NCBI GenBank assembly: GCA_003725745.1
Contig: RHDP01000001.1
Coordinates: forward strand, 3,673,001-3,737,000
DNA length: 64,000 bases
Reading direction: 5' to 3'
Source: Streptomyces sp. I6
GTDB taxonomy: Bacteria > Actinomycetota > Actinomycetes > Streptomycetales > Streptomycetaceae
Shown: positions 1 through 64,000 of the stretch, piece by piece
Layout: every line of letters starts with the position of its first letter
How positions within the stretch are numbered: position 1 is the stretch's first letter
Notes under the pieces: model-generated
The model's input: the letters and a program-made list of their open reading frames with translations, nothing else
The model's database searches: none
Told to the model about the DNA's origin: nothing
Translations under genes and position numbers: made by a program

Positions 1-153
1 GCCGGCCCCTTCGGCCTCGGTGGTCCCCGTGGTTCCGGTGGTTCCGGTGGTTCCGGTGGCCTCGGTGGTCCCGGTGGCGGATGTCGTGTCGGCGGTGATG
101 GTGGCCTCCCCGGCCCAGCGGTGGGAATCCGTTCGATGGCAGAAGGCTGTCAT
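1..153 (-). CDS. Possible start of a minus-strand gene, cut by the window edge
   Basis: An ATG at 153 opens a minus-strand frame with no stop to the window edge (51 codons). After about ten residues the translation becomes a run of Thr/Gly/Ala triplets caused by a short GGTTCCGGT-type repeat between about 30 and 80. The frame faces away from the aminotransferase at 307, a usual arrangement for a catabolic pair or a regulator. No domain is visible. The ATG lies inside an inverted repeat that could be an operator, so the true start may differ. Function unknown; the call rests on an open frame only. Confidence 0.2.
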   Translation of the reverse strand, partial: MTAFCHRTDSHRWAGEATITADTTSATGTTEATGTTGTTGTTGTTEAEGAG

Positions 154-180
154 GATGGCAGCATGCTGTCAATATTGTCG
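148..180. promoter_or_regulatory. Possible operator between divergent genes
   Basis: This stretch is clearly richer in A and T than its surroundings. It holds CATG motifs at 151-154 and 162-165 flanked by TGTCA-type half sites, and the 8-bp palindrome CAATATTG at 170-177. It sits about 130 bp upstream of the aminotransferase start. A regulator site or promoter is plausible; nothing identifies the protein that would bind. Confidence 0.3.
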
Positions 181-306
181 ATCGGTATTCCGTGCGGGGG
201 TTCCGCTGCGCGTTGCCCGTGAAAGCGACACGTTGCCCAGGAAAGTGGCGGAGGCCATACAGGGTGGCCATGTCGACCCCGGTCGGCGCCTCCCTAACCT
301 GGCCGC

Positions 307-1667
307 ATGACCCCTCATGCCGAACCCGATCCCCAGGCCGGCGCGGCCGTGAAGGCCGCCGACCGCGCACATGTCTTCCACTCGTGGTCCGCCCAGGGCC
401 TGATCGACCCGCTCGCCGTGGCCGGCGCGGAGGGTTCGTACTTCTGGGACTACGAGGGCAACCGCTACCTCGACTTCACCAGCGGCCTCGTCTACACCAA
501 CATCGGTTACCAGCACCCGAGGGTCGTCGAGGCGGTCCAGGAGCAGGCGGGGCGGCTGGCCACGTTCGCGCCGGCGTTCGCCATCGACGTGCGCTCGGAG
601 GCGGCGCGCCTGATAGCCGAGCGCACCCCCGGCGACCTGGACAAGATCTTCTTCACCAACGGCGGCGCCGAGGCCGTCGAGAACGCGGTGCGCATGGCCC
701 GTCTGCACACGGGCCGGGCGAAGGTGCTCTCGGCGTACCGCTCCTACCACGGAGCCACCTCCACGGCGATCAACCTCACCGGCGACCCGCGCCGCTGGGC
801 GTCCGACACCGCCTCGGCGGGCGTCGTCCACTTCTGGGCGCCGTTCCCGTACCGCTCGCCGTTCTACTCCTCTACGGAGGCGGAGGAGTGCGCGCGGGCG
901 CTGCAGCACCTGGAGGACACGATCGCGTTCGAGGGTCCGGGGACCGTCGCCGCGATCGTCCTGGAGACCATCCCCGGCACCGCGGGCATCATGACCCCGC
1001 CGCCCGGGTACCTCACGGGCGTCCGCGAGATCTGCGACCGGTACGGCATCGTGTTCGTCCTCGACGAGGTCATGGCGGGCTTCGGGCGCACGGGCAGGTG
1101 GTTCGCGGCGGAGCACTACGACGTCGTGCCCGATCTGCTGACCTTCGCCAAGGGGTCAACTCCGGTTATGTGCCGCTCGGCGGCGTCGCCATCTCCGCCG
1201 AGATCGCGGCGACCTTCGACAAGCGCCCGTACCCCGGCGGCCTCACCTACTCAGGCCACCCGCTCGCCTGCGCGGCCGCCGTTGCGACGATCCGGGTGAT
1301 GGAGGACGAGAAGGTCGTCGAGCACGCCGCCCACCTCGGCGAGACCGTGCTCGGCCCGGGGCTGCGCGCGCTGGCCGAGCGCCACCCGTCGGTGGGGGAG
1401 GTGCGCGGTCTCGGCGCGTTCTGGGCCCTGGACCTGGTGCGCGACCGCGAGACCCGGGAGCCGCTGGTGCCGTACAACGCCTCGGGCGATGCGGCCGCGC
1501 CGATGGCCGCCTTCGGCGCGGCCTGTAAGAAGAACGGCCTGTGGCCCTTCATCAACATGAACCGCACCCACGCCGTCCCGGCCTGCAACGTCACCGAGGC
1601 CGAGACCAAGGAGGGCCTGGCGGCCCTGGACGCGGCCCTGTCGGTCGCCGACGAGCACACCGTCTGA
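307..1667 (+). pseudogene. Class-III aminotransferase (GABA/aspartate aminotransferase family), frameshifted
   Basis: A PLP-dependent omega-aminotransferase of fold type I, which would move an amino group from an amine or omega-amino acid to a keto acid. Residues 1-282 are read from ATG 307; the remainder (GVNSGYVPLGG onward, to the TGA at 1665-1667) is in another frame. The join is at 1153-1156, directly after the Lys codon at 1150-1152 that should bind PLP. Adding one C (GGGTC to GGCGTC) restores the family motif and a 453-residue protein of normal length. Motifs seen include the FFTNGGAEAVENA cofactor loop and DEVMAGFGRTG. No convincing ribosome site precedes ATG 307. The substrate cannot be told from sequence. 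The break is probably an assembly error. Confidence 0.88.
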
Positions 1668-1673
1668 CAACAG

Positions 1674-1712
1674 CCGGGGCCCGCGTGTCAGCGCCACGGG
1701 CTCGGGCCCCGG
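1674..1712 (+). terminator. Hairpin after the aminotransferase
   Basis: Perfect 10-bp arms CCGGGGCCCG (1674-1683) and CGGGCCCCGG (1703-1712) around a 19-nt loop, starting 7 bp after the stop codon. No T-run follows, as is common for Streptomyces terminators. Confidence 0.5.
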
Positions 1713-2085
1713 TTCACGTGGGTCCCGGTTCGGGTGGACTCCGGCTGGTGTGGTCCCGGTTCATGTGGGTCACGGGGTCGTGGGCCCGGGTTCCTGTGTG
1801 CGCCCGTCACAGGGCTCGCGGCCGTGGCCCCTCTGCTCTGTGCGTCTGCCATGGGAGTGCGTTCCTGGCCCCGCTCTGTGTCCTGACGTGGCCGGGGGCC
1901 TACCCCTCACGGCGGAGGGCGGAGGCGGGCCGGGATGAGGCAGCCGCCGCCGGGCCCCGAGGGGCCTGAGGCGGGCCCGGGGACGTGCGGTGAGGCCCGC
2001 GGGAGCCTCCGGACCGGCACGGGCGGGGCAGAGCCTGCCGCGGGGCTTAAGGTGTCCGTCGAACCGGACGGAGGAGACCGACACC
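1713..2085. other. Intergenic stretch without a gene
   Basis: No supported gene. The first part (1708-1790) carries degenerate copies of CCCGGTTCATGTGGGTC. The last 60 bases should hold the promoter of the GntR regulator; GGAGGAG at 2069-2075 is its ribosome site. Confidence 0.5.
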
Positions 2086-2766
2086 ATGCCCGCGAGCGGA
2101 GCGGTCACGCGCAACACCCTGCGGCAGCAGATCGCCGACGCGTTGCGGGACGAAGTGCTGGCCGGACGGCTGCGGCCCGGGCAGGAGTTCACGGTCAAGC
2201 AGATCGCCGAGCAGTACGGCGTCTCCACCACCCCCGTCCGCGAGGCCCTCGTCGACCTGGCCGGACAGGGCCTGCTCGACTCCAGCCAGCACCGCGGCTT
2301 CCATGTGCACCGCTTCTCCGTCGAGGACTTCCGCGGCATGATCGAGGCCCGCTCGCTCATCGTCGACGCCGTCTTCCGCGAGGGCGGCGTTCCCCGTGCC
2401 CAGTCGGCGACGGGCGCGTCGCTGGTCTCCGTACGCCGCCGCGCGGAGGAGGCCGCACGCGCCGCCCGCTGCGGCGAGCTGAACGTCCTCATCGGCTACG
2501 ACCTGCGGTTCTGGCGTGAGCTGGGTGCCCTCGTCACCAACCGCTACATCGCCGACTTCCTGGACCGGCTCAGGGTGCAGTCCTGGGTCTTCGCCGTGCC
2601 CCGGCTGCGGGGCGAGCCCGACCTCGGGAACTGGCTGTGGTGCGGTCACGAGCAACTCGTCGACGCGATCACACAGGGCGACGCCGCGGCGGCACGGTCG
2701 CTGATCTCGGCCGACGACGACCTGGCCCTGCGCTGGGCGGACTGGCCGGAGCGGCGCCCGGAGTGA
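2086..2766 (+). CDS. GntR family transcriptional regulator, FCD type
   Basis: DNA-binding repressor or activator of the GntR superfamily, 226 residues. The N-terminal winged helix (about residues 8-75) shows the classic recognition region ending in STTPVREALVDLAGQGLL. The rest is an all-helical FCD ligand-binding domain (about 85-215). The frame extends 32 codons upstream, but ATG 2086 has a strong ribosome site (GGAGGAG, 10 bases before) and puts the HTH in its usual place. It lies 400 bp after the aminotransferase on the same strand and could control it; that is inference. FCD regulators normally sense small organic or amino acids. Confidence 0.85.
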   Translation: MPASGAVTRNTLRQQIADALRDEVLAGRLRPGQEFTVKQIAEQYGVSTTPVREALVDLAGQGLLDSSQHRGFHVHRFSVEDFRGMIEARSLIVDAVFREGGVPRAQSATGASLVSVRRRAEEAARAARCGELNVLIGYDLRFWRELGALVTNRYIADFLDRLRVQSWVFAVPRLRGEPDLGNWLWCGHEQLVDAITQGDAAAARSLISADDDLALRWADWPERRPE

Positions 2767-3094
2767 GGGTCGGAGCGGCGCCCGGAGCGGCGCCCGGAGT
2801 GACGGTCGGGCCGGGTGGGAGCGCGGCCGGTGGTGGAGCCGGACCGGTGCCCTACCGCGAGGGGAGCCGGACGGGGGATCGGAGCCACACCGGCGAGGCC
2901 CCTGTTCCGGTCCCGGCCCGGGGAACCGGCCGGCCCGGGGCCGAGCGGACCGGCCCGAGGATGGGTATGTGACCTGCAGACCCCCGGCACGGTGCCGCCA
3001 CCCGGGCCGGACCGGTGTCGGTGACGGCTGTCTGTGCGGGGTGTGCCACTAGCACTACGCTGTGCCGACCGTCGCACAACCTGCTACGACTCCG

Positions 3095-3763
3095 ATGGAG
3101 AGCGAGCCCGTCTTGGCCTGTGACCTCTGGCTGGTCCCCCTCGTCGATGTGCTGTGCCACAGCCCCGACAACCCCTTCGCCGAGGAGATCGCGTCGTACG
3201 ACAAGGCCCTCACCGCGGCCGGTCTGCCCACCGTTCCCGTCTTCGCCTACATGCCCGGCCTCTCGGGCGACGTCGCCCCGGTCGCAGGCTTCGACTACGA
3301 CGCCCTGCACTTCCTGCGCCGGGCGTACCTCCTCCAGCTCTGCGGGCTGGCGGTGACGCCCGTCGACGAACTGGGCGGCGACTACGAGCAGCTGCTGGAG
3401 ATGTTCGAGTCCACGGCCCAGCAGTCCCATCTGGTGTGGCACTACGACCACGCAGGCGCCTATGTCCCCGTCGACTTCCCCGAGCCCCTGTCCAACGAGG
3501 AACTCCTCGCCGGGGGCGGGCCGCTGGGCTCCTCCCAGGGCCTGCTGCGCGAACTCGAGTACGTGGCCCCGTCCATCGGCATCGATCCCGCCAACCCCCC
3601 GTCCGCGCCGGCTCCGCCCACCCGTCCCACCTCCCTGGAGGAACCGGCGGGCCCCATCCCCCACGACGACAGCCCGTTCGCCCGTGAACGCCATGTGTGG
3701 CTGGGTCTGCATGCGGCCGCGACCCGCAGCCTGGGCCAGGGATCAATGATCATCTTCAGCTGA
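3095..3763 (+). CDS. Conserved-looking hypothetical protein
   Basis: A 222-residue soluble, acidic protein that I do not recognise. It starts MESEPVLACDLWLVPLVDVL, has no signal peptide or membrane helix, and ends in a Pro/Thr-rich linker (about 165-195) followed by a short conserved-looking tail. Codon use is typical of Streptomyces, so the gene is real. An in-frame GTG at 3062 gives 11 more residues. I prefer ATG 3095 because TACGCT at 3056-3061 resembles a -10 box, which would put the transcript start after the GTG. A hairpin terminator abuts the stop codon. Confidence 0.6.
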   Translation: MESEPVLACDLWLVPLVDVLCHSPDNPFAEEIASYDKALTAAGLPTVPVFAYMPGLSGDVAPVAGFDYDALHFLRRAYLLQLCGLAVTPVDELGGDYEQLLEMFESTAQQSHLVWHYDHAGAYVPVDFPEPLSNEELLAGGGPLGSSQGLLRELEYVAPSIGIDPANPPSAPAPPTRPTSLEEPAGPIPHDDSPFARERHVWLGLHAAATRSLGQGSMIIFS

Positions 3764-3784
3764 GCCCCGGCCCTGGCCGGGGCT
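3763..3784 (+). terminator. Hairpin terminator
   Basis: Ten-base perfect arms AGCCCCGGCC and GGCCGGGGCT separated by CT, beginning at the last base of the preceding stop codon. GC-rich, without a T-tract. Confidence 0.6.
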
Positions 3785-3867
3785 GTCCGGTCCGTGCGAC
3801 CGCAGGTGTGCCGTACGGCCGCGGGCTGCGAGCCTCCGCCGTGTTCCGTCCCCTCAAGTCCCGAATC

Positions 3868-3949
3868 CGGCCTGTTCCGTAGCCCGGCTTGCTCGGCCTG
3901 TTTCCGTAGCCCGGCTTGTTCCGCGTACCTCGGCCTGTTCCGTAGCCCG
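3868..3949. repeat. Three imperfect copies of a roughly 20-bp repeat
   Basis: The string GGCCTGTTCCGTAGCCCG occurs at 3869, again at 3895 with one extra T, and at 3932. A second simple repeat (GCCCACCG copies) follows at about 3978-4020. The region 3785-4081 otherwise holds nothing I can support. Confidence 0.6.
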
Positions 3950-4081
3950 TTCTCCTCCCCGATCCGCCCGGACTCCCCATCCGCTGCCCACCGCTCGCTG
4001 CCCACCGCCCACCGCCCACCGTGCGGGGCCTCGGCGTGCGCGCGGGAACGCCTTGGCGCGCCGCCACGGGCTGCCGCCCGC

Positions 4082-5047
4082 GTGCCGTGTCGGCACGGGG
4101 ACGCGGGCGACGGCGCGGGCACCTACGGCCTCAGCGCCATCACCAGGCACAGTGCCGAGTACGCCAAGGACACCTTCTCCGTCACGCCGCCGGCACTCGC
4201 CGCCACCTCGGCCCTGGTGATCACGGGTAGGGCCCGGGTCGGTGACCGGCTCACCGCCACCACCGGCGCCTGGACGGCCGCCCCCGACGCGTACGCCTAC
4301 CAGTGGAAGGCCGACGGCCGGCCCGTCGCGGGAGTCATGGCCACGACCTACACGGTCCCGGCCACGCTGCTCGATCGGAAGCTGACGGTCACGGTCACCG
4401 CGGCCACCGCGGCCACCGCGGCCACCGCGGCCACCGCGGTCCGCGCGGGATCCGCGGGCGGCGCGGCGGTCTCTGCGGCCGTGACGGTCGCCAGGGGCTG
4501 CGCGCCCGGAGCGGGCGCCGCACCGAGGATCAGCGGCAGTGCCGGAACGGGTGTGAAGGTCACCGCCGTCGTCGGCGCCTGGTCGCCGGCCGCCACGTCG
4601 TACGCCTACCAGTGGCGGGCGAACGGGGCGGTGATCGCCGGGGCCATCGGGTCGGGTGACACCGTGCCCGCGTCGCTGCCGGGCAAGAAGCTCACCGTGA
4701 CCGTCACGGCCCGCAGGACCGGCCACGCCGACGGTGCGGCGACCTCGGCCGCGATCGTCGTGGCCCGGGGAGCCGCGCCCAAGGCCGGCAAGCCGCCCGC
4801 GATCACCGGCACGGCCAAGGCGGGCCGCACGCTCACCGCGAACCGGGGCACATGGACGCCCGCGCCGACCACGTACGGCTACCAGTGGTACGCGAACGGC
4901 GTGGCGATCACGGGTGCGACCAAGCCCACGCCGGCCCTCAGGGCCGCGCAGAAGGGGAAGAAGATCACGGTCAGGGTGACCGCGTTCCGCACCGGTCATC
5001 CCAGCGGCACCGCACCGAGCAGGGCGACGGCCACGGTCACCGGCTGA
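4082..5047 (+). pseudogene. Remnant of a secreted protein with three Ig-like repeats
   Basis: Three repeats of about 85-90 residues (about 4200-4490, 4510-4760, 4785-5040) share the pattern I-x-G-x-A-x-x-G-x-x-(L/V)-T-A ... W-x-(P/A) ... Y-x-YQW-x-A-(N/D)-G, as in bacterial Ig-like modules of large secreted Streptomyces enzymes. No signal peptide, catalytic domain or convincing start precedes them: the open frame runs upstream into low-complexity DNA, and the first in-frame candidate is GTG 4082. This looks like the 3' end of a larger secreted enzyme whose 5' part was lost. The first repeat holds a 9-bp minisatellite (GCGGCCACC, about five copies, 4396-4440) coding for Ala-Ala-Thr. Confidence 0.5.
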
Positions 5048-5089
5048 TCCCGCCCGCAGCCTCCCCGGGCATCCCCTGACGGAGGCCTC

Positions 5090-5887
5090 CTACCGAGCCT
5101 CCGGCGGCCGCTGCCGCGGCATGTTCGGTCGGGTCGGCGGGTGCGGCAGGGGGAAGCGGCCCCACGACGGATGGGCGTGGTCCGGGCGCGAGGGCACCGC
5201 CGCCGACTGCATCAGCAGCGGCGCCGGGCCGGCGCGGAACTCGAGCATCCAGTCGGCCGTCTCGGTGCGGACCAGCTCCGTCAGGTCCTCCGAGAAGCGG
5301 CGCAGCACGGTGAGGCACCGCTCCGCCGCCTCGCCCGCCGTGCCCTCGGTGGGCCCGAGCACCTCGCGGACGCTCTCCGATGCCCAGTCGAACTGCAGGC
5401 TCTGGAGCCGGCGGTGCACGGCCTGGGCCGCGGCCATGTCCCTCGTCCAGCCCGAGGTCAGGCCGAAGTACCGGTCGCCGGCCACGCAGGCCGCGGCGAG
5501 CAGCAACGACAGATACCCCCAGCCCGCCGCGCCGGGCAGCATCCGCGTCAGGTCCAGCAGGGGCAGTGCCGCGCCCGTGACCACCCCCAGGACCGTGCCG
5601 GCGCGCAGTGCGCGGGCACCGCGGCGCTTGCGCACGCGGTCGTCCAGATACCACTGCGCGGTCCGCAGCGCGTCGGCCTCCACCCGGCGGTACAGCTCGT
5701 CGAGGCGTTCCGCGGGCTCGCCCCAGTCGCCGAGCGGGAACGGCCGTCCGGCCAGATCGCGGCCGCGGTCACGGCCGCGGTCACGGCGCGGGCCGCTTCC
5801 GGGGCCCGGGGTGTCGCCGGTCACCGGGACCCCGGCCCCGCCCTCCTCCCGGGCCGACCCCCCAGGCTGCATCTCCGGCTGGCTCAC
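5090..5887 (-). CDS. SLATT-domain two-TM protein
   Basis: A 265-residue protein whose centre fits the SLATT family (two transmembrane helices followed by a helical region, often a predicted membrane effector of SMODS/SLOG nucleotide-signalling systems). The N-terminal ~65 residues are disordered and Gly/Arg-rich. A helix with WYLDDRVRKRRGARALRAG leads into TM1 (about 108-127) and TM2 (about 135-157), then a conserved helical part; the tail is Pro-rich. Start GTG 5887 has a good ribosome site (GAGGAG, 8 bases upstream). No nucleotide-sensor gene lies beside it, so an immunity role is not supported here. It converges on the Ig-repeat remnant. Confidence 0.75.
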   Translation of the reverse strand: MSQPEMQPGGSAREEGGAGVPVTGDTPGPGSGPRRDRGRDRGRDLAGRPFPLGDWGEPAERLDELYRRVEADALRTAQWYLDDRVRKRRGARALRAGTVLGVVTGAALPLLDLTRMLPGAAGWGYLSLLLAAACVAGDRYFGLTSGWTRDMAAAQAVHRRLQSLQFDWASESVREVLGPTEGTAGEAAERCLTVLRRFSEDLTELVRTETADWMLEFRAGPAPLLMQSAAVPSRPDHAHPSWGRFPLPHPPTRPNMPRQRPPEAR

Positions 5888-6314
5888 CGGTGCACTCCTC
5901 TGCTGCTGTGCGTGTCTGCTGCTCTGTGTGACTGCGGCTGTGCGTGACTGCTGGTCTGCATGGCTACAGCGGTGCGTGACTGCGGCCGTTCGCGGCTACG
6001 GCGGTGCGTGACCATGCGCGGTGCGTGACCACGCGCGGGTCGTGCCGCGGACACGCTTCTGCCAACCCTGCGTGACGTGGTGTGCACGCACGGGTCTCGG
6101 TGTGCAGGGTCTTCCTACCGCCGAACGGTGGGCCGGCGGAGCGGAATCCCGGTAATTCCGCCCGCACGGGCGTCCTGATCCGGTAGAGGAGGGGCGCGCC
6201 GCTCGAACCGGAAGTCACTCGAAAGAGTTGGTGCCCACTGGCCGCGGCATGCCGTCCCCCGACCGCGTAGGCTCGGTTTACCGAACAATCGACGTCGAAA
6301 TGCCAGGAGTGACC
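5888..6314. promoter_or_regulatory. Divergent promoter region of the SLATT gene and ybaB
   Basis: 427 bp without a gene. At 5900-6040 a degenerate repeat of GCGGTGCGTGAC appears four or more times. Close to ybaB the palindrome TCGGTTTACCGA (6273-6284) lies about 30 bp before the start and could be an operator. CAGGAG at 6304-6309 is the ybaB ribosome site. Confidence 0.45.
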
Positions 6315-6656
6315 GTGATTCCCGGTGGTGGCCAGCCCAATATGCAGCAGTTGCTTCAGCAGGCCCAGAAGATGCAGCAGGACCTCGCCCGTGCGCAGGA
6401 GGAACTGGCGGCGACCGAGGTCGAAGGCCAGGCGGGCGGCGGTCTCGTGAAGGCGACCGTGACCGGCTCCGGCGAGCTGCGCGGCCTCGTCATCGACCCC
6501 AAGGCGGTCGACCCGGACGACACCGAGACCCTCGCCGACCTCGTCGTCGCCGCCGTCCAGGCCGCCAACGAGAACGCACAGCAGCTGCAGCAGCAGAAGC
6601 TCGGCCCGCTCGCCCAGGGACTCGGCGGCGGCGGGATCCCCGGGCTCCCCTTCTGA
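6315..6656 (+). CDS. YbaB/EbfC family nucleoid-associated protein
   Basis: A small DNA-binding protein of 113 residues; the family forms dimers that bind DNA and is usually encoded beside recR. An N-terminal Gln-rich helix ([17 protein letters not shown]) is followed by the beta core ending [17 protein letters not shown] and a C-terminal helix, then a Gly-rich tail ending GLPF. GTG 6315 is chosen over the upstream in-frame ATGs because GGAG sits five bases before it and the family begins with a short [12 protein letters not shown]-type segment. recR follows after 82 bp, the classic arrangement, although dnaX is not next to it here. Confidence 0.9.
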
Positions 6657-6738
6657 CGCCCTGTCCGCGCCGGTCTTGACCCTGGTCGGACCGGACCAAC
6701 TACCGTAACCACCGAAGCAATCCCAGAGAGGCGTTCCG

Positions 6739-7338
6739 TTGTACGAAGGCGTGGTTCAGGACCTCATCGACGAACTGGGCAGGCTGCCCGGCGTCGGTCC
6801 CAAGAGCGCGCAGCGGATCGCCTTCCACATCCTCCAGGCCGAGCCGGCCGACGTCCGGCGCCTCGCCCACGCGCTGCTCGAGGTGAAGGACAAGGTCCGC
6901 TTCTGCGCGGTGTGCGGGAACGTCGCGCAGCAGGAGCAGTGCGCCATCTGCCGGGACGCGCGCCGCGACCCCGCGGTCCTCTGCGTGGTCGAGGAGCCCA
7001 AGGACGTGGTCGCGATCGAGCGGACCAGGGAGTTCCGCGGCCGCTACCACGTGCTGGGCGGCGCGATCAGCCCGATCGAGGGCGTCGGCCCGGACGACCT
7101 GCGTATCCGCGAGCTTCTCGCGAGGCTCGCGGACGGCGCGGTCACCGAGTTGATCCTGGCCACCGACCCCAACCTCGAGGGCGAGGCGACCGCCACGTAC
7201 CTGGCGCGCATGGTCAAGCCCATGGGGCTGAAGGTGACGCGTCTCGCCAGCGGGCTTCCCGTTGGCGGCGATCTGGAATACGCCGACGAGGTCACGCTCG
7301 GGCGTGCCTTCGAGGGGAGACGACTTCTCGATGTCTGA
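6739..7338 (+). CDS. recR: Recombination protein RecR
   Basis: RecR, 199 residues, forms a ring clamp on DNA and works with RecO (and RecF) to load RecA at gaps. Domains in order: helix-hairpin-helix ([16 protein letters not shown], about 14-29), a four-Cys zinc motif (CAVCGN and CAICRD, about 56-73), a Toprim domain (starting [14 protein letters not shown], about 80-175) and a C-terminal Walker-B-like region ending GRRLLDV. Length is normal. The start is TTG 6739 with GAGAGG upstream. The downstream DUF5063 gene overlaps its last 8 bases, so the two are translationally coupled. Confidence 0.97.
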
Positions 7339-7999
7339 CGCAACGCTGCACTCCGCCACGCAGGACCCGGACGACTTCGCGGTCCAGATCGCCGACTCGA
7401 TCGAGAGCTTCATCGTCGCCACCACCGAGGTGGCGCGGGGCGACGAGCCGGACAGAGCCGTGCCGTTCCTTCTGCTGGAGGTCTCCCAGCTGCTGCTCAC
7501 GGGCGGCCGGCTGGGCGCCCACGAGGACATCGTCCCCGAGGAGCGCTACGAGACGGACACCGGACCCGACCTGGACGTCGACGACCTGCGCGAGCGGTTC
7601 GCCCGGCTCCTCGACCCGGTCGACGTCTTCTCCGAGGTCTTCGACCCCTACGAGCCGCGCAAGGCCCCGGTGCCGTTCCGGATCTCCGACAACCTGGCGG
7701 ACATCGTCACGGATCTGCGCCACGGCCTGGCCCACTACCGCGCGGGCCGCACGACCGAGGCGCTGTGGTGGTGGCAGTTCTCGTACTTCTCCAACTGGGG
7801 CCCGACCGCCTCCGCGACGCTGCGCGCACTCCAGTCCCTGGTCTCCCATGTGCGCCTCGACCAGCCCCTTCAGGAACTGGACGGGCTGGACACCGACGAG
7901 GACCTCGCCGAGGACGATCTCGCCGAGGAGGCGGGGCGCGTGATGGCGGAGGAGATCGCGGCGCCGCTCGGCCTGCGGAGAGCGCCCGCGCCTCGATGA
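7331..7999 (+). CDS. DUF5063 family protein
   Basis: A 222-residue acidic cytoplasmic protein of the actinobacterial DUF5063 family, function unknown. It shows no signal peptide or membrane helix. A recognisable core is [23 protein letters not shown] near residues 120-142; the C-terminus is an Asp/Glu-rich segment (about 185-205). ATG 7331 overlaps recR by 8 bp, so both are made from one message. The constant linkage to recR in Streptomyces suggests a DNA-repair-related role, but that is only context. Confidence 0.85.
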
Positions 8000-8035
8000 C
8001 CGGGATCCGCCGGCGGCTGCGGGCGGAGTGTCCGC

Positions 8036-8163
8036 GGGCGGGGTGTTGTCGGGCGCGGTGGCTCCGAGGGCGGGGTGTCGTCGGGCGCAACGTCCCCGAG
8101 GGCGGGGTGTTGTCGGGCGCGGCGGCTCTGACGGTGGGGTGTTGTCGGGCGTGGCGGCCGCGC
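8036..8163. repeat. Four tandem 32-bp repeats
   Basis: Four units of 32 bp at 8036, 8068, 8100 and 8132, each close to GGGCGGGGTGTTGTCGGGCG plus a 12-bp variable end. 32 is not a multiple of three, so the array is not coding in any one frame. The rest of the gap 8000-8409 holds nothing else apart from the aspartokinase leader. Confidence 0.8.
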
Positions 8164-8369
8164 GCGGTGACGGTCCGCGGGCGCGTCCCGGGGCCCGGCC
8201 GGGCCCCGGTGCGAGTGTGACGCCGCCCACAGAACCGCGTACCCCGCGGCCCCTTGGGCAGATGCATCCCCGGGCGGCCCGGCCTTGCCAATGATCACGG
8301 AGTGAGCGGGACATCTCATGATGTGATACGGCGGTGGCGATTCCGGGCTGCTCGTTAAACTGACGCAGA

Positions 8370-8387
8370 CCGCAGTGCTGACTGCGG
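8370..8387 (+). promoter_or_regulatory. Hairpin in the aspartokinase leader
   Basis: A 7-bp stem CCGCAGT / ACTGCGG with loop GCTG, 23 bp before the GTG start of aspartokinase and just upstream of its ribosome site (GAGGAG at about 8399). It could affect translation; no known riboswitch is recognised. Confidence 0.3.
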
Positions 8388-8409
8388 CACAGATGAGCGA
8401 GGAGCGCAC

Positions 8410-9690
8410 GTGGGCCTTGTCGTGCAGAAGTACGGAGGCTCCTCCGTTGCCGATGCCGAAGGCATCAAGCGGGTCGCCAAGCGGATCGTCGATGCCAAGA
8501 GGAACGGCCACCAGGTGGTCGTCGTGGTCTCGGCGATGGGTGACACGACGGACGAGTTGATCGATCTCGCCGAGCAGGTATCCCCCATCCCTGCCGGGCG
8601 GGAGTTCGACATGCTGCTGACCGCCGGGGAGCGGATCTCCATGGCCCTGCTGGCGATGGCGATCAAGAACCTGGGCCACGAGGCCCAGTCGTTCACCGGC
8701 AGCCAGGCAGGCGTGATCACCGACTCGGTCCACAACAAAGCGCGCATCATCGATGTCACGCCGGGCCGGATCCGGACGGCGCTCGACGAGGGCAACATCG
8801 CCATCGTCGCGGGCTTCCAGGGCGTCTCGGCGGACAGCAAGGACATCACCACGCTGGGCCGCGGCGGGTCCGACACCACCGCCGTCGCCCTGGCCGCGGC
8901 GCTGGACGCCGAGGTCTGCGAGATCTACACGGACGTCGACGGCGTCTTCACCGCCGACCCGCGGGTGGTGAAGAAGGCCCGCAAGATCGACTGGATCTCG
9001 TTCGAGGACATGCTGGAACTCGCCAGCTCCGGTTCCAAGGTCCTTCTGCACCGCTGCGTCGAGTACGCACGCCGCTACAACATCCCGATCCACGTCCGCT
9101 CGTCCTTCTCCGGGCTGCGGGGCACCTGGGTCAGCAACGAACCGCACGCCGAGCAAGGAGCCCGCAAGGTGGAGCAGGCCATCATCTCCGGAGTCGCCCA
9201 CGACACCTCCGAGGCGAAGATCACCGTGGTCGGCGTCCCGGACAAGCCGGGCGAGGCAGCCGCGATCTTCCGCGCCATCGCGGACAACGAGATCAACATC
9301 GACATGGTGGTGCAGAACGTCTCCGCCGCGTCCACGGGCCTCACCGACATCTCCTTCACCCTCCCGAAGACCGAGGGCCGCAAGGCGATCGACGCGCTCG
9401 AGAAGACCAAGAGCGCCATCGGCTTCGAGTCGCTGCGCTACGACGACCAGATCGCGAAGATCTCGCTCGTCGGCGCCGGCATGAAGACCAACCCGGGCGT
9501 CACCGCCTCCTTCTTCGAGGCGCTGTCCGACGCCGGTGTGAACATCGAGCTGATCTCCACCTCCGAGATCCGGATCTCGGTCGTCACCCGCGCCGACGAC
9601 GTCAAGGAGGCCGTCCGGGCCGTCCACACCGCTTTCGGCCTCGACAGCGACTCCGCCGAGGCCGTCGTCTACGGGGGCACCGGCCGGTGA
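8410..9690 (+). CDS. ask: Aspartate kinase (alpha subunit)
   Basis: Phosphorylates aspartate, the first step to lysine (and diaminopimelate for the wall), threonine, methionine and isoleucine. 426 residues: the N-terminal kinase domain begins [11 protein letters not shown] and contains [16 protein letters not shown] (about 158-173); two ACT regulatory domains follow (about 265-425), where lysine plus threonine normally give feedback inhibition. Start GTG 8410 has GAGGAG upstream. An internal start at 9169 probably yields the beta subunit in frame. The semialdehyde dehydrogenase gene follows 28 bp after the stop, giving the usual ask-asd operon. Confidence 0.96.
9169..9690 (+). CDS. ask: Aspartate kinase beta subunit (internal in-frame start)
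   Basis: AAGGAG at 9155-9160 stands eight bases before GTG 9169, which is codon 254 of the aspartokinase frame. Translation from here gives a 173-residue protein (starting [12 protein letters not shown]) consisting of the two ACT domains. Many Gram-positive aspartokinases, including the corynebacterial enzyme, are alpha2-beta2 complexes made this way from overlapping genes. The site is seen in the sequence; its use is inferred from the family. Confidence 0.7.
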
Positions 9691-9718
9691 CAGCCCGGCG
9701 CGCGACGGCGGTCGCGCG

Positions 9719-10768
9719 ATGAACCGCAAGCCGACGCTCGCGGTCGTAGGCGCGACCGGAGCCGTCGGCGCGGTGATGCTCCAGATCCTGTCCCAGCGCG
9801 CGGACGTCTGGGGCGAGATACGCCTGGTCGCCTCACCGCGTTCAGCCGGCCGCAAACTGGCCGTCCGCGGCGAGGAGACCGAGGTCGCCGCCCTCTCCGA
9901 GGAGGCCCTGACAGGGGTGGACGTCGCGCTGTTCCTGGTGCCGGCCCCGGTCGCGGCGGAGTGGGCGCCGGTCGCCGTCTCCAAGGGCGCGGTGGTCGTG
10001 GACAACTCGGCCGCGTTCCGGCTGGATCCCGGCGTCCCACTCGTCGTCCCCGAGATCAATCCACATGCCGTGCGGCTCCGGCCGCGCGGCATCGTCGCGA
10101 GCCCGGGCTGCACCACCCTGGCGATGATCGTCACGGTGGGCGCGCTGCACGCCGAGTTCTGCGTGGACGAACTCGTGGTCTCCGCCCTCCAGGCGGTCAG
10201 CGGTGCCGGGCAGTGCGGTGTCGAGGCGCTCCGCACCCAGCTCGCGCTGGTCGCGGACACCGAGCTGGGCACCGGCCCGGGCGATGTGCGCCGGGCGGTC
10301 GGCGACGGACTCGGACCGTTCCCCGCGCCCACGGCGCTGAACGTGGTCCCCTGGTCCGGGGCGCTCGCGGAGGACGGCTGGTCCACCGAGGAACTCGCGA
10401 TCCGGGCCGAAACCCGCAAGCTCCTCGACCTGCCCGAACTCCGGGTCGCCGCGACCTGTGTCCGCGTGCCCGTCCTCACCACCCACTCGGTCTCGGTGCA
10501 CGCGCGCTTCGAGCACGAGGTCACCGTCGAGCGAGCCCACGACATCCTCGCCACGTCCCCGGGCGTGGTGCTCTTCGACGATCCCGAGGCCGGTGAATTC
10601 CCCACCCCCGCCGATGTGGTGGGCACCGATCCGACGTGGGTCGGCCGCGTCCGGCGGGCCATGGACGACCCGAGAGCCCTGGATCTCTTCGTGTGCGGGG
10701 ACAACCTCCGCAAGGGAGCGGCCCTGAACACCGCTCAGCTCGCCGAGGCGATCGCCCGCGAATTCTGA
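9719..10768 (+). CDS. asd: Aspartate-semialdehyde dehydrogenase
   Basis: Reduces aspartyl phosphate to aspartate semialdehyde with NADPH, directly after aspartokinase. 349 residues. The Rossmann start reads LAVVGATGAVGAVML; the catalytic Cys lies in SPGCTTLAMI (about residue 131); VPEIN and the C-terminal NLRKGAALNTAQLAE helix are typical. ATG 9719 lies 28 bp after the ask stop with only a weak ribosome site, so it may depend on ask translation. Length and domain order are normal. Confidence 0.95.
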   Translation: MNRKPTLAVVGATGAVGAVMLQILSQRADVWGEIRLVASPRSAGRKLAVRGEETEVAALSEEALTGVDVALFLVPAPVAAEWAPVAVSKGAVVVDNSAAFRLDPGVPLVVPEINPHAVRLRPRGIVASPGCTTLAMIVTVGALHAEFCVDELVVSALQAVSGAGQCGVEALRTQLALVADTELGTGPGDVRRAVGDGLGPFPAPTALNVVPWSGALAEDGWSTEELAIRAETRKLLDLPELRVAATCVRVPVLTTHSVSVHARFEHEVTVERAHDILATSPGVVLFDDPEAGEFPTPADVVGTDPTWVGRVRRAMDDPRALDLFVCGDNLRKGAALNTAQLAEAIAREF

Positions 10769-11057
10769 GCCGGGTGTCGGTGCCCCTTTGTAGGATCTAT
10801 GAACTCCCTGTGATCAAACAACCAGGACGTGCCACTTGAACTGGGGTGATGGCATGTTCGACGATGCATTCGCGCCACTGTGCAACCGGTTGCTGTGCGG
10901 GGAGCGTCTGCGCGGTCGCCCCTTCGTGGTGGTGCCGCGGTAGTCATGACGAACGGGGCATTGGGGGAGATCGAAAGCTCATGAGGTCATACGGGGCATC
11001 GTCACAAGCAGTGGTGTGCGCGTACAACCCTGAGGGGGGCCGGCGCGTCCAACAGTC
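10769..11057. other. Region before the sigma-factor gene
   Basis: 289 bp, less GC-rich than the flanking genes, with no supported gene. It should contain the promoter of the sigma-factor operon. No clear -35/-10 pair can be assigned by eye. Confidence 0.4.
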
Positions 11058-11816
11058 GTGGCAGAGGTACTCGACATCAGCGCGGTGGTCCCGGTCCGCG
11101 CCAGGGCGTTCGTCCCGGCCCGGTCCCCGGGCCTGCGTCCGGTCCGGGGCAGCGGCCGGGCTGCGGCCCGAGGCCCCGTGGTGCTCCCGCTCCGGGCGCC
11201 GCGTCCTTCTCCTGTTCCGGGCAGGGCCTCCGGCGGCGGGATGCCGGTGATCGCTCCCATGCCGGCCGCTCACCCCGCCCCCATACCATCGCAGCGCGAG
11301 AGCGCCGAGGAGGCGGTGGCGGCGGGCACCACCGTCGACCACCTCACCGAGACCTACCGCGCGCACTACCGGTCGCTGCTCGGTCTCGCCGCCCTGCTGC
11401 TGGACGACACCGCGTCCTGTGAGGACGTCGTCCAGGAGGCGTTCATCCGCGTCCACTCGGCCCGCCGCCGGGTCCGTGACAAGGAGAAGACCCTCGCCTA
11501 TCTGCGGCAGACGGTCGTCAATCTGTCGCGGTCCGCGCTGCGCCGGCGGATCCTCGGGCTGAAGCTGCTGTCGAAGCCGATGCCGGACATGGCGAGCGCG
11601 GAGGAGGGCGCGTACGACCAGCTGGAGCGGGACGCTCTCATCAAGGCGATGAAGGGCCTCCAGCGCCGCCAGCGCGAGGTGCTGGTGCTCCGCTACTTCG
11701 CCGATATGACGGAGGCCCAGGTCGCTGCGACCCTCGGCATATCGCTGGGCTCCGTGAAGGCGTACGGCTCACGCGGCATCGCGGCCCTGCGCGTCGCCAT
11801 GGGGGCCACGGCATGA
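11058..11816 (+). CDS. ECF RNA polymerase sigma factor (SigE family)
   Basis: A group 4 sigma factor. Region 2 begins near YRAHYRSLLGLAALLLDD and contains SCEDVVQEAFIRVHSARRRV; region 4 ends with RQREVLVLRYFADMTEAQVA and a recognition helix near LGISLGSVKAYGSRG. The sigma core occupies about residues 95-250 of 252. The first ~90 residues are Ala/Pro-rich and unusual, so the true start may be ATG 11241, which leaves a short leader; neither start has a strong ribosome site. The next gene overlaps by ATGA at 11813 and encodes a one-helix membrane protein, the arrangement expected for an anti-sigma factor or signal partner. Confidence 0.85.
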   Translation: MAEVLDISAVVPVRARAFVPARSPGLRPVRGSGRAAARGPVVLPLRAPRPSPVPGRASGGGMPVIAPMPAAHPAPIPSQRESAEEAVAAGTTVDHLTETYRAHYRSLLGLAALLLDDTASCEDVVQEAFIRVHSARRRVRDKEKTLAYLRQTVVNLSRSALRRRILGLKLLSKPMPDMASAEEGAYDQLERDALIKAMKGLQRRQREVLVLRYFADMTEAQVAATLGISLGSVKAYGSRGIAALRVAMGATA

Positions 11817-13409
11817 CCAGGCACGAGCATGGGCGCGAGGACCTCCCGGGTGAGGAGCCCGCGCGGTCCGGTCCCCCGGGGAGGGGCGGGGGCAGAACCT
11901 CGCCGGGCCGGACCTGCGGCAGCAGGGCGCCGCGCAGGGCATGTCCGGTGATACGCCGGACGGGGGGCGCACGACGGGGCTTTACGGGCCGGACGGGCCA
12001 TTGGACGACCGGACTGGGAAAGAGACTGTGAACGACGGGCCGCGGAACGGAACGGACGACCAGGGGCTCGGGGGTGACACTCCCCGGGGCGGCGTGCCCT
12101 CCGGCCCCCGCGCCCCCTCGGTGATCTGCCCGGCCGGGACCGGCTGCTCCGCGACCTCCTGGGCGGGCCGGCCCAGGACGGCCCCGGGCCGTCCGGGCGC
12201 GACCACGGTCGCCCGGATACCCCGGATACCCCGGATACCCCGGATACCCCGGATATCCCGGACATCTCGGGCGGCCTGGCTGGCCTGGCTGGCGGAGACC
12301 AGGGCCGGCACGGCGGGGAGCGCCCCACCGGCCACGGCGCTCCGGACGGTTCCGGCCACCGGACGGCCTCCGCAGCCCCCGGTTCCGGGGCTTCCGCCGC
12401 CGCTCCCGACGTGGCGGGCACGGACGGCCTCGGCCAAGACGAACTGGCGCTGCGGCGACTGCTTCAGGGCGCCGTCGGTGATCTCGAACCCACCGAGGGC
12501 GTCCTGGAGCAGCTGCGCCGGGCCGTTCCCGCGCGGCGCGCCCGCAAGCGCCAGGCGCTGGTGGGCATGGCGGCGTCGGTGATCCTGCTCGGCACCGCCG
12601 TCCCCGCCTTCGTCCATGTGGCAGGCTCGGGCGGGCTCGACGACCGCCCGGTGAACGCCGGGCACGGCGAGCAGGCCCAGGGCGGCACCGGCGAGGAAGA
12701 GCTCCTGGACGGCGGGCAGGCGTCGAACGGCGATCCCGCCGGGCGCCGGCCGAGCCTCCCGGGTGTGCCGCGCGCCACGCAGCAGTCCGCCCCCCCGGGC
12801 ACCGCCGCTACCGCGGGCACACCGGGCGGCACGGGGACCGCCCCGACCGACAGCGCCGTCGCCTCGACGCCGGCCTGCGAAGCCGGACAGCTCGGTGTGG
12901 ACGCGACACAGGCCGACGCCCCCGACGCGGACGGCAAGGTGTACGGCACGTTCCGCATCGCCAACGTCTCCGCGAGCGACTGCTCGATCGGCGCGGCGGG
13001 CGCGCTGACCTTCCGCACGGCCGGTGCCGCTGACGCCGCGAAGATCAGCGTGGTGACACACACCACCGGGGACGCGGCGAGTGGACTGCCCGACCCGTCC
13101 CAGGAAGTCGGCGCCGTGGTGCTCAAGCCCGAGGCCGCATACGAGGTGAAGTTCGCCTTCGTCCCCTCGGAGACCTGCCCCACGACCGGCGCCTCGCCCG
13201 ACCCCTCGCCCACGGACGGCGCGTCGGGCACCAGCGACGGCACGGGAACGGCCTCGGACACCGAAACCCAGCTCGACGACGGAACCATGGCGGACGGCAG
13301 CGTCTCGGTGGTCCACACCCCCGAGCCGGGTGCACCGCATGCGGAGGCCGCGATCCCCAACGCCTGCGCGGGCACCATCTACCGCACCGGTCTCCTCAAC
13401 CCGTCATGA
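11813..13409 (+). pseudogene. Single-TM partner of the ECF sigma factor, two frameshifts
   Basis: ATG 11813 overlaps the sigma stop codon. Joining three frames at about 11905-11907 (one G missing) and within 12101-12120 (one C missing) gives a 532-residue protein. It has a long disordered acidic, Gly-rich cytoplasmic part including PDT repeats, a conserved-looking patch DELALRRLLQGAVGDLEPTE, a basic stretch ARRARKRQ, one transmembrane helix (ALVGMAASVILLGTAVPAF) and a Thr/Gly/Pro-rich outside part with a folded domain (about 12880-13400). No canonical zinc anti-sigma motif is seen, so the anti-sigma role is inferred from position. If no indel is accepted, only the part from GTG 12411 is open. 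Confidence 0.65.
12212..12265 (+). repeat. Six 9-bp repeats encoding Pro-Asp-Thr/Ile
   Basis: Six copies of CCCGGATAC (the last two varied), inside the sigma-partner gene. In the frame used downstream they encode PDTPDTPDTPDTPDIPDI. Confidence 0.8.
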
Positions 13410-13803
13410 CCGCCGCCGGCCGAGGACCGACGAGGTCCGCGACCGCGCCCGGCACGTTCCGGGCGGAGCCGTAGGGCCCGCGCCGCACGGCGGCGCCACG
13501 GCGGCCGCCATCTCCGCGCGGGCCGGTCACTCGGCGGGACATCGCCGGAGAGCCGCGAGGCCGACGGGCCTTGCGGGCTGCTCCGGCATCGCCAGCGCCC
13601 CACCTTCGCGCGGTGGAGCCCGGCGTTCGGTGGCAACGGCCGTGCCGGAGCGTGCCGCCGGGGCGCAGCGGCTGGCGACGGTCCCACCTCGGCGACTGGT
13701 GCGGCCGGTTCACGCCTGTGGCCGCCTCTGCCGGTGCCGCCGGTCCCGCCGGTTCGCGGCCGGTCCGCGGTGGGGGCGGGTCACACGAGCCTGTGCCGCC
13801 GGG
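13410..13803. other. Convergent gap without a gene
   Basis: 394 bp between two converging genes. I see no gene, RNA or clear hairpin; short CCGGTN copies near 13735-13780 are low complexity. Confidence 0.4.
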
Positions 13804-14553
13804 TCACACCGGGTCGAGTCCCAGCTCCTGGTCCTTGGCCGTCTCCGCCTCGCGGCGTACGAAGCGGAACCACATGAACAGTACGAAGCCCGCGAAGGCG
13901 AACCACTCAAGTGTGTAGCCGAGGTTCTGGAACGCCTTGAGGTCGAGCCCGCTGCCCTGCGGCGCGGCTGCGGGTACCGGGCGCATCCCCTCGGGCGCGG
14001 TGGTGAGCGTGATCCACGCGTCGTACACGTCGTCCGGCACGAGGTTCACCAGCGAGGCGGCACTGATCATGCCGAGCTGACCGCTCGGAAGCCCGCCCGC
14101 CGTGTGCACCCCCTCGCTGCTCTGGGTCTCCGAGGCCTGCAGCGCCCCGGTGACCGTCACCTCACCGGCCGGAGCAGGCGGTGCCGTCGCCCCGGTGGGC
14201 AGCCAGCCCCGTACCACCGGCAGGGCCCTGCCGGTGTCGGTGTGGAGCAGCGTCAGGACGTACGAACCGTGCCGGCCCTCCAGCTCCCGGCCCGGCACGG
14301 TGAACTGCTCGCCGTACCGGCCGACGGCCGTGGCGAGCCGTCCCGAGGTGCTCTTGTCCACCGGCAGCAACTCGGCGAGCGGCGCGGCGGCCCGCGAGCC
14401 CGGTTCCGTACGCCGCTCGGCGGCCCGGTGGGTATCGACGCGGTCCTCGAACCGGCCGAGCTGCCAGGTCCCCATGAAGATGCAGAAGGGGATCGCCAGC
14501 GCGACGAAGAGATTGATCCCCCACCAGCGGGGCGTCAGCAGGAACCGGTACAC
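13804..14553 (-). CDS. SURF1 family cytochrome oxidase assembly protein
   Basis: A 249-residue membrane protein of the SURF1/Shy1 family, which helps assemble haem-copper cytochrome c oxidase. TM1 (about 8-30) is RWWGINLFVALAIPFCIFM followed by GTWQLGRFEDR. The extracytoplasmic domain contains VPGRELEGRHGSYVLTLLHT and LPVVRGWLP; TM2 (EWFAFAGFVLFMWFRF) is near the C-terminus. GTG 14553 is chosen because it places the basic RFLLTPRWW just before TM1; a longer frame to 14622 is Gly/Arg-rich and unlikely. TGGAGG lies very close to this start, so it could be a few codons off. Confidence 0.85.
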   Translation of the reverse strand: MYRFLLTPRWWGINLFVALAIPFCIFMGTWQLGRFEDRVDTHRAAERRTEPGSRAAAPLAELLPVDKSTSGRLATAVGRYGEQFTVPGRELEGRHGSYVLTLLHTDTGRALPVVRGWLPTGATAPPAPAGEVTVTGALQASETQSSEGVHTAGGLPSGQLGMISAASLVNLVPDDVYDAWITLTTAPEGMRPVPAAAPQGSGLDLKAFQNLGYTLEWFAFAGFVLFMWFRFVRREAETAKDQELGLDPV

Positions 14554-14917
14554 GCCTCCACGGTACGGAACGCCCCGCTTTCCTCCTCTCCCGGGTCCCC
14601 CGATCGCGCCCCCCCCGCGCACCGCTTCCCGGCGGCTGGCGGCGCCGGCCGCCAGGTCCCGCTGCCGTCCCGCTGCCGTCCCGCTGCCGTCCTGCTTCTG
14701 CCTTCCTCCTGCCTTCCGACTGCCTCCGTTCCGGTCGGGGGTTCGCTGTCGTCAGGGCTCGGGTGCCGTCCGACTCACCGCGCGGCCATGACTCCGGCCG
14801 TCGGACCTCCCGGCGCCGACCTGCTCCCCGTGTCGTGCGGCTCCCCGCGGCGTCCGAACCCCGGCCCTCCGGCTCCCCGTGCCGTCCGGGGCGCGTGCCA
14901 CACGGGCCCGCGGCCGC
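14554..14917. other. Gap with an 11-bp triplet repeat
   Basis: No supported gene. CGCTGCCGTCC occurs three times in tandem around 14660-14695, followed by further CTGCCTTCC-like copies to 14730. Confidence 0.45.
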
Positions 14918-16771
14918 CTACCGCAGGTGTCTCTCCACGAAGGCCAGCTCCAGCCGTACCTGCTTGATCCGCTCCTCCACCACCAGCGAGCCGTGGCCCG
15001 CGTCGTACCGGTACACCTCGTGAACCGCGCCGCGCGCCGCGAGGCGGTCCACGTAGTTCTCCACCTGGCGGATCGGGCAGCGCGGGTCGTTGACCCCGGC
15101 CGAGATGTAGACGGGAGCCGTGACCTCGTCCACATACGTCAGCGGGGACGAGGCCCGGTAACGCTCCGGTACCTCCTCCGGCGTGCCGCCCAGCAGCGTC
15201 CGGTCCATCGCCTTCAGAGCCTCCATCTCGTCGTGGTAGGCCGTGACGTAGTCCGCGACGGGCACCGCCGCCAGGCCGAGGGCCCAGGAATCGGGCTGGG
15301 TGCCCAGGCCGAGCAGCGTCAGATAGCCGCCCCACGAGCCACCCGACAGAACCAGCCTCGCCGGATCGGCCACGCCGGAGGCCACGGCCCACTCGCGGAC
15401 CGCCGCGATGTCCTCCAGCTCGATCAGTCCGACACGGTGCTTCAGCGCGTCCGTCCACGCCCGCCCGTAACCGGTCGAGCCCCGGTAGTTGACCCGGACG
15501 ACCGCATAGCCGTGGTCCACCCAGGCCGCCGGCGCGGCCGCGAACGCGTCGCTGTCGTGCCAGGTCGGACCGCCGTGGATGTCGAAGACGGTCGGGAACG
15601 GCCCCTCTCCCCGGGGCCGCTGCACCAGAGCGTGGATGGGACCGCCGGGGCCATCCACCCACACGTCCTCCACTCCCACCGAGCCGGGCGCCTTCATCCC
15701 CGGCGGGTCCAGCACCTCCCGCCCCGCCGTGGAGCGGACCTTCGGCGGCTGCGCGGCGGACGACCACAGGTACTCCACCGTCCCGTCCGGCCTGGCCGTC
15801 GCGCCCGAGACCGTCCCCGCCGGGGTGTCCACCCGGGTCAGCTCACGGGTGGCCGGGTCGAACCGCCACAGCTCGCTGCGCGCCTCGAAGCTGTGCGCGA
15901 CGAGCAGCGCGGAGCCGTCCGGATACCACTCCGCGCTCACGTCGCCCGGCAGGTCGAGCGCCAGGTCGGTCTCCTCGCCCGACACCGCGTCCCACAGCAT
16001 GGGCTCCCAGCGCCCCCGCCGCTGGTGGCCCACCAGCAGCCGGGTGTCACCGTGCACCGGGGCGAAGCCGAGGACCTCCAGCCCCAGCTCCTCCGAGCCG
16101 CCCTTGGTGTCGTCCAGCTCGCCCACCGGCGTGCCGTCCAGCCGGACGATCCGCAGCGCCGAGTGCATCGCGTCGCCGTGCTCGGTGTGCTCCAGTGCGA
16201 GCAGCGTCCCGTCGTGGGAGAGGTCGCCGACGCCCGCGGACTCCCGGTGCCGGTAGATCTCCACCGGCGCACCGCCGGGCCGCATCACATGGATCGTCGT
16301 TCCGTCCTCGTCGGTGGAGCGGCCCACCACCGCCGTCCCGTCCCGGCCGAGGGCGAGGCCCGCGCTGTACGAGGGTGCGAGGCCCGGCGTGGCCGGTTGG
16401 TCCGGCCCGCCGCCGAAGGGCTGCCGCATCCAGACGCCGTACTCGTCGCCGTCCGTGTCCGAGAACCACCAGATCCACCCGCCGTCGGGAGTGAGTATCC
16501 CGTCCGTCGTGCCGTTCGGCCGGTCGGTCACCTGGCGCTGCTCGCCGGTGGCGCGGTCCCACGCGTACAGCTCGTACGTCCCCGTCGCGTTCGAGACGAA
16601 GAGGGCACGGTGCGGGGCGTCCTCCGCCCAGTCGGGCAGCGAGACCCGGGGCGCGCGGAACCGCTGCTCCCAGGCCGGCATGTCCGCGGACCCGCCCGCA
16701 CGGCCCGCGGGCGGGTCCGCGGGAACGGCTGCGGGCGCGTCGGGCGCCGTGGATTCGGTGATCTCAGTCAT
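14918..16771 (-). CDS. S9 family serine peptidase (prolyl oligopeptidase / acylaminoacyl peptidase type)
   Basis: A cytoplasmic peptidase of 617 residues that would cleave short peptides. An N-terminal beta-propeller (about 45-350; repeats such as YELYAWDRATGEQRQVTD) gates a C-terminal alpha/beta hydrolase domain (about 370-617). The catalytic Ser lies in LVLSGGSWGGYLTL, Asp probably in SAGVNDPRCPI and His in YDAGHGSLV. ATG 16771 starts the family-like MTEITESTAPD; the long frame upstream is antisense to the GNAT region and not coding. No signal peptide is seen. Typical length. Confidence 0.93.
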   Translation of the reverse strand: MTEITESTAPDAPAAVPADPPAGRAGGSADMPAWEQRFRAPRVSLPDWAEDAPHRALFVSNATGTYELYAWDRATGEQRQVTDRPNGTTDGILTPDGGWIWWFSDTDGDEYGVWMRQPFGGGPDQPATPGLAPSYSAGLALGRDGTAVVGRSTDEDGTTIHVMRPGGAPVEIYRHRESAGVGDLSHDGTLLALEHTEHGDAMHSALRIVRLDGTPVGELDDTKGGSEELGLEVLGFAPVHGDTRLLVGHQRRGRWEPMLWDAVSGEETDLALDLPGDVSAEWYPDGSALLVAHSFEARSELWRFDPATRELTRVDTPAGTVSGATARPDGTVEYLWSSAAQPPKVRSTAGREVLDPPGMKAPGSVGVEDVWVDGPGGPIHALVQRPRGEGPFPTVFDIHGGPTWHDSDAFAAAPAAWVDHGYAVVRVNYRGSTGYGRAWTDALKHRVGLIELEDIAAVREWAVASGVADPARLVLSGGSWGGYLTLLGLGTQPDSWALGLAAVPVADYVTAYHDEMEALKAMDRTLLGGTPEEVPERYRASSPLTYVDEVTAPVYISAGVNDPRCPIRQVENYVDRLAARGAVHEVYRYDAGHGSLVVEERIKQVRLELAFVERHLR

Positions 16772-16822
16772 GCCCCCATTCTGCGCCGCGGCACCCACGA
16801 TTGGTTCGCCCTCTCCGCTGCC

Positions 16823-16831
16823 TGTGGATAA
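16823..16831 (-). promoter_or_regulatory. Single DnaA-box-like site
   Basis: TGTGGATAA, the reverse complement of the DnaA box TTATCCACA, sits in the gap between the S9 peptidase and the GNAT gene. A lone box may simply be one of many that titrate DnaA. Confidence 0.4.
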
Positions 16832-17027
16832 CCTCCGCGACATGCATCCATCACCCTCTCCGGATCGGCGCGGGACCGACCGTGCCCGGTGGGACCAAGC
16901 GTCCCGGGACACGCGCGCGGCCTGAGCCCGCGCACTGGGCCCGCGCCCCGGAGAGCGCGGCGCGGGAGGCGGGGCTGAGGGGCTGCTTCCCGTGTGCACG
17001 CGGATAGCGCCGGCATGCGGCGAGTTC

Positions 17028-17633
17028 TCACACGACGGTGGGGCTGCGCCGTTCGAGGAGGACCACATCCCGCCACAAGCCGTGGTGGAGGCCGATGCGT
17101 TCACGGGTGCCGATGACCCGGAAGCCCATCCTCCGGTGGAGGGCGAGGCTGGCCTCGTTCTCGGGGAACACGCCGGACTGGACGGTCCAGATGCCCGCGG
17201 CCTCGGTCGAGGCGATGAGCCGGGACAGCAGGGCGCGGGCCACGCCCCGGCCACGGGCGGAGGGGTGGACGTACACCGAGTGCTCGACGACTCCGGCGTA
17301 CGCGCAGCGGTCGGAGACGGCCGACGCCGCGACCCACCCGAGCACTCGGGCGACGTGGTCGGCGGCGACCCTCGTGTCTCCGGGAGCACTCGTGTCTCCG
17401 GCGACTCCCGTGGCGGCGGGAGCGCTGGCGGTCCCGGCGGGCGCCCGGTGCGCGGCCGGTACCGGAGCGAAGTCCTCCAGGGCGACGAACCGATGCTCCG
17501 TCAGCCTCCCCGCGTCGAACTCGGGCCAGGTAGGGGCGCGGGTCTCGAAGGTCGCGTCTCCCTCCTCGATGCCGAGCCGGTAGACGGCGAGTACCTGCTC
17601 CGCATGCGTGTCCGCCATCGGAACGACGATCAT
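17028..17633 (-). CDS. GNAT N-acetyltransferase (phosphinothricin acetyltransferase-like)
   Basis: A 201-residue acetyl-CoA-dependent acetyltransferase. The acceptor side resembles the PAT group (MADTHAEQVLAVYRLGIEEGDATFE). The acetyl-CoA loop reads HPSARGRGVARALLSRLI (about 130-147), followed by ALHRRMGFRVIGTRERIG. An Ala/Thr/Pro-rich insertion of about 35 residues (about 58-92) interrupts the usual fold and looks like a repeat-driven expansion. The substrate is unknown. ATG 17633 gives the expected N-terminus. Upstream DNA (17640-17790) is a low-complexity run of CTTGCGTCGCCTGC-like copies. Confidence 0.85.
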   Translation of the reverse strand: MIVVPMADTHAEQVLAVYRLGIEEGDATFETRAPTWPEFDAGRLTEHRFVALEDFAPVPAAHRAPAGTASAPAATGVAGDTSAPGDTRVAADHVARVLGWVAASAVSDRCAYAGVVEHSVYVHPSARGRGVARALLSRLIASTEAAGIWTVQSGVFPENEASLALHRRMGFRVIGTRERIGLHHGLWRDVVLLERRSPTVV

Positions 17634-17897
17634 GGCCGCGTCCCCTCCCCTCGAGTCCGTCGCGCCTCTCGAGTCCGTCGCAACCCTTGCATCTGTTGCA
17701 TCGCTTGCCCCCCTTGTCTCCCTTGCACCTCTTGCGTCGCCTGCGCCTCTTGCGTCGCCTGTGTCGCCTGCGCCCCGAGCCCCCGCAGCATACGGACACC
17801 ATCACGCGGCCGGGAGCCCGTGCTTCCGCGGGAGGTGCGCGACCGGAAGCCGGAGGGAAGAGGGCGGCGGGAGCCCGTGCTCACGAGGGGAGGGGGT

Positions 17898-18590
17898 TCA
17901 GGCGATGCGCTTGAGCGTCGCATAGACGACGAGATTGCCGAGGTAGCCCGTCCTCTTGGTGTAGCCCCCGCCGCATGTGATGACTCGCAACTGGGGAACG
18001 GTGGTGCCTGCGTACACCTTCGTGCTGGGGAAGGAGTGCTTCGCATATACCTCGACGGCGTCCACGGAGAAGTGCGCCGTGCGCCCGTCGAGCCGGGTGA
18101 CCTGGATGGCGCTGCCCTTGGTGAGCGCGCCGAGCCGGTAGAAGACGGCACGGCCGGTCGGGGTGTCGACATGGCCGGCCACGACGGCCGCACCGACCTC
18201 CCCCGGCGCGGGTCCTCGGGAGTACCAGCCCGCGAGCTGTGCCTTGTCGACCGGCGGCACCTCCAGCACGCCGTTCTTCCCCAGGGCCAGGTTCATCATC
18301 GGGGTGTCCACACCGATGGCCGGGATGCGCAGCCGCACCGGAACGGAGCGCGGCCGGGGCCCCGGTGGCGCCTTCGGCGCCTTTCCGGGGGCCGGGGCGG
18401 CGAGAAGGGCCGGGACGGCGGGCCCGTGGGAGGGCGTCGCACTCGGTGCCGGAGCGGTGAAGGCCTGGGCGGCGGACGGCTGGGGAGCCGTCTCGCCGCG
18501 CAGCCCGTGCATCAGCAGGCCGATGCCGACCAGCAGCATGACGCCGAAGATCCTCATCGGCGTGAAGAGGGGGGAACGTCTGCGTCCCAT
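17898..18590 (-). CDS. Class F sortase
   Basis: A 230-residue membrane-anchored transpeptidase-like enzyme outside the membrane. One N-terminal transmembrane helix (MRIFGVMLLVGIGLLMHGL, about 12-30), a Pro/Ala-rich linker, then the sortase barrel (about 85-230). Catalytic His is in VVAGHVDTPTG, Cys in RVITCGGGY, and the Arg is probably in the following KRTGYLGN. Class F sortases are the actinobacterial group whose substrates are poorly known. The gene upstream (18656-19150) encodes a secreted protein with a C-terminal membrane anchor and is probably the partner; the two are 65 bp apart on the same strand. Confidence 0.92.
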   Translation of the reverse strand: MGRRRSPLFTPMRIFGVMLLVGIGLLMHGLRGETAPQPSAAQAFTAPAPSATPSHGPAVPALLAAPAPGKAPKAPPGPRPRSVPVRLRIPAIGVDTPMMNLALGKNGVLEVPPVDKAQLAGWYSRGPAPGEVGAAVVAGHVDTPTGRAVFYRLGALTKGSAIQVTRLDGRTAHFSVDAVEVYAKHSFPSTKVYAGTTVPQLRVITCGGGYTKRTGYLGNLVVYATLKRIA

Positions 18591-18655
18591 AGCGGTCCGG
18601 GCTCCGGTCTCGATGACGGAGGTGGCGGGTCCCGTCGGCCGGCGCCGGGGGAGGC

Positions 18656-19150
18656 TCAGGCCGCCGAACCGCTGCCGTGCCGGCGCCGCAGTGTGAGGAG
18701 ACCGCCCGCCGTCGCGGTGAGGACGAGCGCGGCCCCGATGGCCAACTCCGTACCGTTCATTCCGCCGCCGCCGCCGAATCCACCACTCACCGCGCCGTTC
18801 GGGCGGCCGGCGACCTCGAACTCGGAGTTGACACGGACTCCGGGAGGACACTTGACCGTGATGTCGTACGTACCTTCCTTCGCGTTGTCGGGAACGGTGA
18901 ACGTGCCCTCCAATTGCCCGGCGCGGCCGCTCTCGACCAGGTTGATCTGACCCCCGATCTCCGCCTGGCCCTTGGCGTAGGTCGCCTCCGGGTCGCAGAC
19001 CCCCTCCGTACTGACGGTGATGGTCGAGCCCGGGTAACCCACCTCGGGACTGACCGTGACCTCGGACCCTTCGGCGACTGCCGCGGGAGCCGAAATGCCC
19101 AGTGCGGCCAGGGCCAGGGCACTGCCGGCGAGAAGACGTGCGGTACGCAT
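18656..19150 (-). CDS. Secreted membrane-anchored protein paired with the sortase
   Basis: A 164-residue exported protein. A signal peptide (MRTARLLAGSALALAALG ... APAAVA, about 1-27) precedes an Ig-like beta domain (EVTVSPEVGYPGSTITVST onward, about 30-120) with two Cys that may pair. A Gly-rich linker and a C-terminal hydrophobic helix followed by RRRHGSGSAA resemble the tail of a sortase substrate, but no LPXTG-type motif is visible before the helix. ATG 19150 has GGAGG nine bases upstream. It is transcribed into the sortase gene. Its function is unknown; the context suggests a surface protein handled by the neighbouring sortase. Confidence 0.8.
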   Translation of the reverse strand: MRTARLLAGSALALAALGISAPAAVAEGSEVTVSPEVGYPGSTITVSTEGVCDPEATYAKGQAEIGGQINLVESGRAGQLEGTFTVPDNAKEGTYDITVKCPPGVRVNSEFEVAGRPNGAVSGGFGGGGGMNGTELAIGAALVLTATAGGLLTLRRRHGSGSAA

Positions 19151-19510
19151 GTTCACCACCCTCCGAGTGGCGCGGGCCAGGACTCGGTGTCCCGACGATG
19201 ACGCCGCGCTTCAGGGGGACAGGCAACCAGCTCTTGTGATCAAACGACCGCAGCGAAATGACCCGGCGATTCCGCGCCCATGGCGTGCCGCGGCATTCCC
19301 ACAGGTCGTGGCCGCCGCAATACGCTCAAGGGCGGAATCTCCCAAGGGCCCGGCGAACGGGTGGCGACACGCGGGTCGTCCGCACCACCGGGCGTGTCGC
19401 GAGGAGCCGCCGGGGCGCCGGAGGACCGGCCGTGCCGGGCCGGTTCCTTGCCCGTCGGCGGACCGCGGTACCCGACGGCTCTCGGGACATCCGCGATCGC
19501 CGGTCCCCGG

Positions 19511-19598
19511 GCGACGGTCTTCGTGCGTGCGGAGGGCGGGCCAGCCCGTTCTGGAGCGCCCTGACCCGTGCCGCGACGGTCTTCGTGCGTGCGGAGGG
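19511..19598. repeat. 26-bp direct repeat pair
   Basis: Identical 26-bp copies beginning GCGACGGTCTTCGTGCG at 19511 and 19573, 62 bp apart (start to start). Neither is inside a supported gene. Confidence 0.7.
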
Positions 19599-19700
19599 AG
19601 AGCCGGGTGCCGGTCCTCGTCGCTGCCGGGAAGGACACGGTCCACGTCCACCCGGACATGCCGATCGTCTGCGACGCGGCCTCGGCCGGGGGACGGTCCG

Positions 19701-19980
19701 GATTCCCCCTCGCCGACTGCGACGCGGACCGGGACGGGTGCGGCGTCCGGGCGGTGGATTCCCCTTGGCCGCGTGCGACGCGGACCGGGACGGGTGCGGC
19801 GTCCGGGCGGTGGATTCCCCTTGGCCGCGTGCGACGCGGACCGGGACGGGTGCGGCGTCCGGGCGGTGGATTCCCCTTGGCCGCGTGCGACGCGGACCGG
19901 GACGGGTGCGGCGTCCGGGCGGTGGATTCCCCTTGGCCGCATGCGACGCGGACCGGGACGGGTGCGGCGTCCGGGCCGTC
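19701..19980. repeat. Five tandem 56-bp repeats
   Basis: Units start at 19701, 19757, 19813, 19869 and 19925. The three middle units look identical; the outer two differ at a few bases, as expected for an array that grows by slippage or unequal crossing-over. Each unit holds CGGAC ... GTCCG, able to form a weak hairpin. Since 56 is not divisible by three, each copy is read in a different frame, so the array is not coding. Confidence 0.9.
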
Positions 19981-20035
19981 GGCATTCCGTACAGCGCCTG
20001 CCCGTGTCCCGGGTCCCCGGCCCCAGGGCGCGTTC

Positions 20036-21307
20036 CTACGCCCGACCCGACAGGTCGTCCACCAGAAGGTCGAGGGTGACCTCCTCGTGGAGCGCGACCC
20101 CGAGAGCGGTCATGGCGGGGGCGAGACCCGCGTCCCAGGCCGCGTCGACGGGCCGGCCGTCGAGCGGCAGCCGGGGGATTCCCCCGGTCTGGCCGCGAGC
20201 GGCCAGGTGCTCGTAGTCCTCGACGCCCATGCGCCACGGCCGGGCCCCGTAGCGGCTGATCATCCGGTTCGCCAGAGCGATGCCCGGCCAGTCGAAGTCC
20301 CCGTGGTACACGAAGCGGCAGCCGGTGGCGGCGAGGGCGTCGAGGAGGGTGAGGACCACCGTGGCGGCGCTGCCGGACGTGCACACCAGGGGGTGGAGGC
20401 AGGCGGCGTCCGCCGCGGCTTCCACCACGCGCGGGTTCTCACAGATGTGGACCACCGTCCCGGCGGGTAGGCGCAGCCGCAGGTCGTGCAGATCGCGCGG
20501 TGTGAGATGGGCTTCGGTGTGATGACCGGCCCGCTCCCGCAGGGCCTGCTCCCGCCAGCCTCCGCCGACAGGCCGCAGCCCGTAGGTCAGGACGGTGCTG
20601 GAGACCTCGTCCGGGGTGACGGACACCAGCCGCCACAGGGCGCGCCGGCCGGCCGCGTCGCCGGGGAACCCGGTGCCGTGGGCGAGGGCGACACCGCGTT
20701 GGACGAGGCGTGCGAGCCAGGTGCCGTCGTCCAGACCGTGTGCGGATCCGGTGGCCAGGGCGGCGAGTTCCCCTCGGCCGCGGGGGCCTCCCCGTTCGGG
20801 GCCGAGCAGCACGGTGAGGACCTGCACCGCCTGTCGGAGCGTGCGTACCGCCGTTTCAGGTGTCACCCCTCCCGGTACGCCGGTCCGGCGGAGCAGTTCG
20901 TACCACTGGCCGGTCCACTCCTGGCCGGCGAGCGGGGAGGCGTCCAGCGCCGAGGCGAGCGACGACCATATGTGCGCGCGCCGTGCCGCGATGCCCGCGC
21001 GGACGGCACGGCGGTCGGTGAGCGGAGGGCCGAGTTCCGCCACGGCGTCCCTGAGCCCGAGCCCGGCCGCCGAGTCGCGCAGACGCCTGTCGAGCACATC
21101 GAGGCGCACGGTCACGGCGGCACCCGTGACGGGTTTGCCCAGCAGGAGCGACAGGTCGTTGCGTTCCCGGGCGCTCACCGAGGTGAGCCGGAGGGAACCG
21201 GTGGCCTGCACGCCGTTGCTCTCCAGGCGCTTGCGTACCGCTTCCCAGAGCCGGGCGAGCCCGGGACCGGCGAGCCAGTCCCGTGTCGCCTCGGGCAGCC
21301 TGCTCAT
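20036..21307 (-). CDS. jetD: Wadjet type II nuclease subunit JetD (TIGR02679, DUF2399)
   Basis: A 423-residue protein matching the TIGR02679 group. Its C-terminal DUF2399 part is a Toprim-like domain related to topoisomerase VI: the metal-binding residues appear to be Glu290 (in VVHICENPRV) and the DxD pair Asp337/Asp339 (in YHGDFDWPG). The N-terminal half is helical with a Leu-rich start. In Wadjet, JetD cuts DNA after the JetABC loop extruder recognises a small closed circle. It is the last gene of the operon and overlaps jetC by four bases (21304-21307). Length is normal and all key residues are present. Confidence 0.9.
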   Translation of the reverse strand: MSRLPEATRDWLAGPGLARLWEAVRKRLESNGVQATGSLRLTSVSARERNDLSLLLGKPVTGAAVTVRLDVLDRRLRDSAAGLGLRDAVAELGPPLTDRRAVRAGIAARRAHIWSSLASALDASPLAGQEWTGQWYELLRRTGVPGGVTPETAVRTLRQAVQVLTVLLGPERGGPRGRGELAALATGSAHGLDDGTWLARLVQRGVALAHGTGFPGDAAGRRALWRLVSVTPDEVSSTVLTYGLRPVGGGWREQALRERAGHHTEAHLTPRDLHDLRLRLPAGTVVHICENPRVVEAAADAACLHPLVCTSGSAATVVLTLLDALAATGCRFVYHGDFDWPGIALANRMISRYGARPWRMGVEDYEHLAARGQTGGIPRLPLDGRPVDAAWDAGLAPAMTALGVALHEEVTLDLLVDDLSGRA

Positions 21308-24300
21308 ACGGACACCAGACGCCGGTGCCGGCCGTTCCAGGCGTAGTGCAGGGTGGCCACCCCGCGCACATGGGGATCACGGAGGCACTCGTAGATGTGC
21401 AGGGACGGCACTTCCGGCCAGTTGCCCATGAGCCGCTCACTGGTGAGGACGAAGTCGAGATCGAGATCGACGAGGATGCGACCCAGCCGCCCGTGGGTGG
21501 GTTCGTCGACCTTCGCGAAGGCGTCGTCCAGCAGGATCAGCCGCGGCGCGTGCGGTGCCGACTCCGCGAGACTCGTGAAGTGGGCGGCGGCCGCGGCGAA
21601 GAGCACGAGGTAGGAGAGCACCCGCTGCTCGCCCTGGCTGAGTCCGGTGCGGCCGGTCAGTTTCCGTCTGCGCCCCGGGGCGGCGTCCTCGACCACGAAG
21701 GTGTGGAAGCGGAACCAGTCGCGGTAGTCCAGCGCGGTCCGCAGATGGGCGGCGTAACCGGCGGCGGGATCGGCCCGCCGGGCATCCTCGATCCGGCGTT
21801 GCAGCACCTCGCGGAGCTGCTCCGTCTGCTCACGCGTGCGCAGGGTCGACGGGCTGCGCAGCAGCTCCACGGCCGCCCTCACGTCGGCGTCCGCGTCCTC
21901 GTCCAGCTTCCACAGCAGCTCCACGCCGAGACCGTGGGAGGTGCGTACGGTCCGAAGGGTGTCGTTGAGAGCCGCGACCAGGTTCGCCGCGGTGATGACC
22001 TGGGCCGAGAGATGGTCACCGAGTTCACCGGTCAGGAACCGCTGGAAGACGTCGCGTTCGCGCTCGGTGAGCCGTCCCCGGGCCTCTGCCGCCTCGACGG
22101 CGATGCGCTCGCCCACCGCCGCGACGTCGTGGGAGCCGTGGTCGTCGATCAGCCGGCACACCTTGATCCCGTCGCGTTCCTCCAGTTGCGCGTCGTAGCC
22201 GCCGGCCAGTTGGTCGCGCAGTTCGGTGTGGCGGTTGAGCAGGGCACTGTCCGACACCTCGCCCCTCGATCGGCCGAGGGCGTGTTCCACGGCGTCGGCC
22301 AGTGCCCGCAGCGCCCTCAGGCGGCTGCGGACATCCGAGCCGGGATCGTCCACCACGTCCTCCGGCAACGAGGACCGGTCCAGGCCGGCGCCGCGCACCA
22401 CCTCCGGCCGGCCGAGCGCGCCGCGCAGGGTGCTGCCGCTGCCGATGACCGCCGCCTCCTGGTCCGCCAGGAACCCGCGCAGGCGCTTCTCGTCCTCCTC
22501 CGCGCGCACCCGCAGGTCGTGGAGGTCGTCCCGGGTACGCTGCGCCGCCGGGACGGCCTGGGCGGCGTGCGCGATGCGCCGTCTGGTCTCCCGCTCGCGG
22601 GCGAGGAGACCCTCCTCGGTCGCCCCGATGGCCTCCTCGCGGGTGCGCAGGTCCTGCTCGGCGGTGCGCAGGCCGGTGAGGCGGAGCCGGTAGCCCTCCT
22701 CCGCGGCCAGGCGGTCTTTCCGGGCGCGTTCATACCTCTCGGTATCGGCGTGCCGGGTGCCCAGCCGCTCGCCCGTGCCGCCGATCGCCCTGCGAAGATG
22801 CCCGATGCCGGTGAGAAGGGCGGCCAGCGCAGTGCGTACGCGTTCCAGTTGCACGGGGTCGCCGGGCAGGTCGTGGGCGGTGGCGGTGGCGTCAGCCTCG
22901 GCGCGTGCGGCTACGGCGAGAGCGCGGGCCTCCTCGGCCAGCCGCGCCGCGCCGGTCGCCTTGGCGGTCAGGTCGCTCAGCGCCCTCTCACGGGACTCGA
23001 CCCTGCTCCAGGCGTCGGCGAGGCCTCGTGCCCGGGGAAGTCCTGCTCCGCGAGCCTGAGGGCCCGGCGCCGGGCATCGGCCTCGGCGAGTTCCCGGCGG
23101 GCTTCGGCCAGCCGCTGTTCCGTCCGTGTGAGCCGCTCCTCCAACCCGGCGAGGATGCGCCGCCGGGTCTCGGCGCGTACCGCGGCCCCCACATACTCGG
23201 CGTCACTCTTGTGGTGCCGGCCGCTGAGGATGCCCAGACGCCAGCTTCCGTCGTAGTACACCGCGTCCTGCGCCGTCGTTTCCCCGGCCGGTGCGAGCGC
23301 GACGGCGGTCAGCAGGTGTTCCACCTGCTCGGACGTGACCCCGCACCCGGGCTGGGGTGAGGGGCGCAGGGCCGAGGCGAGGGTCGGTCCGTCCGGCAGC
23401 GCGGGGCCGGGACGCAGCAGGGTGTCGCGCGTCGCGGGATCGGAGAGAGCGCCGTCCGCGCCGACCCACGCGTCCAGGATCCCGCCGGCCTCCAGAGCCG
23501 CTTCCAGGCCGGCCCGATGCGCGGGGCTCAGATCATCGGTGAAGTCCACCAGCCGGTAGAAAGGGGCCCCGGTGCCCGGCGTCCTTTCGGCGGCCCGGTG
23601 GTGGGGGACCGGCGGCTCCGGATCGGTACGTCGCTCCCAGTCGCGCTTCTCACTCGACAGGCGGTCGAGTTCCTCGCCGAGCCGGCCGACGGTGAGTGCC
23701 AGAGCATCGCGGCGCCCGGTGAGTTCCTCCCCGTACGGCTCCAGTGCGGCATGGGCGGCCTGCCACACCTGGCCGTCGACGCCGGGCGGCAGCGTACGGT
23801 CCGCGAACGGGGCGTCACCGGAACTCTCGCAGGCGACCATGGTGAGGACGGCGTCCAGCGGCGGGCAGCCGTACCCGGCCGAGGCCCGCGTGCGGGCCAC
23901 CCACTCGGCCACCCGGCGGGCATAGGCACCGCTTTCCCCGGCCACCTCCCGGCGGTCGGCGTCGAGGCGGCCGGCGGCCTCTTCCGCCTCGCCTTCCAGC
24001 CGCTCCCGCTCGGTGTCGGCCTGCGCCGCCCGGCCCCGGGCCTGCTGGGCCCCCGCGGCGAGGCGGGTCACCTCCTGGACCATGCGCGCCCGGTTCCTCA
24101 CGACCGTCTCGGCGTCCGCCAACTGCCCCTGCCAGGAGCGCAGTCCGTTGCGTACCGCGGCCGTGTCCACGCGGACGGCCGATGGGTGCTGCACGGTGTG
24201 CGTCTCCCCGTCCGGAGAGGTCAGCTGCGTCTCGGCGGCCTGGGAGCGGACCGTGCGGGGCAGCGCGACCGCCTCGCCGAGATGGCCGGTGGGAAGCCCG

Positions 24301-25595
24301 GCCTTCTCCGCCTGCGCCAGCAGTTCCCGGTGCTCGGTGCCCAGTTCGGTGAGCCGGCTGCCGAGATGGTCGACTCCGTCGGCCAGCCGCTCGGCCGCGC
24401 CCTCCTCCGCACCGTGCGCGTTGCCGAGGCCGGTGAAGGCGGCGACGGCGGCGGCGTGCAGCGCCTCGACCGTGCTGCGGCGTTCCGACAGTTCGCGCAG
24501 GCTGCGGAAGGCGTGGCCGGCGTGCAGGGCGGCGAGGTCGGTCCGGGCGGCTTCCTCCTCTTCACACAGGGTCTCCAGCCGGGCCGCCGACTCCTCCTCC
24601 TGCGTCCTCAGCTCGCTGGTCCGCTGTGCGGCGTCTCCGGCCGCCCGGCGACGCTGTGCGAGGACCGCCAGCTCCCGGCCCACCGCCTGCGCGGAGGTGC
24701 GCAGGACTCCGGACAGGTAGCCGCGGTAGCTGGTGAGGAAGGTGCGCAGCGCCGTGTCGGTGCGCTCCAGGCGGCCGAGTTCGCCGCGTACGGCGTCGAG
24801 GTCGTGGAGGTTGCGCGCGACCTTCTCGACCACCTCCTCGTCCAGTCCCGGGAGGGTCTCGCTCAGGAGGGAGGCCAGTCCACCGTGCTCGATCCGGTCC
24901 CCGACCGTGGGCCGCCGCAGCCGGTGGAGGAGCTGGGTGAGGTTGCGGTAGCGGGTCGCATCGGTGATGCCGAACAGTTCCCGTGCCACCCGCGAGCGGT
25001 GGACGACCGCGCGGTCGGTGATGCCGTCGGAGCCGATGACCTCCTTGAGCCGGTCGACCGGCAGGGGCTTTCCGCCTTCGACCAGGTGCAGGTGCTCACC
25101 GATGCGCAGCGGAGTGACGAAGAACGTCGGCAGCGCCTTCTGCGTCGACTTCGAGGCGCGGATGGCGGCGCCGAGGGTGAGGTGGCGGTGATCGCCTTCG
25201 GCGGTCGTGCCGCGGAACTCCACCCACAGGTAACCGAGACGGTTGGTCTGCGCGAAACCGTCCAGCATCAGCCAGGCGAGGGTGGTCCGGCCGGTGCCCG
25301 TCGCGTCGAGCGCCCGTGAGTCGCCGTCCAGCAGATACGGCAGCAGCATCTCCAGGGCCTTGGACTTGCCCGCGCCGTTCTTGCCGCGCAGCAGCAGCCG
25401 TCCGTCGCCGAAGGCGAATTCCTGCTCGTCGTACTGCCAGACGTTCTGGATCCCCGCGCGGTGCAGCCGGAAGCGGGTGCCGGCGGTTGTCGTGGTGCCG
25501 GCGGTCGTCGTGGTGCCGGCGGTTGTCGTGGTGCCGGCGGTTGTCGTGGCGCCGGAACGCGGCAGTGGGACGAGCCCACGCGCATCGGTGGTCAC
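21304..25595 (-). pseudogene. jetC: Wadjet type II SMC-like ATPase JetC (TIGR02680), one frameshift
   Basis: An SMC/SbcC/MukB-like motor of about 1,430 residues. Walker A is GKNGAGKS (residues 71-78). A long coiled-coil middle follows, with a hinge-like region around residues 590-760. The signature LSQGEQRVLSYLVLF and Walker B PRLILLDDAFAKVD lie near the C-terminus. The frame breaks once, within 23021-23026: adding one base turns HEASPTPG into a continuous coiled coil (LADAWSRVESRERALSDL). An N-terminal Thr-rich tract (TTTAGT four times) comes from an 18-bp repeat. It overlaps jetB (25592-25595) and jetD by four bases. The break fits the assembly-error pattern seen elsewhere; if real, the defence system would be dead. 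Confidence 0.9.
25477..25548 (-). repeat. Four 18-bp repeats in the 5' end of jetC
   Basis: Units at 25477, 25495, 25513 and 25531, each close to GTGCCGGCGGTTGTCGTG on the plus strand, encode Thr-Thr-Thr-Ala-Gly-Thr in JetC residues about 17-40, just before the ATPase head. Copy number could vary between strains without a frameshift. Confidence 0.85.
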
Positions 25596-26917
25596 AACGG
25601 CAACTCCTCCTGGACGTCGGTGCTCTTGCCCGCTGCCGCGGCCGGGCGGACGGTCACGCGGGTGGCGTAGCGTGCTGCTGCGGCCGACAGCACCCAGCCC
25701 TCGCCGCCGGGACGTGCCCCGCGCACGCCGGTCACGGGGCGCCCCTCCGGTGCCTCTTCGGCGTACCCCTCCGGCAGGCCGTCGCCCTCGGCGCGCAGGC
25801 GGCCGCCGCGGGCCATCAGCCGCATGCGGGCCAGCAGGTCCAGCACGGCCTCCCGCAGGGCGGGGACGTCCTCCAGATAACCGCGCTGCCAGTTGCTCCG
25901 CTGCCCGTACTCGCCGACCAGTTCGGCCAGCAACTCGTCCACCAGGCCGTCGGGGACGGCCACACCGATCACCAGCGTCCCCCCGGTCGCCGGGTGTCCG
26001 GGCTCCCGCGGCCGAAGCCGCTCCACGAGCCGTTCCACCAGCAGCAGCGCGGCCTGCGCCACCGTCCCGGTACCGGGCAGGTGCAGATCCGTCAGCTCGT
26101 CCTCGGGGTCCACCAGAGCCACTCCCTCGGCGCGGATCTCCATCTCCAGGCCCAGAAGTTCGGAGAACGCCTGCGCCTCCCGGCGCTGCCGGGTGCGCAG
26201 CCAGTCGCGTTCGGCGCCGGTCAGCTCGTCGAGGTGGACGACGGGTGTCTCGACGAGCATCCGGCGCACATAGACGCGAGGTCCGCCGAATCCCGGGTCC
26301 GCTGCCCGCCGCACCAGGTCGGCCCCGTCACGGGCCCGGGCGAGCGGGCCGGCGACGACGGAGCGGGCCAGCTCGCGGTCGACGGTGATCAGGGCCTCTC
26401 CGTCCGCATCCTGCGCGAGCGCGGCCACCCGGCCCTCGGTCTCGACGAGGACGCCCCACTCGACCAGCTGCCGCAGGGCCGCTACCAAGGTCCGCTTCCC
26501 GGCCGCCCTGCCCGTCTCCTCCAGCTCGATCTCCGCGTCGGCCGCGGCGGCCCTGACGTCGGCCACCAGCTGTGACAGCAGCAGCTGTTCGGGGGCGGTC
26601 ACCAGTACGGACAGGGCCAGCGCGAGGCAGGCGTACGTGTGCGGGCTGAACGGGGTGCCGGTGGAGCGCTCCAGCCGGTGGCCCGCGCCCGCCCCCAGCC
26701 CCGCCTTGAACAGCCGGGCATAGGAGCCGTCGACCAGCAGGCGGTAGCCGAGCACCTGCTGGAACCGCTTGCCCAGCCAGTCGGCATGCCTGCGGATCAG
26801 CGGGAAGAGGTCCGCGTGCGGGCCGTCCGAAGTGACCAGCGGATGGGCGAGCAGCAGCCGGGCGGCGCTGCGGCGCTCGGCCGCCAGGGCGACGTCGTGT
26901 GTCGAGGGGAGCGTCAT
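25592..26917 (-). CDS. jetB: Wadjet type II subunit JetB (TIGR02678, DUF2398)
   Basis: A 441-residue protein of the TIGR02678/DUF2398 group, the MukE/MksE-like winged-helix subunit (KITE) that bridges the SMC heads. The N-terminus (ERRSAARLLLAHPLVTSDGPHADLFPLIRRHADWL) and the wing region (RQLVEWGVLVETEGRV, then YVRRMLVETPVVHLDEL) are typical. It lacks catalytic motifs. ATG 26917 overlaps jetA by four bases and the stop overlaps jetC by four, so the subunits are likely made in fixed proportion. The frame is intact. Confidence 0.9.
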   Translation of the reverse strand: MTLPSTHDVALAAERRSAARLLLAHPLVTSDGPHADLFPLIRRHADWLGKRFQQVLGYRLLVDGSYARLFKAGLGAGAGHRLERSTGTPFSPHTYACLALALSVLVTAPEQLLLSQLVADVRAAAADAEIELEETGRAAGKRTLVAALRQLVEWGVLVETEGRVAALAQDADGEALITVDRELARSVVAGPLARARDGADLVRRAADPGFGGPRVYVRRMLVETPVVHLDELTGAERDWLRTRQRREAQAFSELLGLEMEIRAEGVALVDPEDELTDLHLPGTGTVAQAALLLVERLVERLRPREPGHPATGGTLVIGVAVPDGLVDELLAELVGEYGQRSNWQRGYLEDVPALREAVLDLLARMRLMARGGRLRAEGDGLPEGYAEEAPEGRPVTGVRGARPGGEGWVLSAAAARYATRVTVRPAAAAGKSTDVQEELPL

Positions 26918-28632
26918 GACACGCTCGCCTCCGCACCGGCGGCGGCCGTGCCGGAGGAGGTGCGGCCGACGTCCAGCTCCAGGTCGTCCAGCAGCAGGTC
27001 GCCGTCGACCGAGCGCAGGACGCACCGCGCTCCCGCGGTGCGCCGCACGGTGAGCCGGATGCCCAGCTCGGCGTCCGCACTGTGCGCCCCGTCGAGGTCG
27101 AACTCCGTCATGCCCTCTCCGCCAACGCTCCCGTTCCCATTCCCGTTCGCGTTCCCATTCCCGCTCCCGTTCGCGCCGGCGCGACGCCGGAGCTGTGCGT
27201 TCCCGAGTGCGGTGGCCAGCAGCTCCAGAAGCAGTCCCAGCGCTTCCGAGGTGAGGCGCACCTCCGCGAACCGGCCCGACGAACTGCGCAGTTCGTCCGC
27301 CGCCGCGGCCCTGGCCGCCGCCCGCTCACGGGCGGCCTCCCTCAGCCGCCGCTTCTGCGCGGAGTGGTCCTCCACCGCGGACGCCCGGCCCCGCTGGGCG
27401 CGACTGCCCCTTTCCCGCAGGGCCACCGGAACCTCGACCACCGGGCCGGTCCACCAGCTCGTGTAGGCCGGGACCACTTCGTCGGTGGCCGGGGGTATGC
27501 CCAGATGGCGGGCGCCGTACAGCCCGAAGGCCGCGACGGCGATGTCGTGCGCGTCCTGCGGGGCCGCTCCGTCGAACCACCGGGCCAGCCGCAGCAGATC
27601 CCTGCGCCGGGACATCTCCCCGGTGGCCGACCGCAGCATCCGCTTGGCATTGGCGAGTAGCGACTGCAACGCGCGCAGGGTGGCGTCCCGCAGCTGGTCG
27701 ACCTGGCTGCCGTCGCCGTGGGTGTCGCTGAACCACCCCCGGAGGCCCTCCCAGTCGGCGAACTCGCGCCCGCGGCTGCGCAGGACCCGCGTCTCCGGTA
27801 GGCCGTCGCCCTGCGGCGAAAGGCCGGCGAGACCCTGTGCATGGGCGTCCAGCCGGGCCAGCAGGCCCGGGACGTGCGGCCACAGCGTGTCCAGCGCAGC
27901 CGAGATCCGGGGCGCACGGAACGCCACGTCCTCCGTGATCGCCTCGACGTAGTCGAGGAGCAGCTGCTTGAAGCCCTGGTACTCGGCACCGTCCAGGTCG
28001 TACCGGGCCAGAACCTGGCCGAGGTAGGCGTAGAAGTCCCGGACGGAGTCCGCGAACTCGGAGAACTGCACGAACAGCGTGCTGACCCGCTCCAGCCCGT
28101 CCTGCGGTTCGATGCCGCCGGGAGCGGTCACGAGTTCCGCCAGCTCCCCGAGTCCCCGCTCGACGAGGGCGAGCAGCTCATTGCTCACTTCCCGGGCGGC
28201 ATCCGCCTCGGCCAGCACGCCGTCGGCGTCCCGCTGGATGCGCCCGCCCAGCTTCGACAGCTGGTAGCGCGCACGGGACCGCTGGTACTCGCTGATGCTG
28301 GAGGCCTTCACGGTGTGGCTGCTGCGCAGCAGGTTTCCCCACCGCACCAACTGCTCCAGCCGGACCGTGAGTCCATCGGCGTCGAGCCCGGCCGCCGGGC
28401 CGCCGTCCTCGCGCAGCTTGGCCAGGACGTCCGGGACGGCCAGGTCCGCCAGCAGGGTCCCGCAGAAGACCCGCATGATCGCGAGATGCTCCAGCCGCTC
28501 GGGTGCGCCGAGGTAGCTGTACGCGTCCAGCCGGCGGCGCGCTTCGCTCTGCCCGTCCGGCGCTGCGGGTCCCGGCGCTGCGGGGTTCTGCCCTGCGGTG
28601 TCATGCGCTGCGCCGGGTGCGGGTGGCTCCAT
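26914..28632 (-). CDS. jetA: Wadjet type II subunit JetA (TIGR02677, DUF2397)
   Basis: A 572-residue protein of the TIGR02677/DUF2397 group, the kleisin-like (MukF/MksF) subunit. The start of the conserved domain reads LEHLAIMRVFCGTLLADLAVPDVLAKL. A long helical middle (about 150-330) and a Lys/Arg-rich helix (HSAQKRRLREAARERAAARA) precede a C-terminal winged-helix part. An Asn/Gly repeat near residue 495 is a linker. ATG 28632 is chosen because the family motif begins about 45 residues later; the frame is open further upstream through the DUF397 gene, which is probably a separate protein. First gene of the four-gene operon. Confidence 0.88.
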   Translation of the reverse strand: MEPPAPGAAHDTAGQNPAAPGPAAPDGQSEARRRLDAYSYLGAPERLEHLAIMRVFCGTLLADLAVPDVLAKLREDGGPAAGLDADGLTVRLEQLVRWGNLLRSSHTVKASSISEYQRSRARYQLSKLGGRIQRDADGVLAEADAAREVSNELLALVERGLGELAELVTAPGGIEPQDGLERVSTLFVQFSEFADSVRDFYAYLGQVLARYDLDGAEYQGFKQLLLDYVEAITEDVAFRAPRISAALDTLWPHVPGLLARLDAHAQGLAGLSPQGDGLPETRVLRSRGREFADWEGLRGWFSDTHGDGSQVDQLRDATLRALQSLLANAKRMLRSATGEMSRRRDLLRLARWFDGAAPQDAHDIAVAAFGLYGARHLGIPPATDEVVPAYTSWWTGPVVEVPVALRERGSRAQRGRASAVEDHSAQKRRLREAARERAAARAAAADELRSSSGRFAEVRLTSEALGLLLELLATALGNAQLRRRAGANGSGNGNANGNGNGSVGGEGMTEFDLDGAHSADAELGIRLTVRRTAGARCVLRSVDGDLLLDDLELDVGRTSSGTAAAGAEASVS

Positions 28633-28642
28633 GCCTGCGAGG

Positions 28643-28896
28643 TTACGCGGCGCGTTCGGCCGCCACCGCGGGTGGCCGAAAATGCCCGGGCTTCCGCCCG
28701 GCCAAGCCCCTGCTCCGGACCGCGCACCCGCCGCGAGTGGGAGAAGGTCCGGGAGGAGCAGCGCGGGGAGGGCCCGCATTCCCGTGTCCTTGGAGTCCCG
28801 TACGCGGACAGTGCGCGGGGTCACGGCCACCTCGACGCAGTTGCCGCCGCCGCCGCTGTGGCTGCCCTTGAACCAGTCCGGTTCGGTGGCGCTCAC
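28643..28896 (-). CDS. DUF397 protein (small regulator partner), 3' end unclear
   Basis: GTG 28896 with ribosome site GAGGAG starts ATEPDWFKGSHSGGGGNCVEV and continues RTVRVRDSKDTG, which is the DUF397 family. These 60-85-residue proteins usually pair with DUF5753 HTH regulators, and here GTGA overlaps the preceding regulator. No stop is met before the jetA start in this frame, so either one base is missing (a shifted frame would stop at 28643-28645) or the gene runs on into jetA as a fusion. The former fits the other single-base losses. The end coordinate is therefore a guess. Confidence 0.6.
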
Positions 28897-29479
28897 AACG
28901 CTCCTCGCATCTGCTCCAGCAGGCTCGCGGTGGCCGTCCGGCTCAGAGCCTGCGAGCGCATCTTTCCCTAGCGTCGGAGCACGCACTGACCGGTTTCGGG
29001 TCGGTGACGAGCGCGCTGTTGTCATGCGCTTCGACGTATCCGACCCACTTGTTTTCCTGGGTCTGCGCCAGATACTGCGGCCCCTCGAACCCCGAGTGGT
29101 CTTCCTGACACGGCGGCATGACCAGGATCTCGACGTTGCGACGACTGCCCTGCTCCAGCAGGTTGTCAAGGAGAGCGCGAGCAACCTCACTGCCTCCCGC
29201 CCTGCGTTCCGGCAGGGCCTCTTCGACCACGAAGGACAACTCCGTGTTGGGGCGCTCAGCGAGGAGCTGTTGCCGTTCCAGACGAGCGGCGACCTGTCGC
29301 TCGAACCGCTCCTCGCGGAGGGGTGGCAACCTGCGGTCGAAGACGGCCCGGATGTACGGCTCCGGCTGCAGCAAACCGGGGATCGCGCAGGCTTCGTACG
29401 CGTACGACGACACCGCCTCCTCCCCGATCTCCGCCCACTGCTGGAACCAGGAAGCCAGCCCCGCCCTTCGGGTCAGGCT
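28893..29479 (-). pseudogene. 5'-truncated DUF5753 (XRE-type) regulator with a late frameshift
   Basis: The conserved DUF5753 ligand-sensing domain is present: ASWFQQWAEIGEEAVSSYAYE, IPGLLQPEPYIRAVFD, VAARLERQQLL, VMPPCQEDHSGFEGPQ, ENKWVGYVE. The ~90-residue N-terminal helix-turn-helix expected in this family is missing: upstream of about 29479 the translation becomes unrelated low-complexity sequence. Near the C-terminus (28966-28968) adding one G restores GKMRSQALSR ... LLEQMRGAL and a stop that overlaps the DUF397 start as GTGA. So the 3' break is probably sequencing error, while the 5' loss looks like a real rearrangement beside tRNA-Pro. Confidence 0.7.
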
Positions 29480-29665
29480 CCGCGCCGCGGCGGCCGCCCT
29501 CCCGCTGGGGCGTCGCGGAGCGCACCGGTCCCGGCAAGGCGCTGTGGGCGGAGCTGGACCTCCGCCCGGGGCGGCCGGACACCCTGGGTAGCCGCGCCGG
29601 GCGGCCCACCCCCTGTTCGTCACTCACTGCGGCCGCAGACCGTCACGCGGATAGACGCCCAGGCC

Positions 29666-29706
29666 AAAAAGGTGAGGCACCGACGAACATTCGTAGGTGC
29701 CTCACC
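29666..29706 (-). terminator. Strong intrinsic terminator of tRNA-Pro
   Basis: An 11-bp perfect inverted repeat (GGTGAGGCACC at 29671-29681, GGTGCCTCACC at 29696-29706) with an inner 5-bp stem ACGAA/TTCGT. On the minus strand it is followed by five T residues (29666-29670), a textbook terminator 14 bases after the tRNA. Confidence 0.85.
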
Positions 29707-29719
29707 TGGTGTTTCACTG

Positions 29720-29793
29720 TCGGGGTGGCGGGATTTGAACCCACGACCTCTTCGTCCCGAACGAAGCGCGCTGCCAAGCTGCGCCACACCCCG
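29720..29793 (-). tRNA. tRNA-Pro (anticodon CGG)
   Basis: A complete 74-nt cloverleaf on the minus strand. Acceptor arms CGGGGTG and CACCCCG pair with discriminator A at 29720. The anticodon stem-loop reads CTTCG-TTCGGGA-CGAAG with anticodon CGG (reads CCG). The T arm contains GGTTCAAATCC. CCA is not encoded. tRNA 3' ends are frequent integration sites, and this one points toward the truncated regulator and the Wadjet operon. Confidence 0.95.
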
Positions 29794-30059
29794 ATGCCGC
29801 TGCTCTCGCGGCGACGACGTTTACTTTAGCCCACCGGCGCCCGGAGACGAAATCCGGTTTTCCGGGGCCCTCACCTGGTGCGGAGCGGTGAGAGCGGCTT
29901 CGGTCGCCGGCCGGAGAGGGAGGTGGGAGGGGAGGACCTGAGCCGCCCAGGCCGTATCCGAAGTCCTCTCGCCCTGGGCGCACCCGTGCCGGCCGTTTCC
30001 GGGAATCGGCCCGCGCTTCCCCCTCGGTCGGGCGCGTCTCCTCGGTCCCGCGCGTCTCC

Positions 30060-31000
30060 TCAGTCCCGAGCCACCAGTGTCAGCAGTGTCGCCTCCGGGG
30101 GCAGGCGAAGCGGACCGGGGTGTAGCGGTTGGTGCCGCAGCCGGCGGAGACGTGCAGGTAGGAGACGAGGCCGTCGGACCTGTGGGTGGACAGGCCCTTC
30201 ACCCGGTCGGTGTCGATGTCGCAGTTGGTGACCAGGGCGCCGTAGAAGGGGATGCACAGCTGGCCGCCGTGGGTGTGGCCCGCGAGGATCAGTGGGTAGC
30301 CCTCGGTGGTGAAGGCGTCGAGAGAGCGCAGATAGGGCGCGTGGACGACCGCCATCGAGAAGTCGGCCGTCCGGTCGGGACCGCCGGCGACCTTCTCGTA
30401 GCGGTCGCGCTTGATGTGCGGATCGTCGAGTCCGGTGAAGGCGAGTTCGAGGCCGCCGTCGAGCTTCAGACGACCGCGTGCGTTGGTCAGCCCGATCCAT
30501 CCCGCCGCGTCGAAGGCGTCCCGGAGGCCCTCCCACGGGTTGTGCACGACGCCCACCGCGGGGGCGTTGCCGTTGAGCCCATGGCGGCCCTGGGCTTTCT
30601 CGATCAGATAGCGTGCCGGGTTGCGCAGTTTGGGGCCGTAGTAGTCGTTCGAGCCGAAGACGTACACACCCGGGTACTCCATCAGCGGCCCGAGGGCGTC
30701 GAGTACCTCGGGCACGCCGTCGGTGTCCGACAGGTTGTCGCCGGTGTTGACGACGAGGTCGGGACGCAGCCCCGCCAGGGACTGCAACCAGGCGCGCTTC
30801 TTGCGCTGTCCGCACACCATGTGGATGTCGGAGACCTGCAGTACCCGCAGCGGGCGCATCCCTCTCGGCAGTACCGGGACCGTCACCCGCCGGAGCCGGA
30901 AGGAGCGGGCTTCGAACCCGGCCGCGTAGGCGATGGAGGCTGCTCCGAGAGCCGTGACACCGGCACCGATCTTGAGAGGGAGGCCGTAGCGTGCGCGCAT
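30060..31000 (-). pseudogene. Membrane-anchored metallophosphoesterase (calcineurin-like), late frameshift
   Basis: A 313-residue phosphoesterase once one base is restored. The N-terminus has a hydrophobic segment (LPLKIGAGVTALGAASIAYAAGF). Metal ligands are seen in order: VLQVSDIHM, NTGDNLSD, GSNDYYG (the usual GNHD box is GSND here), VVHAPY and LAGHTHGGQLCIPF. The frame breaks at the G-run 30097-30101: as written it ends CPRRRHC, while adding one C gives CPPEATLLTLVARD and a stop at 30060, the usual family ending. The substrate is unknown. The start ATG 31000 lies inside the end of the upstream GT87 frame. Confidence 0.88.
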
Positions 31001-32235
31001 GTGACCATCGTCGCAGACGGTCCGCTCTCCGCATACGGCCCGTCCCGGTCCGTGCCCGGCTCCCCGAGCGGCAGGAGCAGGAGGAGGAGCAGCGCTATCC
31101 ACACATAGGCGTTGGAACCCAGGAATCCGGGTGCGCCGCCGTCGTTCCAGCGCCACAGCCAGACCATGCTGCTGCACAGGACGGCGTAGCTCGCCAGTGC
31201 CCAGGTCAGCAGCCGGCGGCGGCGGAGCCCGCCCACCGCCGACCGCAGTCCCTTGTCGGCGAGTACGGCGAGGCCGGGGATGAGCCAGACGAGGTGGTGC
31301 ACCCAGGTGACCGGGCTCACCAGGCAGGCGGCGGCACCCGTCAGGGCGAAGCCCGCGAGTTCGTCACCTGCGGCGACGGCCTGCCGTGCCCGCCGTGCCC
31401 ACAGCCACAGCAGCAGCAGTACGCCGGCTGCCCACACGGCGCGGCTGGGCTCGGCGAACGGTTCGGTGAGCCGGGCCAGCATGCCCTGCCAGGACTGGTT
31501 GGAGACATAGGCGAGCGAACCGACCCGGTCGGTGTTCCACATCGCCTCGGTCCAGAACGTGCGCGAAGCGGTCGGCGCCGCCCACGCCGCGAGCAGGGTC
31601 GCACCGCTCGCGGTGCCGATGGCCACTCCGGCCGCCCGCCACCGGCGGGTGACCAGCAGGTAGCAGATGAAGATCGCCGGGGTGAGTTTGATCGCGGCGG
31701 CGAGACCGATGCCGAGACCGGCCAGCCGCCCGAGGGACGGGAAGCGTTCACGTCCGGCGGTCAGCAACCGGCAGTCGGCGAGGACCAGGGCCAGGAGCAG
31801 CAGGTTGACCTGGCCGAAGCTGACGGTGTCCCGGACGGGCTCCAGCAGGGCGAGCATGCAGGCCGCCACGGTGTACGCGAACCATCGGTGGCGGCTCTCC
31901 CGCCGGATCGTCGCGTCGAGGCAGACCCGGAGGATGACCGCGGCGGCCGCGACGTTCATGAGCTGGCTTATCGCCAGTGCGCTGTGCCAGCCGACGAGGG
32001 TCATGGGCAGCATGCACAGCGCCGCGAAGGGCGGATAGGTGAAGCCGTAGTGGGTTCCGGGCCTGAGGTAGTCGTAGATCGGGGCGCCGCCGATCCAGTG
32101 CTTGACCGCGCCGTAGTAGACGTGGAGGTCGAACCAGTTCCGGTGGAACGGCACGGTCGTGAGGAAGAAGACCACCACCGCCGCCATGCCGAGACCCACC
32201 AGGACGCGGCCGCGCGTGGTCGCGGGGATCCTCAC
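30883..32235 (-). CDS. GT87 family membrane mannosyltransferase (DUF2029)
   Basis: An integral membrane GT-C glycosyltransferase of up to 450 residues that would use polyprenyl-phosphate mannose to extend mannan-type polymers or glycoproteins outside the membrane. About ten transmembrane helices are seen. The first loop carries HRNWFDLHVYYGAVKHWIGG with the Asp typical of the fold, then YGFTYPPFAALCMLP. GTG 32235 overlaps the end of the mptB-like gene by four bases. The C-terminus reads 118 bp into the metallophosphoesterase gene; the tail after LPLGEPGTD is not family-like, so a missed base and an earlier stop are possible. Confidence 0.85.
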   Translation of the reverse strand: MRIPATTRGRVLVGLGMAAVVVFFLTTVPFHRNWFDLHVYYGAVKHWIGGAPIYDYLRPGTHYGFTYPPFAALCMLPMTLVGWHSALAISQLMNVAAAAVILRVCLDATIRRESRHRWFAYTVAACMLALLEPVRDTVSFGQVNLLLLALVLADCRLLTAGRERFPSLGRLAGLGIGLAAAIKLTPAIFICYLLVTRRWRAAGVAIGTASGATLLAAWAAPTASRTFWTEAMWNTDRVGSLAYVSNQSWQGMLARLTEPFAEPSRAVWAAGVLLLLWLWARRARQAVAAGDELAGFALTGAAACLVSPVTWVHHLVWLIPGLAVLADKGLRSAVGGLRRRRLLTWALASYAVLCSSMVWLWRWNDGGAPGFLGSNAYVWIALLLLLLLPLGEPGTDRDGPYAESGPSATMVTCAHATASLSRSVPVSRLSEQPPSPTRPGSKPAPSGSGG

Positions 32236-33390
32236 GCTGTGCTGGCCGGTGGACGGTGCGGGTGCTGCGCCGTGCCGTCGCGCCGTGGAGGAGGTTCCCC
32301 GGGCGAGGGGCCCATCGGACGCGACGCTCCCGGAAGCGGTGCCTCCGGACGCGATGCTTCTCGAAGGGCTGCCTCCGGACGCGATGCTTCTCGGAGTGGT
32401 GCCTCCGGGCGGGATGCTTCCGGAAGGGGTGCCTCCGGAGGGGAGTCCTGTCTGCCGCCCGTGCCGTCAGCCTGTATGCGCACCACAGCGCCAGTACCCC
32501 CAGTGTGCTTCCGCCAACTGCGATCAACAGCTGATTATGGTCGGGCGGGAACCCGCTCGGCATCACCGCAAGAGCGAGGACTCCGCTCAGCAGAGCCGCC
32601 GCGCGCCTCGGACGCACCGAGCCCCTGGGTGCCGCGGCGGCGATCAGGAACACGACCCACAAGAGGTACCACGGCCGGATCGCGGGCCCAGGACGGCCAC
32701 CGCGGCCAGACCGAGCCCGACCGCGTACACCGGTCGGCGCAGATGGTGGCGCTTCCAGAACACGAGGACGGCGAGCGCGGTGGCGGCGAGTCCGGCCACG
32801 TGCCAGGCCGGTGCGGCGAATTCCGCGAGCCCGCGCACAGCACCATCAGCATGCCGAGCAGCGCGACCAGCCGCATACCGAGGACCCCGGGGACCACCCC
32901 GGCAGGGGCGAACTCCGCCATCGCCGCGGCACAGCCGAGGAAGACCGGACCGTACGGGGTCGGGGTGTGCCGCCAGATCGGCGTCACCTCGGCGGCCCGC
33001 CGGCCGCGGAGCCGGAACGGTCCGTGGGCGTACACGTCGATCCGGGCGTCGACCATGGCCCCCTGCGCCGGATAGCCGTACACGTCCCGGCTGAACAGGG
33101 GCGGGGCCAGGACCAGCGGTGCCGCCCACAGTCCGAGGGTGAGCAGCGGGCCGCGGAGGCTCGGCGGTGCGGGTCCGCGCACCGTCCGCCCGAGCAGTGC
33201 CCAGGCCGCCACCAGCAGCCCGAAGTACGCCGCGCCCAGGCCGAGTACGGCCGCCCCGAGTGCGGCGCCGGCACGTCGCCCACGGGCAGGGCGCCGGCGG
33301 CCCCGCCGCCCGCTGCCAGGGCCGCCGACCCCGTGAGCCCCAGCAGCAGGCAGCGGTGGGTGTCGAAGGCGACACATGGTGGACCGGCAT
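32232..33390 (-). pseudogene. MptB-like polyprenol-phosphate-mannose alpha-1,6-mannosyltransferase, several frameshifts
   Basis: A GT-C membrane glycosyltransferase recognisable only by joining frames: AFDTHRCLLLGLTGSAALA, then AYFGLLVAAWALLGRTV with SRDVYGYPAQGAMVDARIDV and THE TPTPYGPVFLG patch, then AWHVAGLAATALAVLVFWKR, then WYLLWVVFLIAAAA with PPDHNQLLIAVGG. One missing base each near 33264-33270, 32830-32832 and 32684-32686 joins them. A fourth at 32440-32443 gives a stop that overlaps the GT87 start by GTGA. A fifth near the start would allow ATG 33390. With five bases restored the gene is a whole number of codons (388). The start remains uncertain. Confidence 0.75.
32311..32440 (-). 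repeat. Four 30-bp repeats in the tail of the mannosyltransferase
   Basis: Units at 32311, 32341, 32371 and 32401 (GCCTCCGGACGCGATGCTTC core), followed by a partial copy. In the frame that ends at 32232 they encode a 10-residue repeat like PEASRPEAPL, a cytoplasmic tail; in another frame they encode RHRVR-type peptides. Confidence 0.8.
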
Positions 33391-33627
33391 GCGCGCAGGC
33401 TGTCAACGACCGGTGGACGCGGGCCGACCCGGGCGCCTCCCGCAGGCGGCCATCACGTGTCCGGCGCCTTACGGGCGCAGGGCGGGCCGAGGCCACGGGG
33501 AGGGGAGGATCGCAGGTCGCGGCCGCGCCACGACCGCCGTCCCGGCCGGGCTGCCCGGCGTGGGAGCGCGGCGCGCGCCGGGGAAATGCGCGGGCACACC
33601 GGGGCGCGCGCCTGCCACAATCGACGC

Positions 33628-34092
33628 ATGACCACGCTCAAGTCCCAGCTGCAGGAAGACCTCACCGAGGCGATCAAGGCACGCGACGAGCTGCGCTCCT
33701 CGACGCTCCGGCTGACCCTCTCGGCGATCACCAAGGAGGAGGTCGCGGGCAAGGAGGCGCGTGAACTCTCCGACGACGAGGTCCAGAAGGTGATCGCCAA
33801 GGAGGCGAAGAAGCGCCGCGAGGCGGCCGAGGCCTTCGCCCAGGGCGGTCGTGCCGGGCAGGCGGACCGTGAGCGGGCGGAGGGTGCGCTCCTCGACGCC
33901 TACCTCCCCCAGCAGCTGACGGACGACGAGCTGAATGGCATCGTGGCCCAGGCCGTCGAGGAGGCCAGGGCGGCGGGTGCCGAGGGCCCCCGGGCGATGG
34001 GCGCGGTCATGAAGATCGTCAACCCGAAGGTGTCGGGCCGCGCCGAGGGCGGTCGGGTTGCCGCGGCGGTCAAGAGGCTGCTCGCCGGCTGA
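33628..34092 (+). CDS. GatB/YqeY domain protein
   Basis: A 154-residue soluble helical protein of the YqeY family, related to the C-terminal tRNA-binding region of the amidotransferase subunit GatB. Typical motifs: LRLTLSAITKEEVAGKE, the central AKKRREAAEAFAQGGR and the end RAMGAVMKIVNPKVSGRAEGGRVAAAVKRLL. Its exact role is unknown. ATG 33628 gives the standard MTTLKSQLQEDL start; the long upstream frame is low complexity. It is divergent from the mannosyltransferase and convergent with the penicillin-binding protein. Confidence 0.93.
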   Translation: MTTLKSQLQEDLTEAIKARDELRSSTLRLTLSAITKEEVAGKEARELSDDEVQKVIAKEAKKRREAAEAFAQGGRAGQADRERAEGALLDAYLPQQLTDDELNGIVAQAVEEARAAGAEGPRAMGAVMKIVNPKVSGRAEGGRVAAAVKRLLAG

Positions 34093-34137
34093 CGCGTCAC
34101 GCCCCGCGCGGGGCACGCGCTCCGCAGGGCAACCGCG

Positions 34138-34180
34138 CGGCGAAGGGTCCCGATGCCGTTCGCACCGGGACCCTTCGCCG
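34138..34180. terminator. Bidirectional terminator between converging genes
   Basis: Perfect 15-bp arms CGGCGAAGGGTCCCG (34138-34152) and CGGGACCCTTCGCCG (34166-34180) with a 13-nt loop, placed between the stop codons of the GatB/YqeY gene and the penicillin-binding protein. Confidence 0.85.
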
Positions 34181-34254
34181 ATTCGCTCGCCGCCTCCGTC
34201 GCCGCGCCCCGGCCTCCGATCGGGCGGGGCCGCCGTACCGCAGTGGGTGCCGGG

Positions 34255-36498
34255 TCAGTCCCGCTGCCGGCCTCCGTTCCCTCCGCCGTCCTGGCCGCGG
34301 GTGATGTTGCCGCCGATGAAGTCCGGCGGGAGCGAGATGTCGGGGAACGGGTCCCGGCCGGCGCTCCTGCCGGGCTTGTCGTCGGTGTCGCCGCCGTCGT
34401 CCCGGTGCCGCTCCTCCTCGTCCTCGCCCTGCGGCGCGTCGGGCACGTGGACCGTGGTGAAGCCCGGGTTCTCCTTGCCCCGCAGGGCTCCCGCCATCGC
34501 GTCCTTCCAGATCGGGCCCGGGACCTGGCCGCCGAAGACCTTCCCGTGGTAGCGCCCACCGATCCGGATGTTGAACATCTTCACCTTCTGGGAGGCGCTG
34601 CCTACCCAGACCGCGCCGGACAGGTTCGGGGTGTAGCCGACGAACCAGGCGTTCTTGCGCTCGTCCGTCGTACCCGTCTTGCCCGCGTTGTCGCGGTCCG
34701 TCAGGCCGGCCTCCTGGCCGGTACCGGAGTCGACCACGCCGCGCAGCAGCGTGTTGATGGTGTCGGCGGTGCGCTCCGACATCACCTTGCCGCACTCGGT
34801 CTGCGGCACCCGGAGGCTCTTGCCCTCGGCGGTCGTGATCGACTCGATGGCGGTCGGCGTGCAGTGCGTGCCGCGGTTCGCGAACGTCGCGTACGCGTTG
34901 GCCATCGTCAGCGGCGAGATACCGGTCGAGCCGAGGGTCAGCGGCGCGGGGCTGGCCGGGAGCTTCTCCCCGTTGCCCTGCACCACGCCCAGGCGGTCGG
35001 TCATCTCCACGACGGGGCAGAGGCCGATGTCTCCTATCATCTGCACGAAGTACGTGTTGACGGACAGCTCCATCGCCTCGCGGAGCGCGTAGGGTCCGAC
35101 TTCCTTCTCGTTCTCGTTCTCCACCGTGTCGCCGCCGCGGTTGCGCCAGGGACGGTCGGAGCAGCTCGCGATCGAGTCCGGGTAGGGCATCTTGTACGGC
35201 GCCGGGTACGACTGCGTCGGCGGACGGCCCTGCTCCAGCGCGGCGGCGGCCACGAACGGCTTGAAGGTCGAACCCACCGGGAAGCCGTAGTTGGAGCCGC
35301 CCATCCTGGCGTTGACCGAGTAGTTGATCTGGGTCTCGTTCTCGCCGAAGCCGTACGGCTTGGACTGGCCCATGGCGACGATCCTGCCCGTCCCGGGCTC
35401 GACCAGCGTGATCGCCGCCGCGACCTTGTCGTTCTGGTAGACGTGGTCCCCCAGCGACTCCTGGGCGGACTTCTGCGCCTGCGGGTCCAGGGTCGTTCGG
35501 ATCGTCAGGCCGCCCTGGTTCCAGACCTTGGCCCGCTCCTCGCGGGTCTTGCCGAAGACCGGGTCCGTGAGGAAGACCTCGCGCACGTAGTCGCAGAAGA
35601 AGCCGGCGCCGTCGACGGCGGTGATGCAGCCGTTCTTGGGCTTGCTGACCTTCAGCTCGATCGGTGTCTCCATGGCCCTGTCCGCCTCGGACTGGGAGAT
35701 GTCACCGACGTCGGCCATCCGCTGCAGCACGGTGTTGCGCCGCTTGGTCGCCTCCTCGCCGTCGTTGACGGGGTCGTAGCGGCTGGGCGACTGGACAATG
35801 CCGGCGAGCAGCGCGGCCTCCTCCAGCTTCAGGTCCTTCGCCGACTTCGAGAAGTAGCGCTTGGACGCTGCCTCGACGCCGTAGGCCTGCTGGCCGAAGA
35901 AGGTGATGTTCAGGTAGTTCTCGAGGATCTTCTTCTTCCCCAGTTCCTCCTCGACCTGGATCGCGAACTTGAGTTCGCGGACCTTGCGGCCGATGGTCTG
36001 CTGGGTGGCCTGGGCGACCTTGTCCGGGTCGTCCCCCGCCTCCTCGACGAACACGTTCTTCACGTACTGCTGGGTGAGGGTCGACGCTCCCTGGGTGACG
36101 CCGCCTTCCTGCGCGTTGCGGTTGAGCGCGCGCAGCACGCCCTTGAGGTCGATCGCCCCGTGCTCGTAGAAGCGCGCGTCCTCGATGGCCACGATCGCCT
36201 TCTGCATGTACGGCGAGATGTCCTTGAGCTTGACCACCGTGCGGTCGCGTGAGTAGACGGTGGCGATCTGACCCCCGTCGGCGTCGAGGATCGTCGTGCG
36301 CTGGCTCAGCGGCGGGGTCTTGAGGTTGGCGGGGATCTCGTCGAACCCCTCGACCGTGCCCTTGGCGGCCAGTCCCAGCGCTCCGGCGGCCGGCAGGGCG
36401 AGACCCGCCAGCACGGCTCCCGCGAGCACGCTGACTCCGAGGAACTTCGCGGCCTGCTGGGTGCCGGTCAGGCCACCGCCCGATCGCTTCTTCGACAT
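34255..36498 (-). CDS. Class A penicillin-binding protein (transglycosylase/transpeptidase)
   Basis: A 747-residue bifunctional peptidoglycan synthase. One N-terminal transmembrane helix (about 18-42). The GT51 domain (about 70-245) has IEDARFYEHGAIDLKGVLRA, the catalytic Glu in IED, and TQGASTLTQQYVKN. The transpeptidase domain (about 345-690) has the active Ser in GSTFKP, SVN in ELSVNTYF and KTGTT. The tail (about 690-747) is Asp/Glu- then Gly-rich and disordered. It polymerises and crosslinks wall strands outside the membrane. ATG 36498 gives the basic MSKKRSGG start. It is divergent from wblA. Confidence 0.95.
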   Translation of the reverse strand: MSKKRSGGGLTGTQQAAKFLGVSVLAGAVLAGLALPAAGALGLAAKGTVEGFDEIPANLKTPPLSQRTTILDADGGQIATVYSRDRTVVKLKDISPYMQKAIVAIEDARFYEHGAIDLKGVLRALNRNAQEGGVTQGASTLTQQYVKNVFVEEAGDDPDKVAQATQQTIGRKVRELKFAIQVEEELGKKKILENYLNITFFGQQAYGVEAASKRYFSKSAKDLKLEEAALLAGIVQSPSRYDPVNDGEEATKRRNTVLQRMADVGDISQSEADRAMETPIELKVSKPKNGCITAVDGAGFFCDYVREVFLTDPVFGKTREERAKVWNQGGLTIRTTLDPQAQKSAQESLGDHVYQNDKVAAAITLVEPGTGRIVAMGQSKPYGFGENETQINYSVNARMGGSNYGFPVGSTFKPFVAAAALEQGRPPTQSYPAPYKMPYPDSIASCSDRPWRNRGGDTVENENEKEVGPYALREAMELSVNTYFVQMIGDIGLCPVVEMTDRLGVVQGNGEKLPASPAPLTLGSTGISPLTMANAYATFANRGTHCTPTAIESITTAEGKSLRVPQTECGKVMSERTADTINTLLRGVVDSGTGQEAGLTDRDNAGKTGTTDERKNAWFVGYTPNLSGAVWVGSASQKVKMFNIRIGGRYHGKVFGGQVPGPIWKDAMAGALRGKENPGFTTVHVPDAPQGEDEEERHRDDGGDTDDKPGRSAGRDPFPDISLPPDFIGGNITRGQDGGGNGGRQRD

Positions 36499-36860
36499 GG
36501 GGGCAGCCTACGTTCTTATTCTCCGGACACGTGTATAGGCCTTGGCCTAGGCTGTTCCCAGCTGTCACAGCAGTGCGGTTGCGCATCACGGCAGCGGGCC
36601 ATCCCCAAGCCCCTCCGCGGCGATCTCCACCCTGCGGCCTCTTCCACTTGCCCATCTTATGTACCGGATTCCTTACGTATGCCCTCAGCTCACTCCCCCG
36701 GGTGATCTGCCGCTTACGCATAGTCCGTTCGGACCATTCAAGATTGGGCCCGAAGGGGGTGTTGCGCTGTGCCCACCTTCCGTAACGTCCTCAACTGGCA
36801 GCGGTGAATATGCCGCTGCCGCCGTGGGGGAGCCTCGATTCGGGAGAGGACGGCGCCGGC
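36499..36860. promoter_or_regulatory. Divergent promoter region of the PBP gene and wblA
   Basis: 362 bp with no gene, notably less GC-rich around 36510-36570 and 36650-36760, as expected for control regions. No single operator can be named by eye. A short in-frame extension of WblA from ATG 36810 (MPLPPWGSLDSG) is possible but unlike the family. Confidence 0.5.
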
Positions 36861-37205
36861 ATGGGCTGGGTAACCGACTGGAGTGCGCAGGCAGCTTGCC
36901 GCACTACCGATCCGGATGAACTGTTCGTACAAGGAGCGGCGCAGAACAGGGCCAAGGCGGTGTGCACCGGATGCCCGGTGCGGACGGAGTGCCTGGCCGA
37001 CGCGCTCGACAATCGCGTCGAGTTCGGCGTGTGGGGTGGTATGACCGAGCGGGAGAGGCGCGCATTGCTGCGCAGGCGCCCCACGGTCACCTCCTGGCGC
37101 CGCCTGCTGGAAACCGCGCGTACGGAATACGAGCGGAGCGCGGGCATTCTGCCCGTGGGTCTCGAGGACGACGAGACCTACGAGACTTTCGCGGCCGTGG
37201 GCTGA
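36861..37205 (+). CDS. wblA: WhiB-like regulator WblA
   Basis: A 114-residue iron-sulphur transcription factor of the Wbl family. WblA controls the switch from aerial growth to spores and represses antibiotic production in Streptomyces. The four cluster ligands are Cys13, Cys35, Cys38 and Cys44 (CTGCPVRTEC), followed by the GVWGG turn and a basic tail RERRALLRRR. ATG 36861 begins MGWVTDWSAQAACRTTDPDE, which I recall as the start of S. coelicolor WblA. It stands next to two ArsA-like ATPase genes and the PBP gene, the conserved wblA neighbourhood. Confidence 0.95.
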   Translation: MGWVTDWSAQAACRTTDPDELFVQGAAQNRAKAVCTGCPVRTECLADALDNRVEFGVWGGMTERERRALLRRRPTVTSWRRLLETARTEYERSAGILPVGLEDDETYETFAAVG

Positions 37206-37811
37206 ATCGGCGGCCGGCCGGAACGGCCAGGGCCCGCCACGGCCTGTCCCCCGCGCGGCTGGTGCTCGGCCAGGCCTTCCAGCGCCTCCGGCCGCGCCAC
37301 GGACGTCGCGGTTCCGTCGGGTCGGGGAGTTCCGTCGGGCGGTGAGCTGTCCGGGGCGGGTGAGCCCTGCGGGGTCGGTGATCCACGGCCCTGGGAGCGC
37401 CTCCCGTCGGCCTGAGAGGCCGGTGGTGTCCGTACGGCCGCGTTCCGATGATGGCCGCGAGACGGTGCCACGCGAGACGGCACCGTGCGCCGTGGTGGTG
37501 CTGCCACCCGGTGTCTGCCACCTCCGTACGGTCTGCGCGCTGCGCGCCACAGGTCCGGCGGGTGCTGTACGGAGGGCATCGGCCTCCGAGTCGGTTCCAT
37601 GCCGAGCGGGGCCCGCCCGTGCCGTGCCCGGGTTTCGCACCGCCCGTTCGAGTGTGAGGCATCACACAGCGGACCGCGGGCCGTCGGCCGGGGATCGGCG
37701 TGCGCACGACCGCCCGTGCGGACGGCCGAAACGGACGACTCTGCCGACCCGGCCCACGTACCCCCGGGCACCGGCCGGGAGCATGGTCGCGTGGCCACGC
37801 GGCCGCAGCCG
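37206..37811. other. 606-bp convergent gap without a gene
   Basis: No gene or RNA can be supported. It contains the 6-4-6 palindrome GTGTGAGGCATCACAC at 37652-37667, which resembles a Crp-type site but lies between two gene ends. Confidence 0.45.
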
Positions 37812-39125
37812 CTAGGCGGCTCCGGCCGGGAGGCCACCGCTCGCCAGCCTGTCCCCGATGGCGCGCAGGCCGGCGAGGTCGTGCACATCGCCGGGCAGAG
37901 CGGCCACTTCGGTCACCGCCACCTCGGGGTGGAGCGCGGTGAAGCGGTCACGCGTGCGCTGCTCTCGGGACAGCACCTGCATCCGTTCGGCATGCAGGCG
38001 CAGCAGACCGGCGGTCAGTTGTGAGGTCGGGGGCGCCGAAGGCCGACCGGACTCGGATTCGGGCTCGTACGTGTACTGGGAATCGGGCTCCACGGCGGAA
38101 GGGGTGGGAGAGGACCCCGTGGAGCCACGCTCAGCAGCCTGCCCGGCCTCCTGATCCACAATGCGGCCCTCGTCAAGATTTTCTGCGGCGGCGAGCGCCC
38201 GCTCGGCCGAGAGCCGTGCGGCACCGCTGCCGTGGACGCGGTTGAGCACCAGTCCGGCCAGCGGCATCTCCTCCGCCGCCAGGCGCTCCACGAAGTACGC
38301 CGCCTCGCGCAGAGCGTCCCGCTCCGGTGCGGCGACCACCAGGAACGCCGTTCCGGGCGCCTGCAGCAGCCGGTAGGTGGCATCGGCGCGGGTGCGGAAC
38401 CCGCCGAACATCGTGTCCATCGCGGCCACAAAGGTCTGTACGTCGCGCAGGAACTGACCACCCAGCAGCTTTCCCAGCGTCCCGGTCATCATCGACATAC
38501 CGACGTTGAGGAACTTCATCCCGGCCCGTCCGCCCATCTTGGCGGGGGCCATCAGCAGCCTGATGAACGTGCCGTCCAGGAAGGACCCCAGCCGCTTCGG
38601 GGCGTCCAGGAAGTCCAGCGCCGACCGTGACGGGGGAGTGTCCACCACGATGAGGTCCCACTCGTCGCGCGCCCGCAGCTGCCCCAGCTTCTCCATAGCC
38701 ATGTACTCCTGCGTACCCGCGAAACCGGCCGACAGGGACTGGTAGAAGGGGTTGTCCAGGATGGCGCGGGCCCGCGACGGGTCCGCGTGCGCCTCGACGA
38801 TCTCGTCGAAGGTGCGCTTCATGTCGAGCATCATGGCGTGCAGCTCGCCGTCGCCCTCGATGCCGTCCACCCGGCGCGGGGTGTTGTCCAGCAGGTCGAT
38901 CCCCATCGACTGGGCCAGCCGGCGGGCGGGGTCGATGGTGAGCACGACCGCCCTGCGGCCGCGCTCCGCCGCCCGCACCCCGAGGGCGGCGGCGGTCGTC
39001 GTCTTGCCCACCCCGCCGGCGCCGCAGCACACGATGATGCGGATCCCCGGGTCGTCGAGCAGGGCGTCGACCTCGAGCAGCGGTGTGTCCTGCAGCGCGC
39101 TGGGGTGCGTCATCGACGATGTCAT
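37812..39125 (-). CDS. ArsA/GET3-like ATPase, second of a pair
   Basis: A 437-residue P-loop ATPase. Walker A is [16 protein letters not shown] (about residues 35-50), followed by [14 protein letters not shown] and [17 protein letters not shown] (switch/Walker B), then helices with [16 protein letters not shown] and [17 protein letters not shown]. The family binds or delivers hydrophobic proteins or metals; the role beside wblA is unknown. ATG 39125 has GGAG seven bases upstream. The frame stays open to ATG 39302, which overlaps the upstream ArsA stop by ATGA and would add a 59-residue Ser/Asp/Arg repeat tract. An Asp/Glu/Ser-rich insertion occurs near residue 335. Confidence 0.88.
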
Positions 39126-39290
39126 CCAGTGACTCCAGTGACTCCAGTGACTCCGGCCGCTCCAGTGACTCCGGCCGCTCCGGTCAGTCCGGCTGCTCGG
39201 GCCACTCGGGTCAGTCCGACTACTCCGGTCAGTCCCGTCATCTCGCTCGCTCCGGTTGCTCTGGTCGCTCCGGTCGCCCCGCTCGCTCGG
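39126..39290 (-). repeat. 9-bp-periodic minisatellite between the two ArsA genes
   Basis: Copies of CCAGTGACT / CCGGTCAGT / CCGGCCGCT in 9-bp steps run for about 165 bp. On the minus strand they encode Ser-x-(Arg/Trp) triplets such as SHWSHWSHW. Third codon positions are poor in G/C relative to the neighbouring genes, which argues for a non-coding spacer, though no stop interrupts it. Confidence 0.7.
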
Positions 39291-39291
39291 G

Positions 39292-40284
39292 TCATCGGGC
39301 ATTCCCCCCGGCATCGGCTCCGCTGTTCACTCCGAGCTTTCGCAGTTCGGTCGCCAGCTGGTACAGCCCGGCCAGGTCGACCCCTTCGCTCAGCAGGGGG
39401 AGTTCGTACGCCGGCAGCCCCAGCGCCTCCAGAGCGGCACGCTGCTCGCGCTCCAGCTCGACGCGCTGGGCGTGCTCGGCGGCCTGCTCCAGCAGCGGCC
39501 CGACCAGTCCGGCCGCGCCGCTCACCCCCGCCCCGCTCAGCGACCCGGCGATGTCCTTGCGGCGGGTGGCGGTCCCGGCGCTCCGCACCGCCTCCTCGTC
39601 GAGGACGTGCGGACGCACCATGTTCACGATCACCGTGCCGGTGGGGAGGTCCGCGGCCCGCAGCTCGGCGATGCCGTCCGCGGTCTCCTGGACGGGCATC
39701 TCCTCCAGCAGGGTGACCAGGTGGACGGCGGTCTCCGCGGACTTGAGGACGCGCATCACCGCCTGGGCCTGATGGTGTATCGGGCCGATCTTGGCGAGAC
39801 CCGCGACCTCGTCGTTGACGTTCAGGAAGCGGGTGATGCGACCGGTCGGAGGGGCGTCCATGACGACGTGGTCGTAGACGTACCGCCCCTGCTTGTCCCG
39901 GCGGCGCACTGCCTCGCAGGCCTTGCCGGTCAGGAGGACGTCCCGCACGCCCGGCGCGATGGTCGTGGCGAAGTCGATCGCGCCGAGCTTCTTCAGGGCC
40001 CGGCCCGCCGACCCCAGTTTGTAGAACATCTGGAGGTAGTCGAGGAGGGCCCGCTCGGCGTCGATGGCCAGCGCGTACACCTCGCCGCCGCCGGGAGCCA
40101 CGGCGATCTTGCGTTCCTGGTAGGGCAGCGCCTCCGTCTCGAAGAGCTGTGCGATACCTTGCCTGCCCTCGACCTCGACGAGGAGGGTGCGCTTGCCCTC
40201 GGTCGCGAGGGCGAGCGAGAGGGCCGCGGCGACCGTCGTCTTACCGGTCCCGCCCTTGCCGCTGACGACCTGGAGCCTGCTCAC
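39292..40284 (-). CDS. ArsA/GET3-like ATPase, first of a pair
   Basis: A 330-residue P-loop ATPase starting [20 protein letters not shown], with Walker [10 protein letters not shown] (about 9-17) carrying the deviant signature Lys of the ArsA/MinD class. Switch regions are seen in [17 protein letters not shown]. Later parts include [11 protein letters not shown] and [16 protein letters not shown]. It is followed closely by the second ArsA-like gene; the two may form a heterodimer. In Streptomyces this pair sits beside wblA. No arsenic genes are near, so arsenite export is unlikely. Confidence 0.9.
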
Positions 40285-40421
40285 GTCCTGGAGCCTAACC
40301 AGTCGGCCCGCAGGCTAAGCGACCCCGGGTCGCCTTGGCTGGGTCGGCCGCGCCCGGCGTCGCGCGTGCCGACCGAACCTGTGTCACCGGGCCGCCCGCC
40401 GGTGCGGCTACAGTCGGCTCC

Positions 40422-40580
40422 ATGACCAAGTGGGAATACGCGACCGTGCCCCTTCTCGTGCACGCGACCAAGCAGATCCTGGACACCTGGGGCGAGGACG
40501 GCTGGGAGCTCGTCCAGGTCGTCCCCGGGCCGAACAACCCCGAGCAGCTCGTGGCCTACCTCAAGCGGGAGAAGTCATGA
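40422..40580 (+). CDS. DUF4177 small protein
   Basis: A 52-residue protein beginning MTKWEYATVPLLVHATKQ, with the family core LDTWGEDGWELVQVVPGPN. It has no known function. ATG 40422 is the only start fitting the family. Its stop codon overlaps the RidA start as ATGA, so the two are coupled. It is divergent from the ArsA pair; the 137-bp gap should hold both promoters. Confidence 0.9.
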   Translation: MTKWEYATVPLLVHATKQILDTWGEDGWELVQVVPGPNNPEQLVAYLKREKS

Positions 40581-41047
40581 GCGGTGCCGTCGAGGCCAAG
40601 CTCACCGAACTCGGACTGACGCTGCCGGCCGTCGTGCCGCCGCTGGCGGCCTATCAGCCGGCCGTGCAGTCGGGCCCGTACGTCCACACCTCGGGGCAGC
40701 TCCCGATGGTGGAGGGGAAGCTTCCGGTGACCGGCAAGGTCGGCGCGGAGGTGACCCCCGAGGAGGCCAAGGGACTGGCCGCCACCTGCGCGCTGAACGC
40801 GCTGGCCGCCGTGAAGTCCATCGCGGGCGACCTGGACCGGATCGCCCGGGTCGTGAAGGTGGTCGGCTTCGTCGCCTCCGCCTCCGACTTCACGGGCCAG
40901 CCCGCCGTCGTCAACGGAGCGAGCGAGTTGCTCGGTGCGGTCCTCGGCGACAAGGGCGTGCACGCGCGCAGCGCCGTGGGTGTCGCCGTGCTGCCGCTGG
41001 ACGCGCCGGTCGAGGTGGAGATCCAGGTGGAGCTCGTCCAGGGCTGA
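40577..41047 (+). CDS. RidA family protein
   Basis: A 156-residue protein of the RidA/YjgF family, whose members hydrolyse reactive enamine/imine intermediates made by PLP enzymes. It has the YVHTSGQLPMVEGKLP and EAKGLAATCALNALAAVK motifs and the end VEVEIQVELVQG. It belongs to the longer RidA branch; the Arg needed for deaminase activity in the archetype is not obvious, so activity is uncertain. ATG 40577 overlaps the DUF4177 stop. Confidence 0.92.
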   Translation: MSGAVEAKLTELGLTLPAVVPPLAAYQPAVQSGPYVHTSGQLPMVEGKLPVTGKVGAEVTPEEAKGLAATCALNALAAVKSIAGDLDRIARVVKVVGFVASASDFTGQPAVVNGASELLGAVLGDKGVHARSAVGVAVLPLDAPVEVEIQVELVQG

Positions 41048-41288
41048 CCGTCACGAGGCCGGCAGCCCCCGCCGACGGGGGCTCCGGCCTCCCCGCGGGA
41101 GCCCGGAGCCCCGGTCCGGGCCCGGAGACCGCCCTCAGGGACGGCTGCCGAGAACGGCCGATCGAGGGGCGCCCGCCGACCGGCCGTGGGGCCGTCCGCG
41201 CGGACACGGGCCGCCGGCTCACCGGCCCGCGCGCCGGCCGGACCGGGCACCCCTCGAACATCCGCGCGTGAGCGCATAGCATCCGGCC

Positions 41289-42182
41289 ATGTCCAATGGT
41301 CAGTGGTACCCACCGGAATGGCCCGACCGGATCCGGGCGCTCGCCGCGGGCGAACTCACCGCCGTCGCCCCGCGCCGGGCGGCGACCGTGATGCTGCTCA
41401 AGGACACCTCCGAGGGTGTACACGTCCATATGCTGCGCCGCCGCGCCTCCATGGCCTTCGCCGGGGGCGCGTACGTCTATCCGGGCGGCGGGGTGGACGA
41501 GCGAGACGCCCGGCCGGTGCGCTGGGCGGGGCCCTCCCTGTCCGCGTGGGCGCGGCGGCTCGGCGTCGAGGACGAGGCGTCCGCGCAAGCCGTGGTCTGC
41601 GCGGCGGTCCGGGAGACATACGAGGAGGCAGGCGTTCTGCTGGCCGGCGAGACCGGTGACTCCGTCGTCGAGGACACCACCGGCGCCGACTGGGAGGCCG
41701 ACCGCGCGGCGCTCGTCGACCGGACCCTGCCCTTCGCCGAGTTCCTGGACCGCAGGGGCCTGGTTCTGCGGTCGGACCTGCTGGGGGCGTGGGCGCGGTG
41801 GATCACCCCGGAGTTCGAGCCGCGCCGTTTCGACACCTGGTTCTTCGCCGCCTCGCTGCCGCGAGGCCAGCGGACCAGGAACGCCTCCACCGAGGCCGAC
41901 CGCACGGTGTGGATCCGGCCGGCGGACGCCGCCGCCGGGTACGACAGGGGCGAGCTGCTGATGATGCCGCCGACGATCGCCACGTTGCGGGTGCTGGGGC
42001 GGTTCGCCAACGCCGCGGACGCCCTTGCGGCGGCGGCCGGGCAGGACCTCGCGCCGATCCTGGCTCAGGCACGCTGGGAGGACGGGGAAGTGGTACTCAG
42101 CTGGCCGGGCCACGACGAGTTCACCAAGCACATCCCCGTGGGCGGAACCGGCCCGGCCGGGGCGACGGGAGGCGCGCGATGA
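41289..42182 (+). CDS. Nudix hydrolase
   Basis: A 297-residue Nudix-fold enzyme that would cleave a nucleoside-diphosphate-linked substrate. The N-terminal part has PRRAATVMLLKD and GGAYVYPGGGVDERD. The Nudix helix AAVRETYEEAGVLL (about 108-121) carries the metal-binding Glu residues, displaced about 40 residues from the first Gly by an insertion. The following ARWITPEFEPRRFDTWFF patch is typical of this long actinobacterial group. ATG 41289. The stop overlaps the next gene by four bases. Confidence 0.9.
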   Translation: MSNGQWYPPEWPDRIRALAAGELTAVAPRRAATVMLLKDTSEGVHVHMLRRRASMAFAGGAYVYPGGGVDERDARPVRWAGPSLSAWARRLGVEDEASAQAVVCAAVRETYEEAGVLLAGETGDSVVEDTTGADWEADRAALVDRTLPFAEFLDRRGLVLRSDLLGAWARWITPEFEPRRFDTWFFAASLPRGQRTRNASTEADRTVWIRPADAAAGYDRGELLMMPPTIATLRVLGRFANAADALAAAAGQDLAPILAQARWEDGEVVLSWPGHDEFTKHIPVGGTGPAGATGGAR

Positions 42183-43009
42183 CCAACGCGTCCGTGCTGC
42201 CGGGGCAGCCGCGCGGCGCGGTCGTGTCCGGCCGCGCGACCGCCCGCACGATCAACGTCCTGGCGCCCAACCCGTCCGCGATGACACTGGACGGCACCAA
42301 CACCTGGATCGTCGCCGAGCCTGACTCGGACCTCGCCGTCGTCGTCGACCCGGGGCCGCTCGACCAGCGCCATCTGCGGAACGTCGTCGCGACGGCGGAG
42401 AAGGCGGGCAAGCGGATCGCCCTGACCCTGCTCACCCACGGACATCCGGACCACGCCGAGGGAGCCGCCCGGTTCGCCGAGCTGACCGGGACGAAGGTGC
42501 GTGCCCTGGACCCCGCACTCCGGCTCGGCGACGAGGGGCTGGCCGCGGGGGACGTGATCCGTACCGGCGGTCTGGAGCTGAGGGTCGTACCGACGCCCGG
42601 GCACACGGCGGACTCGCTCTGCTTCCATCTGGCCGCCGACCAGGCCGTGCTGACCGGTGACACCGTCCTCGGCCGTGGTACCACGGTCGTCGCGCATCCG
42701 GACGGCCGCCTCGGCGACTATCTGGACTCGCTGCGCCGGCTGCGCTCCCTGACCGTGGACGACGGGGTGCACACGGTGCTTCCCGGGCACGGCCCGGTGC
42801 TGGAGGACGCCCAGGGCGCCGTGGAGTACTACCTCGCCCATCGCGCGAGCCGGCTCGCGCAGATCGAGACGGCCGTGGAGAACGGCCACCGCTCGGCGGC
42901 CGACGTGGTCGCACACGTGTACGCCGACGTCGACCGGTCGCTGTGGCCCGCGGCGGAACTCTCGGTGCGGGCACAGCTCGAGTACCTGCAAGAACACGGT
43001 CTCATCTAG
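42179..43009 (+). CDS. MBL-fold metallo-hydrolase (LACTB2-like)
   Basis: A 276-residue metallo-beta-lactamase-fold hydrolase. The zinc motif THGHPDHAEGA (about residues 83-93) is complete; further ligands are in PTPGHTADSL, LTGDTVLG and LPGHGPVLEDA. The C-terminal helical domain (LAHRASRLAQIETAVENG) is the LACTB2 type, whose eukaryotic member is an RNA endonuclease; a role on RNA is only an analogy. ATG 42179 has GGGAGG nearby and overlaps the Nudix stop. Last gene of the DUF4177-RidA-Nudix-MBL run. Confidence 0.92.
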   Translation: MTNASVLPGQPRGAVVSGRATARTINVLAPNPSAMTLDGTNTWIVAEPDSDLAVVVDPGPLDQRHLRNVVATAEKAGKRIALTLLTHGHPDHAEGAARFAELTGTKVRALDPALRLGDEGLAAGDVIRTGGLELRVVPTPGHTADSLCFHLAADQAVLTGDTVLGRGTTVVAHPDGRLGDYLDSLRRLRSLTVDDGVHTVLPGHGPVLEDAQGAVEYYLAHRASRLAQIETAVENGHRSAADVVAHVYADVDRSLWPAAELSVRAQLEYLQEHGLI

Positions 43010-43122
43010 CTAGGGCCTCGGCTCCGGATCCTTGCCCGGAGCCCCCCGTACCGGACCGTTTGCAGCGTCGCCGCCACTGTGCGGAGACGGCCCAAAGAAG
43101 CGGGGCCCGGCTCCACAACCGC

Positions 43123-43163
43123 GGTCCTCGCAACTCCCACAGATCGCGGGTGTTGCGAGGACC
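43123..43163. terminator. Inverted repeat between converging genes
   Basis: Twelve-base perfect arms GGTCCTCGCAAC (43123-43134) and GTTGCGAGGACC (43152-43163) with a 17-nt loop that can pair further (CCC/GGG). It lies between the MBL gene and crp, which converge. Confidence 0.7.
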
Positions 43164-43315
43164 GTTGGAACCCAAGTCGCGCCCGCCGGGCGGGCCCCAT
43201 TGTCCCTGGGGCCGCGCGACCCGGCATGCGACCGGAGCGGTCCGCTGAGCCGGCCGCGCCGTGCCCACGGCGCCGTGGGCACGGCCACCAGGGGTTCCGC
43301 GCCGGTGCCGGGTGG

Positions 43316-43990
43316 CTAACGGGAACGCTTGGCGAGGCGCTCCACGTCGAGCAGGATGACGGCGCGGGCCTCGAGGCGGAGCCAGCCACGCTGTGCGAAG
43401 TCGGCGAGCGCCTTGTTCACGGTCTCGCGGGAGGCGCCGACGAGCTGGGCCAGCTCTTCCTGGGTCAGGTCGTGGACGACGTGGATGCCCTCCTCCGACT
43501 GCACGCCGAAGCGGCGCGAGAGGTCGAGGAGCGCCCGGGCGACACGACCGGGAACGTCGGAGAAGACCAGGTCGGACATCTGGTCGTTGGTCTTGCGGAG
43601 CCTGCGGGCGACCGCGCGCAGCAGCGCGGTGGCCACCTCGGGGCGCGCGTTCAGCCAGGGCTGCAGGTCGCCGTGGCCCAGGCCGAGGAGCTTGACCTCG
43701 GTGAGAGCGGTGGCGGTGGCGGTGCGCGGACCAGGGTCGAAGAGGGACAGTTCGCCGATCAGCTCGCCGGGGCCGAGCACGGCCAGCATGTTCTCCCGGC
43801 CGTCGGGCGAGGTGCGGTGGAGCTTGACCTTGCCCTCGGTGACCACGTAGAGGCGGTCGCCCGGGTCACCCTCGTGGAAGAGCGCGTCGCCGCGGGCGAG
43901 CGTCACTTCACTCATCGAGGCGCGGAGCTCCGCGGCCTGCTCGTCATCGAGCGCCGCGAAGAGCGGGGCGCGCCGCAGAACGTCGTCCAC
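43316..43990 (-). CDS. crp: Crp/Fnr family regulator Crp
   Basis: A 224-residue cyclic-nucleotide-responsive transcription factor; in Streptomyces, Crp controls germination, growth and antibiotic production. The cAMP-binding barrel has [21 protein letters not shown] (about 70-90), the phosphate-binding cassette. The long dimer helix includes [19 protein letters not shown]; the winged helix carries [24 protein letters not shown] 43990 has a strong ribosome site (AAGGAG) and starts [22 protein letters not shown]8-CAC palindrome 64 bp upstream suggests autoregulation. Confidence 0.96.
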
Positions 43991-44052
43991 GAGTTCTCTC
44001 CTTGTCGACCTGCTCAGGGGACGGTGGTCCCCATGATGCCGCACGGCAAAAC

Positions 44053-44068
44053 AGTGCGATCGATCACA
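44053..44068 (-). promoter_or_regulatory. Candidate Crp operator upstream of crp
   Basis: AGTGCGATCGATCACA, whose core is GTG-N8-CAC around the palindrome CGATCG, resembles the GTG(N)6GNCAC pattern reported for Streptomyces Crp and the E. coli TGTGA-N6-TCACA site. It lies 64-78 bp before the crp start. Confidence 0.4.
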
Positions 44069-44314
44069 AGGGCCCGACACAAGTCTGACGCACCGGCCTC
44101 TCCGGCAGTGCCTCAGGGGCCGATTCGAGTGGTGATGCGCCATGGCCGGGGCAGATGTCCGTGGCGGCCCTTAGGCTGGCCGGGTGTCCAATTCGCCGGT
44201 GAGAGCACAGGCCGAGGGGCCGTCAGAGTGGCAGGGGACGAAAATTCCGCTGTGGGCGAACGCGATTCGCTCCTTCCGACAGATGTAGCAAAAGCGAAAA
44301 ATAGGACTACCTTC

Positions 44315-45352
44315 ATGGCTTCCCCGAAGACGCCGCGGACAGCGGCGCGGAAGACGGCTGCGGCGAAGACGGCTGCCTCGGACAGGTCCGTGGCCGGGGT
44401 CGCCGCGGAGGCGGCGGCGTCGAAGGGCACCGCCGGGAAGTCCGAGGCCGGGAAGCCCACCGCCGCCGCGACGCCCACCGCCATGAAGAAGCCGGACGCC
44501 GAGAAGAAGCCGGACGCCGAGAGGCAGCCGGACGGCGGGAAGAAGTCCGTCGGCCGGAAGAAGCCGCGGGCCGCCTCGGCCGCCGGGTCCGAGTCGCGGC
44601 TGGCGATGGTGCGCAGGGCCCGCCGGATCAACCGTGAGCTTGCCGACGTGTATCCGTACGCACACCCCGAGCTCGACTTCCGCAACCCCTTCCAGCTGCT
44701 CGTCGCGACCGTCCTGTCCGCGCAGACCACGGACCTGCGGGTGAACCAGACGACGCCCGCGCTCTTCGCCAGGTACCCGGCGCCCGAGGACATGGCCGCG
44801 GCCGTGCCGGAGGAGCTGGAGGAACTGATCAGGCCGACCGGATTCTTCCGGGCCAAGGCGAAGTCCCTCATCGGCCTGTCCAAGGCACTGCGGGACGACT
44901 TCGGCGGCGAGGTCCCCGGTCGGCTGGAGGACCTGGTAAAGCTGCCGGGTGTCGGGCGCAAGACGGCCTTCGTGGTGCTGGGGAACGCGTTCGGGGTCCC
45001 GGGCATCACCGTGGACACCCACTTCATGCGGCTCGCCCGCCGGTGGAAGTGGACCGAGCAGGAGGACCCGGTCAAGATCGAGGCGGAGATCGCCACCATC
45101 TTCCCGAAGAGCGAGTGGACGATGCTCTCCCACCGGGTGATCTTCCACGGCCGCCGGATCTGCCACGCCCGCAAACCGGCGTGCGGCGCTTGCCCCATCG
45201 CCCATCTCTGCCCCTCGTACGGGGAAGGCGAGACCGATCCGGAGAAGGCGAGGAAGCTCCTCAAATACGAGATGGGCGGCCTCCCGGGGCAGCGTCTGAA
45301 TCCTCCGCCCGACTACCCGGGCAAGCCCGCAGCCCCGCTGGGGGCCGGGTGA
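44315..45352 (+). CDS. nth: Endonuclease III
   Basis: A 345-residue base-excision glycosylase/AP lyase for oxidised pyrimidines. The core (about 95-320) has the helix-hairpin-helix [17 protein letters not shown] with the catalytic Lys, the catalytic Asp in [11 protein letters not shown], and the 4Fe-4S ligands [17 protein letters not shown]. The first ~90 residues are a Lys/Ala-rich tail ([20 protein letters not shown]), absent from the E. coli enzyme and probably a DNA- or nucleoid-binding extension. ATG 44315 has no strong ribosome site; later in-frame starts within the tail are possible. Confidence 0.93.
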
Positions 45353-45593
45353 TCCCTCCGAGTGTCCACTCCCGGACCGGGCACCGGCCACCGGATCCCG
45401 GCCGCCCGGATCCGGGGCGGCCGCCCCACCTGGCCCCGCCGTCCCAGCCGGGCCAGTCGTCCCGGCCGGCCCGGCCGGGCCCGTGGCCCTCGCCGTCCTT
45501 CCGGGCTTCCCTCGGCGCGGCGGTGCCGGGTCCCGCCGGAGCCCGCAGGAACGTTCCCGGCAGGCGCGAGCGTTGCACATCACGGGGGTGCCC

Positions 45594-46289
45594 ATGACAC
45601 GTACACACGGGACATACGACGGCGACGCGGTGGTGAGCGGCGAGGACCTGCCCGACTGGCTGGAACCCGTCTCGCGGTCCGCCAGAACCATCGCTCCTGA
45701 GCAGCTCAGCCGGTTTCTCCCGCCCGCGAGCGGCGGAGGCCGCCAGTCCGCCGTGCTGATCCTGTTCGGCGACGGCTCCCGGGGCCCCGAGCTGCTGCTC
45801 ATGGAGCGGGCGACCAGCCTGCGCTCCCACGCCGGCCAGCCGTCGTTTCCCGGCGGTGCCCTCGACCCCGGGGACGGCGATCCGGCCACCACGGGGCCGC
45901 TCCGCGCCGCTCTCCGGGAGGCCGAGGAGGAGACCGGCCTCGATCCGTCCGGCGTCCAGATCTTCGGGGTGCTGCCCCGGCTGTACATCCCGGTGAGCGG
46001 CTTCGTCGTGACCCCGGTCCTCGGCTGGTGGCGCGACCGCTCTCCGGTCACCGCCGTCGACCCGGCCGAGACCGCCCGGGTCTTCACCGTGCCCGTGGCG
46101 GATCTCACGGACCCGGTGAACCGGGCCACGGCCGTCCACCCCAGCGGTCACCTCGGTCCGGCTTTCCTGGTCGAATCGGCTCTGGTCTGGGGCTTCACCG
46201 CCGGACTGATCGACCGCATCCTGCACTTCGCGGGCTGGGAGCGGCCGTGGGACCGCACCAGGCAGGTCCCGCTCGACTGGCGTTCGTGA
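45594..46289 (+). CDS. Nudix hydrolase (coenzyme A pyrophosphatase-like)
   Basis: A 231-residue Nudix protein of the NudL/CoA diphosphatase group. The CoA-type motif LLMERATSLRSHAGQPSFPG (about 72-91) precedes the Nudix box GPLRAALREAEEETGL (about 103-118). It would split CoA or its derivatives to ADP-3'-phosphate and phosphopantetheine. ATG 45594 starts MTRTHGTYDGD. A frame upstream to 45483 is Pro/Arg-rich and unlikely. Same strand as nth and the MarP-like gene. Confidence 0.9.
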   Translation: MTRTHGTYDGDAVVSGEDLPDWLEPVSRSARTIAPEQLSRFLPPASGGGRQSAVLILFGDGSRGPELLLMERATSLRSHAGQPSFPGGALDPGDGDPATTGPLRAALREAEEETGLDPSGVQIFGVLPRLYIPVSGFVVTPVLGWWRDRSPVTAVDPAETARVFTVPVADLTDPVNRATAVHPSGHLGPAFLVESALVWGFTAGLIDRILHFAGWERPWDRTRQVPLDWRS

Positions 46290-46404
46290 GAGCGTTGCCC
46301 ACGTGCTGTGTTCTCCCGGTGGTCGGTCCGGCGTCACCGGGAGCTGATCCGGGGTTCCCCTGCCGGGCGGAGTGCCGGACGACGAAACTGCGAGGCTGAC
46401 GACG

Positions 46405-47604
46405 GTGAACCTGCTGGACATCCTGCTGCTGCTCGCCGCCGTGTGGTTCGCCGTCGTCGGATACCGCCAGGGCTTCGTCGTCGGCATCCTGTCGGTGATC
46501 GGATTCCTCGGCGGTGGACTCGTCGCCGTCTATTCGCTCCCGTTCCTCTGGGACCGGATGACGAACGAGACCGAGGTGTCCACGGCAGCGGCGATCGTCG
46601 CCGTCGTGATCGTGATCGTGTTCGCCTCCGTCGGCCAGGCCCTCACCACCCACCTCGGCAACAAGCTTCGCCGCTACATCACATGGACCCCGGCACGCGC
46701 GCTCGACGCGACCGGCGGTGCCCTCGTGAACGTCGTCGCGATGCTGCTGGTGGCCTGGATCATCGGCCTCCTGGTCGAAGGCACCACTCTGCCTCTCTTC
46801 GGCACGGAGGCCCGGAACTCCAAGATCCTTCACGGTGTCACCCGGGTGCTGCCGGCGCAGGCACCGTCCTGGTTTCAGGACTACCGGTCCATCCTCGCGC
46901 AGAACGGCTTCCCGCAGGTCTTCAGCCCCTTCGCCAACGAGCCCATCACCGAGGTCAGGCCGCCGGACCCGGCGCTGGTCGACAGCCCGGTGGCGGCCCG
47001 GGCGCAGCGGTCGATCGTCAAGGTCGTCGGCACGGCGCAGAGCTGCAACAAGGTCCTCGAGGGCACGGGCTTCGTCTTCTCCGAGCGCCGGGTCATGACG
47101 AACGCGCACGTCGTGGGCGGAGTCGACGAGCCGACGGTGCAGATAGGCGGGGAGGGCCGGCGGTACGACGCCAAGGTCGTCCTCTACGACTGGCAGCGCG
47201 ACATCGCCGTGCTGGACGTTCCCGACCTGAAGGCGCCGCCTCTGCGTTTCACCGACGAGGACGCCCGCAGCGGTGACAGCGCGATCGTCGCGGGCTTCCC
47301 GGAGAACGGCTCCTACGATGTGCGCTCCGCGCGGGTCCGGGGCCGCATAGACGCCAAGGGCCCCGACATCTACCGCCGCGGCGAGGTGCGCCGCGACGTC
47401 TACTCGCTGTTCGCGACGGTCCGCCAGGGCAACTCGGGTGGCCCGCTGCTCACCACCGACGGCCAGGTGTACGGAGTGATCTTCGCCCGGTCGCTCGACG
47501 ACGCCGACACCGGCTATGCGCTGACGGCCGACGAGATCCGCGACGACATCAGGCTCGGCCGCACGGCCGACCAGGAGGTCGACAGCGAGGGCTGCGCGCT
47601 CTGA
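46405..47604 (+). CDS. MarP-like membrane serine protease (CvpA plus trypsin domains)
   Basis: A 399-residue protein. Four transmembrane helices of the CvpA type (about 1-130; DILLLLAAVWFAVVGYRQGF) are followed by a periplasm-facing trypsin-like domain (about 190-390). The triad is His in MTNAHVVGG, Asp in WQRDIAVLDV and Ser in RQGNSGGPLL. In Mycobacterium, MarP preserves pH homeostasis by processing a wall hydrolase; a similar stress role is inferred. Two Cys (SCNKV and the C-terminal EGCAL) may bond as in MarP. GTG 46405 starts MNLLDIL; an in-frame ATG lies 11 codons upstream. Confidence 0.92.
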   Translation: MNLLDILLLLAAVWFAVVGYRQGFVVGILSVIGFLGGGLVAVYSLPFLWDRMTNETEVSTAAAIVAVVIVIVFASVGQALTTHLGNKLRRYITWTPARALDATGGALVNVVAMLLVAWIIGLLVEGTTLPLFGTEARNSKILHGVTRVLPAQAPSWFQDYRSILAQNGFPQVFSPFANEPITEVRPPDPALVDSPVAARAQRSIVKVVGTAQSCNKVLEGTGFVFSERRVMTNAHVVGGVDEPTVQIGGEGRRYDAKVVLYDWQRDIAVLDVPDLKAPPLRFTDEDARSGDSAIVAGFPENGSYDVRSARVRGRIDAKGPDIYRRGEVRRDVYSLFATVRQGNSGGPLLTTDGQVYGVIFARSLDDADTGYALTADEIRDDIRLGRTADQEVDSEGCAL

Positions 47605-48314
47605 CGGGCACGGCGCGGGGATGCGCCACGGACTGCGGCGCGCCCGTGCGATCCGCCGGGCCCGAGGGCGGCGTCGCGGTCCGGCCCGCGCTCGCTGGGC
47701 ACGAGGACCGCGGCCGCCGGGTCCGCGTATGCCCGGTGGCCCAGCCCATGCCGGGCAGCCGCCGGGGTCCGCGCGTACGCGTGCCGGGAGCGGCGTTGCC
47801 GGGGACACGGCCGCAGCCGGGAAGACGGAAGACCCCCTCGCCCCGCGCAGGCTTCCGCGCCCCACGGGTGTGTCCGTCCCCTGGAGGTGTGCGGGAGCGG
47901 GAAAGCGGGCGCCGCTGTGACGGCGTCAGCCGCGAGGATGGCGCAGTCGCGCCGAGACCCAGCGGGCGCGACGGCGGAGGATGCGCGGGATCCCGAGACG
48001 GGGATCATGACCCCGCCCCTGGGGGCCGCCCCTTTCGTCCGCTACCGGCGCGGAGGCCGAGCGGGAGTTGCGTGCTGTGTCACTGTAGTCGTGCGTCCAG
48101 CCCATACCCCGACGTGTGCCCGTGCCCCAAGGTCGGTAACCGCATCGGGGCCCGCCAATTGGCCTATGCGCCGGGCAATCCCCGTTCGCCGCACACCCGT
48201 TCGCACGGCGGCAGCACCTCGGGCGGCGGCAGGCGGCCGCCTCGTCAGGAGCCGCCTCGATGTGCGGCGGCGCGCCGCGGGCAGCGCAAGCCCGGGCGCC
48301 GGTCGGGCTCGGGA
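47605..48314. other. 710-bp convergent gap without a gene
   Basis: Between the converging MarP-like and epoxide hydrolase genes. Long frames exist on both strands but are rich in Arg/Pro/Gly with no family features. No tRNA, terminator or repeat array was recognised. Confidence 0.45.
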
Positions 48315-49277
48315 TCACCGGTCGGGCTCGGGATCCTTCAGCCAGTTGATGAGCTCGTTGGAGAACGCGACCGGGTCCTCCTCATGGGGGAAGTGGCCGA
48401 GCCCGTCGAACAGCCTCCAGCGGTAGGGGGCTTCGACGTACCGTCCGGAGCCCGCCGCGCTGCGTGTCCGCATCGCCGTGTCCAGCGAGCCGTGCAGATG
48501 GAGCGTCGGCACCCGGACCGGACGCTTCATCCTGCGGTTGAACTGGATGCCGTCCGGACGGGCCATCGACCGCACCATCCACCGGTACGGCTCGATCGAG
48601 CAATGCGCCGTCGACGGGATGGACATGGCCCGGCGGTAGACGTCGAGGGCCTCCTCCTCGGGCGGGCGCGGACCGGACCACTCCCTGATCAGCCGACCCA
48701 CCAAGGCCGCGTCGTCCGCGAGGAGCTGACGCTCCGGCAGCCACGGCCGCTGGAAGCCCCACACATACGAGCCGGCGCGGCTCTGCGCGAAGTCGCCGAG
48801 CATCGAGGAGCGCCAGCGGCGCGGGTGCGGCATCGAGGAGACCGCGAGCCGCCGGACGAGCTTGGGCCGCATCACGGCCGCCGTCCAGGCGAGGTAGCCG
48901 CCGAGGTCGTGGCCGACGAGCGCCGCGTCGGGCTCGCCGAGGGACCGCACCACTCCGGTGATGTCGAGTGCGAGGTTCGCGGGGTCGTAACCCCGGGGTG
49001 TGCGGTCGCTGCCTCCGACGCCGCGGAGGTCCATCGCGACCGCGCGGAAGCCGGCGTCGGCCAGCGCGGGCAGCTGGTGCCGCCACGTCCACCAGAACTG
49101 CGGAAAGCCGTGCAGCAGCAGCACCAGCGGTCCGTCGCCCAGCTCCGCGATGTGGAAGCGCGCACCGTTGGCCGCCACATCCCGATGGGTCCAGGGCCCG
49201 TCGATCCGGATGGGGCCGCCGGTTCCGTTCCCGGTGCTGCTTCCGTTGCCGTCAGAGGGCGTATCGGGTGCCGTCAT
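48315..49277 (-). CDS. Alpha/beta hydrolase, epoxide hydrolase type
   Basis: A 320-residue hydrolase. The oxyanion region is LLLHGFPQFWWTWRHQLPAL; the nucleophile is Asp in ALVGHDLGGYLAW (about residue 124), the epoxide-hydrolase and haloalkane-dehalogenase signature rather than Ser. The cap region carries the Tyr-containing IEPYRWMVRSMARP, and His is in LFDGLGHFPHEEDP. The N-terminal ~25 residues are disordered. No signal peptide. It overlaps the DUF1469 gene by four bases, which precedes it in the same transcript. The substrate is unknown. Confidence 0.9.
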   Translation of the reverse strand: MTAPDTPSDGNGSSTGNGTGGPIRIDGPWTHRDVAANGARFHIAELGDGPLVLLLHGFPQFWWTWRHQLPALADAGFRAVAMDLRGVGGSDRTPRGYDPANLALDITGVVRSLGEPDAALVGHDLGGYLAWTAAVMRPKLVRRLAVSSMPHPRRWRSSMLGDFAQSRAGSYVWGFQRPWLPERQLLADDAALVGRLIREWSGPRPPEEEALDVYRRAMSIPSTAHCSIEPYRWMVRSMARPDGIQFNRRMKRPVRVPTLHLHGSLDTAMRTRSAAGSGRYVEAPYRWRLFDGLGHFPHEEDPVAFSNELINWLKDPEPDR

Positions 49278-49777
49278 GCGGACGAGCGTGCCACAGATGC
49301 GGACGGGTCCTTTGTCCCGCGGGGGTGCGGCTTGGCGTTCTGCAGCACGGCGGCCGTCTGCTTGGCCGACGCGATGGAGCGCTCCGGCGGCTTGACCTTC
49401 TTGAACTTGGTCACGGCCAGCAGTGCAGCCAGGCCCGCCAGCAGCAGGAAGGCCACTCCCACGATCAGGAACGACCAGGCGAGCCCCAGGCCGAGGTTGT
49501 GGATGCCGTAGGCGGCGGCGAAGCTCAGCACCGGCAGGGAGAACAGGGCGAGGACCCCGGCGACCGCGCCGGCCACACCGCCGGTCACCCCCCGCTTGAC
49601 GTCCTGCCTGAGTTCTGCCTTGGCCAGCGCGATCTCGTCGTGTACCAGGGCGGACATCTCGGCGGTCGCCGTCGCCACCAGCTGTCCCAAGGACTTGTCC
49701 GCGCCGGCCAGCCGAACCGGTCCGACCACGTCGCCCGCGGCTTCGAGGGCGGTGGTCGTGCTGCCGGGGTCGCTCAT
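49274..49777 (-). CDS. DUF1469 (phage holin superfamily) membrane protein
   Basis: A 167-residue protein with two transmembrane helices (about 65-90 and 97-122; GVAGAVAGVLALFSLPVLSF) after an amphipathic region LVHDEIALAKAELRQDVKRG typical of the family. Despite the domain name it is a chromosomal actinobacterial protein and not phage-derived. Function unknown. The NhaA gene ends 39 bp upstream on the same strand, so nhaA, this gene and the hydrolase may be one operon. Confidence 0.9.
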   Translation of the reverse strand: MSDPGSTTTALEAAGDVVGPVRLAGADKSLGQLVATATAEMSALVHDEIALAKAELRQDVKRGVTGGVAGAVAGVLALFSLPVLSFAAAYGIHNLGLGLAWSFLIVGVAFLLLAGLAALLAVTKFKKVKPPERSIASAKQTAAVLQNAKPHPRGTKDPSASVARSSA

Positions 49778-49816
49778 CGGTGACTCCCTCGTCTCTGCTT
49801 CGGATCTGCTGTCAGA

Positions 49817-51214
49817 TCATGCCGGACTGTCGCCGCCGGCGCGCGACGCACTCGCGACTTCCGCCATGCGCCGGTGCTCCGCCGCCTTCTTCTCGTGGAT
49901 CTCGGCCATCCGCAGGTGGTACTCCGGGTTGTCCTTCTCGTACACGTCCGGGATGCCGTCCTGGTCCTCGTCGAGGTCCTCCGCTGCACACAGGGCCTGG
50001 TACTTGCGTACCCGAAGTTTCAGCAGCACACAGGCCAGCAGTGCGGCCGTCAGCGAGCCGAGCAGAACGGCCGCCTTGATCTCGTCCGTCATTTCGGGGT
50101 CGCCGGCGAAGGCCAGCTCGCCGATGAGCAGGGAGACGGTGAAGCCGATGCCGGCCAGCGACGAGACCGCCAGGACGTCGGGCCAGGCCAGGTCCTCGTT
50201 CAGTTCGGCCTTGGTGAAACGGGCGGCCAGCCAGGTGCCGCCGAAGATGCCGAACGTCTTGCCGACCACCAGACCGAGGATCACCCCGAGGGTCTCGGGA
50301 CGGGTGAAGACCGCGTGCAGGGCATCGCCGGAGACGCTCACCCCGGCGGAGAACAGAGCGAACATCGGTACGGCGAACCCCGCCGACACCGGCCGCACGA
50401 GATGCTCGATGTGCTCGCCCGGGGAGTGCTCCTCGCCCTCGCGCCTGGTGCAGCGCAGCATCAGGCCCATGGCGACGCCCGCGATGGTGGCGTGGACGCC
50501 GCTGTTGTACATCAGCCCCCAGATGACCAGGGCCAGCGGGACGTACACGTACCAGCCGCGTACGCCCTTGCGGAGGAGCAGCCAGAAGACCAGGAGGCCG
50601 GCCAGGGCCCCGCCGAGCGCGGCGAAGTTCAGGGAGCTGGTGAAGAAGAACGCGATGATCAGGATCGCGAAGAGGTCGTCGACGACGGCGAGCGTGAGGA
50701 GGAAGGCGCGGATCGCCGACGGCAGCGATGTGCCGATCACCGCCAGCACGCCCAGGGCGAAGGCGATGTCGGTCGCCGTGGGTACGGCCCAGCCCGCCAG
50801 GGAGCCGCCGCCGGCGGAGCTGACCAGCACGTAGGTGAGCGCGGGCGCGGCCATGCCGCAGACGGCGGCGATGACGGGGAGCGCGGCGGCCTTGGGGTCG
50901 CGCAGATCGCCCGCCACGAGCTCCCGCTTGAGCTCGATCCCGGCGACGAAGAAGAAGATCGCGAGCAGTCCGTCGGCGGCCCAGTGCTGGATGGACAGGT
51001 CGAGCCCGAGGGCCGCCGGGCCCAGGTGGAAGTCGGACACCGCCTGGTAGCTGGGGGCCAGAGGGGTGTTCGCCCAGAGCAGTGCGGCGATGGCGGCGGC
51101 GAGGAGGAGGATTCCGCCGACGGTCTCGGTGCGCAGGGCATCCGCCACGAAGTTCCGCTCGGGGAGGGAGAGAAGCCCGAGGAACTTACGGGGGGTGGGG
51201 GTCGGCGCTGCCAC
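49817..51214 (-). CDS. nhaA: Na+/H+ antiporter NhaA
   Basis: A 465-residue antiporter that exchanges internal sodium for external protons. About twelve helices; the ion-binding Asp pair is in TLAVVDDLFAILIIAFFF, and the unwound-helix motifs VPTATDIAFALGVLA and GVHATIAGVAMGL are present. A hydrophilic C-terminal tail (about 405-465) with DLDEDQDGIPDVYE resembles a calcium-binding dockerin-like loop and is an addition to the E. coli enzyme. GTG 51214 has GGAGGT eight bases upstream. Confidence 0.95.
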   Translation of the reverse strand: MAAPTPTPRKFLGLLSLPERNFVADALRTETVGGILLLAAAIAALLWANTPLAPSYQAVSDFHLGPAALGLDLSIQHWAADGLLAIFFFVAGIELKRELVAGDLRDPKAAALPVIAAVCGMAAPALTYVLVSSAGGGSLAGWAVPTATDIAFALGVLAVIGTSLPSAIRAFLLTLAVVDDLFAILIIAFFFTSSLNFAALGGALAGLLVFWLLLRKGVRGWYVYVPLALVIWGLMYNSGVHATIAGVAMGLMLRCTRREGEEHSPGEHIEHLVRPVSAGFAVPMFALFSAGVSVSGDALHAVFTRPETLGVILGLVVGKTFGIFGGTWLAARFTKAELNEDLAWPDVLAVSSLAGIGFTVSLLIGELAFAGDPEMTDEIKAAVLLGSLTAALLACVLLKLRVRKYQALCAAEDLDEDQDGIPDVYEKDNPEYHLRMAEIHEKKAAEHRRMAEVASASRAGGDSPA

Positions 51215-51379
51215 GGGTGGGGACCTCCGGTCGGATAGGCAGGGCAAAGCACGTGCCGACCAGACTTCCCGGCGCACCTCGGTTTCCTGTCGCGTCTTCG
51301 ACGCAGTTCCTTACCTTACCTAATGACTTCGTCCGGGTGAACGGGGGTACGTCCGGTTGATCTTTCACCATAGGCGCAG

Positions 51380-51415
51380 AAGGGGCACCCGGCGCGTTCG
51401 CCCCGGGTGCCCCTT
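51380..51415 (-). terminator. Terminator of acs
   Basis: Perfect 13-bp arms AAGGGGCACCCGG and CCGGGTGCCCCTT with a 10-nt loop, 19 bases past the acs stop codon. The remaining gap 51215-51379 should hold the nhaA promoter. Confidence 0.8.
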
Positions 51416-51433
51416 CGCGGTGGCTTCGGGTAC

Positions 51434-53389
51434 TCAGTCCTCCGAGGCCGCCGTCGGCAGCCTGGACTGGATGAGGTCCATCACCGAGGAGTCGGTGAGG
51501 GTCGTGACGTCACCGAGCTGGCGGTTCTCCGCCACGTCGCGCAGCAGCCGGCGCATGATCTTGCCGGAGCGGGTCTTGGGCAGCTCGGCCACCGGCAGGA
51601 CCCGCTTGGGCTTCGCGATCGGCCCGAGTGTCGCCCCGACGTGGTCGCGGAGTTCGGCGACGAGCGTCTCGTCCTCCTGCGCCGTGCCGCGCAGGATCAC
51701 GAACGCCACGATGGCCTGGCCGGTCGTCTCGTCGGCCGCGCCGACGACGGCCGCCTCGGCGACCTTGGGGTGGGAGACCAGAGCGGACTCGACCTCGGTC
51801 GTCGAGATGTTGTGGCCGGACACCAGCATCACGTCGTCGACGCGGCCCAGCAGCCAGATGTCGCCGTCGTCGTCCTTCTTCGCGCCGTCGCCCGCGAAGT
51901 ACCGGCCCTCGAAGCGCGACCAGTAGGTGTCGACGAAACGCTGGTCGTCACCCCAGATGGTGCGCAGCATCGAGGGCCACGGCTCGGTGAGGACGAGATA
52001 GCCGCCGCCGCCGTCGGGCACCTCGCGGCCGTCGTCGTCGACGACCGTCGCGGCGATGCCGGGCAGGGGGCGCTGGGCCGAGCCGGGCTTGGTCTCGGTG
52101 ACGCCCGGGAGCGGCGAGATCATCATGGCGCCGGTCTCGGTCTGCCACCAGGTGTCCACGATGGGGGTGGTGCCGCCGCCGATGTGCTCCCGGTACCAGA
52201 TCCAGGCCTCGGGGTTGATCGGCTCGCCGACCGAGCCGAGGACGCGCAGGCTCGACAGGTCGGACTTGGCGGGGATGTCGTCGCCCCACTTCATGAATGT
52301 GCGGATCGCCGTCGGCGCCGTGTAGAGGATCGTCACTCCGTACTTCTGGACGATCTCCCAGAACCGGCCCTGGTGGGGGGTGTCGGGCGTGCCCTCGTAC
52401 ATCACCTGCGTCGCGCCGTTGGCCAGGGGCCCGTACACGATGTACGAGTGGCCCGTCACCCAGCCGATGTCCGCAGTGCACCAGTAGACGTCGGTCTCCG
52501 GTTTGAGGTCGAAGACGGCGTGGTGGGTGTAGGCCGCCTGGGTGAGGTAGCCGCCGGAGGTGTGCAGGATCCCCTTGGGCTTACCCGTCGTGCCGGAGGT
52601 GTAGAGGATGAAGAGCGGGTGCTCGGCGTCGAACGCCTCGGGGGTGTGCTCGGCCGGCTGACGATCGACGACGTCGTGCCACCACACGTCACGGCCCTCG
52701 GCCATCGCGGTGTCCTGGCCGGTGCGGCGGACCACCAGCACGTGCTCGACCTGCGGGCACTTGGCGACGGCCTCGTCGATGGCGGGCTTGAGCGCGCTGG
52801 GCTTGCCGCGGCGGTGGCCGCCGTCGGCGGTGATCACCAGTCTGGCGTCGGCGTCCTGGATGCGGGAGGCCACGGCGTCCGCCGAGAACCCTCCGAAGAC
52901 CACCGAGTGCGCGGCACCGATCCGGGCGCAGGCCAGCATTGCCACCGCGGCCTCGGGAACCATGGGCAGGTAGATCGCGACCCGGTCGCCCTTGCGGACG
53001 CCCAGCTCCGTCAGTGCGTTGGCGGCCCGGGAGACCTCGTCCTTGAGTGCGGCGTAGGTGAGGGACCGGCTGTCGCCCGGTTCACCCTCGAAGTGGATGG
53101 CGACGCGGTCCCCGTGCCCGGCCTCGACATGGCGGTCCACGCAGTTGTACGCGACGTTGAGCCTGCCGTCGGCGAACCACTTGGCGAAGGGAGGGTTCGA
53201 CCAGTCCAGGATCTCGGTCGGTTCCTCGGCCCAGGTGAGCCGCCGGGCCTGCTCGGCCCAGAAGCCGAGCCTGTCCGCCGCTGCCCGCTCGTACGCCTCC
53301 GCCGTCACGTTGGCGTGCGCGGCCAGTTCGGCCGGCGGGGCGAACCGCCGCTCTTCCTTCAAGAGGTTGGCCAGGCTCTCGTTGCTCAC
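51434..53389 (-). CDS. acs: Acetyl-CoA synthetase
   Basis: A 651-residue AMP-forming enzyme that converts acetate, ATP and CoA to acetyl-CoA. Motifs in order: LPMVPEAAVAMLACARIGA, the P-loop YTSGTTGKPKGILHT, DTWWQTETGAM, GRVDDVMLVSGHNISTTEVE and the C-terminal PKTRSGKIMRRLLR with the Lys that is acetylated to switch the enzyme off. Length is standard. GTG 53389 has GGGAG six bases upstream. A DasR-like palindrome about 100 bp upstream suggests carbon-source control. Confidence 0.97.
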   Translation of the reverse strand: MSNESLANLLKEERRFAPPAELAAHANVTAEAYERAAADRLGFWAEQARRLTWAEEPTEILDWSNPPFAKWFADGRLNVAYNCVDRHVEAGHGDRVAIHFEGEPGDSRSLTYAALKDEVSRAANALTELGVRKGDRVAIYLPMVPEAAVAMLACARIGAAHSVVFGGFSADAVASRIQDADARLVITADGGHRRGKPSALKPAIDEAVAKCPQVEHVLVVRRTGQDTAMAEGRDVWWHDVVDRQPAEHTPEAFDAEHPLFILYTSGTTGKPKGILHTSGGYLTQAAYTHHAVFDLKPETDVYWCTADIGWVTGHSYIVYGPLANGATQVMYEGTPDTPHQGRFWEIVQKYGVTILYTAPTAIRTFMKWGDDIPAKSDLSSLRVLGSVGEPINPEAWIWYREHIGGGTTPIVDTWWQTETGAMMISPLPGVTETKPGSAQRPLPGIAATVVDDDGREVPDGGGGYLVLTEPWPSMLRTIWGDDQRFVDTYWSRFEGRYFAGDGAKKDDDGDIWLLGRVDDVMLVSGHNISTTEVESALVSHPKVAEAAVVGAADETTGQAIVAFVILRGTAQEDETLVAELRDHVGATLGPIAKPKRVLPVAELPKTRSGKIMRRLLRDVAENRQLGDVTTLTDSSVMDLIQSRLPTAASED

Positions 53390-53483
53390 GACATCTCCCT
53401 TTCCCAGGGCGTCCTATGTGCCTATGTGTCCCAGGCCATAGCTCATCAGGCGGACGGCCGGGTGACAAGGGCCTTCAGAAAAT

Positions 53484-53495
53484 TGGTTTAGACCT
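53484..53495. promoter_or_regulatory. dre-like (DasR) palindrome upstream of acs
   Basis: TGGTTTAGACCT matches ten of twelve bases of TGGTCTAGACCA, the core of DasR operators, in a conspicuously AT-rich patch 95-106 bp before acs. DasR is the N-acetylglucosamine-responsive GntR repressor of Streptomyces. Confidence 0.35.
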
Positions 53496-53499
53496 ATTG

Positions 53500-54019
53500 G
53501 GGTACCTGTTGAGGCTGCGTGCGGCCGGTGGTGCGTGCGGCCGGTGGGACGTGCGGCCGGTGGTGCGTGTGGCCGCTCGCCCCGGGTGAGCGGCCCCTTC
53601 TCCCGGGCGGTGGGGAAGGGGCCACCCGTACTCACGTACGCCGCGAGGGGTCGGTTCACCCCGGTCGAGCGGCCCGGACGGCCGCCCCGTCGCCCCTTCC
53701 CGAGCCGGACGCCGGAGGGCTGATGTGCCGCATGCCAGGGCGGTGCGCTCGTATCGGGACGCTTGCGGCGGAAAGCCCGGGAACCGGAGAGGGGATCTGC
53801 CGCGGCCCGCTTTCGGTAGACGAACTGCCATGACGGGTGCAGGGCGGAAGGTGGCTCCCGGAGATTGAGGGGACTCCCATGTCATCCAATCCAGTGATTA
53901 GTCATCCCGGCTCGGCCTGCCTCCCCGCTCCCTCCGCTCGGGTGGGAGGTTTTCCGGGTCCGCAGTCGTATCGGCGTATCGATTCGCGTATCACAGACAC
54001 GACGGAAGAGGGTGGACGG
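53500..54019. other. Gene-free stretch with 16-bp repeats
   Basis: A 16-bp unit (TGCGTGCGGCCGGTGG and variants) is repeated about four times at 53516-53572. The rest to 54019 shows no supported gene; the last part should hold the promoter of the deacetylase gene. Confidence 0.5.
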
Positions 54020-55551
54020 ATGCTGCCCGCCGCACGGAAGGCCGTCCTCGGCGCCGTGGCCATCGCGCTCGTCACGGGCCTCGCCGCATGCACCGGAGGC
54101 GACGGAGGGGCGGGGCTCTCCGGTGCCCTGGGGAACCAGCTGGGCCAGATCGGGGACGGCTCGACCTCGTACACCGGGACCCAGCCGGGCCTGGCGGGCC
54201 CGGAGCGGCTGAAGCCGGGTCAGAAACCGCCGCAGTTCGTGGTCTTCTCCTGGGACGGGGCGGGAGAGGACCGTGCCAAGCTCTTCGCCCGCTTCCGGGA
54301 AGTGGGGAAGAAGCAGGGCATCACCATGACCTACTTCCTCAGCGGTGTGTATCTGCTCCCCGAGGAGAAGGCCGAACTGTACGACCCGCCCCGGCACAAG
54401 CGGGGGCGCTCCGACATCGGTTTCAACGACACCGAGGGCATCAAGGCCACCGTCCGCGAACTGCGCGCCGCCTGGCTGGACGGGAACGAGATCGGCACCC
54501 ACTTCAACGGCCACTTCTGCGGGCCGGTGGGCGGCGGCGCCACCTGGTCGCCCGACGAGTGGAGGAGCGAGCTCGACCAGGCCAGGTCGTTCGTGAAGAA
54601 CTGGCGGACCAACGCGGGGCTGCCGCGCGAGCGCTCGCTGCCGTTCGACTACGACCGGGAGCTCATCGGTGCCCGCACGCCCTGCCTCGAAGGGCGTGAC
54701 AACTTCCTCGCCATCGCGGCGCAGCAGGGCTTCCGCTACGACAGCAGCGGCATCAGCGAGCAGATCTGGCCGGACAGGAAGCACGGTGTGTGGGACCTCT
54801 CGCTGCAGATGGTCCCCGTGCCCGGCCGTGCCTTCGAGACGCTGTCGACCGACTACAACTTCATGATCAACCAGTCCGGTACCGCCAAGGGAGCCCCAGC
54901 ATGCACACCCTCTGGGGAAACCAGATGCGCGACGGACTGATCCAGGGCTTCAACCGTGCCTACCAGGGCAATCGCGCGCCGCTCATCATCGGCAACCACT
55001 TCGAGTCGTGGAACGGCGGCACCTATATGCGCGCGGTCGAGCAGGCCATCGGCTACATCTGCGTGCAGCGTGACGTGCGGTGTGTGTCGTTCCGCCGGCT
55101 CGTCGACTGGCTGGACGCGCAGGACCCCGAGGTGCTGAAGCGACTGCGCACGCTGCCGGTCGGCCGGGCGCCTGGGAGCGGCTGGAAGGACTTCCTGACC
55201 GCGGCCTCCCCTGGTTCCGACAAGCCGGGCGGCAGCCCGGCGGCCGGTCCGGCTCCCCGGCCCGGGCCGGGGGTGGCCGAACCCGGCACGGGCGGAGCCG
55301 GTGCGGGCAGGCCCGGTGCGGCGGGGGTCGCACAGGCGGCGGAGCGTGCCCCCGGCCCGATGGCAGCCTCCGCCGACCCCGACCCCGACCCCGACCCCGA
55401 TGCCGACCCCGCCCCCGACCCCGCCCCCGACGCCGGTCGGCCGGGTCCGGCCCGGCCGGCGGCCGGCGAGGGCGGCGGTGCGGGCGGACCCCTCCCGGGC
55501 CGGCCGGCGGACGGTGGACCCGATGCGGTCAGGCCGGTTGCGGCGCGCTGA
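54020..55551 (+). pseudogene. Polysaccharide-deacetylase-like lipoprotein, one frameshift
   Basis: A lipoprotein signal peptide (VLGAVAIALVTGLAACTGG; lipobox LAAC, Cys about residue 23) leads to a deacetylase-like barrel: PQFVVFSWDGAG, TMTYFLSGVYLL, GNEIGTHFNGHFCG (in place of the TxSHPxxH metal motif) and GNHFESWNGGTYM. The frame breaks at 54889-54891: adding one G joins QSGTAKGSP to MHTLWGNQM and gives 510 residues. The C-terminal ~110 residues are Pro/Ala/Gly-rich with DPDPDPD repeats. Metal ligands differ from classical deacetylases, so activity is uncertain. It converges with, and overlaps by 23 bp, the ATPase gene. Confidence 0.8.
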
Positions 55552-56523
55552 ACTGCACCGCCTGCTCCCCTAGCACGAAGTCGGGGTCGACCTGGGCTGC
55601 CAGGTCGCTCCCCGTCTTCGCATTGCCCCAGCTCTCCGCGTTCTTCAGGTGGAAGTGCACCATCTGCCGGGTGTACCGCACCCAGTCGCGCCGCGCGTAG
55701 GAGGCGTCGGCCGCCTGTCGCAGCGTCCGAAGCGCCGCACGGTTGGGCTCTTCCAGTTCCGCGAACCGCGGCGGACGGCCCTTCTCCATCGACCGCACCC
55801 AGTCCGAGTGCCCGACGGCCACGAGGAGATCGTCACCCACCTCTTCGCGCAGGAACCCGAGGTCGTCCGGCCCTGGATCTTGTTGCCGACGACCTTGAGC
55901 GCAACGCCGAAGTCCCGTGCGTAGTCCCGGTACTGGCGGTACACCGAGACGCCCTTGCGGGTGGGCTCGGCCACGAGGAACGTCATGTCGAAGCGGGTGA
56001 ACATGCCGGAGGCGAAGGAGTCGGAGCCCGCCGTCATGTCGACCACGACATACTCGTCCGGGCCGTCGACGAGGTGGTTGAGGCACAGCTCCACAGCTCC
56101 GACCTTGGAGTGGTAGCAGGCGACGCCGAGGTCCGACTCGGTGAACGGACCGGTCGCCATCAGCCGGATCTGCCCGTCGTCGAGCCGCACCGTCCGGGCG
56201 CAGGCGTCGTAGACCGGGTTGTCCTCACGCACGCGCAGCAGCCGTGATCCCCTTCCGGGCGGCGTGGTCTTGATCATCTTTTCCGCGGACGCGATCCGCG
56301 GATTGGTGCCGCGCAGGTACTCCTTGATCAGCGCCAGGTGTGCACCCATCGCGGGCAGTTTCCCGGCCTCGTGTTCGTCGATTCCGAGCGCGGCGCCCAG
56401 GTGCTGGTTGATGTCGGCGTCCACCGCGACGACACGGGCCTGCTGGGCGGCGAGGTGGCGGATGAAGAGCGAGGACAGCGTCGTCTTGCCACTACCGCCC
56501 TTTCCCACGAAAGCGATCTTCAT
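55529..56523 (-). pseudogene. CooC/MinD-like P-loop ATPase, one frameshift
   Basis: Starts MKIAFVGKGGSGKTTLSSLF, a deviant Walker A of the MinD/CooC class, followed by VVAVDADINQHLGAALG and YVVVDMTAGSDSFASGMFTR. CooC-type proteins load metals into enzymes; no nickel enzyme is near, so the role is open. The frame breaks at 55869-55873: with one base restored, GNKIQG continues PDDLGFLREEVGDDLL to a 331-residue protein. ATG 56523 has AGGTG just upstream. It is divergent from the Fic-like gene and convergent with the deacetylase. Confidence 0.8.
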
Positions 56524-56625
56524 GTTCACCTAAGGTAGCGGGTCGGTGGCTCGCGGTGCCCGAGGTCGGTGAAGAAGACCACTCCAACGTGGGGTGCGCG
56601 GTCGGGGCGCGTAGCCTCCCTGCTT

Positions 56626-57449
56626 ATGAGTACGAACCCCTCTGACCCCCTGGCCGCACTGGGTGATCTTCCCGGGGCCGCGGATGCCGTGGACTCCGTG
56701 CGCAGGGCCGTGGACCGCGTCTACGGGCACCGCGTCATGCGGCGCCGCAGCAATGAGGTCACCTCGGAGGCAGCGCTGCGCGGAGCCCGGGCGTCCGCCG
56801 CGCTCTCGGGGGCGGACTGGGCACTGGAGGAGGTGCGCCGGCGTACGGACTTCGGGAGCGGGGAAGAGGCCCGTACGGTGGGGGCCGCACTCCGGCTGAC
56901 CGCCGAGGCGGGTCAGCTTCTGTCCATCTGGAGGCAGTCCCCGCTGCGAGTACTGGCCCGGCTGCATCTGGTCGCGGAGGGCGGAGCCGCCCCGAGGACA
57001 CGGTCGGCAGGCCGCGGCTCGCAGGGGAGCAGGTCGACGAGCCGCTGATCGACGCGCCACTTCCCGACGCGGAGGAGGTCGCCGGGCGGCTCGAGGGGCT
57101 CTCGCGCCTGGTCATCGCGGGGAGTTCGGCCCCTGCGCTGGTGATGGCCGCAGTGGTGCACGGCGAGCTGCTCGCCCTGCGCCCGTTCTCCTCGGCCAAC
57201 GGCCTGGTCGCCAGGGCGGCGGAGCGCGTCGTCCTCGTCGGGAGCGGACTGGACCCCAAGTCGATCTGCCCCGCGGAGGTCGGCCACGCGGAACTCGGCC
57301 GTGCGGCGTACCTCAAGGCGTTCGAGGGCTATCTGTCCGGCACCCCGGAGGGGTTGAGCGCCTGGATCACCCACTGCGGCCGCGCCGTGGAACTCGGTGT
57401 CCGGGAGTCGACGGCCGTGTGCGAAGCGCTTCAGCGCGGAGCGGCGTGA
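56626..57449 (+). pseudogene. Fic-fold protein with a degenerate active motif, one frameshift
   Basis: Starts MSTNPSDPLAALGDLPGAADAV. The second half, in another frame, has the Fic-like segment HGELLALRPFSSANGLVARAAERVVL. The Fic signature HPFxxGNGRxxR is here RPFSSANGLVAR: the catalytic His, one Gly and the ATP-binding Arg are replaced. Adding one C in the CCCC at 56990-56993 joins the halves (AAPEDTVGRPRLAGEQVDEP) into 274 residues. AMP transfer in the usual way is unlikely; it may be a binding protein. It sits between the CooC-like ATPase and a HAD phosphatase. Confidence 0.72.
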
Positions 57450-57811
57450 CGCCGTCCGGCCGGGCCAAGGGCGCTGGGCGCCGGAGGCGTTGAAGGCGGA
57501 GGAGGGCGGAGGCCGGGCAAAAGGGCTGCGGCGGTACCGGACGGTACCGCCGCTGGCATGTCGGCCAAGTTACCAAGCGTCCTCGATATGTTGCCCATCA
57601 GGTCGGGAGCTTTGCCCGTCACCTGGTGCGGCTGGCCCGTAATCGACGGGTCGACGTCGCGTGGGTGCTCGGCTTCCATGCGCGGTCCGTGGGGCCTTTG
57701 TTGCGTAGAAGGTGATCCTCTCGGATGTCCCAGGTCTCGCGGGCCGTTAACTCCTTTGTACTCCGACCGTCCGGCAAGCGGAACCCCCGGCCGCACTTTT
57801 TACTCTCCCTC
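57450..57811. other. Convergent gap with an AT-rich patch
   Basis: No gene is supported. The part 57700-57800 is unusually AT-rich for this genome and could be a promoter or small RNA. A minus-strand frame of 82 codons from ATG 57679 exists but its codon use is not convincing. Confidence 0.4.
57528..57553. terminator. Near-perfect palindrome between converging genes
   Basis: Twelve-base arms GCGGCGGTACCG and CGGTACCGCCGC separated by GA, about 80 bp past the Fic-like gene. Either a bidirectional terminator or an operator. Confidence 0.55.
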
Positions 57812-58657
57812 TCAAGGGTGGGCACAGGCGGCGGTGCCGCGACGCCGGCCGGCGTACCAGACGAGCCCGGCGGCGACAGCGGCCGCTCCCACCGCCGCGG
57901 CCGCGAGGAGGGTGGGGCGCGGGGGCATCGTGAACCCGGGGATCCGCTGCTTCAGCCGCACCGGCCGGCTGAAGACGAGCACCGGCCAGCCGCGTGAGGA
58001 CGCCTCACGGCGCAGCGCCCGGTCGGGGTTGACCGCGTACGGATGCCCTACGGCTTCCAGCATCGGGACGTCGGTGACGGAGTCGCTGTAGGCGTAGCAG
58101 CGTCCGAGGTCGTACCCCTCGGACGCGGCGAGATCCTTCACCGCTTCGGCCTTGGTGGGGCCGTACGCGTAGTACTCCACCTCGCCGGTGAAGCAGCCGT
58201 CCTCGCCGACCACCAGCCGCGTCGCCACCACACGATCGGCGCCCAGGAGCTCGCCGATCGGCTCGACGACCTCGGCGCCCGAACTGGAGACGATGACGAC
58301 GTCGCGGCCGGCGGTGTGGTGGTCCTCGATCAGCGAGGCGGCCTCGTCGTAGATGATCGGGTCGATCAGATCGTGCAGGGTCTCGGCGACGATCTCCTTC
58401 ACCTGCTCCACGTTCCAGCCCTTGCAGAGCGAGGACAAGTACTTCCGCATTCGCTCCATCTGGTCGTGGTCGGCGCCGCCCGCGAGAAAGACGAACTGGG
58501 TGTACGCCGTCCTGAGCACGGCGCGACGGTTGATCAGCCCTCCGTGGTAGAAGGACTTGCTGAAGGTCAGCGCCGATGACTTCGCGATGACCGTCTTGTC
58601 CAGGTCAAAGAAGGCTGCTGTGCGCGGCAAGGAGTGGTTTTCCACGACGCAGAGCAT
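57812..58657 (-). CDS. HAD-IB family phosphatase with a C-terminal membrane helix
   Basis: A 281-residue HAD hydrolase of the SerB-like IB group. Motif I is AAFFDLDKTVIAKSSAL (nucleophile Asp18), motif II VVIVSSSGAEVVEP, the Lys is in GPTKAEAVKDLA and motif IV is YAYSDSVTDVPMLEAVGHP. A C-terminal transmembrane helix (LLAAAAVGAAAVAAGLVWYAG) would fix it to the membrane. Such proteins occur next to the ssd/tad genes in Streptomyces and have been tied by annotation to morphological differentiation. ATG 58657 is used; the substrate is unknown. Confidence 0.92.
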   Translation of the reverse strand: MLCVVENHSLPRTAAFFDLDKTVIAKSSALTFSKSFYHGGLINRRAVLRTAYTQFVFLAGGADHDQMERMRKYLSSLCKGWNVEQVKEIVAETLHDLIDPIIYDEAASLIEDHHTAGRDVVIVSSSGAEVVEPIGELLGADRVVATRLVVGEDGCFTGEVEYYAYGPTKAEAVKDLAASEGYDLGRCYAYSDSVTDVPMLEAVGHPYAVNPDRALRREASSRGWPVLVFSRPVRLKQRIPGFTMPPRPTLLAAAAVGAAAVAAGLVWYAGRRRGTAACAHP

Positions 58658-58689
58658 ATGCGCCCTCCATTCGGCGTAAGGTGGGGCGC

Positions 58690-58755
58690 GTGGGTTTGCC
58701 TGAGAAGGCTCTCGGGTACACCATGGAAGTCACGGATCGTTCGCGACCGTGCTAA
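58690..58755 (+). CDS. Possible 21-residue leader peptide
   Basis: GTG 58690 with AAGGTGGGG upstream opens a 21-codon frame (GLPEKALGYTMEVTDRSRPC) ending in TAA, directly followed by two hairpins. It faces the ssd-tad operon. It is too short to judge by composition; a leader peptide controlling a terminator is one possibility. Confidence 0.25.
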   Translation: MGLPEKALGYTMEVTDRSRPC

Positions 58756-58761
58756 CCCGGT

Positions 58762-58825
58762 CCGACTCCTCCCCCCCGAGTCGGCCGTGGGGACGACCCC
58801 CGCTCTCCCCCCGGCGGGGGTCGTC
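58762..58825 (+). terminator. Two consecutive hairpins
   Basis: CCGACTC/GAGTCGG (58762-58784) and, eight bases later, a 12-bp stem GACGACCCCCGC/GCGGGGGTCGTC (58792-58825). The second is a strong GC-rich hairpin that could end or attenuate rightward transcription. Confidence 0.5.
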
Positions 58826-58981
58826 GCATGTCCGGACGCGTTTTCGCCGGCCATCGCCGATCACTCTCCCTCTCGCTGCCCGGATCGGGCGGTCCGCCGC
58901 CTTCGCTCGACCATCACTCTGCGTGAGTATGGTGCTGCGCTGTGGAAGTCATGCCGTAAGTCACCGGTATGGGCTACCGGG

Positions 58982-59028
58982 TTATTCACAAGCCGTGAGT
59001 TGTCCACAGTTTTTGAGCAAGATCCACA
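58982..59028. promoter_or_regulatory. Cluster of DnaA-box-like sites upstream of ssd
   Basis: TTATTCACA (58982-58990), TTGTCCACA (59000-59008) and AGATCCACA (59020-59028) lie in one orientation at about 20-bp steps in AT-rich DNA. TTGTCCACA is the preferred Streptomyces DnaA box; the others differ at one or two positions. The rest of the gap 58826-59197 should also hold the ssd promoter. Confidence 0.55.
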
Positions 59029-59197
59029 CGATTTTCCGTCACCCTGCACGCTGATTCCGCCCGTGAAGTTCACGGACCGGAGGAATCACCGATCCCGGGT
59101 CGCTCCCACGTGTCATGGGAGCGATCCGGCACGCGGGGACTGCTGTACGGCACCCCGCGAGAGCCGCCGCGGCAGCGCGGCGAGAGGGGGATAAGAC

Positions 59198-60345
59198 GTG
59201 GTGGGACACATGATGGCCGGAACGCCGGGCGCGGCCGGCACTGACAGTGCCGACGGTGCCGACGGCGGTGACGGGCTCCGGAGGGAGCGCCGGGCCGGCC
59301 CCTTGATCATCACTGAGGACCCGGCGCTCCTGGACGACCTGCTGCGGCTGTGCGCCGCGGCAGGCGCCGAGCCTCAGGTGCACCATGCGGTGCCGGAAGG
59401 CCGCGGCGGCTGGGACGCCGCCCCGCTGGTCCTGGTCGGCGACGACGCGGCCGCCCGGTGCGTCGGAGCCACCCGCCGGAGAGGCGTCCTCCTCGTGGGA
59501 CGCGATCAGGACGATCCTCAGGTGTGGCGCCGGGCGGTGGAGATCGGCGCCGACTGCGTGCTGAGGCTCCCGGACGCCGAGGGATGGCTCGTCGACAGGA
59601 TCGCCGATGTCGCGGAGGGCGTGGGCCGCCCGGCGCTGACCGTCGGCGTGATCGGCGGGCGGGGTGGAGCGGGTGCGTCCACGCTGGCCTGCGCGCTCGC
59701 TGTGACAGCGGCCCGCGAAGGCCGGCGCACGATGCTCGTCGACGGTGATCCGCTCGGCGGCGGCCTCGACGTGCTCCTCGGCGGAGAGCAGCAGGCCGGG
59801 CGGCGCTGGCCCGACTTCGCGGCGTCCAGAGGCCGCGTCGCCGGCGGAGCGCTGGAGGAGGCGCTGCCATCGGTGCACGGGCTGCGGGTGCTCAGCTGGG
59901 ACCGGGGCGACTCGGTGGCGATTCCGCCGGAGGCCATGCGGTCGGTGCTGGCCGCGGCACGCAGGCGCGGAGGCGTCGTCGTCGTGGATCTGCCCCGCCG
60001 GGTCGACGAGGGGACCGCGGAGGCACTTGCCCAGCTCGACGTCGGGCTCCTCGTGGTGCCGGGGATCTGCGTGCCGTGGCGGCCGCGCGGCGGGTCGCCT
60101 CGACGGTCCGCATGGTGCTGGGCGATCTGCGGGCCGTCGTTCGCGGGCCCTGGGGCTCGGGGCTCGACGAGCAGTGGGTTGCCGAGGCGCTGGAACTGCC
60201 GCTGGTCGGTGAACTCCCCCTGGAAGCGGGGCTGGCCGCCGATCTGGATGCGGGAGTTCCGCCGGGCGCCGGGGACCGCGACCCGCTCGCCGGGTTCTGC
60301 ACCGCCTTCTGGGCGCGGGTGCACTCCGGTGGAGGTGCGGCGTGA
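59198..60345 (+). pseudogene. ssd: Septum-site-determining protein Ssd (CpaE/TadZ-like), one frameshift
   Basis: A 382-residue ParA/MinD-like protein. A receiver-like N-terminal part (PLIITEDPALLDDLLRLCAAA) is followed by the ATPase domain LTVGVIGGRGGAGASTLACAL (deviant Walker A with Ala-Ser in place of Lys-Thr, as in CpaE/TadZ) and MLVDGDPLGGGLDVLLGG. It positions the Tad pilus machinery, and mycobacterial Ssd affects septation. The frame breaks in GGGG 60061-60064; adding one G gives LLVVPGDLRAVAAARRVAS and the normal end. GTG 59198 has AGAGGGGG upstream. The stop overlaps tadA as GTGA. Confidence 0.88.
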
Positions 60346-61490
60346 CGGCGGTGCTTCTTGAAGCGGTGCGTCAGCGGCTGGCGGAGAGCGGGGTGGAACC
60401 GACCCCGGCGGGGGTCGCGGCGGCGCTGCGGGCGCACGGGCGGCTGCTCGGGGACGCGGAGGTGCTCGGTGCCGCCGAGGAACTGCGGTGCGAACTGGTC
60501 GGCACCGGGCCGCTGGAGCCGCTTCTCGCGGACCCCGCCGTGACCGACGTGCTGGTCTCGGCACCGGACCGGGTGTGGGTCGACCGGGGCTGTGGACTCC
60601 GGCTGACGGAGGTGGGCTTCACCGATGCGGCCGCGGTGCGCCGGCTGGCGCAGCGGCTCGCGGCAGTGGCGGGACGGCGGCTGGACGACGCCCGCCCCTG
60701 GGTGGACGCGCGGCTTCCCGACGGCACCCGGATGCACGCCGTGCTGCCTCCGGTGGCCGTCGGCTCGACCTGCCTCTCGCTGAGGGTGGTCAGGCCCCGG
60801 GCGTTCTCGCTGGGCGAGCTGATGGAGGCCGGGACGGTACCACCGGGCGGTGACCGGCTCTTCAGGGCGCTGATCGACGCCAGGGTCTCCTATCTCGTCA
60901 GCGGCGGCACGGGCTCCGGCAAGACGACGCTGCTGTCCACACTGCTGGGACTCGTGGGTGGACACGAGCGCATCGTGCTCGCGGAGGACTCGGCGGAGCT
61001 GCGTCCCGATCACCCGCACGTGGTGCGACTGGAATCGCGTCCGGCCAACCAGGAGGGAGCCGGTCTGGTCACCCTTCGCGACCTGGTGCGCCAGGCGCTC
61101 CGGATGCGTCCCGACCGGCTGGTCGTCGGCGAAGTGCGCGGTTCCGAAGTGACCGATCTGCTGGCGGCGTTGAACACCGGGCATGACGGCGGGTGCGGAA
61201 CCGTCCATGCGAACACGGCCGCGGACGTCCCTGCGCGGCTGGAGGCTCTGGGCACGGCCGCCGGTCTCGACCGGCTCGCTCTGCACAGCCAGCTGGCCGC
61301 AGCACTGTCGGTCGTGGTGCATCTTGTCCGGGGACGGGACGGCGGCCGCCGGGTCGCCGAGATCCACGTTCTGGAGCGGGACGCGACGGGGCTGGTGGTG
61401 ACCGTGCCGGCGCTGCGGTGGGGCGCGGAGCACTTCGTCCGCGAGCGCGGCTGGGAGCGGCTGCGTTCGCTGATCGGGGGGTCGCGATGA
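60342..61490 (+). CDS. tadA: TadA/CpaF family secretion ATPase
   Basis: A 382-residue hexameric motor that drives assembly of Flp/Tad pili. The N-terminal domain (about 1-170) includes LLADPAVTDVLVSAPDRVWV. Walker A is SGGTGSGKTTLL (about 188-199), the Asp box ERIVLAEDSAELRP, the Walker B region RPDRLVVGEVRGSEVTDLL and the His box NTGHDGGCGTVHAN. GTG 60342 overlaps ssd by four bases; the stop overlaps tadB. The frame is intact. Confidence 0.94.
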   Translation: MTAVLLEAVRQRLAESGVEPTPAGVAAALRAHGRLLGDAEVLGAAEELRCELVGTGPLEPLLADPAVTDVLVSAPDRVWVDRGCGLRLTEVGFTDAAAVRRLAQRLAAVAGRRLDDARPWVDARLPDGTRMHAVLPPVAVGSTCLSLRVVRPRAFSLGELMEAGTVPPGGDRLFRALIDARVSYLVSGGTGSGKTTLLSTLLGLVGGHERIVLAEDSAELRPDHPHVVRLESRPANQEGAGLVTLRDLVRQALRMRPDRLVVGEVRGSEVTDLLAALNTGHDGGCGTVHANTAADVPARLEALGTAAGLDRLALHSQLAAALSVVVHLVRGRDGGRRVAEIHVLERDATGLVVTVPALRWGAEHFVRERGWERLRSLIGGSR

Positions 61491-62334
61491 CGGCGGTGGC
61501 GATGTACGCGGCGGTGTGCGCGGGGGCCGCCGTCTGCCTGACGGTCGGCCGCGACGAGGGGCTGCGGCGGGCGCGGCTGCTGCTGGCGTCCGGCGACCTG
61601 GTGCGGGAGGGGCCCCGATGGGCCCCGGCGCACTGGAGGAGACTCGTCGACAGGATGCGGCGGGAGTGGCTGTGCCTGCCCGCGGGCGCGCTGCTGGCCG
61701 TGCTCGGGGAGTCGGTGCTTCCCCTGCTCGCGGGCGCGGTGGCCGTCGCTTTGACAGGGCGACGGCTGAGGGCTTCCGAGCGGCGCAGGGCAGAGGCCGA
61801 CAGAGCAGCCGCGGTGGTCGCGCTGTGCGGCGGCATCGTGGGGAGCTGAGGGCCGGCGGTCAGCCGGGACAGGCGCTGCTGGCCGTGGGCCGGGCCACCG
61901 GCGCGCTGGGCGCCGCCGAGGCGGCGGTGCTGTCCGCCGCCCGGTTCGGAGGGGACGTTCCCGCCGAACTGAGGCGTGCCTCCCGCGAGCCGGGAGCCGA
62001 GGGGCTGGCCGGTCTGGCAGCCTGCTGGCTTGTCGCCGTGGACAGTGGTGCCGGTCTGGCGGCGGGGATCGACCGGCTCGAGGCCGCCCTCAAGACGGAG
62101 CGGGAGCAACGGGCCTCCCTGCGGGCACAGTTGGCGGGAGCGCGGGCGACGGTCGTGGTGCTGGCGCTGCTCCCGGTGATCGGGCTTGCTCTCGGCTGGG
62201 CGCTCGGCGCTGATCCCCTGCGGGTCCTGCTGCACAGCCCCGCGGGACTGGGCTGCCTCGTGGTGGGCGGGCTGCTGGAGGCCGTCGGACTGTACTGGGC
62301 GACCCGCATCGTACGGGCTGCGGAGCGGCCATGA
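61487..62334 (+). pseudogene. tadB: TadB-like pilus membrane protein, one frameshift
   Basis: The first of the two GspF-type platform proteins of the Tad machine. ATG 61487 begins MTAVAMYAAVCAGAAVCLTVG (first helix), followed by GALLAVLGESVLPLLAGAVAVAL. As written the frame ends at ALCGGIVGS; adding one G in GGGG 61840-61843 gives GGIVGELRAGGQPGQALLAVG, the T2SSF domain and two C-terminal helices (VVVLALLPVIGLALGWAL, GCLVVGGLLEAVGLYW), 282 residues in all. The last codons overlap tadC. Confidence 0.85.
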
Positions 62335-63121
62335 GCGACGAGTTCATCAGAGGTCTGGGCATCGCGTTCCTGGTCGGCGTGCCCGCGGCATGGGGGGTGA
62401 GCGGGCGGCTGCGACGCCGGCGGGCGCGCAGACGGCTCCACGCCCTCCTGGGGCCGAGCGCCGTGCCGCACGGGGCGTTGCTCCGTCGGCGCCCGGTGAG
62501 CGCCTCAGCGAGGCTGGGGCCGTGGGCGCCCGTGATCGTGGCGGTGACCACCGGCTGGGTCCTGGCAGGGGGAGTCAGCGGGTGCCTGCTGGGGCTTGCC
62601 GGGGCGTACGCCCTGCGCAGATGGCAGCGGGGCCGTGCTCGAGACCGGGCGGTGGGCGCCTCCGCGAGCGCGGTGTCCGGGCAACTGCCCCTCGCCGCTG
62701 AGCTCCTGGCGGCCTGTGTCTCAGCCGGAGCCGGACCGCGTGAGGCGGCACGTGCGGCCGGGCAGTCGCTCGGAGGGCCGGTCGGAGAGCGGCTGGAGCA
62801 GACGGCGGCCGAGCTTCGGCTGGGGAGCGAACCTGCCCGTGCGTGGGGGAGGTTCGGGGAGGTTCCGGGTGCGGCGGGGCTCGCCCGCTGCCTGGAGCAG
62901 GCGGCCTCATCGGGAGCGCCGGCCGCCGAGCCGGTCGCCCGGATCGCTGCGGGCCTCCGGGCGGAGCAGGCCCGCGGCGCGGCGTCCCGGGCGCAGCGCG
63001 CCCAGGTGCTGATCACCGCACCGGTGGGGCTCTGCTTTCTGCCCGCCTTTCTCGCGGTCGGGGTGGCTCCCGTGGTGATCGGCTTGGCCACGGGGCTGCT
63101 GCAGGGAAGGGAGGCAGCTGA
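62331..63121 (+). pseudogene. tadC: TadC-like pilus membrane protein, late frameshift
   Basis: The second GspF-type platform protein. Helices at the start (GLGIAFLVGVPAAWGVSG), centre (APVIVAVTTGWVLAGGVSG) and end (ITAPVGLCFLPAFLAVGVAPVVIGLA) flank the T2SSF domain with LPLAAELLAACVSAGAGPREA. As written the frame runs 115 codons further, across the pilin gene. One base added within 63104-63113 gives LLQGKGGS and a stop at 63119-63121, a 263-residue protein of normal size. ATG 62331 overlaps tadB. Confidence 0.85.
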
Positions 63122-63243
63122 CCGATGGCACTCCGGATCAGCCCATCGGTGTCAGCAGCATCGGCCGCATGAATCACATCGGCCGCATCAGCGGGTCAAC
63201 GGCATCGACAGCAGCGACGGCATTCGTGAACGAGGAGATCGAC

Positions 63244-63522
63244 ATGGGCATGAACGACCTGAGGGCCTGGACGCCGGGATGCACCGGAAAGAGGCTCGTC
63301 GACATCGTGTGCACCCGGGTCGTGTCCCGGACGAGGGGGATTCTCACCAGGGCGCGGGACCGGCGGAGCCACGGCGACGCCGGGATGACGACATCGGAGT
63401 ATGCGATGGGCACGATCGCGGCGTGCGCTTTCGCGGCGGTGCTGTACCAGGTGATCACGAGTGAAACGGTCTCCGGGGCACTTGAATCGATCATCGGCAA
63501 GGCGCTCAGTGCGCAGTTCTGA
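63244..63522 (+). CDS. DUF4244 protein, probable Flp-type pilin
   Basis: A 92-residue protein. The conserved segment DAGMTTSEYAMGTIAACAFAAVLYQVI combines a prepilin-like processing region (Gly-Met before TTSEYA, the Glu at position five of the mature form) with a hydrophobic helix. This is the pilin candidate of the Tad locus. ATG 63244 is preceded by GAGGAG six bases upstream; an in-frame ATG at 63169 is less likely. The next gene starts inside its last codons. Confidence 0.85.
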   Translation: MGMNDLRAWTPGCTGKRLVDIVCTRVVSRTRGILTRARDRRSHGDAGMTTSEYAMGTIAACAFAAVLYQVITSETVSGALESIIGKALSAQF

Positions 63523-63904
63523 CACCGCCGCCACGGCGCGCCCGTGCCCCCGCCCCGGGGCGGAACGGGGATCGGTCACGGCGGAAGCCGCGCTGGCCGT
63601 GCCCGCGCTGGTGGTGCTCACGATGGCGCTGGTCTGGGCGCTGATGGCGGCGTCGGCGCAGATCCAGTGCGTGGACGCCGCCAGGGCGGGGGCCCGGGCG
63701 GCCGCCCGCTCGGAGGCTGAGGCCGCCGTGGTCTCCGCCGCCCGTTCGGCCGCACCGCCTGGGGCGAAGATCTCGCTGGGCAGGGACGGAGATTTCTGGC
63801 GGGTGCGGGTCGAGGCCCCGAGCCCAGGCCCCGCGGCACCGTCCCTCACTCTGGCGGCCGAAGCGGTCTCACTCGCGGAGGACGCGGTGGTGAGCGGACC
63901 GTGA
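63509..63904 (+). CDS. TadE family minor pilin
   Basis: A 131-residue protein with the typical GSVTAEAALAVPALVVLTMALVWAL segment (prepilin-like start and helix, about 29-53), then IQCVDAARAGARAAARSE and a small beta domain. TadE-like proteins are minor pilins of Tad systems. GTG 63509 overlaps the DUF4244 gene by 14 bases. Its stop overlaps the next start by GTGA-type overlap. Confidence 0.88.
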   Translation: MRSSDTAATARPCPRPGAERGSVTAEAALAVPALVVLTMALVWALMAASAQIQCVDAARAGARAAARSEAEAAVVSAARSAAPPGAKISLGRDGDFWRVRVEAPSPGPAAPSLTLAAEAVSLAEDAVVSGP

Positions 63905-64000
63905 GGGGGCGAGACAGGGGGTCGGCCACCGTGTGGGCGGCCATGGCGGCATGCGCGATGTGCGCGGTCTTCGCCGTGGTGCTCGCGCTCGGGCAGGCAG
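63901..64000 (+). CDS. TadE-like protein, cut by the window end
   Basis: GTG 63901 opens a frame to the window edge: after RGRDRGSATVW it has a hydrophobic helix (AAMAACAMCAVFAVVLALGQ). This matches the small Rv3654c-like TadE-like proteins that follow TadE in actinobacterial Tad loci. Only 33 codons are visible. Confidence 0.75.
   Translation, partial: MRGRDRGSATVWAAMAACAMCAVFAVVLALGQA

What the first reader, a model, noticed from the sequence alone, without database searches (positions are those of the whole stretch)
20036..28632. Complete type II Wadjet (JetABCD) anti-plasmid operon
Four minus-strand genes match, in order, TIGR02677/DUF2397, TIGR02678/DUF2398, the SMC-like TIGR02680 and TIGR02679/DUF2399. 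Each overlaps the next by exactly four bases. JetC keeps Walker A, signature and Walker B; JetD keeps Glu290 and the Asp337/Asp339 pair of the Toprim nuclease. Wadjet systems extrude and cut small circular DNA, so this locus may lower plasmid uptake in the host. Type II is studied less than type I.
Basis: partly seen in the sequence, partly recalled or inferred. Interest (0 to 1): 0.8.

Follow-up and report, generated by a model that had tools for sequence, protein, structure and literature searches.

The report
Streptomyces type II Wadjet anti-plasmid operon
This stretch of a Streptomyces chromosome carries a four-gene system of a known kind that recognises and cuts small circular DNA such as plasmids; it is an ordinary member of that kind, with one gene split in this assembly (possibly a sequencing error), sitting in a chromosomal slot that several relatives also use.

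Summary
The operon is real and is type II Wadjet. All four proteins pass their NCBIfam cut-offs (jetC as two halves), order A-B-C-D, four-base overlaps, and JetD's Toprim acids are invariant in 44 of 44 aligned sequences. "Complete" does not hold for the sequence as given: jetC changes frame between about 23,019 and 23,046. One open frame is seen in 61 of 69 testable relatives, and both halves evolve under constraint. The host assembly shows an excess of frame breaks, so an assembly indel (about 0.7) is likelier than a real recent lesion. The kind is known: a Neobacillus type II complex is solved (9qe0/9qe1) and cuts circular DNA. New here is the location: between a tRNA-Pro(CGG) gene and a core S9 peptidase gene. 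Nine other named Streptomyces loci of the same JetD clade show one or both flanks, and one relative holds a pSAM2-like integrative element in that tRNA gene. pSAM2-type Rep genes are not rarer in genomes with the SMC family. New member of a known kind; low to moderate interest.

The parts
26914..28632 (-). jetA (DUF2397, kleisin-like subunit), 572 aa
   Evidence: TIGR02677 191.8 bits over cut-off 165.85; PDLC00541 JetA2 725 bits; profile of 34 JetA matches 9qe0_E JetA, E 6.5e-38; model matches 9qe0_E by fold, E 1e-11 (mean pLDDT 73)
25592..26917 (-). jetB (DUF2398, KITE-type subunit by analogy), 441 aa
   Evidence: TIGR02678 142.7 bits over 124.65; JetB2 406 bits; profile of 31 JetB matches 9qe0_D JetB, E 5.9e-18; single-sequence search found nothing
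22977..25595 (-). jetC, 5' part: Walker A, N-terminal arm, presumed hinge; stops after 872 aa in this assembly
   Evidence: TIGR02680 positions 1-789, 663.9 bits; JetC2 791 bits; 9qe0_A JetC, E 9e-41
21304..23046 (-). jetC, 3' part in another frame: C-terminal arm, signature, Walker B
   Evidence: TIGR02680 positions 784-1356, 510.3 bits; 9qe0_A JetC, E 9.4e-22; SbcC_Walker_B
23019..23046 (-). stretch in which the reading frame of jetC changes
   Evidence: frame model call at 23019; 39 of 43 query genomes change frame in this gene, the three places listed at 23037; match boundaries
20036..21307 (-). jetD (DUF3323 + DUF2399), Toprim nuclease, 423 aa
   Evidence: TIGR02679 240.6 bits over 196; JetD2 461.7 bits; E290, D337, D339 invariant in 44 of 44; fold like MksG 8b7f, Topo VI-A 1d3y and JetD 7til
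29719..29793 (-). tRNA-Pro(CGG); its 3' end faces the operon, 1.09 kb from jetA; integration site of an element in a relative
   Evidence: tRNA-Pro(CGG) upstream of jetA in 6 of 60 scanned named loci; pSAM2-like element with a 43-base copy of the tRNA end in L205
28943..29623 (-). DUF5753 regulator-like gene between tRNA-Pro and jetA; not shown to belong to the system
   Evidence: PF19054 109 bits; no HTH domain reported
17898..19226 (-). sortase-domain gene downstream of jetD, kept in S. pacificus L053; a neighbour, not part
   Evidence: PF04203; 90% in L053
14918..17389 (-). S9 peptidase gene, other border of the variable interval
   Evidence: PF00326; matched at 78-84% in all 24 other same-genus genomes (in G017 over part of its length)

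Best explanation
This is a chromosomal type II Wadjet operon of a Streptomyces. By homology, JetA (kleisin), JetB (KITE) and JetC (SMC ATPase) form a dimeric DNA motor that extrudes loops. On a small circle the two motors run out of DNA and stall, and the docked JetD Toprim nuclease then cuts the circle. Linear or very large DNA is spared, which in this genus should spare the chromosome and linear plasmids. The four genes overlap by four bases, which suggests translational coupling. The operon belongs to a Streptomycetaceae clade in which several members sit beside a tRNA-Pro(CGG) gene, in an interval where relatives carry other accessory genes and where one relative holds an integrative element. 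The jetC frame break in this sequence is most likely an assembly indel. SHOWN here: family, order, overlaps, conserved motifs and acids, predicted JetD and JetA folds, location. INFERRED from work on other Wadjet systems: extrusion, circle recognition, cleavage, plasmid restriction. UNRESOLVED: whether jetC is intact in the living strain.
For: NCBIfam, PADLOC and Pfam. Sequence matches to Neobacillus vireti Wadjet-II JetA, JetB and JetC. JetD fold matches and invariant acids. Four-base overlaps kept: jetA/B in 33 of 45 testable loci, B/C 24 of 24, C/D 31 of 33. JetC in one open frame in 61 of 69 testable relatives, Walker A pattern in 60 of 61. dN/dS 0.20-0.38 for all parts against S. pacificus. 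Frame-break rate in the host assembly 13.5 per 100 kb against 2.0, 6.0 and 8.0 in three other genomes; 6 of 51 gene clusters frame-broken by homologues against 1 of 69 in the three others together; completeness 87.4% in only two contigs. Location.
Against: jetC is split in the sequence as given. The nearest relative at the same site, S. pacificus, has GKNGASKS instead of GKNGAGKS in Walker A, so JetC lesions may be accumulating in this lineage; 8 of 70 relatives were flagged broken. The frame-break model was trained on control G015, which flatters that control; against the other two genomes the excess is about twofold. In a check with relatives' ORFs, 124 of 130 were single-frame in the window and, of the nine model calls, only the one at 1149 was seen there (jetC was not covered by those ORFs). 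pSAM2-type Rep genes are not rarer in genomes with TIGR02680: mean 2.60 (65 genomes) against 2.03 (134), Mann-Whitney p 0.12, and this host has 5 matches.
Confidence: 0.72

Rival explanations
1. The jetC break is real and recent. The strain makes a JetC stump with Walker A, one arm and hinge but no signature or Walker B, so the ATPase and the whole system are dead and the operon is an early pseudogene.
For: The break is in the sequence, with a net length difference that is not a multiple of three to 8 of 8 close relatives aligned. Broken or shrunken copies exist in relatives: 8 of 70 flagged, e.g. L056 with a large part of jetA and jetC gone. S. pacificus has an altered Walker A.
Against: Excess of frame breaks in this assembly, among them a conserved gene at 1149 in the same window seen by 4 of 4 query genomes; no model call inside jetA, jetB or jetD; own-branch N/S of the 3' half no higher than that of S. 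pacificus (0.27-0.36 against 0.40-0.54; the 5' half is mixed).
Confidence: 0.22
2. The complex serves mainly chromosome organisation, like MukBEF or MksBEF, and not defence.
For: JetA model also matches MukF (9gm7, 3euh). The operon sits near the middle of the chromosome (3.69 of 6.94 Mb), whereas a published survey puts more than 43% of Lamassu and Wadjet systems in chromosome arms (PMC10482375, passages).
Against: JetD follows jetC in the relatives aligned and its Toprim acids are invariant in 44 of 44; patchy presence, TIGR02680 over cut-off in 65 of 199 same-genus genomes.
Confidence: 0.05
3. The operon is cargo of an integrative element of the pSAM2 type inserted in tRNA-Pro, used to exclude rival circular elements.
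For: The same tRNA holds an element with integrase, RepSA and FtsK genes in L205, ended by a 43-base copy of the tRNA end. In L081 the jet operon lies between tRNA-Pro and a 41 of 43 copy, about 18.6 kb away.
Against: No clear second copy in the window: best 26 of 43 against 24 in one shuffle; longest exact match in 14901-29700 is 12 bases against 10-14 in 20 shuffles. No integrase among the 10 flanking ORFs scanned, nor among the 8 L081 ORFs scanned.
Confidence: 0.1

Closest known systems
Wadjet type II of Neobacillus vireti LMG 21834 (nvJET; PDB 9qe0, 9qe1)
   Same: JetA, JetB and JetC match by sequence. nvJET cuts naked circular DNA and has a hinge without a channel (PMC12647877, passages; the structure paper it cites, Structure 2025, was not read).
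   Different: Distant bacterium. No JetD of a type II system turned up in the PDB searches, so JetD was compared only by fold with type I. Hinge channel of the Streptomyces JetC not tested. jetC is split here.
Wadjet type I / MksBEFG (E. coli GF4-3, P. aeruginosa PA14, C. glutamicum)
   Different: No JetA1, JetB1 or JetD1 model within E 0.001; JetC1 27 bits against JetC2 538 for the 3' half.
Type II Wadjet operons of Streptomyces pacificus, S. lucensis, S. albus subsp. chlorinus and others
   Same: 87-91% JetD identity for the three named, same order; S. pacificus also keeps the sortase and S9 genes beside it.
   Different: jetC reads in one frame there; S. pacificus has an altered Walker A.
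Topoisomerase VI A subunit / Spo11
   Different: Different partners and role (recalled); a catalytic tyrosine was not looked for here.

Membership tests
Wadjet type II | four proteins of TIGR02677, TIGR02678, TIGR02680, TIGR02679 over their cut-offs | tested here: met
   TIGR02680 met by each half on its own
Wadjet type II | operon order jetA-B-C-D on one strand | tested here: met
   four-base overlaps, as in most testable relatives
Wadjet type II | best PADLOC models are of type 2 for all four | tested here: met
Wadjet type II | SMC ATPase motifs in JetC | tested here: met
   sequence (5' and 3' halves); in relatives Walker A pattern 60 of 61, loose Walker B pattern 61 of 61, strict signature pattern 44 of 61
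Wadjet type II | Toprim nuclease acids and fold in JetD | tested here: met
   E290, D337, D339 invariant in 44 of 44; their place at strand ends in the model; fold
Wadjet type II | JetABC related to a solved type II complex | tested here: met
Wadjet type II | jetC is one open frame in the organism (condition for activity, not part of the family definition) | tested here: inconclusive
   split in the sequence as given; intact in 61 of 69 relatives; assembly has an excess of frame breaks
Wadjet type II | cuts small circular DNA, lowers plasmid uptake | not testable with these tools
   needs bench work
Wadjet type II | hinge without a channel (reported for nvJET) | not tested
   no JetC model was made
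Wadjet type I | JetA1, JetB1, JetD1 protein families | tested here: not met
   no such model at E 0.001
AICE of the pSAM2 kind | flanking copies of the tRNA 3' end | tested here: not met
AICE of the pSAM2 kind | integrase, RepSA and FtsK genes beside the operon | tested here: inconclusive
   none among the 10 flanking ORFs given to Pfam; of the 5 RepSA matches of the own genome, the two whose places are listed lie at 3.04 and 4.77 Mb

The most novel reading that the evidence does not exclude
A distinct Streptomycetaceae branch of type II Wadjet has a home beside tRNA-Pro(CGG), a gene that in a relative is the attachment site of a pSAM2-like element, and acts there as a guard against, or as an exchangeable cargo of, such circularising elements: defence and prey compete for one chromosomal slot.
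Probability: 0.12. Interest if true: 0.55.

Novelty: new member of a known kind. Interest (0 to 1): 0.27.

Why it matters
TIGR02680-type SMC genes are common in this genus (65 of 199 genomes over cut-off), and plasmid transfer into these antibiotic producers is a practical bottleneck (recalled). The genus is also a natural test of the circle-sensing model, because its chromosomes and many of its plasmids are linear (recalled). The recurrent tRNA-Pro(CGG) location next to an integration site gives a concrete place to look for natural prey and for exchange of defence genes. The frame break is a caution: counts of defence systems from indel-rich assemblies can mis-score long SMC genes.

Tried and rejected
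Chance or mis-annotation: rejected, scores over curated cut-offs.

Frame break shared by the family or programmed: not supported. Of 70 named loci with both jetC halves, 62 were flagged as one open frame and 8 as broken; L125 was set aside because only its 3' half aligned, which leaves 61 of 69. Of the 8, L056, L060, L074, L079, L096 and L101 break or stop elsewhere by their match ends; L130 is probably an artefact of where the match starts; in L126, a distant Cryobacterium copy, the change lies somewhere after residue 803 and could not be placed, so the same place is not excluded there.

Depletion of pSAM2-type Rep genes in genomes with the SMC family: not seen, direction opposite. The counts per genome were copied by hand; relatedness was not corrected; the first look scores at most 8 candidates per genome; the TIGR02680-positive set holds all subclades of that family in the genus, not only this one.

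A universal home beside S9: rejected. I compared 30 of the 65 genomes, one jetC copy each, both genes on one contig: 3 lie within 40 kb and 4 within 50 kb. At least three more with both on one contig (G082, G096, G101, jetC match in pieces) were left out; by the places they are 1.7 Mb or more apart. In two of the 30 (G025, G108) a second jetC copy lies nearer, about 74 and 125 kb.

Attachment copies in the window: none clear. Plasmids and phages: JetD in 17 of 72,556 plasmid records, the 6 with at least 80% coverage on records of 0.45 Mb or more; in 0 of 50,697 phage records. Size was not tested against a background. A sequence match of JetD to the PDB: none that holds, although the fold matches. 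Promoter and terminator scan: nothing. Ends of the second contig: no overlap and no terminal repeat of its own, left unresolved.

Literature: Wadjet with pSAM2, no paper; tRNA-Pro, 'defense hotspot' and Streptomyces, two of three terms, 54 papers of which 10 were listed, none on this site by title and abstract start; TIGR02679/TIGR02680, one unrelated paper. Passages were seen of PMC10482375, PMC12287153, PMC10123090, PMC10586767 and PMC12647877; other papers only as listings.
Full report
What is there. The window is G000:C1:3673001-3737000 of a genome of 7.05 Mb in two contigs, completeness 87.4%; the nearest named relatives are Streptomyces, so I take it for a Streptomyces. On the minus strand lie jetA 26914-28632, jetB 25592-26917, jetC 21304-25595 and jetD 20036-21307, with overlaps of exactly four bases. 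All four pass NCBIfam cut-offs, with PADLOC JetA2/B2/C2/D2 as best models and Pfam DUF2397, DUF2398, SbcC_Walker_B, DUF3323 and DUF2399. The genome has one TIGR02679 match and two TIGR02680 matches, which are the two halves.

The jetC break. The 5' part ends after 872 codons; the rest of the family model continues in another frame. The change lies between about 23019 and 23046. The island 661-846 just before it, kept in distant copies, is presumably the hinge (inference). Of 70 named loci with both halves, 62 were flagged as one open frame and 8 as broken; without L125, whose 5' part did not align, 61 of 69 are intact. Six of the eight break or stop elsewhere, L130 is probably an artefact, and in the distant L126 the place could not be fixed. 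Intact copies thus exist, and no close relative shares the break.

Error or lesion? A frame model that I wrote found 54 breaks in 400 kb of this genome (13.5 per 100 kb) and 9 in the 64 kb window, against 8 in 400 kb of G015, 12 in 200 kb of G005 and 16 in 200 kb of G079. The model was trained on G015, which flatters that control; G079 is itself 78% complete. With ORFs of twenty relatives, 124 of 130 that covered the window by 80% were single-frame; the break at 1149 was seen by four, one more place (about 9700) by one, and the other model calls were not seen, so some may be false (jetC not covered there). With ORFs of all relatives, 6 of 51 gene clusters of this genome were frame-broken, against 1 of 36 (G015), 0 of 20 (G005) and 0 of 13 (G079); two of the six rest on a single ORF that probably spans two neighbouring genes, which leaves 4 of 49, jetC included. 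Against S. pacificus dN/dS is 0.20-0.38 for jetA, jetB, both parts of jetC and jetD. The own branch has no more replacement change than the S. pacificus branch in the 3' part of jetC; the 5' part, jetB and jetD are mixed, on small counts. A lesion, if real, is recent. On the other side, S. pacificus itself has GKNGASKS in Walker A, the only one of 61 without the pattern. I put an assembly indel at about 0.7.

Where it sits. Downstream come a sortase gene and an S9 peptidase gene that all 24 other same-genus genomes searched also have; 1.09 kb upstream of jetA lies tRNA-Pro(CGG), its 3' end towards the operon. Of 20 relatives read for up to about 17.5 kb upstream of S9, 5 have this tRNA-Pro with other genes between: L205 holds integrase, RepSA and FtsK genes and a 43-base copy of the tRNA end, i.e. 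a pSAM2-like element; L194 holds a split copy of that end; L209 a type II methyltransferase. In the other 15 no tRNA-Pro was found in the stretch. Among the 60 of 80 named jet loci scanned, 6 have tRNA-Pro(CGG) upstream of jetA on the same strand (L072, L073, L080, L081, L083, L085); of all 80, S9 follows on the same strand in L053, L061, L071 and L085, and L074 has it on the other strand. On a JetD tree of 50 rows (window and 49 of the 80 loci) the 10 rows with either flank, L074 not counted, all fall in one 35-row clade and none among the other 15; the label needs 7 changes, and 14 of 500 shuffles are as low. A label 'no' can mean only that the flank held is too short. So an old home with losses and repeated arrival at one slot cannot be told apart. 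In L081 the operon lies between tRNA-Pro and a 41 of 43 copy of its end, which fits arrival on an integrating element; L080 carries a helicase-nuclease with a match to PDC-S37 downstream. The window has no clear second copy.

Function. The mechanism (loop extrusion to completion, then cutting by JetD) comes from type I work, and nvJET cuts naked circular DNA (PMC10586767 and PMC12647877, passages). For this operon it is inference. One test of the plasmid-exclusion idea gave no support: RepSA matches average 2.60 in 65 genomes with TIGR02680 over cut-off and 2.03 in 134 others, medians 2 and 2, p 0.12; 59 of 65 and 119 of 134 have at least one. This host has five. Integrated elements may escape the system, so this is weak evidence either way.

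How common. TIGR02680 is over cut-off in 65 of 199 same-genus genomes drawn. A published survey finds Wadjet in 42% of Actinobacteria, and more than 43% of Lamassu and Wadjet systems in chromosome arms of Streptomyces (PMC10482375, passages); this copy is central (3.69 of 6.94 Mb). The finding is therefore an ordinary member of a common kind; the location is the one point worth following.

Noticed in passing
window 19700-19976: Tandem array of a 56-base unit, 4.9 copies, 97% alike, between jetD and the sortase gene.
   Followed up: partly
window 25476-25555: 18-base tandem repeat, 4.4 copies, codes for the start of JetC ahead of Walker A; L053 has a longer, different version, so the leader varies.
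   Followed up: partly
L053 5838-5861: JetC of Streptomyces pacificus, the nearest relative at the same site, reads GKNGASKS where 60 of 61 have the Walker A pattern.
   Followed up: partly
window about 1149: A conserved gene changes frame here according to 4 of 4 query genomes; further sign of indels in this assembly.
   Followed up: partly
L205 1298-14613 (G005): pSAM2-like element (integrase, RepSA, FtsK) in the same tRNA-Pro(CGG), ended by a 43-base copy of the tRNA 3' end.
   Followed up: partly
L081 2415-21083 (Streptomyces sp. NBRC 110028): Type II Wadjet operon between tRNA-Pro(CGG) and a 41 of 43 copy of its 3' end, 18.6 kb apart; no integrase among the 8 ORFs scanned.
   Followed up: partly
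G000:C2, first 500 bases (L213): The 119 kb second contig shares about 140-150 bases (94%) with two places, in opposite orientation, in the end region of the chromosome contig; possibly a linear replicon or a chromosome arm.
   Followed up: partly
L056 (S. poonensis), L104, L105, L106, L110: Decayed or partial copies: large parts of jetA and jetC missing in L056; only jetD matches in the others, some of which lie near contig ends.
   Followed up: no
L085 11211-14933: A large NB-ARC / WD40 protein directly after jetD in Streptomyces iconiensis; no PADLOC match.
   Followed up: no
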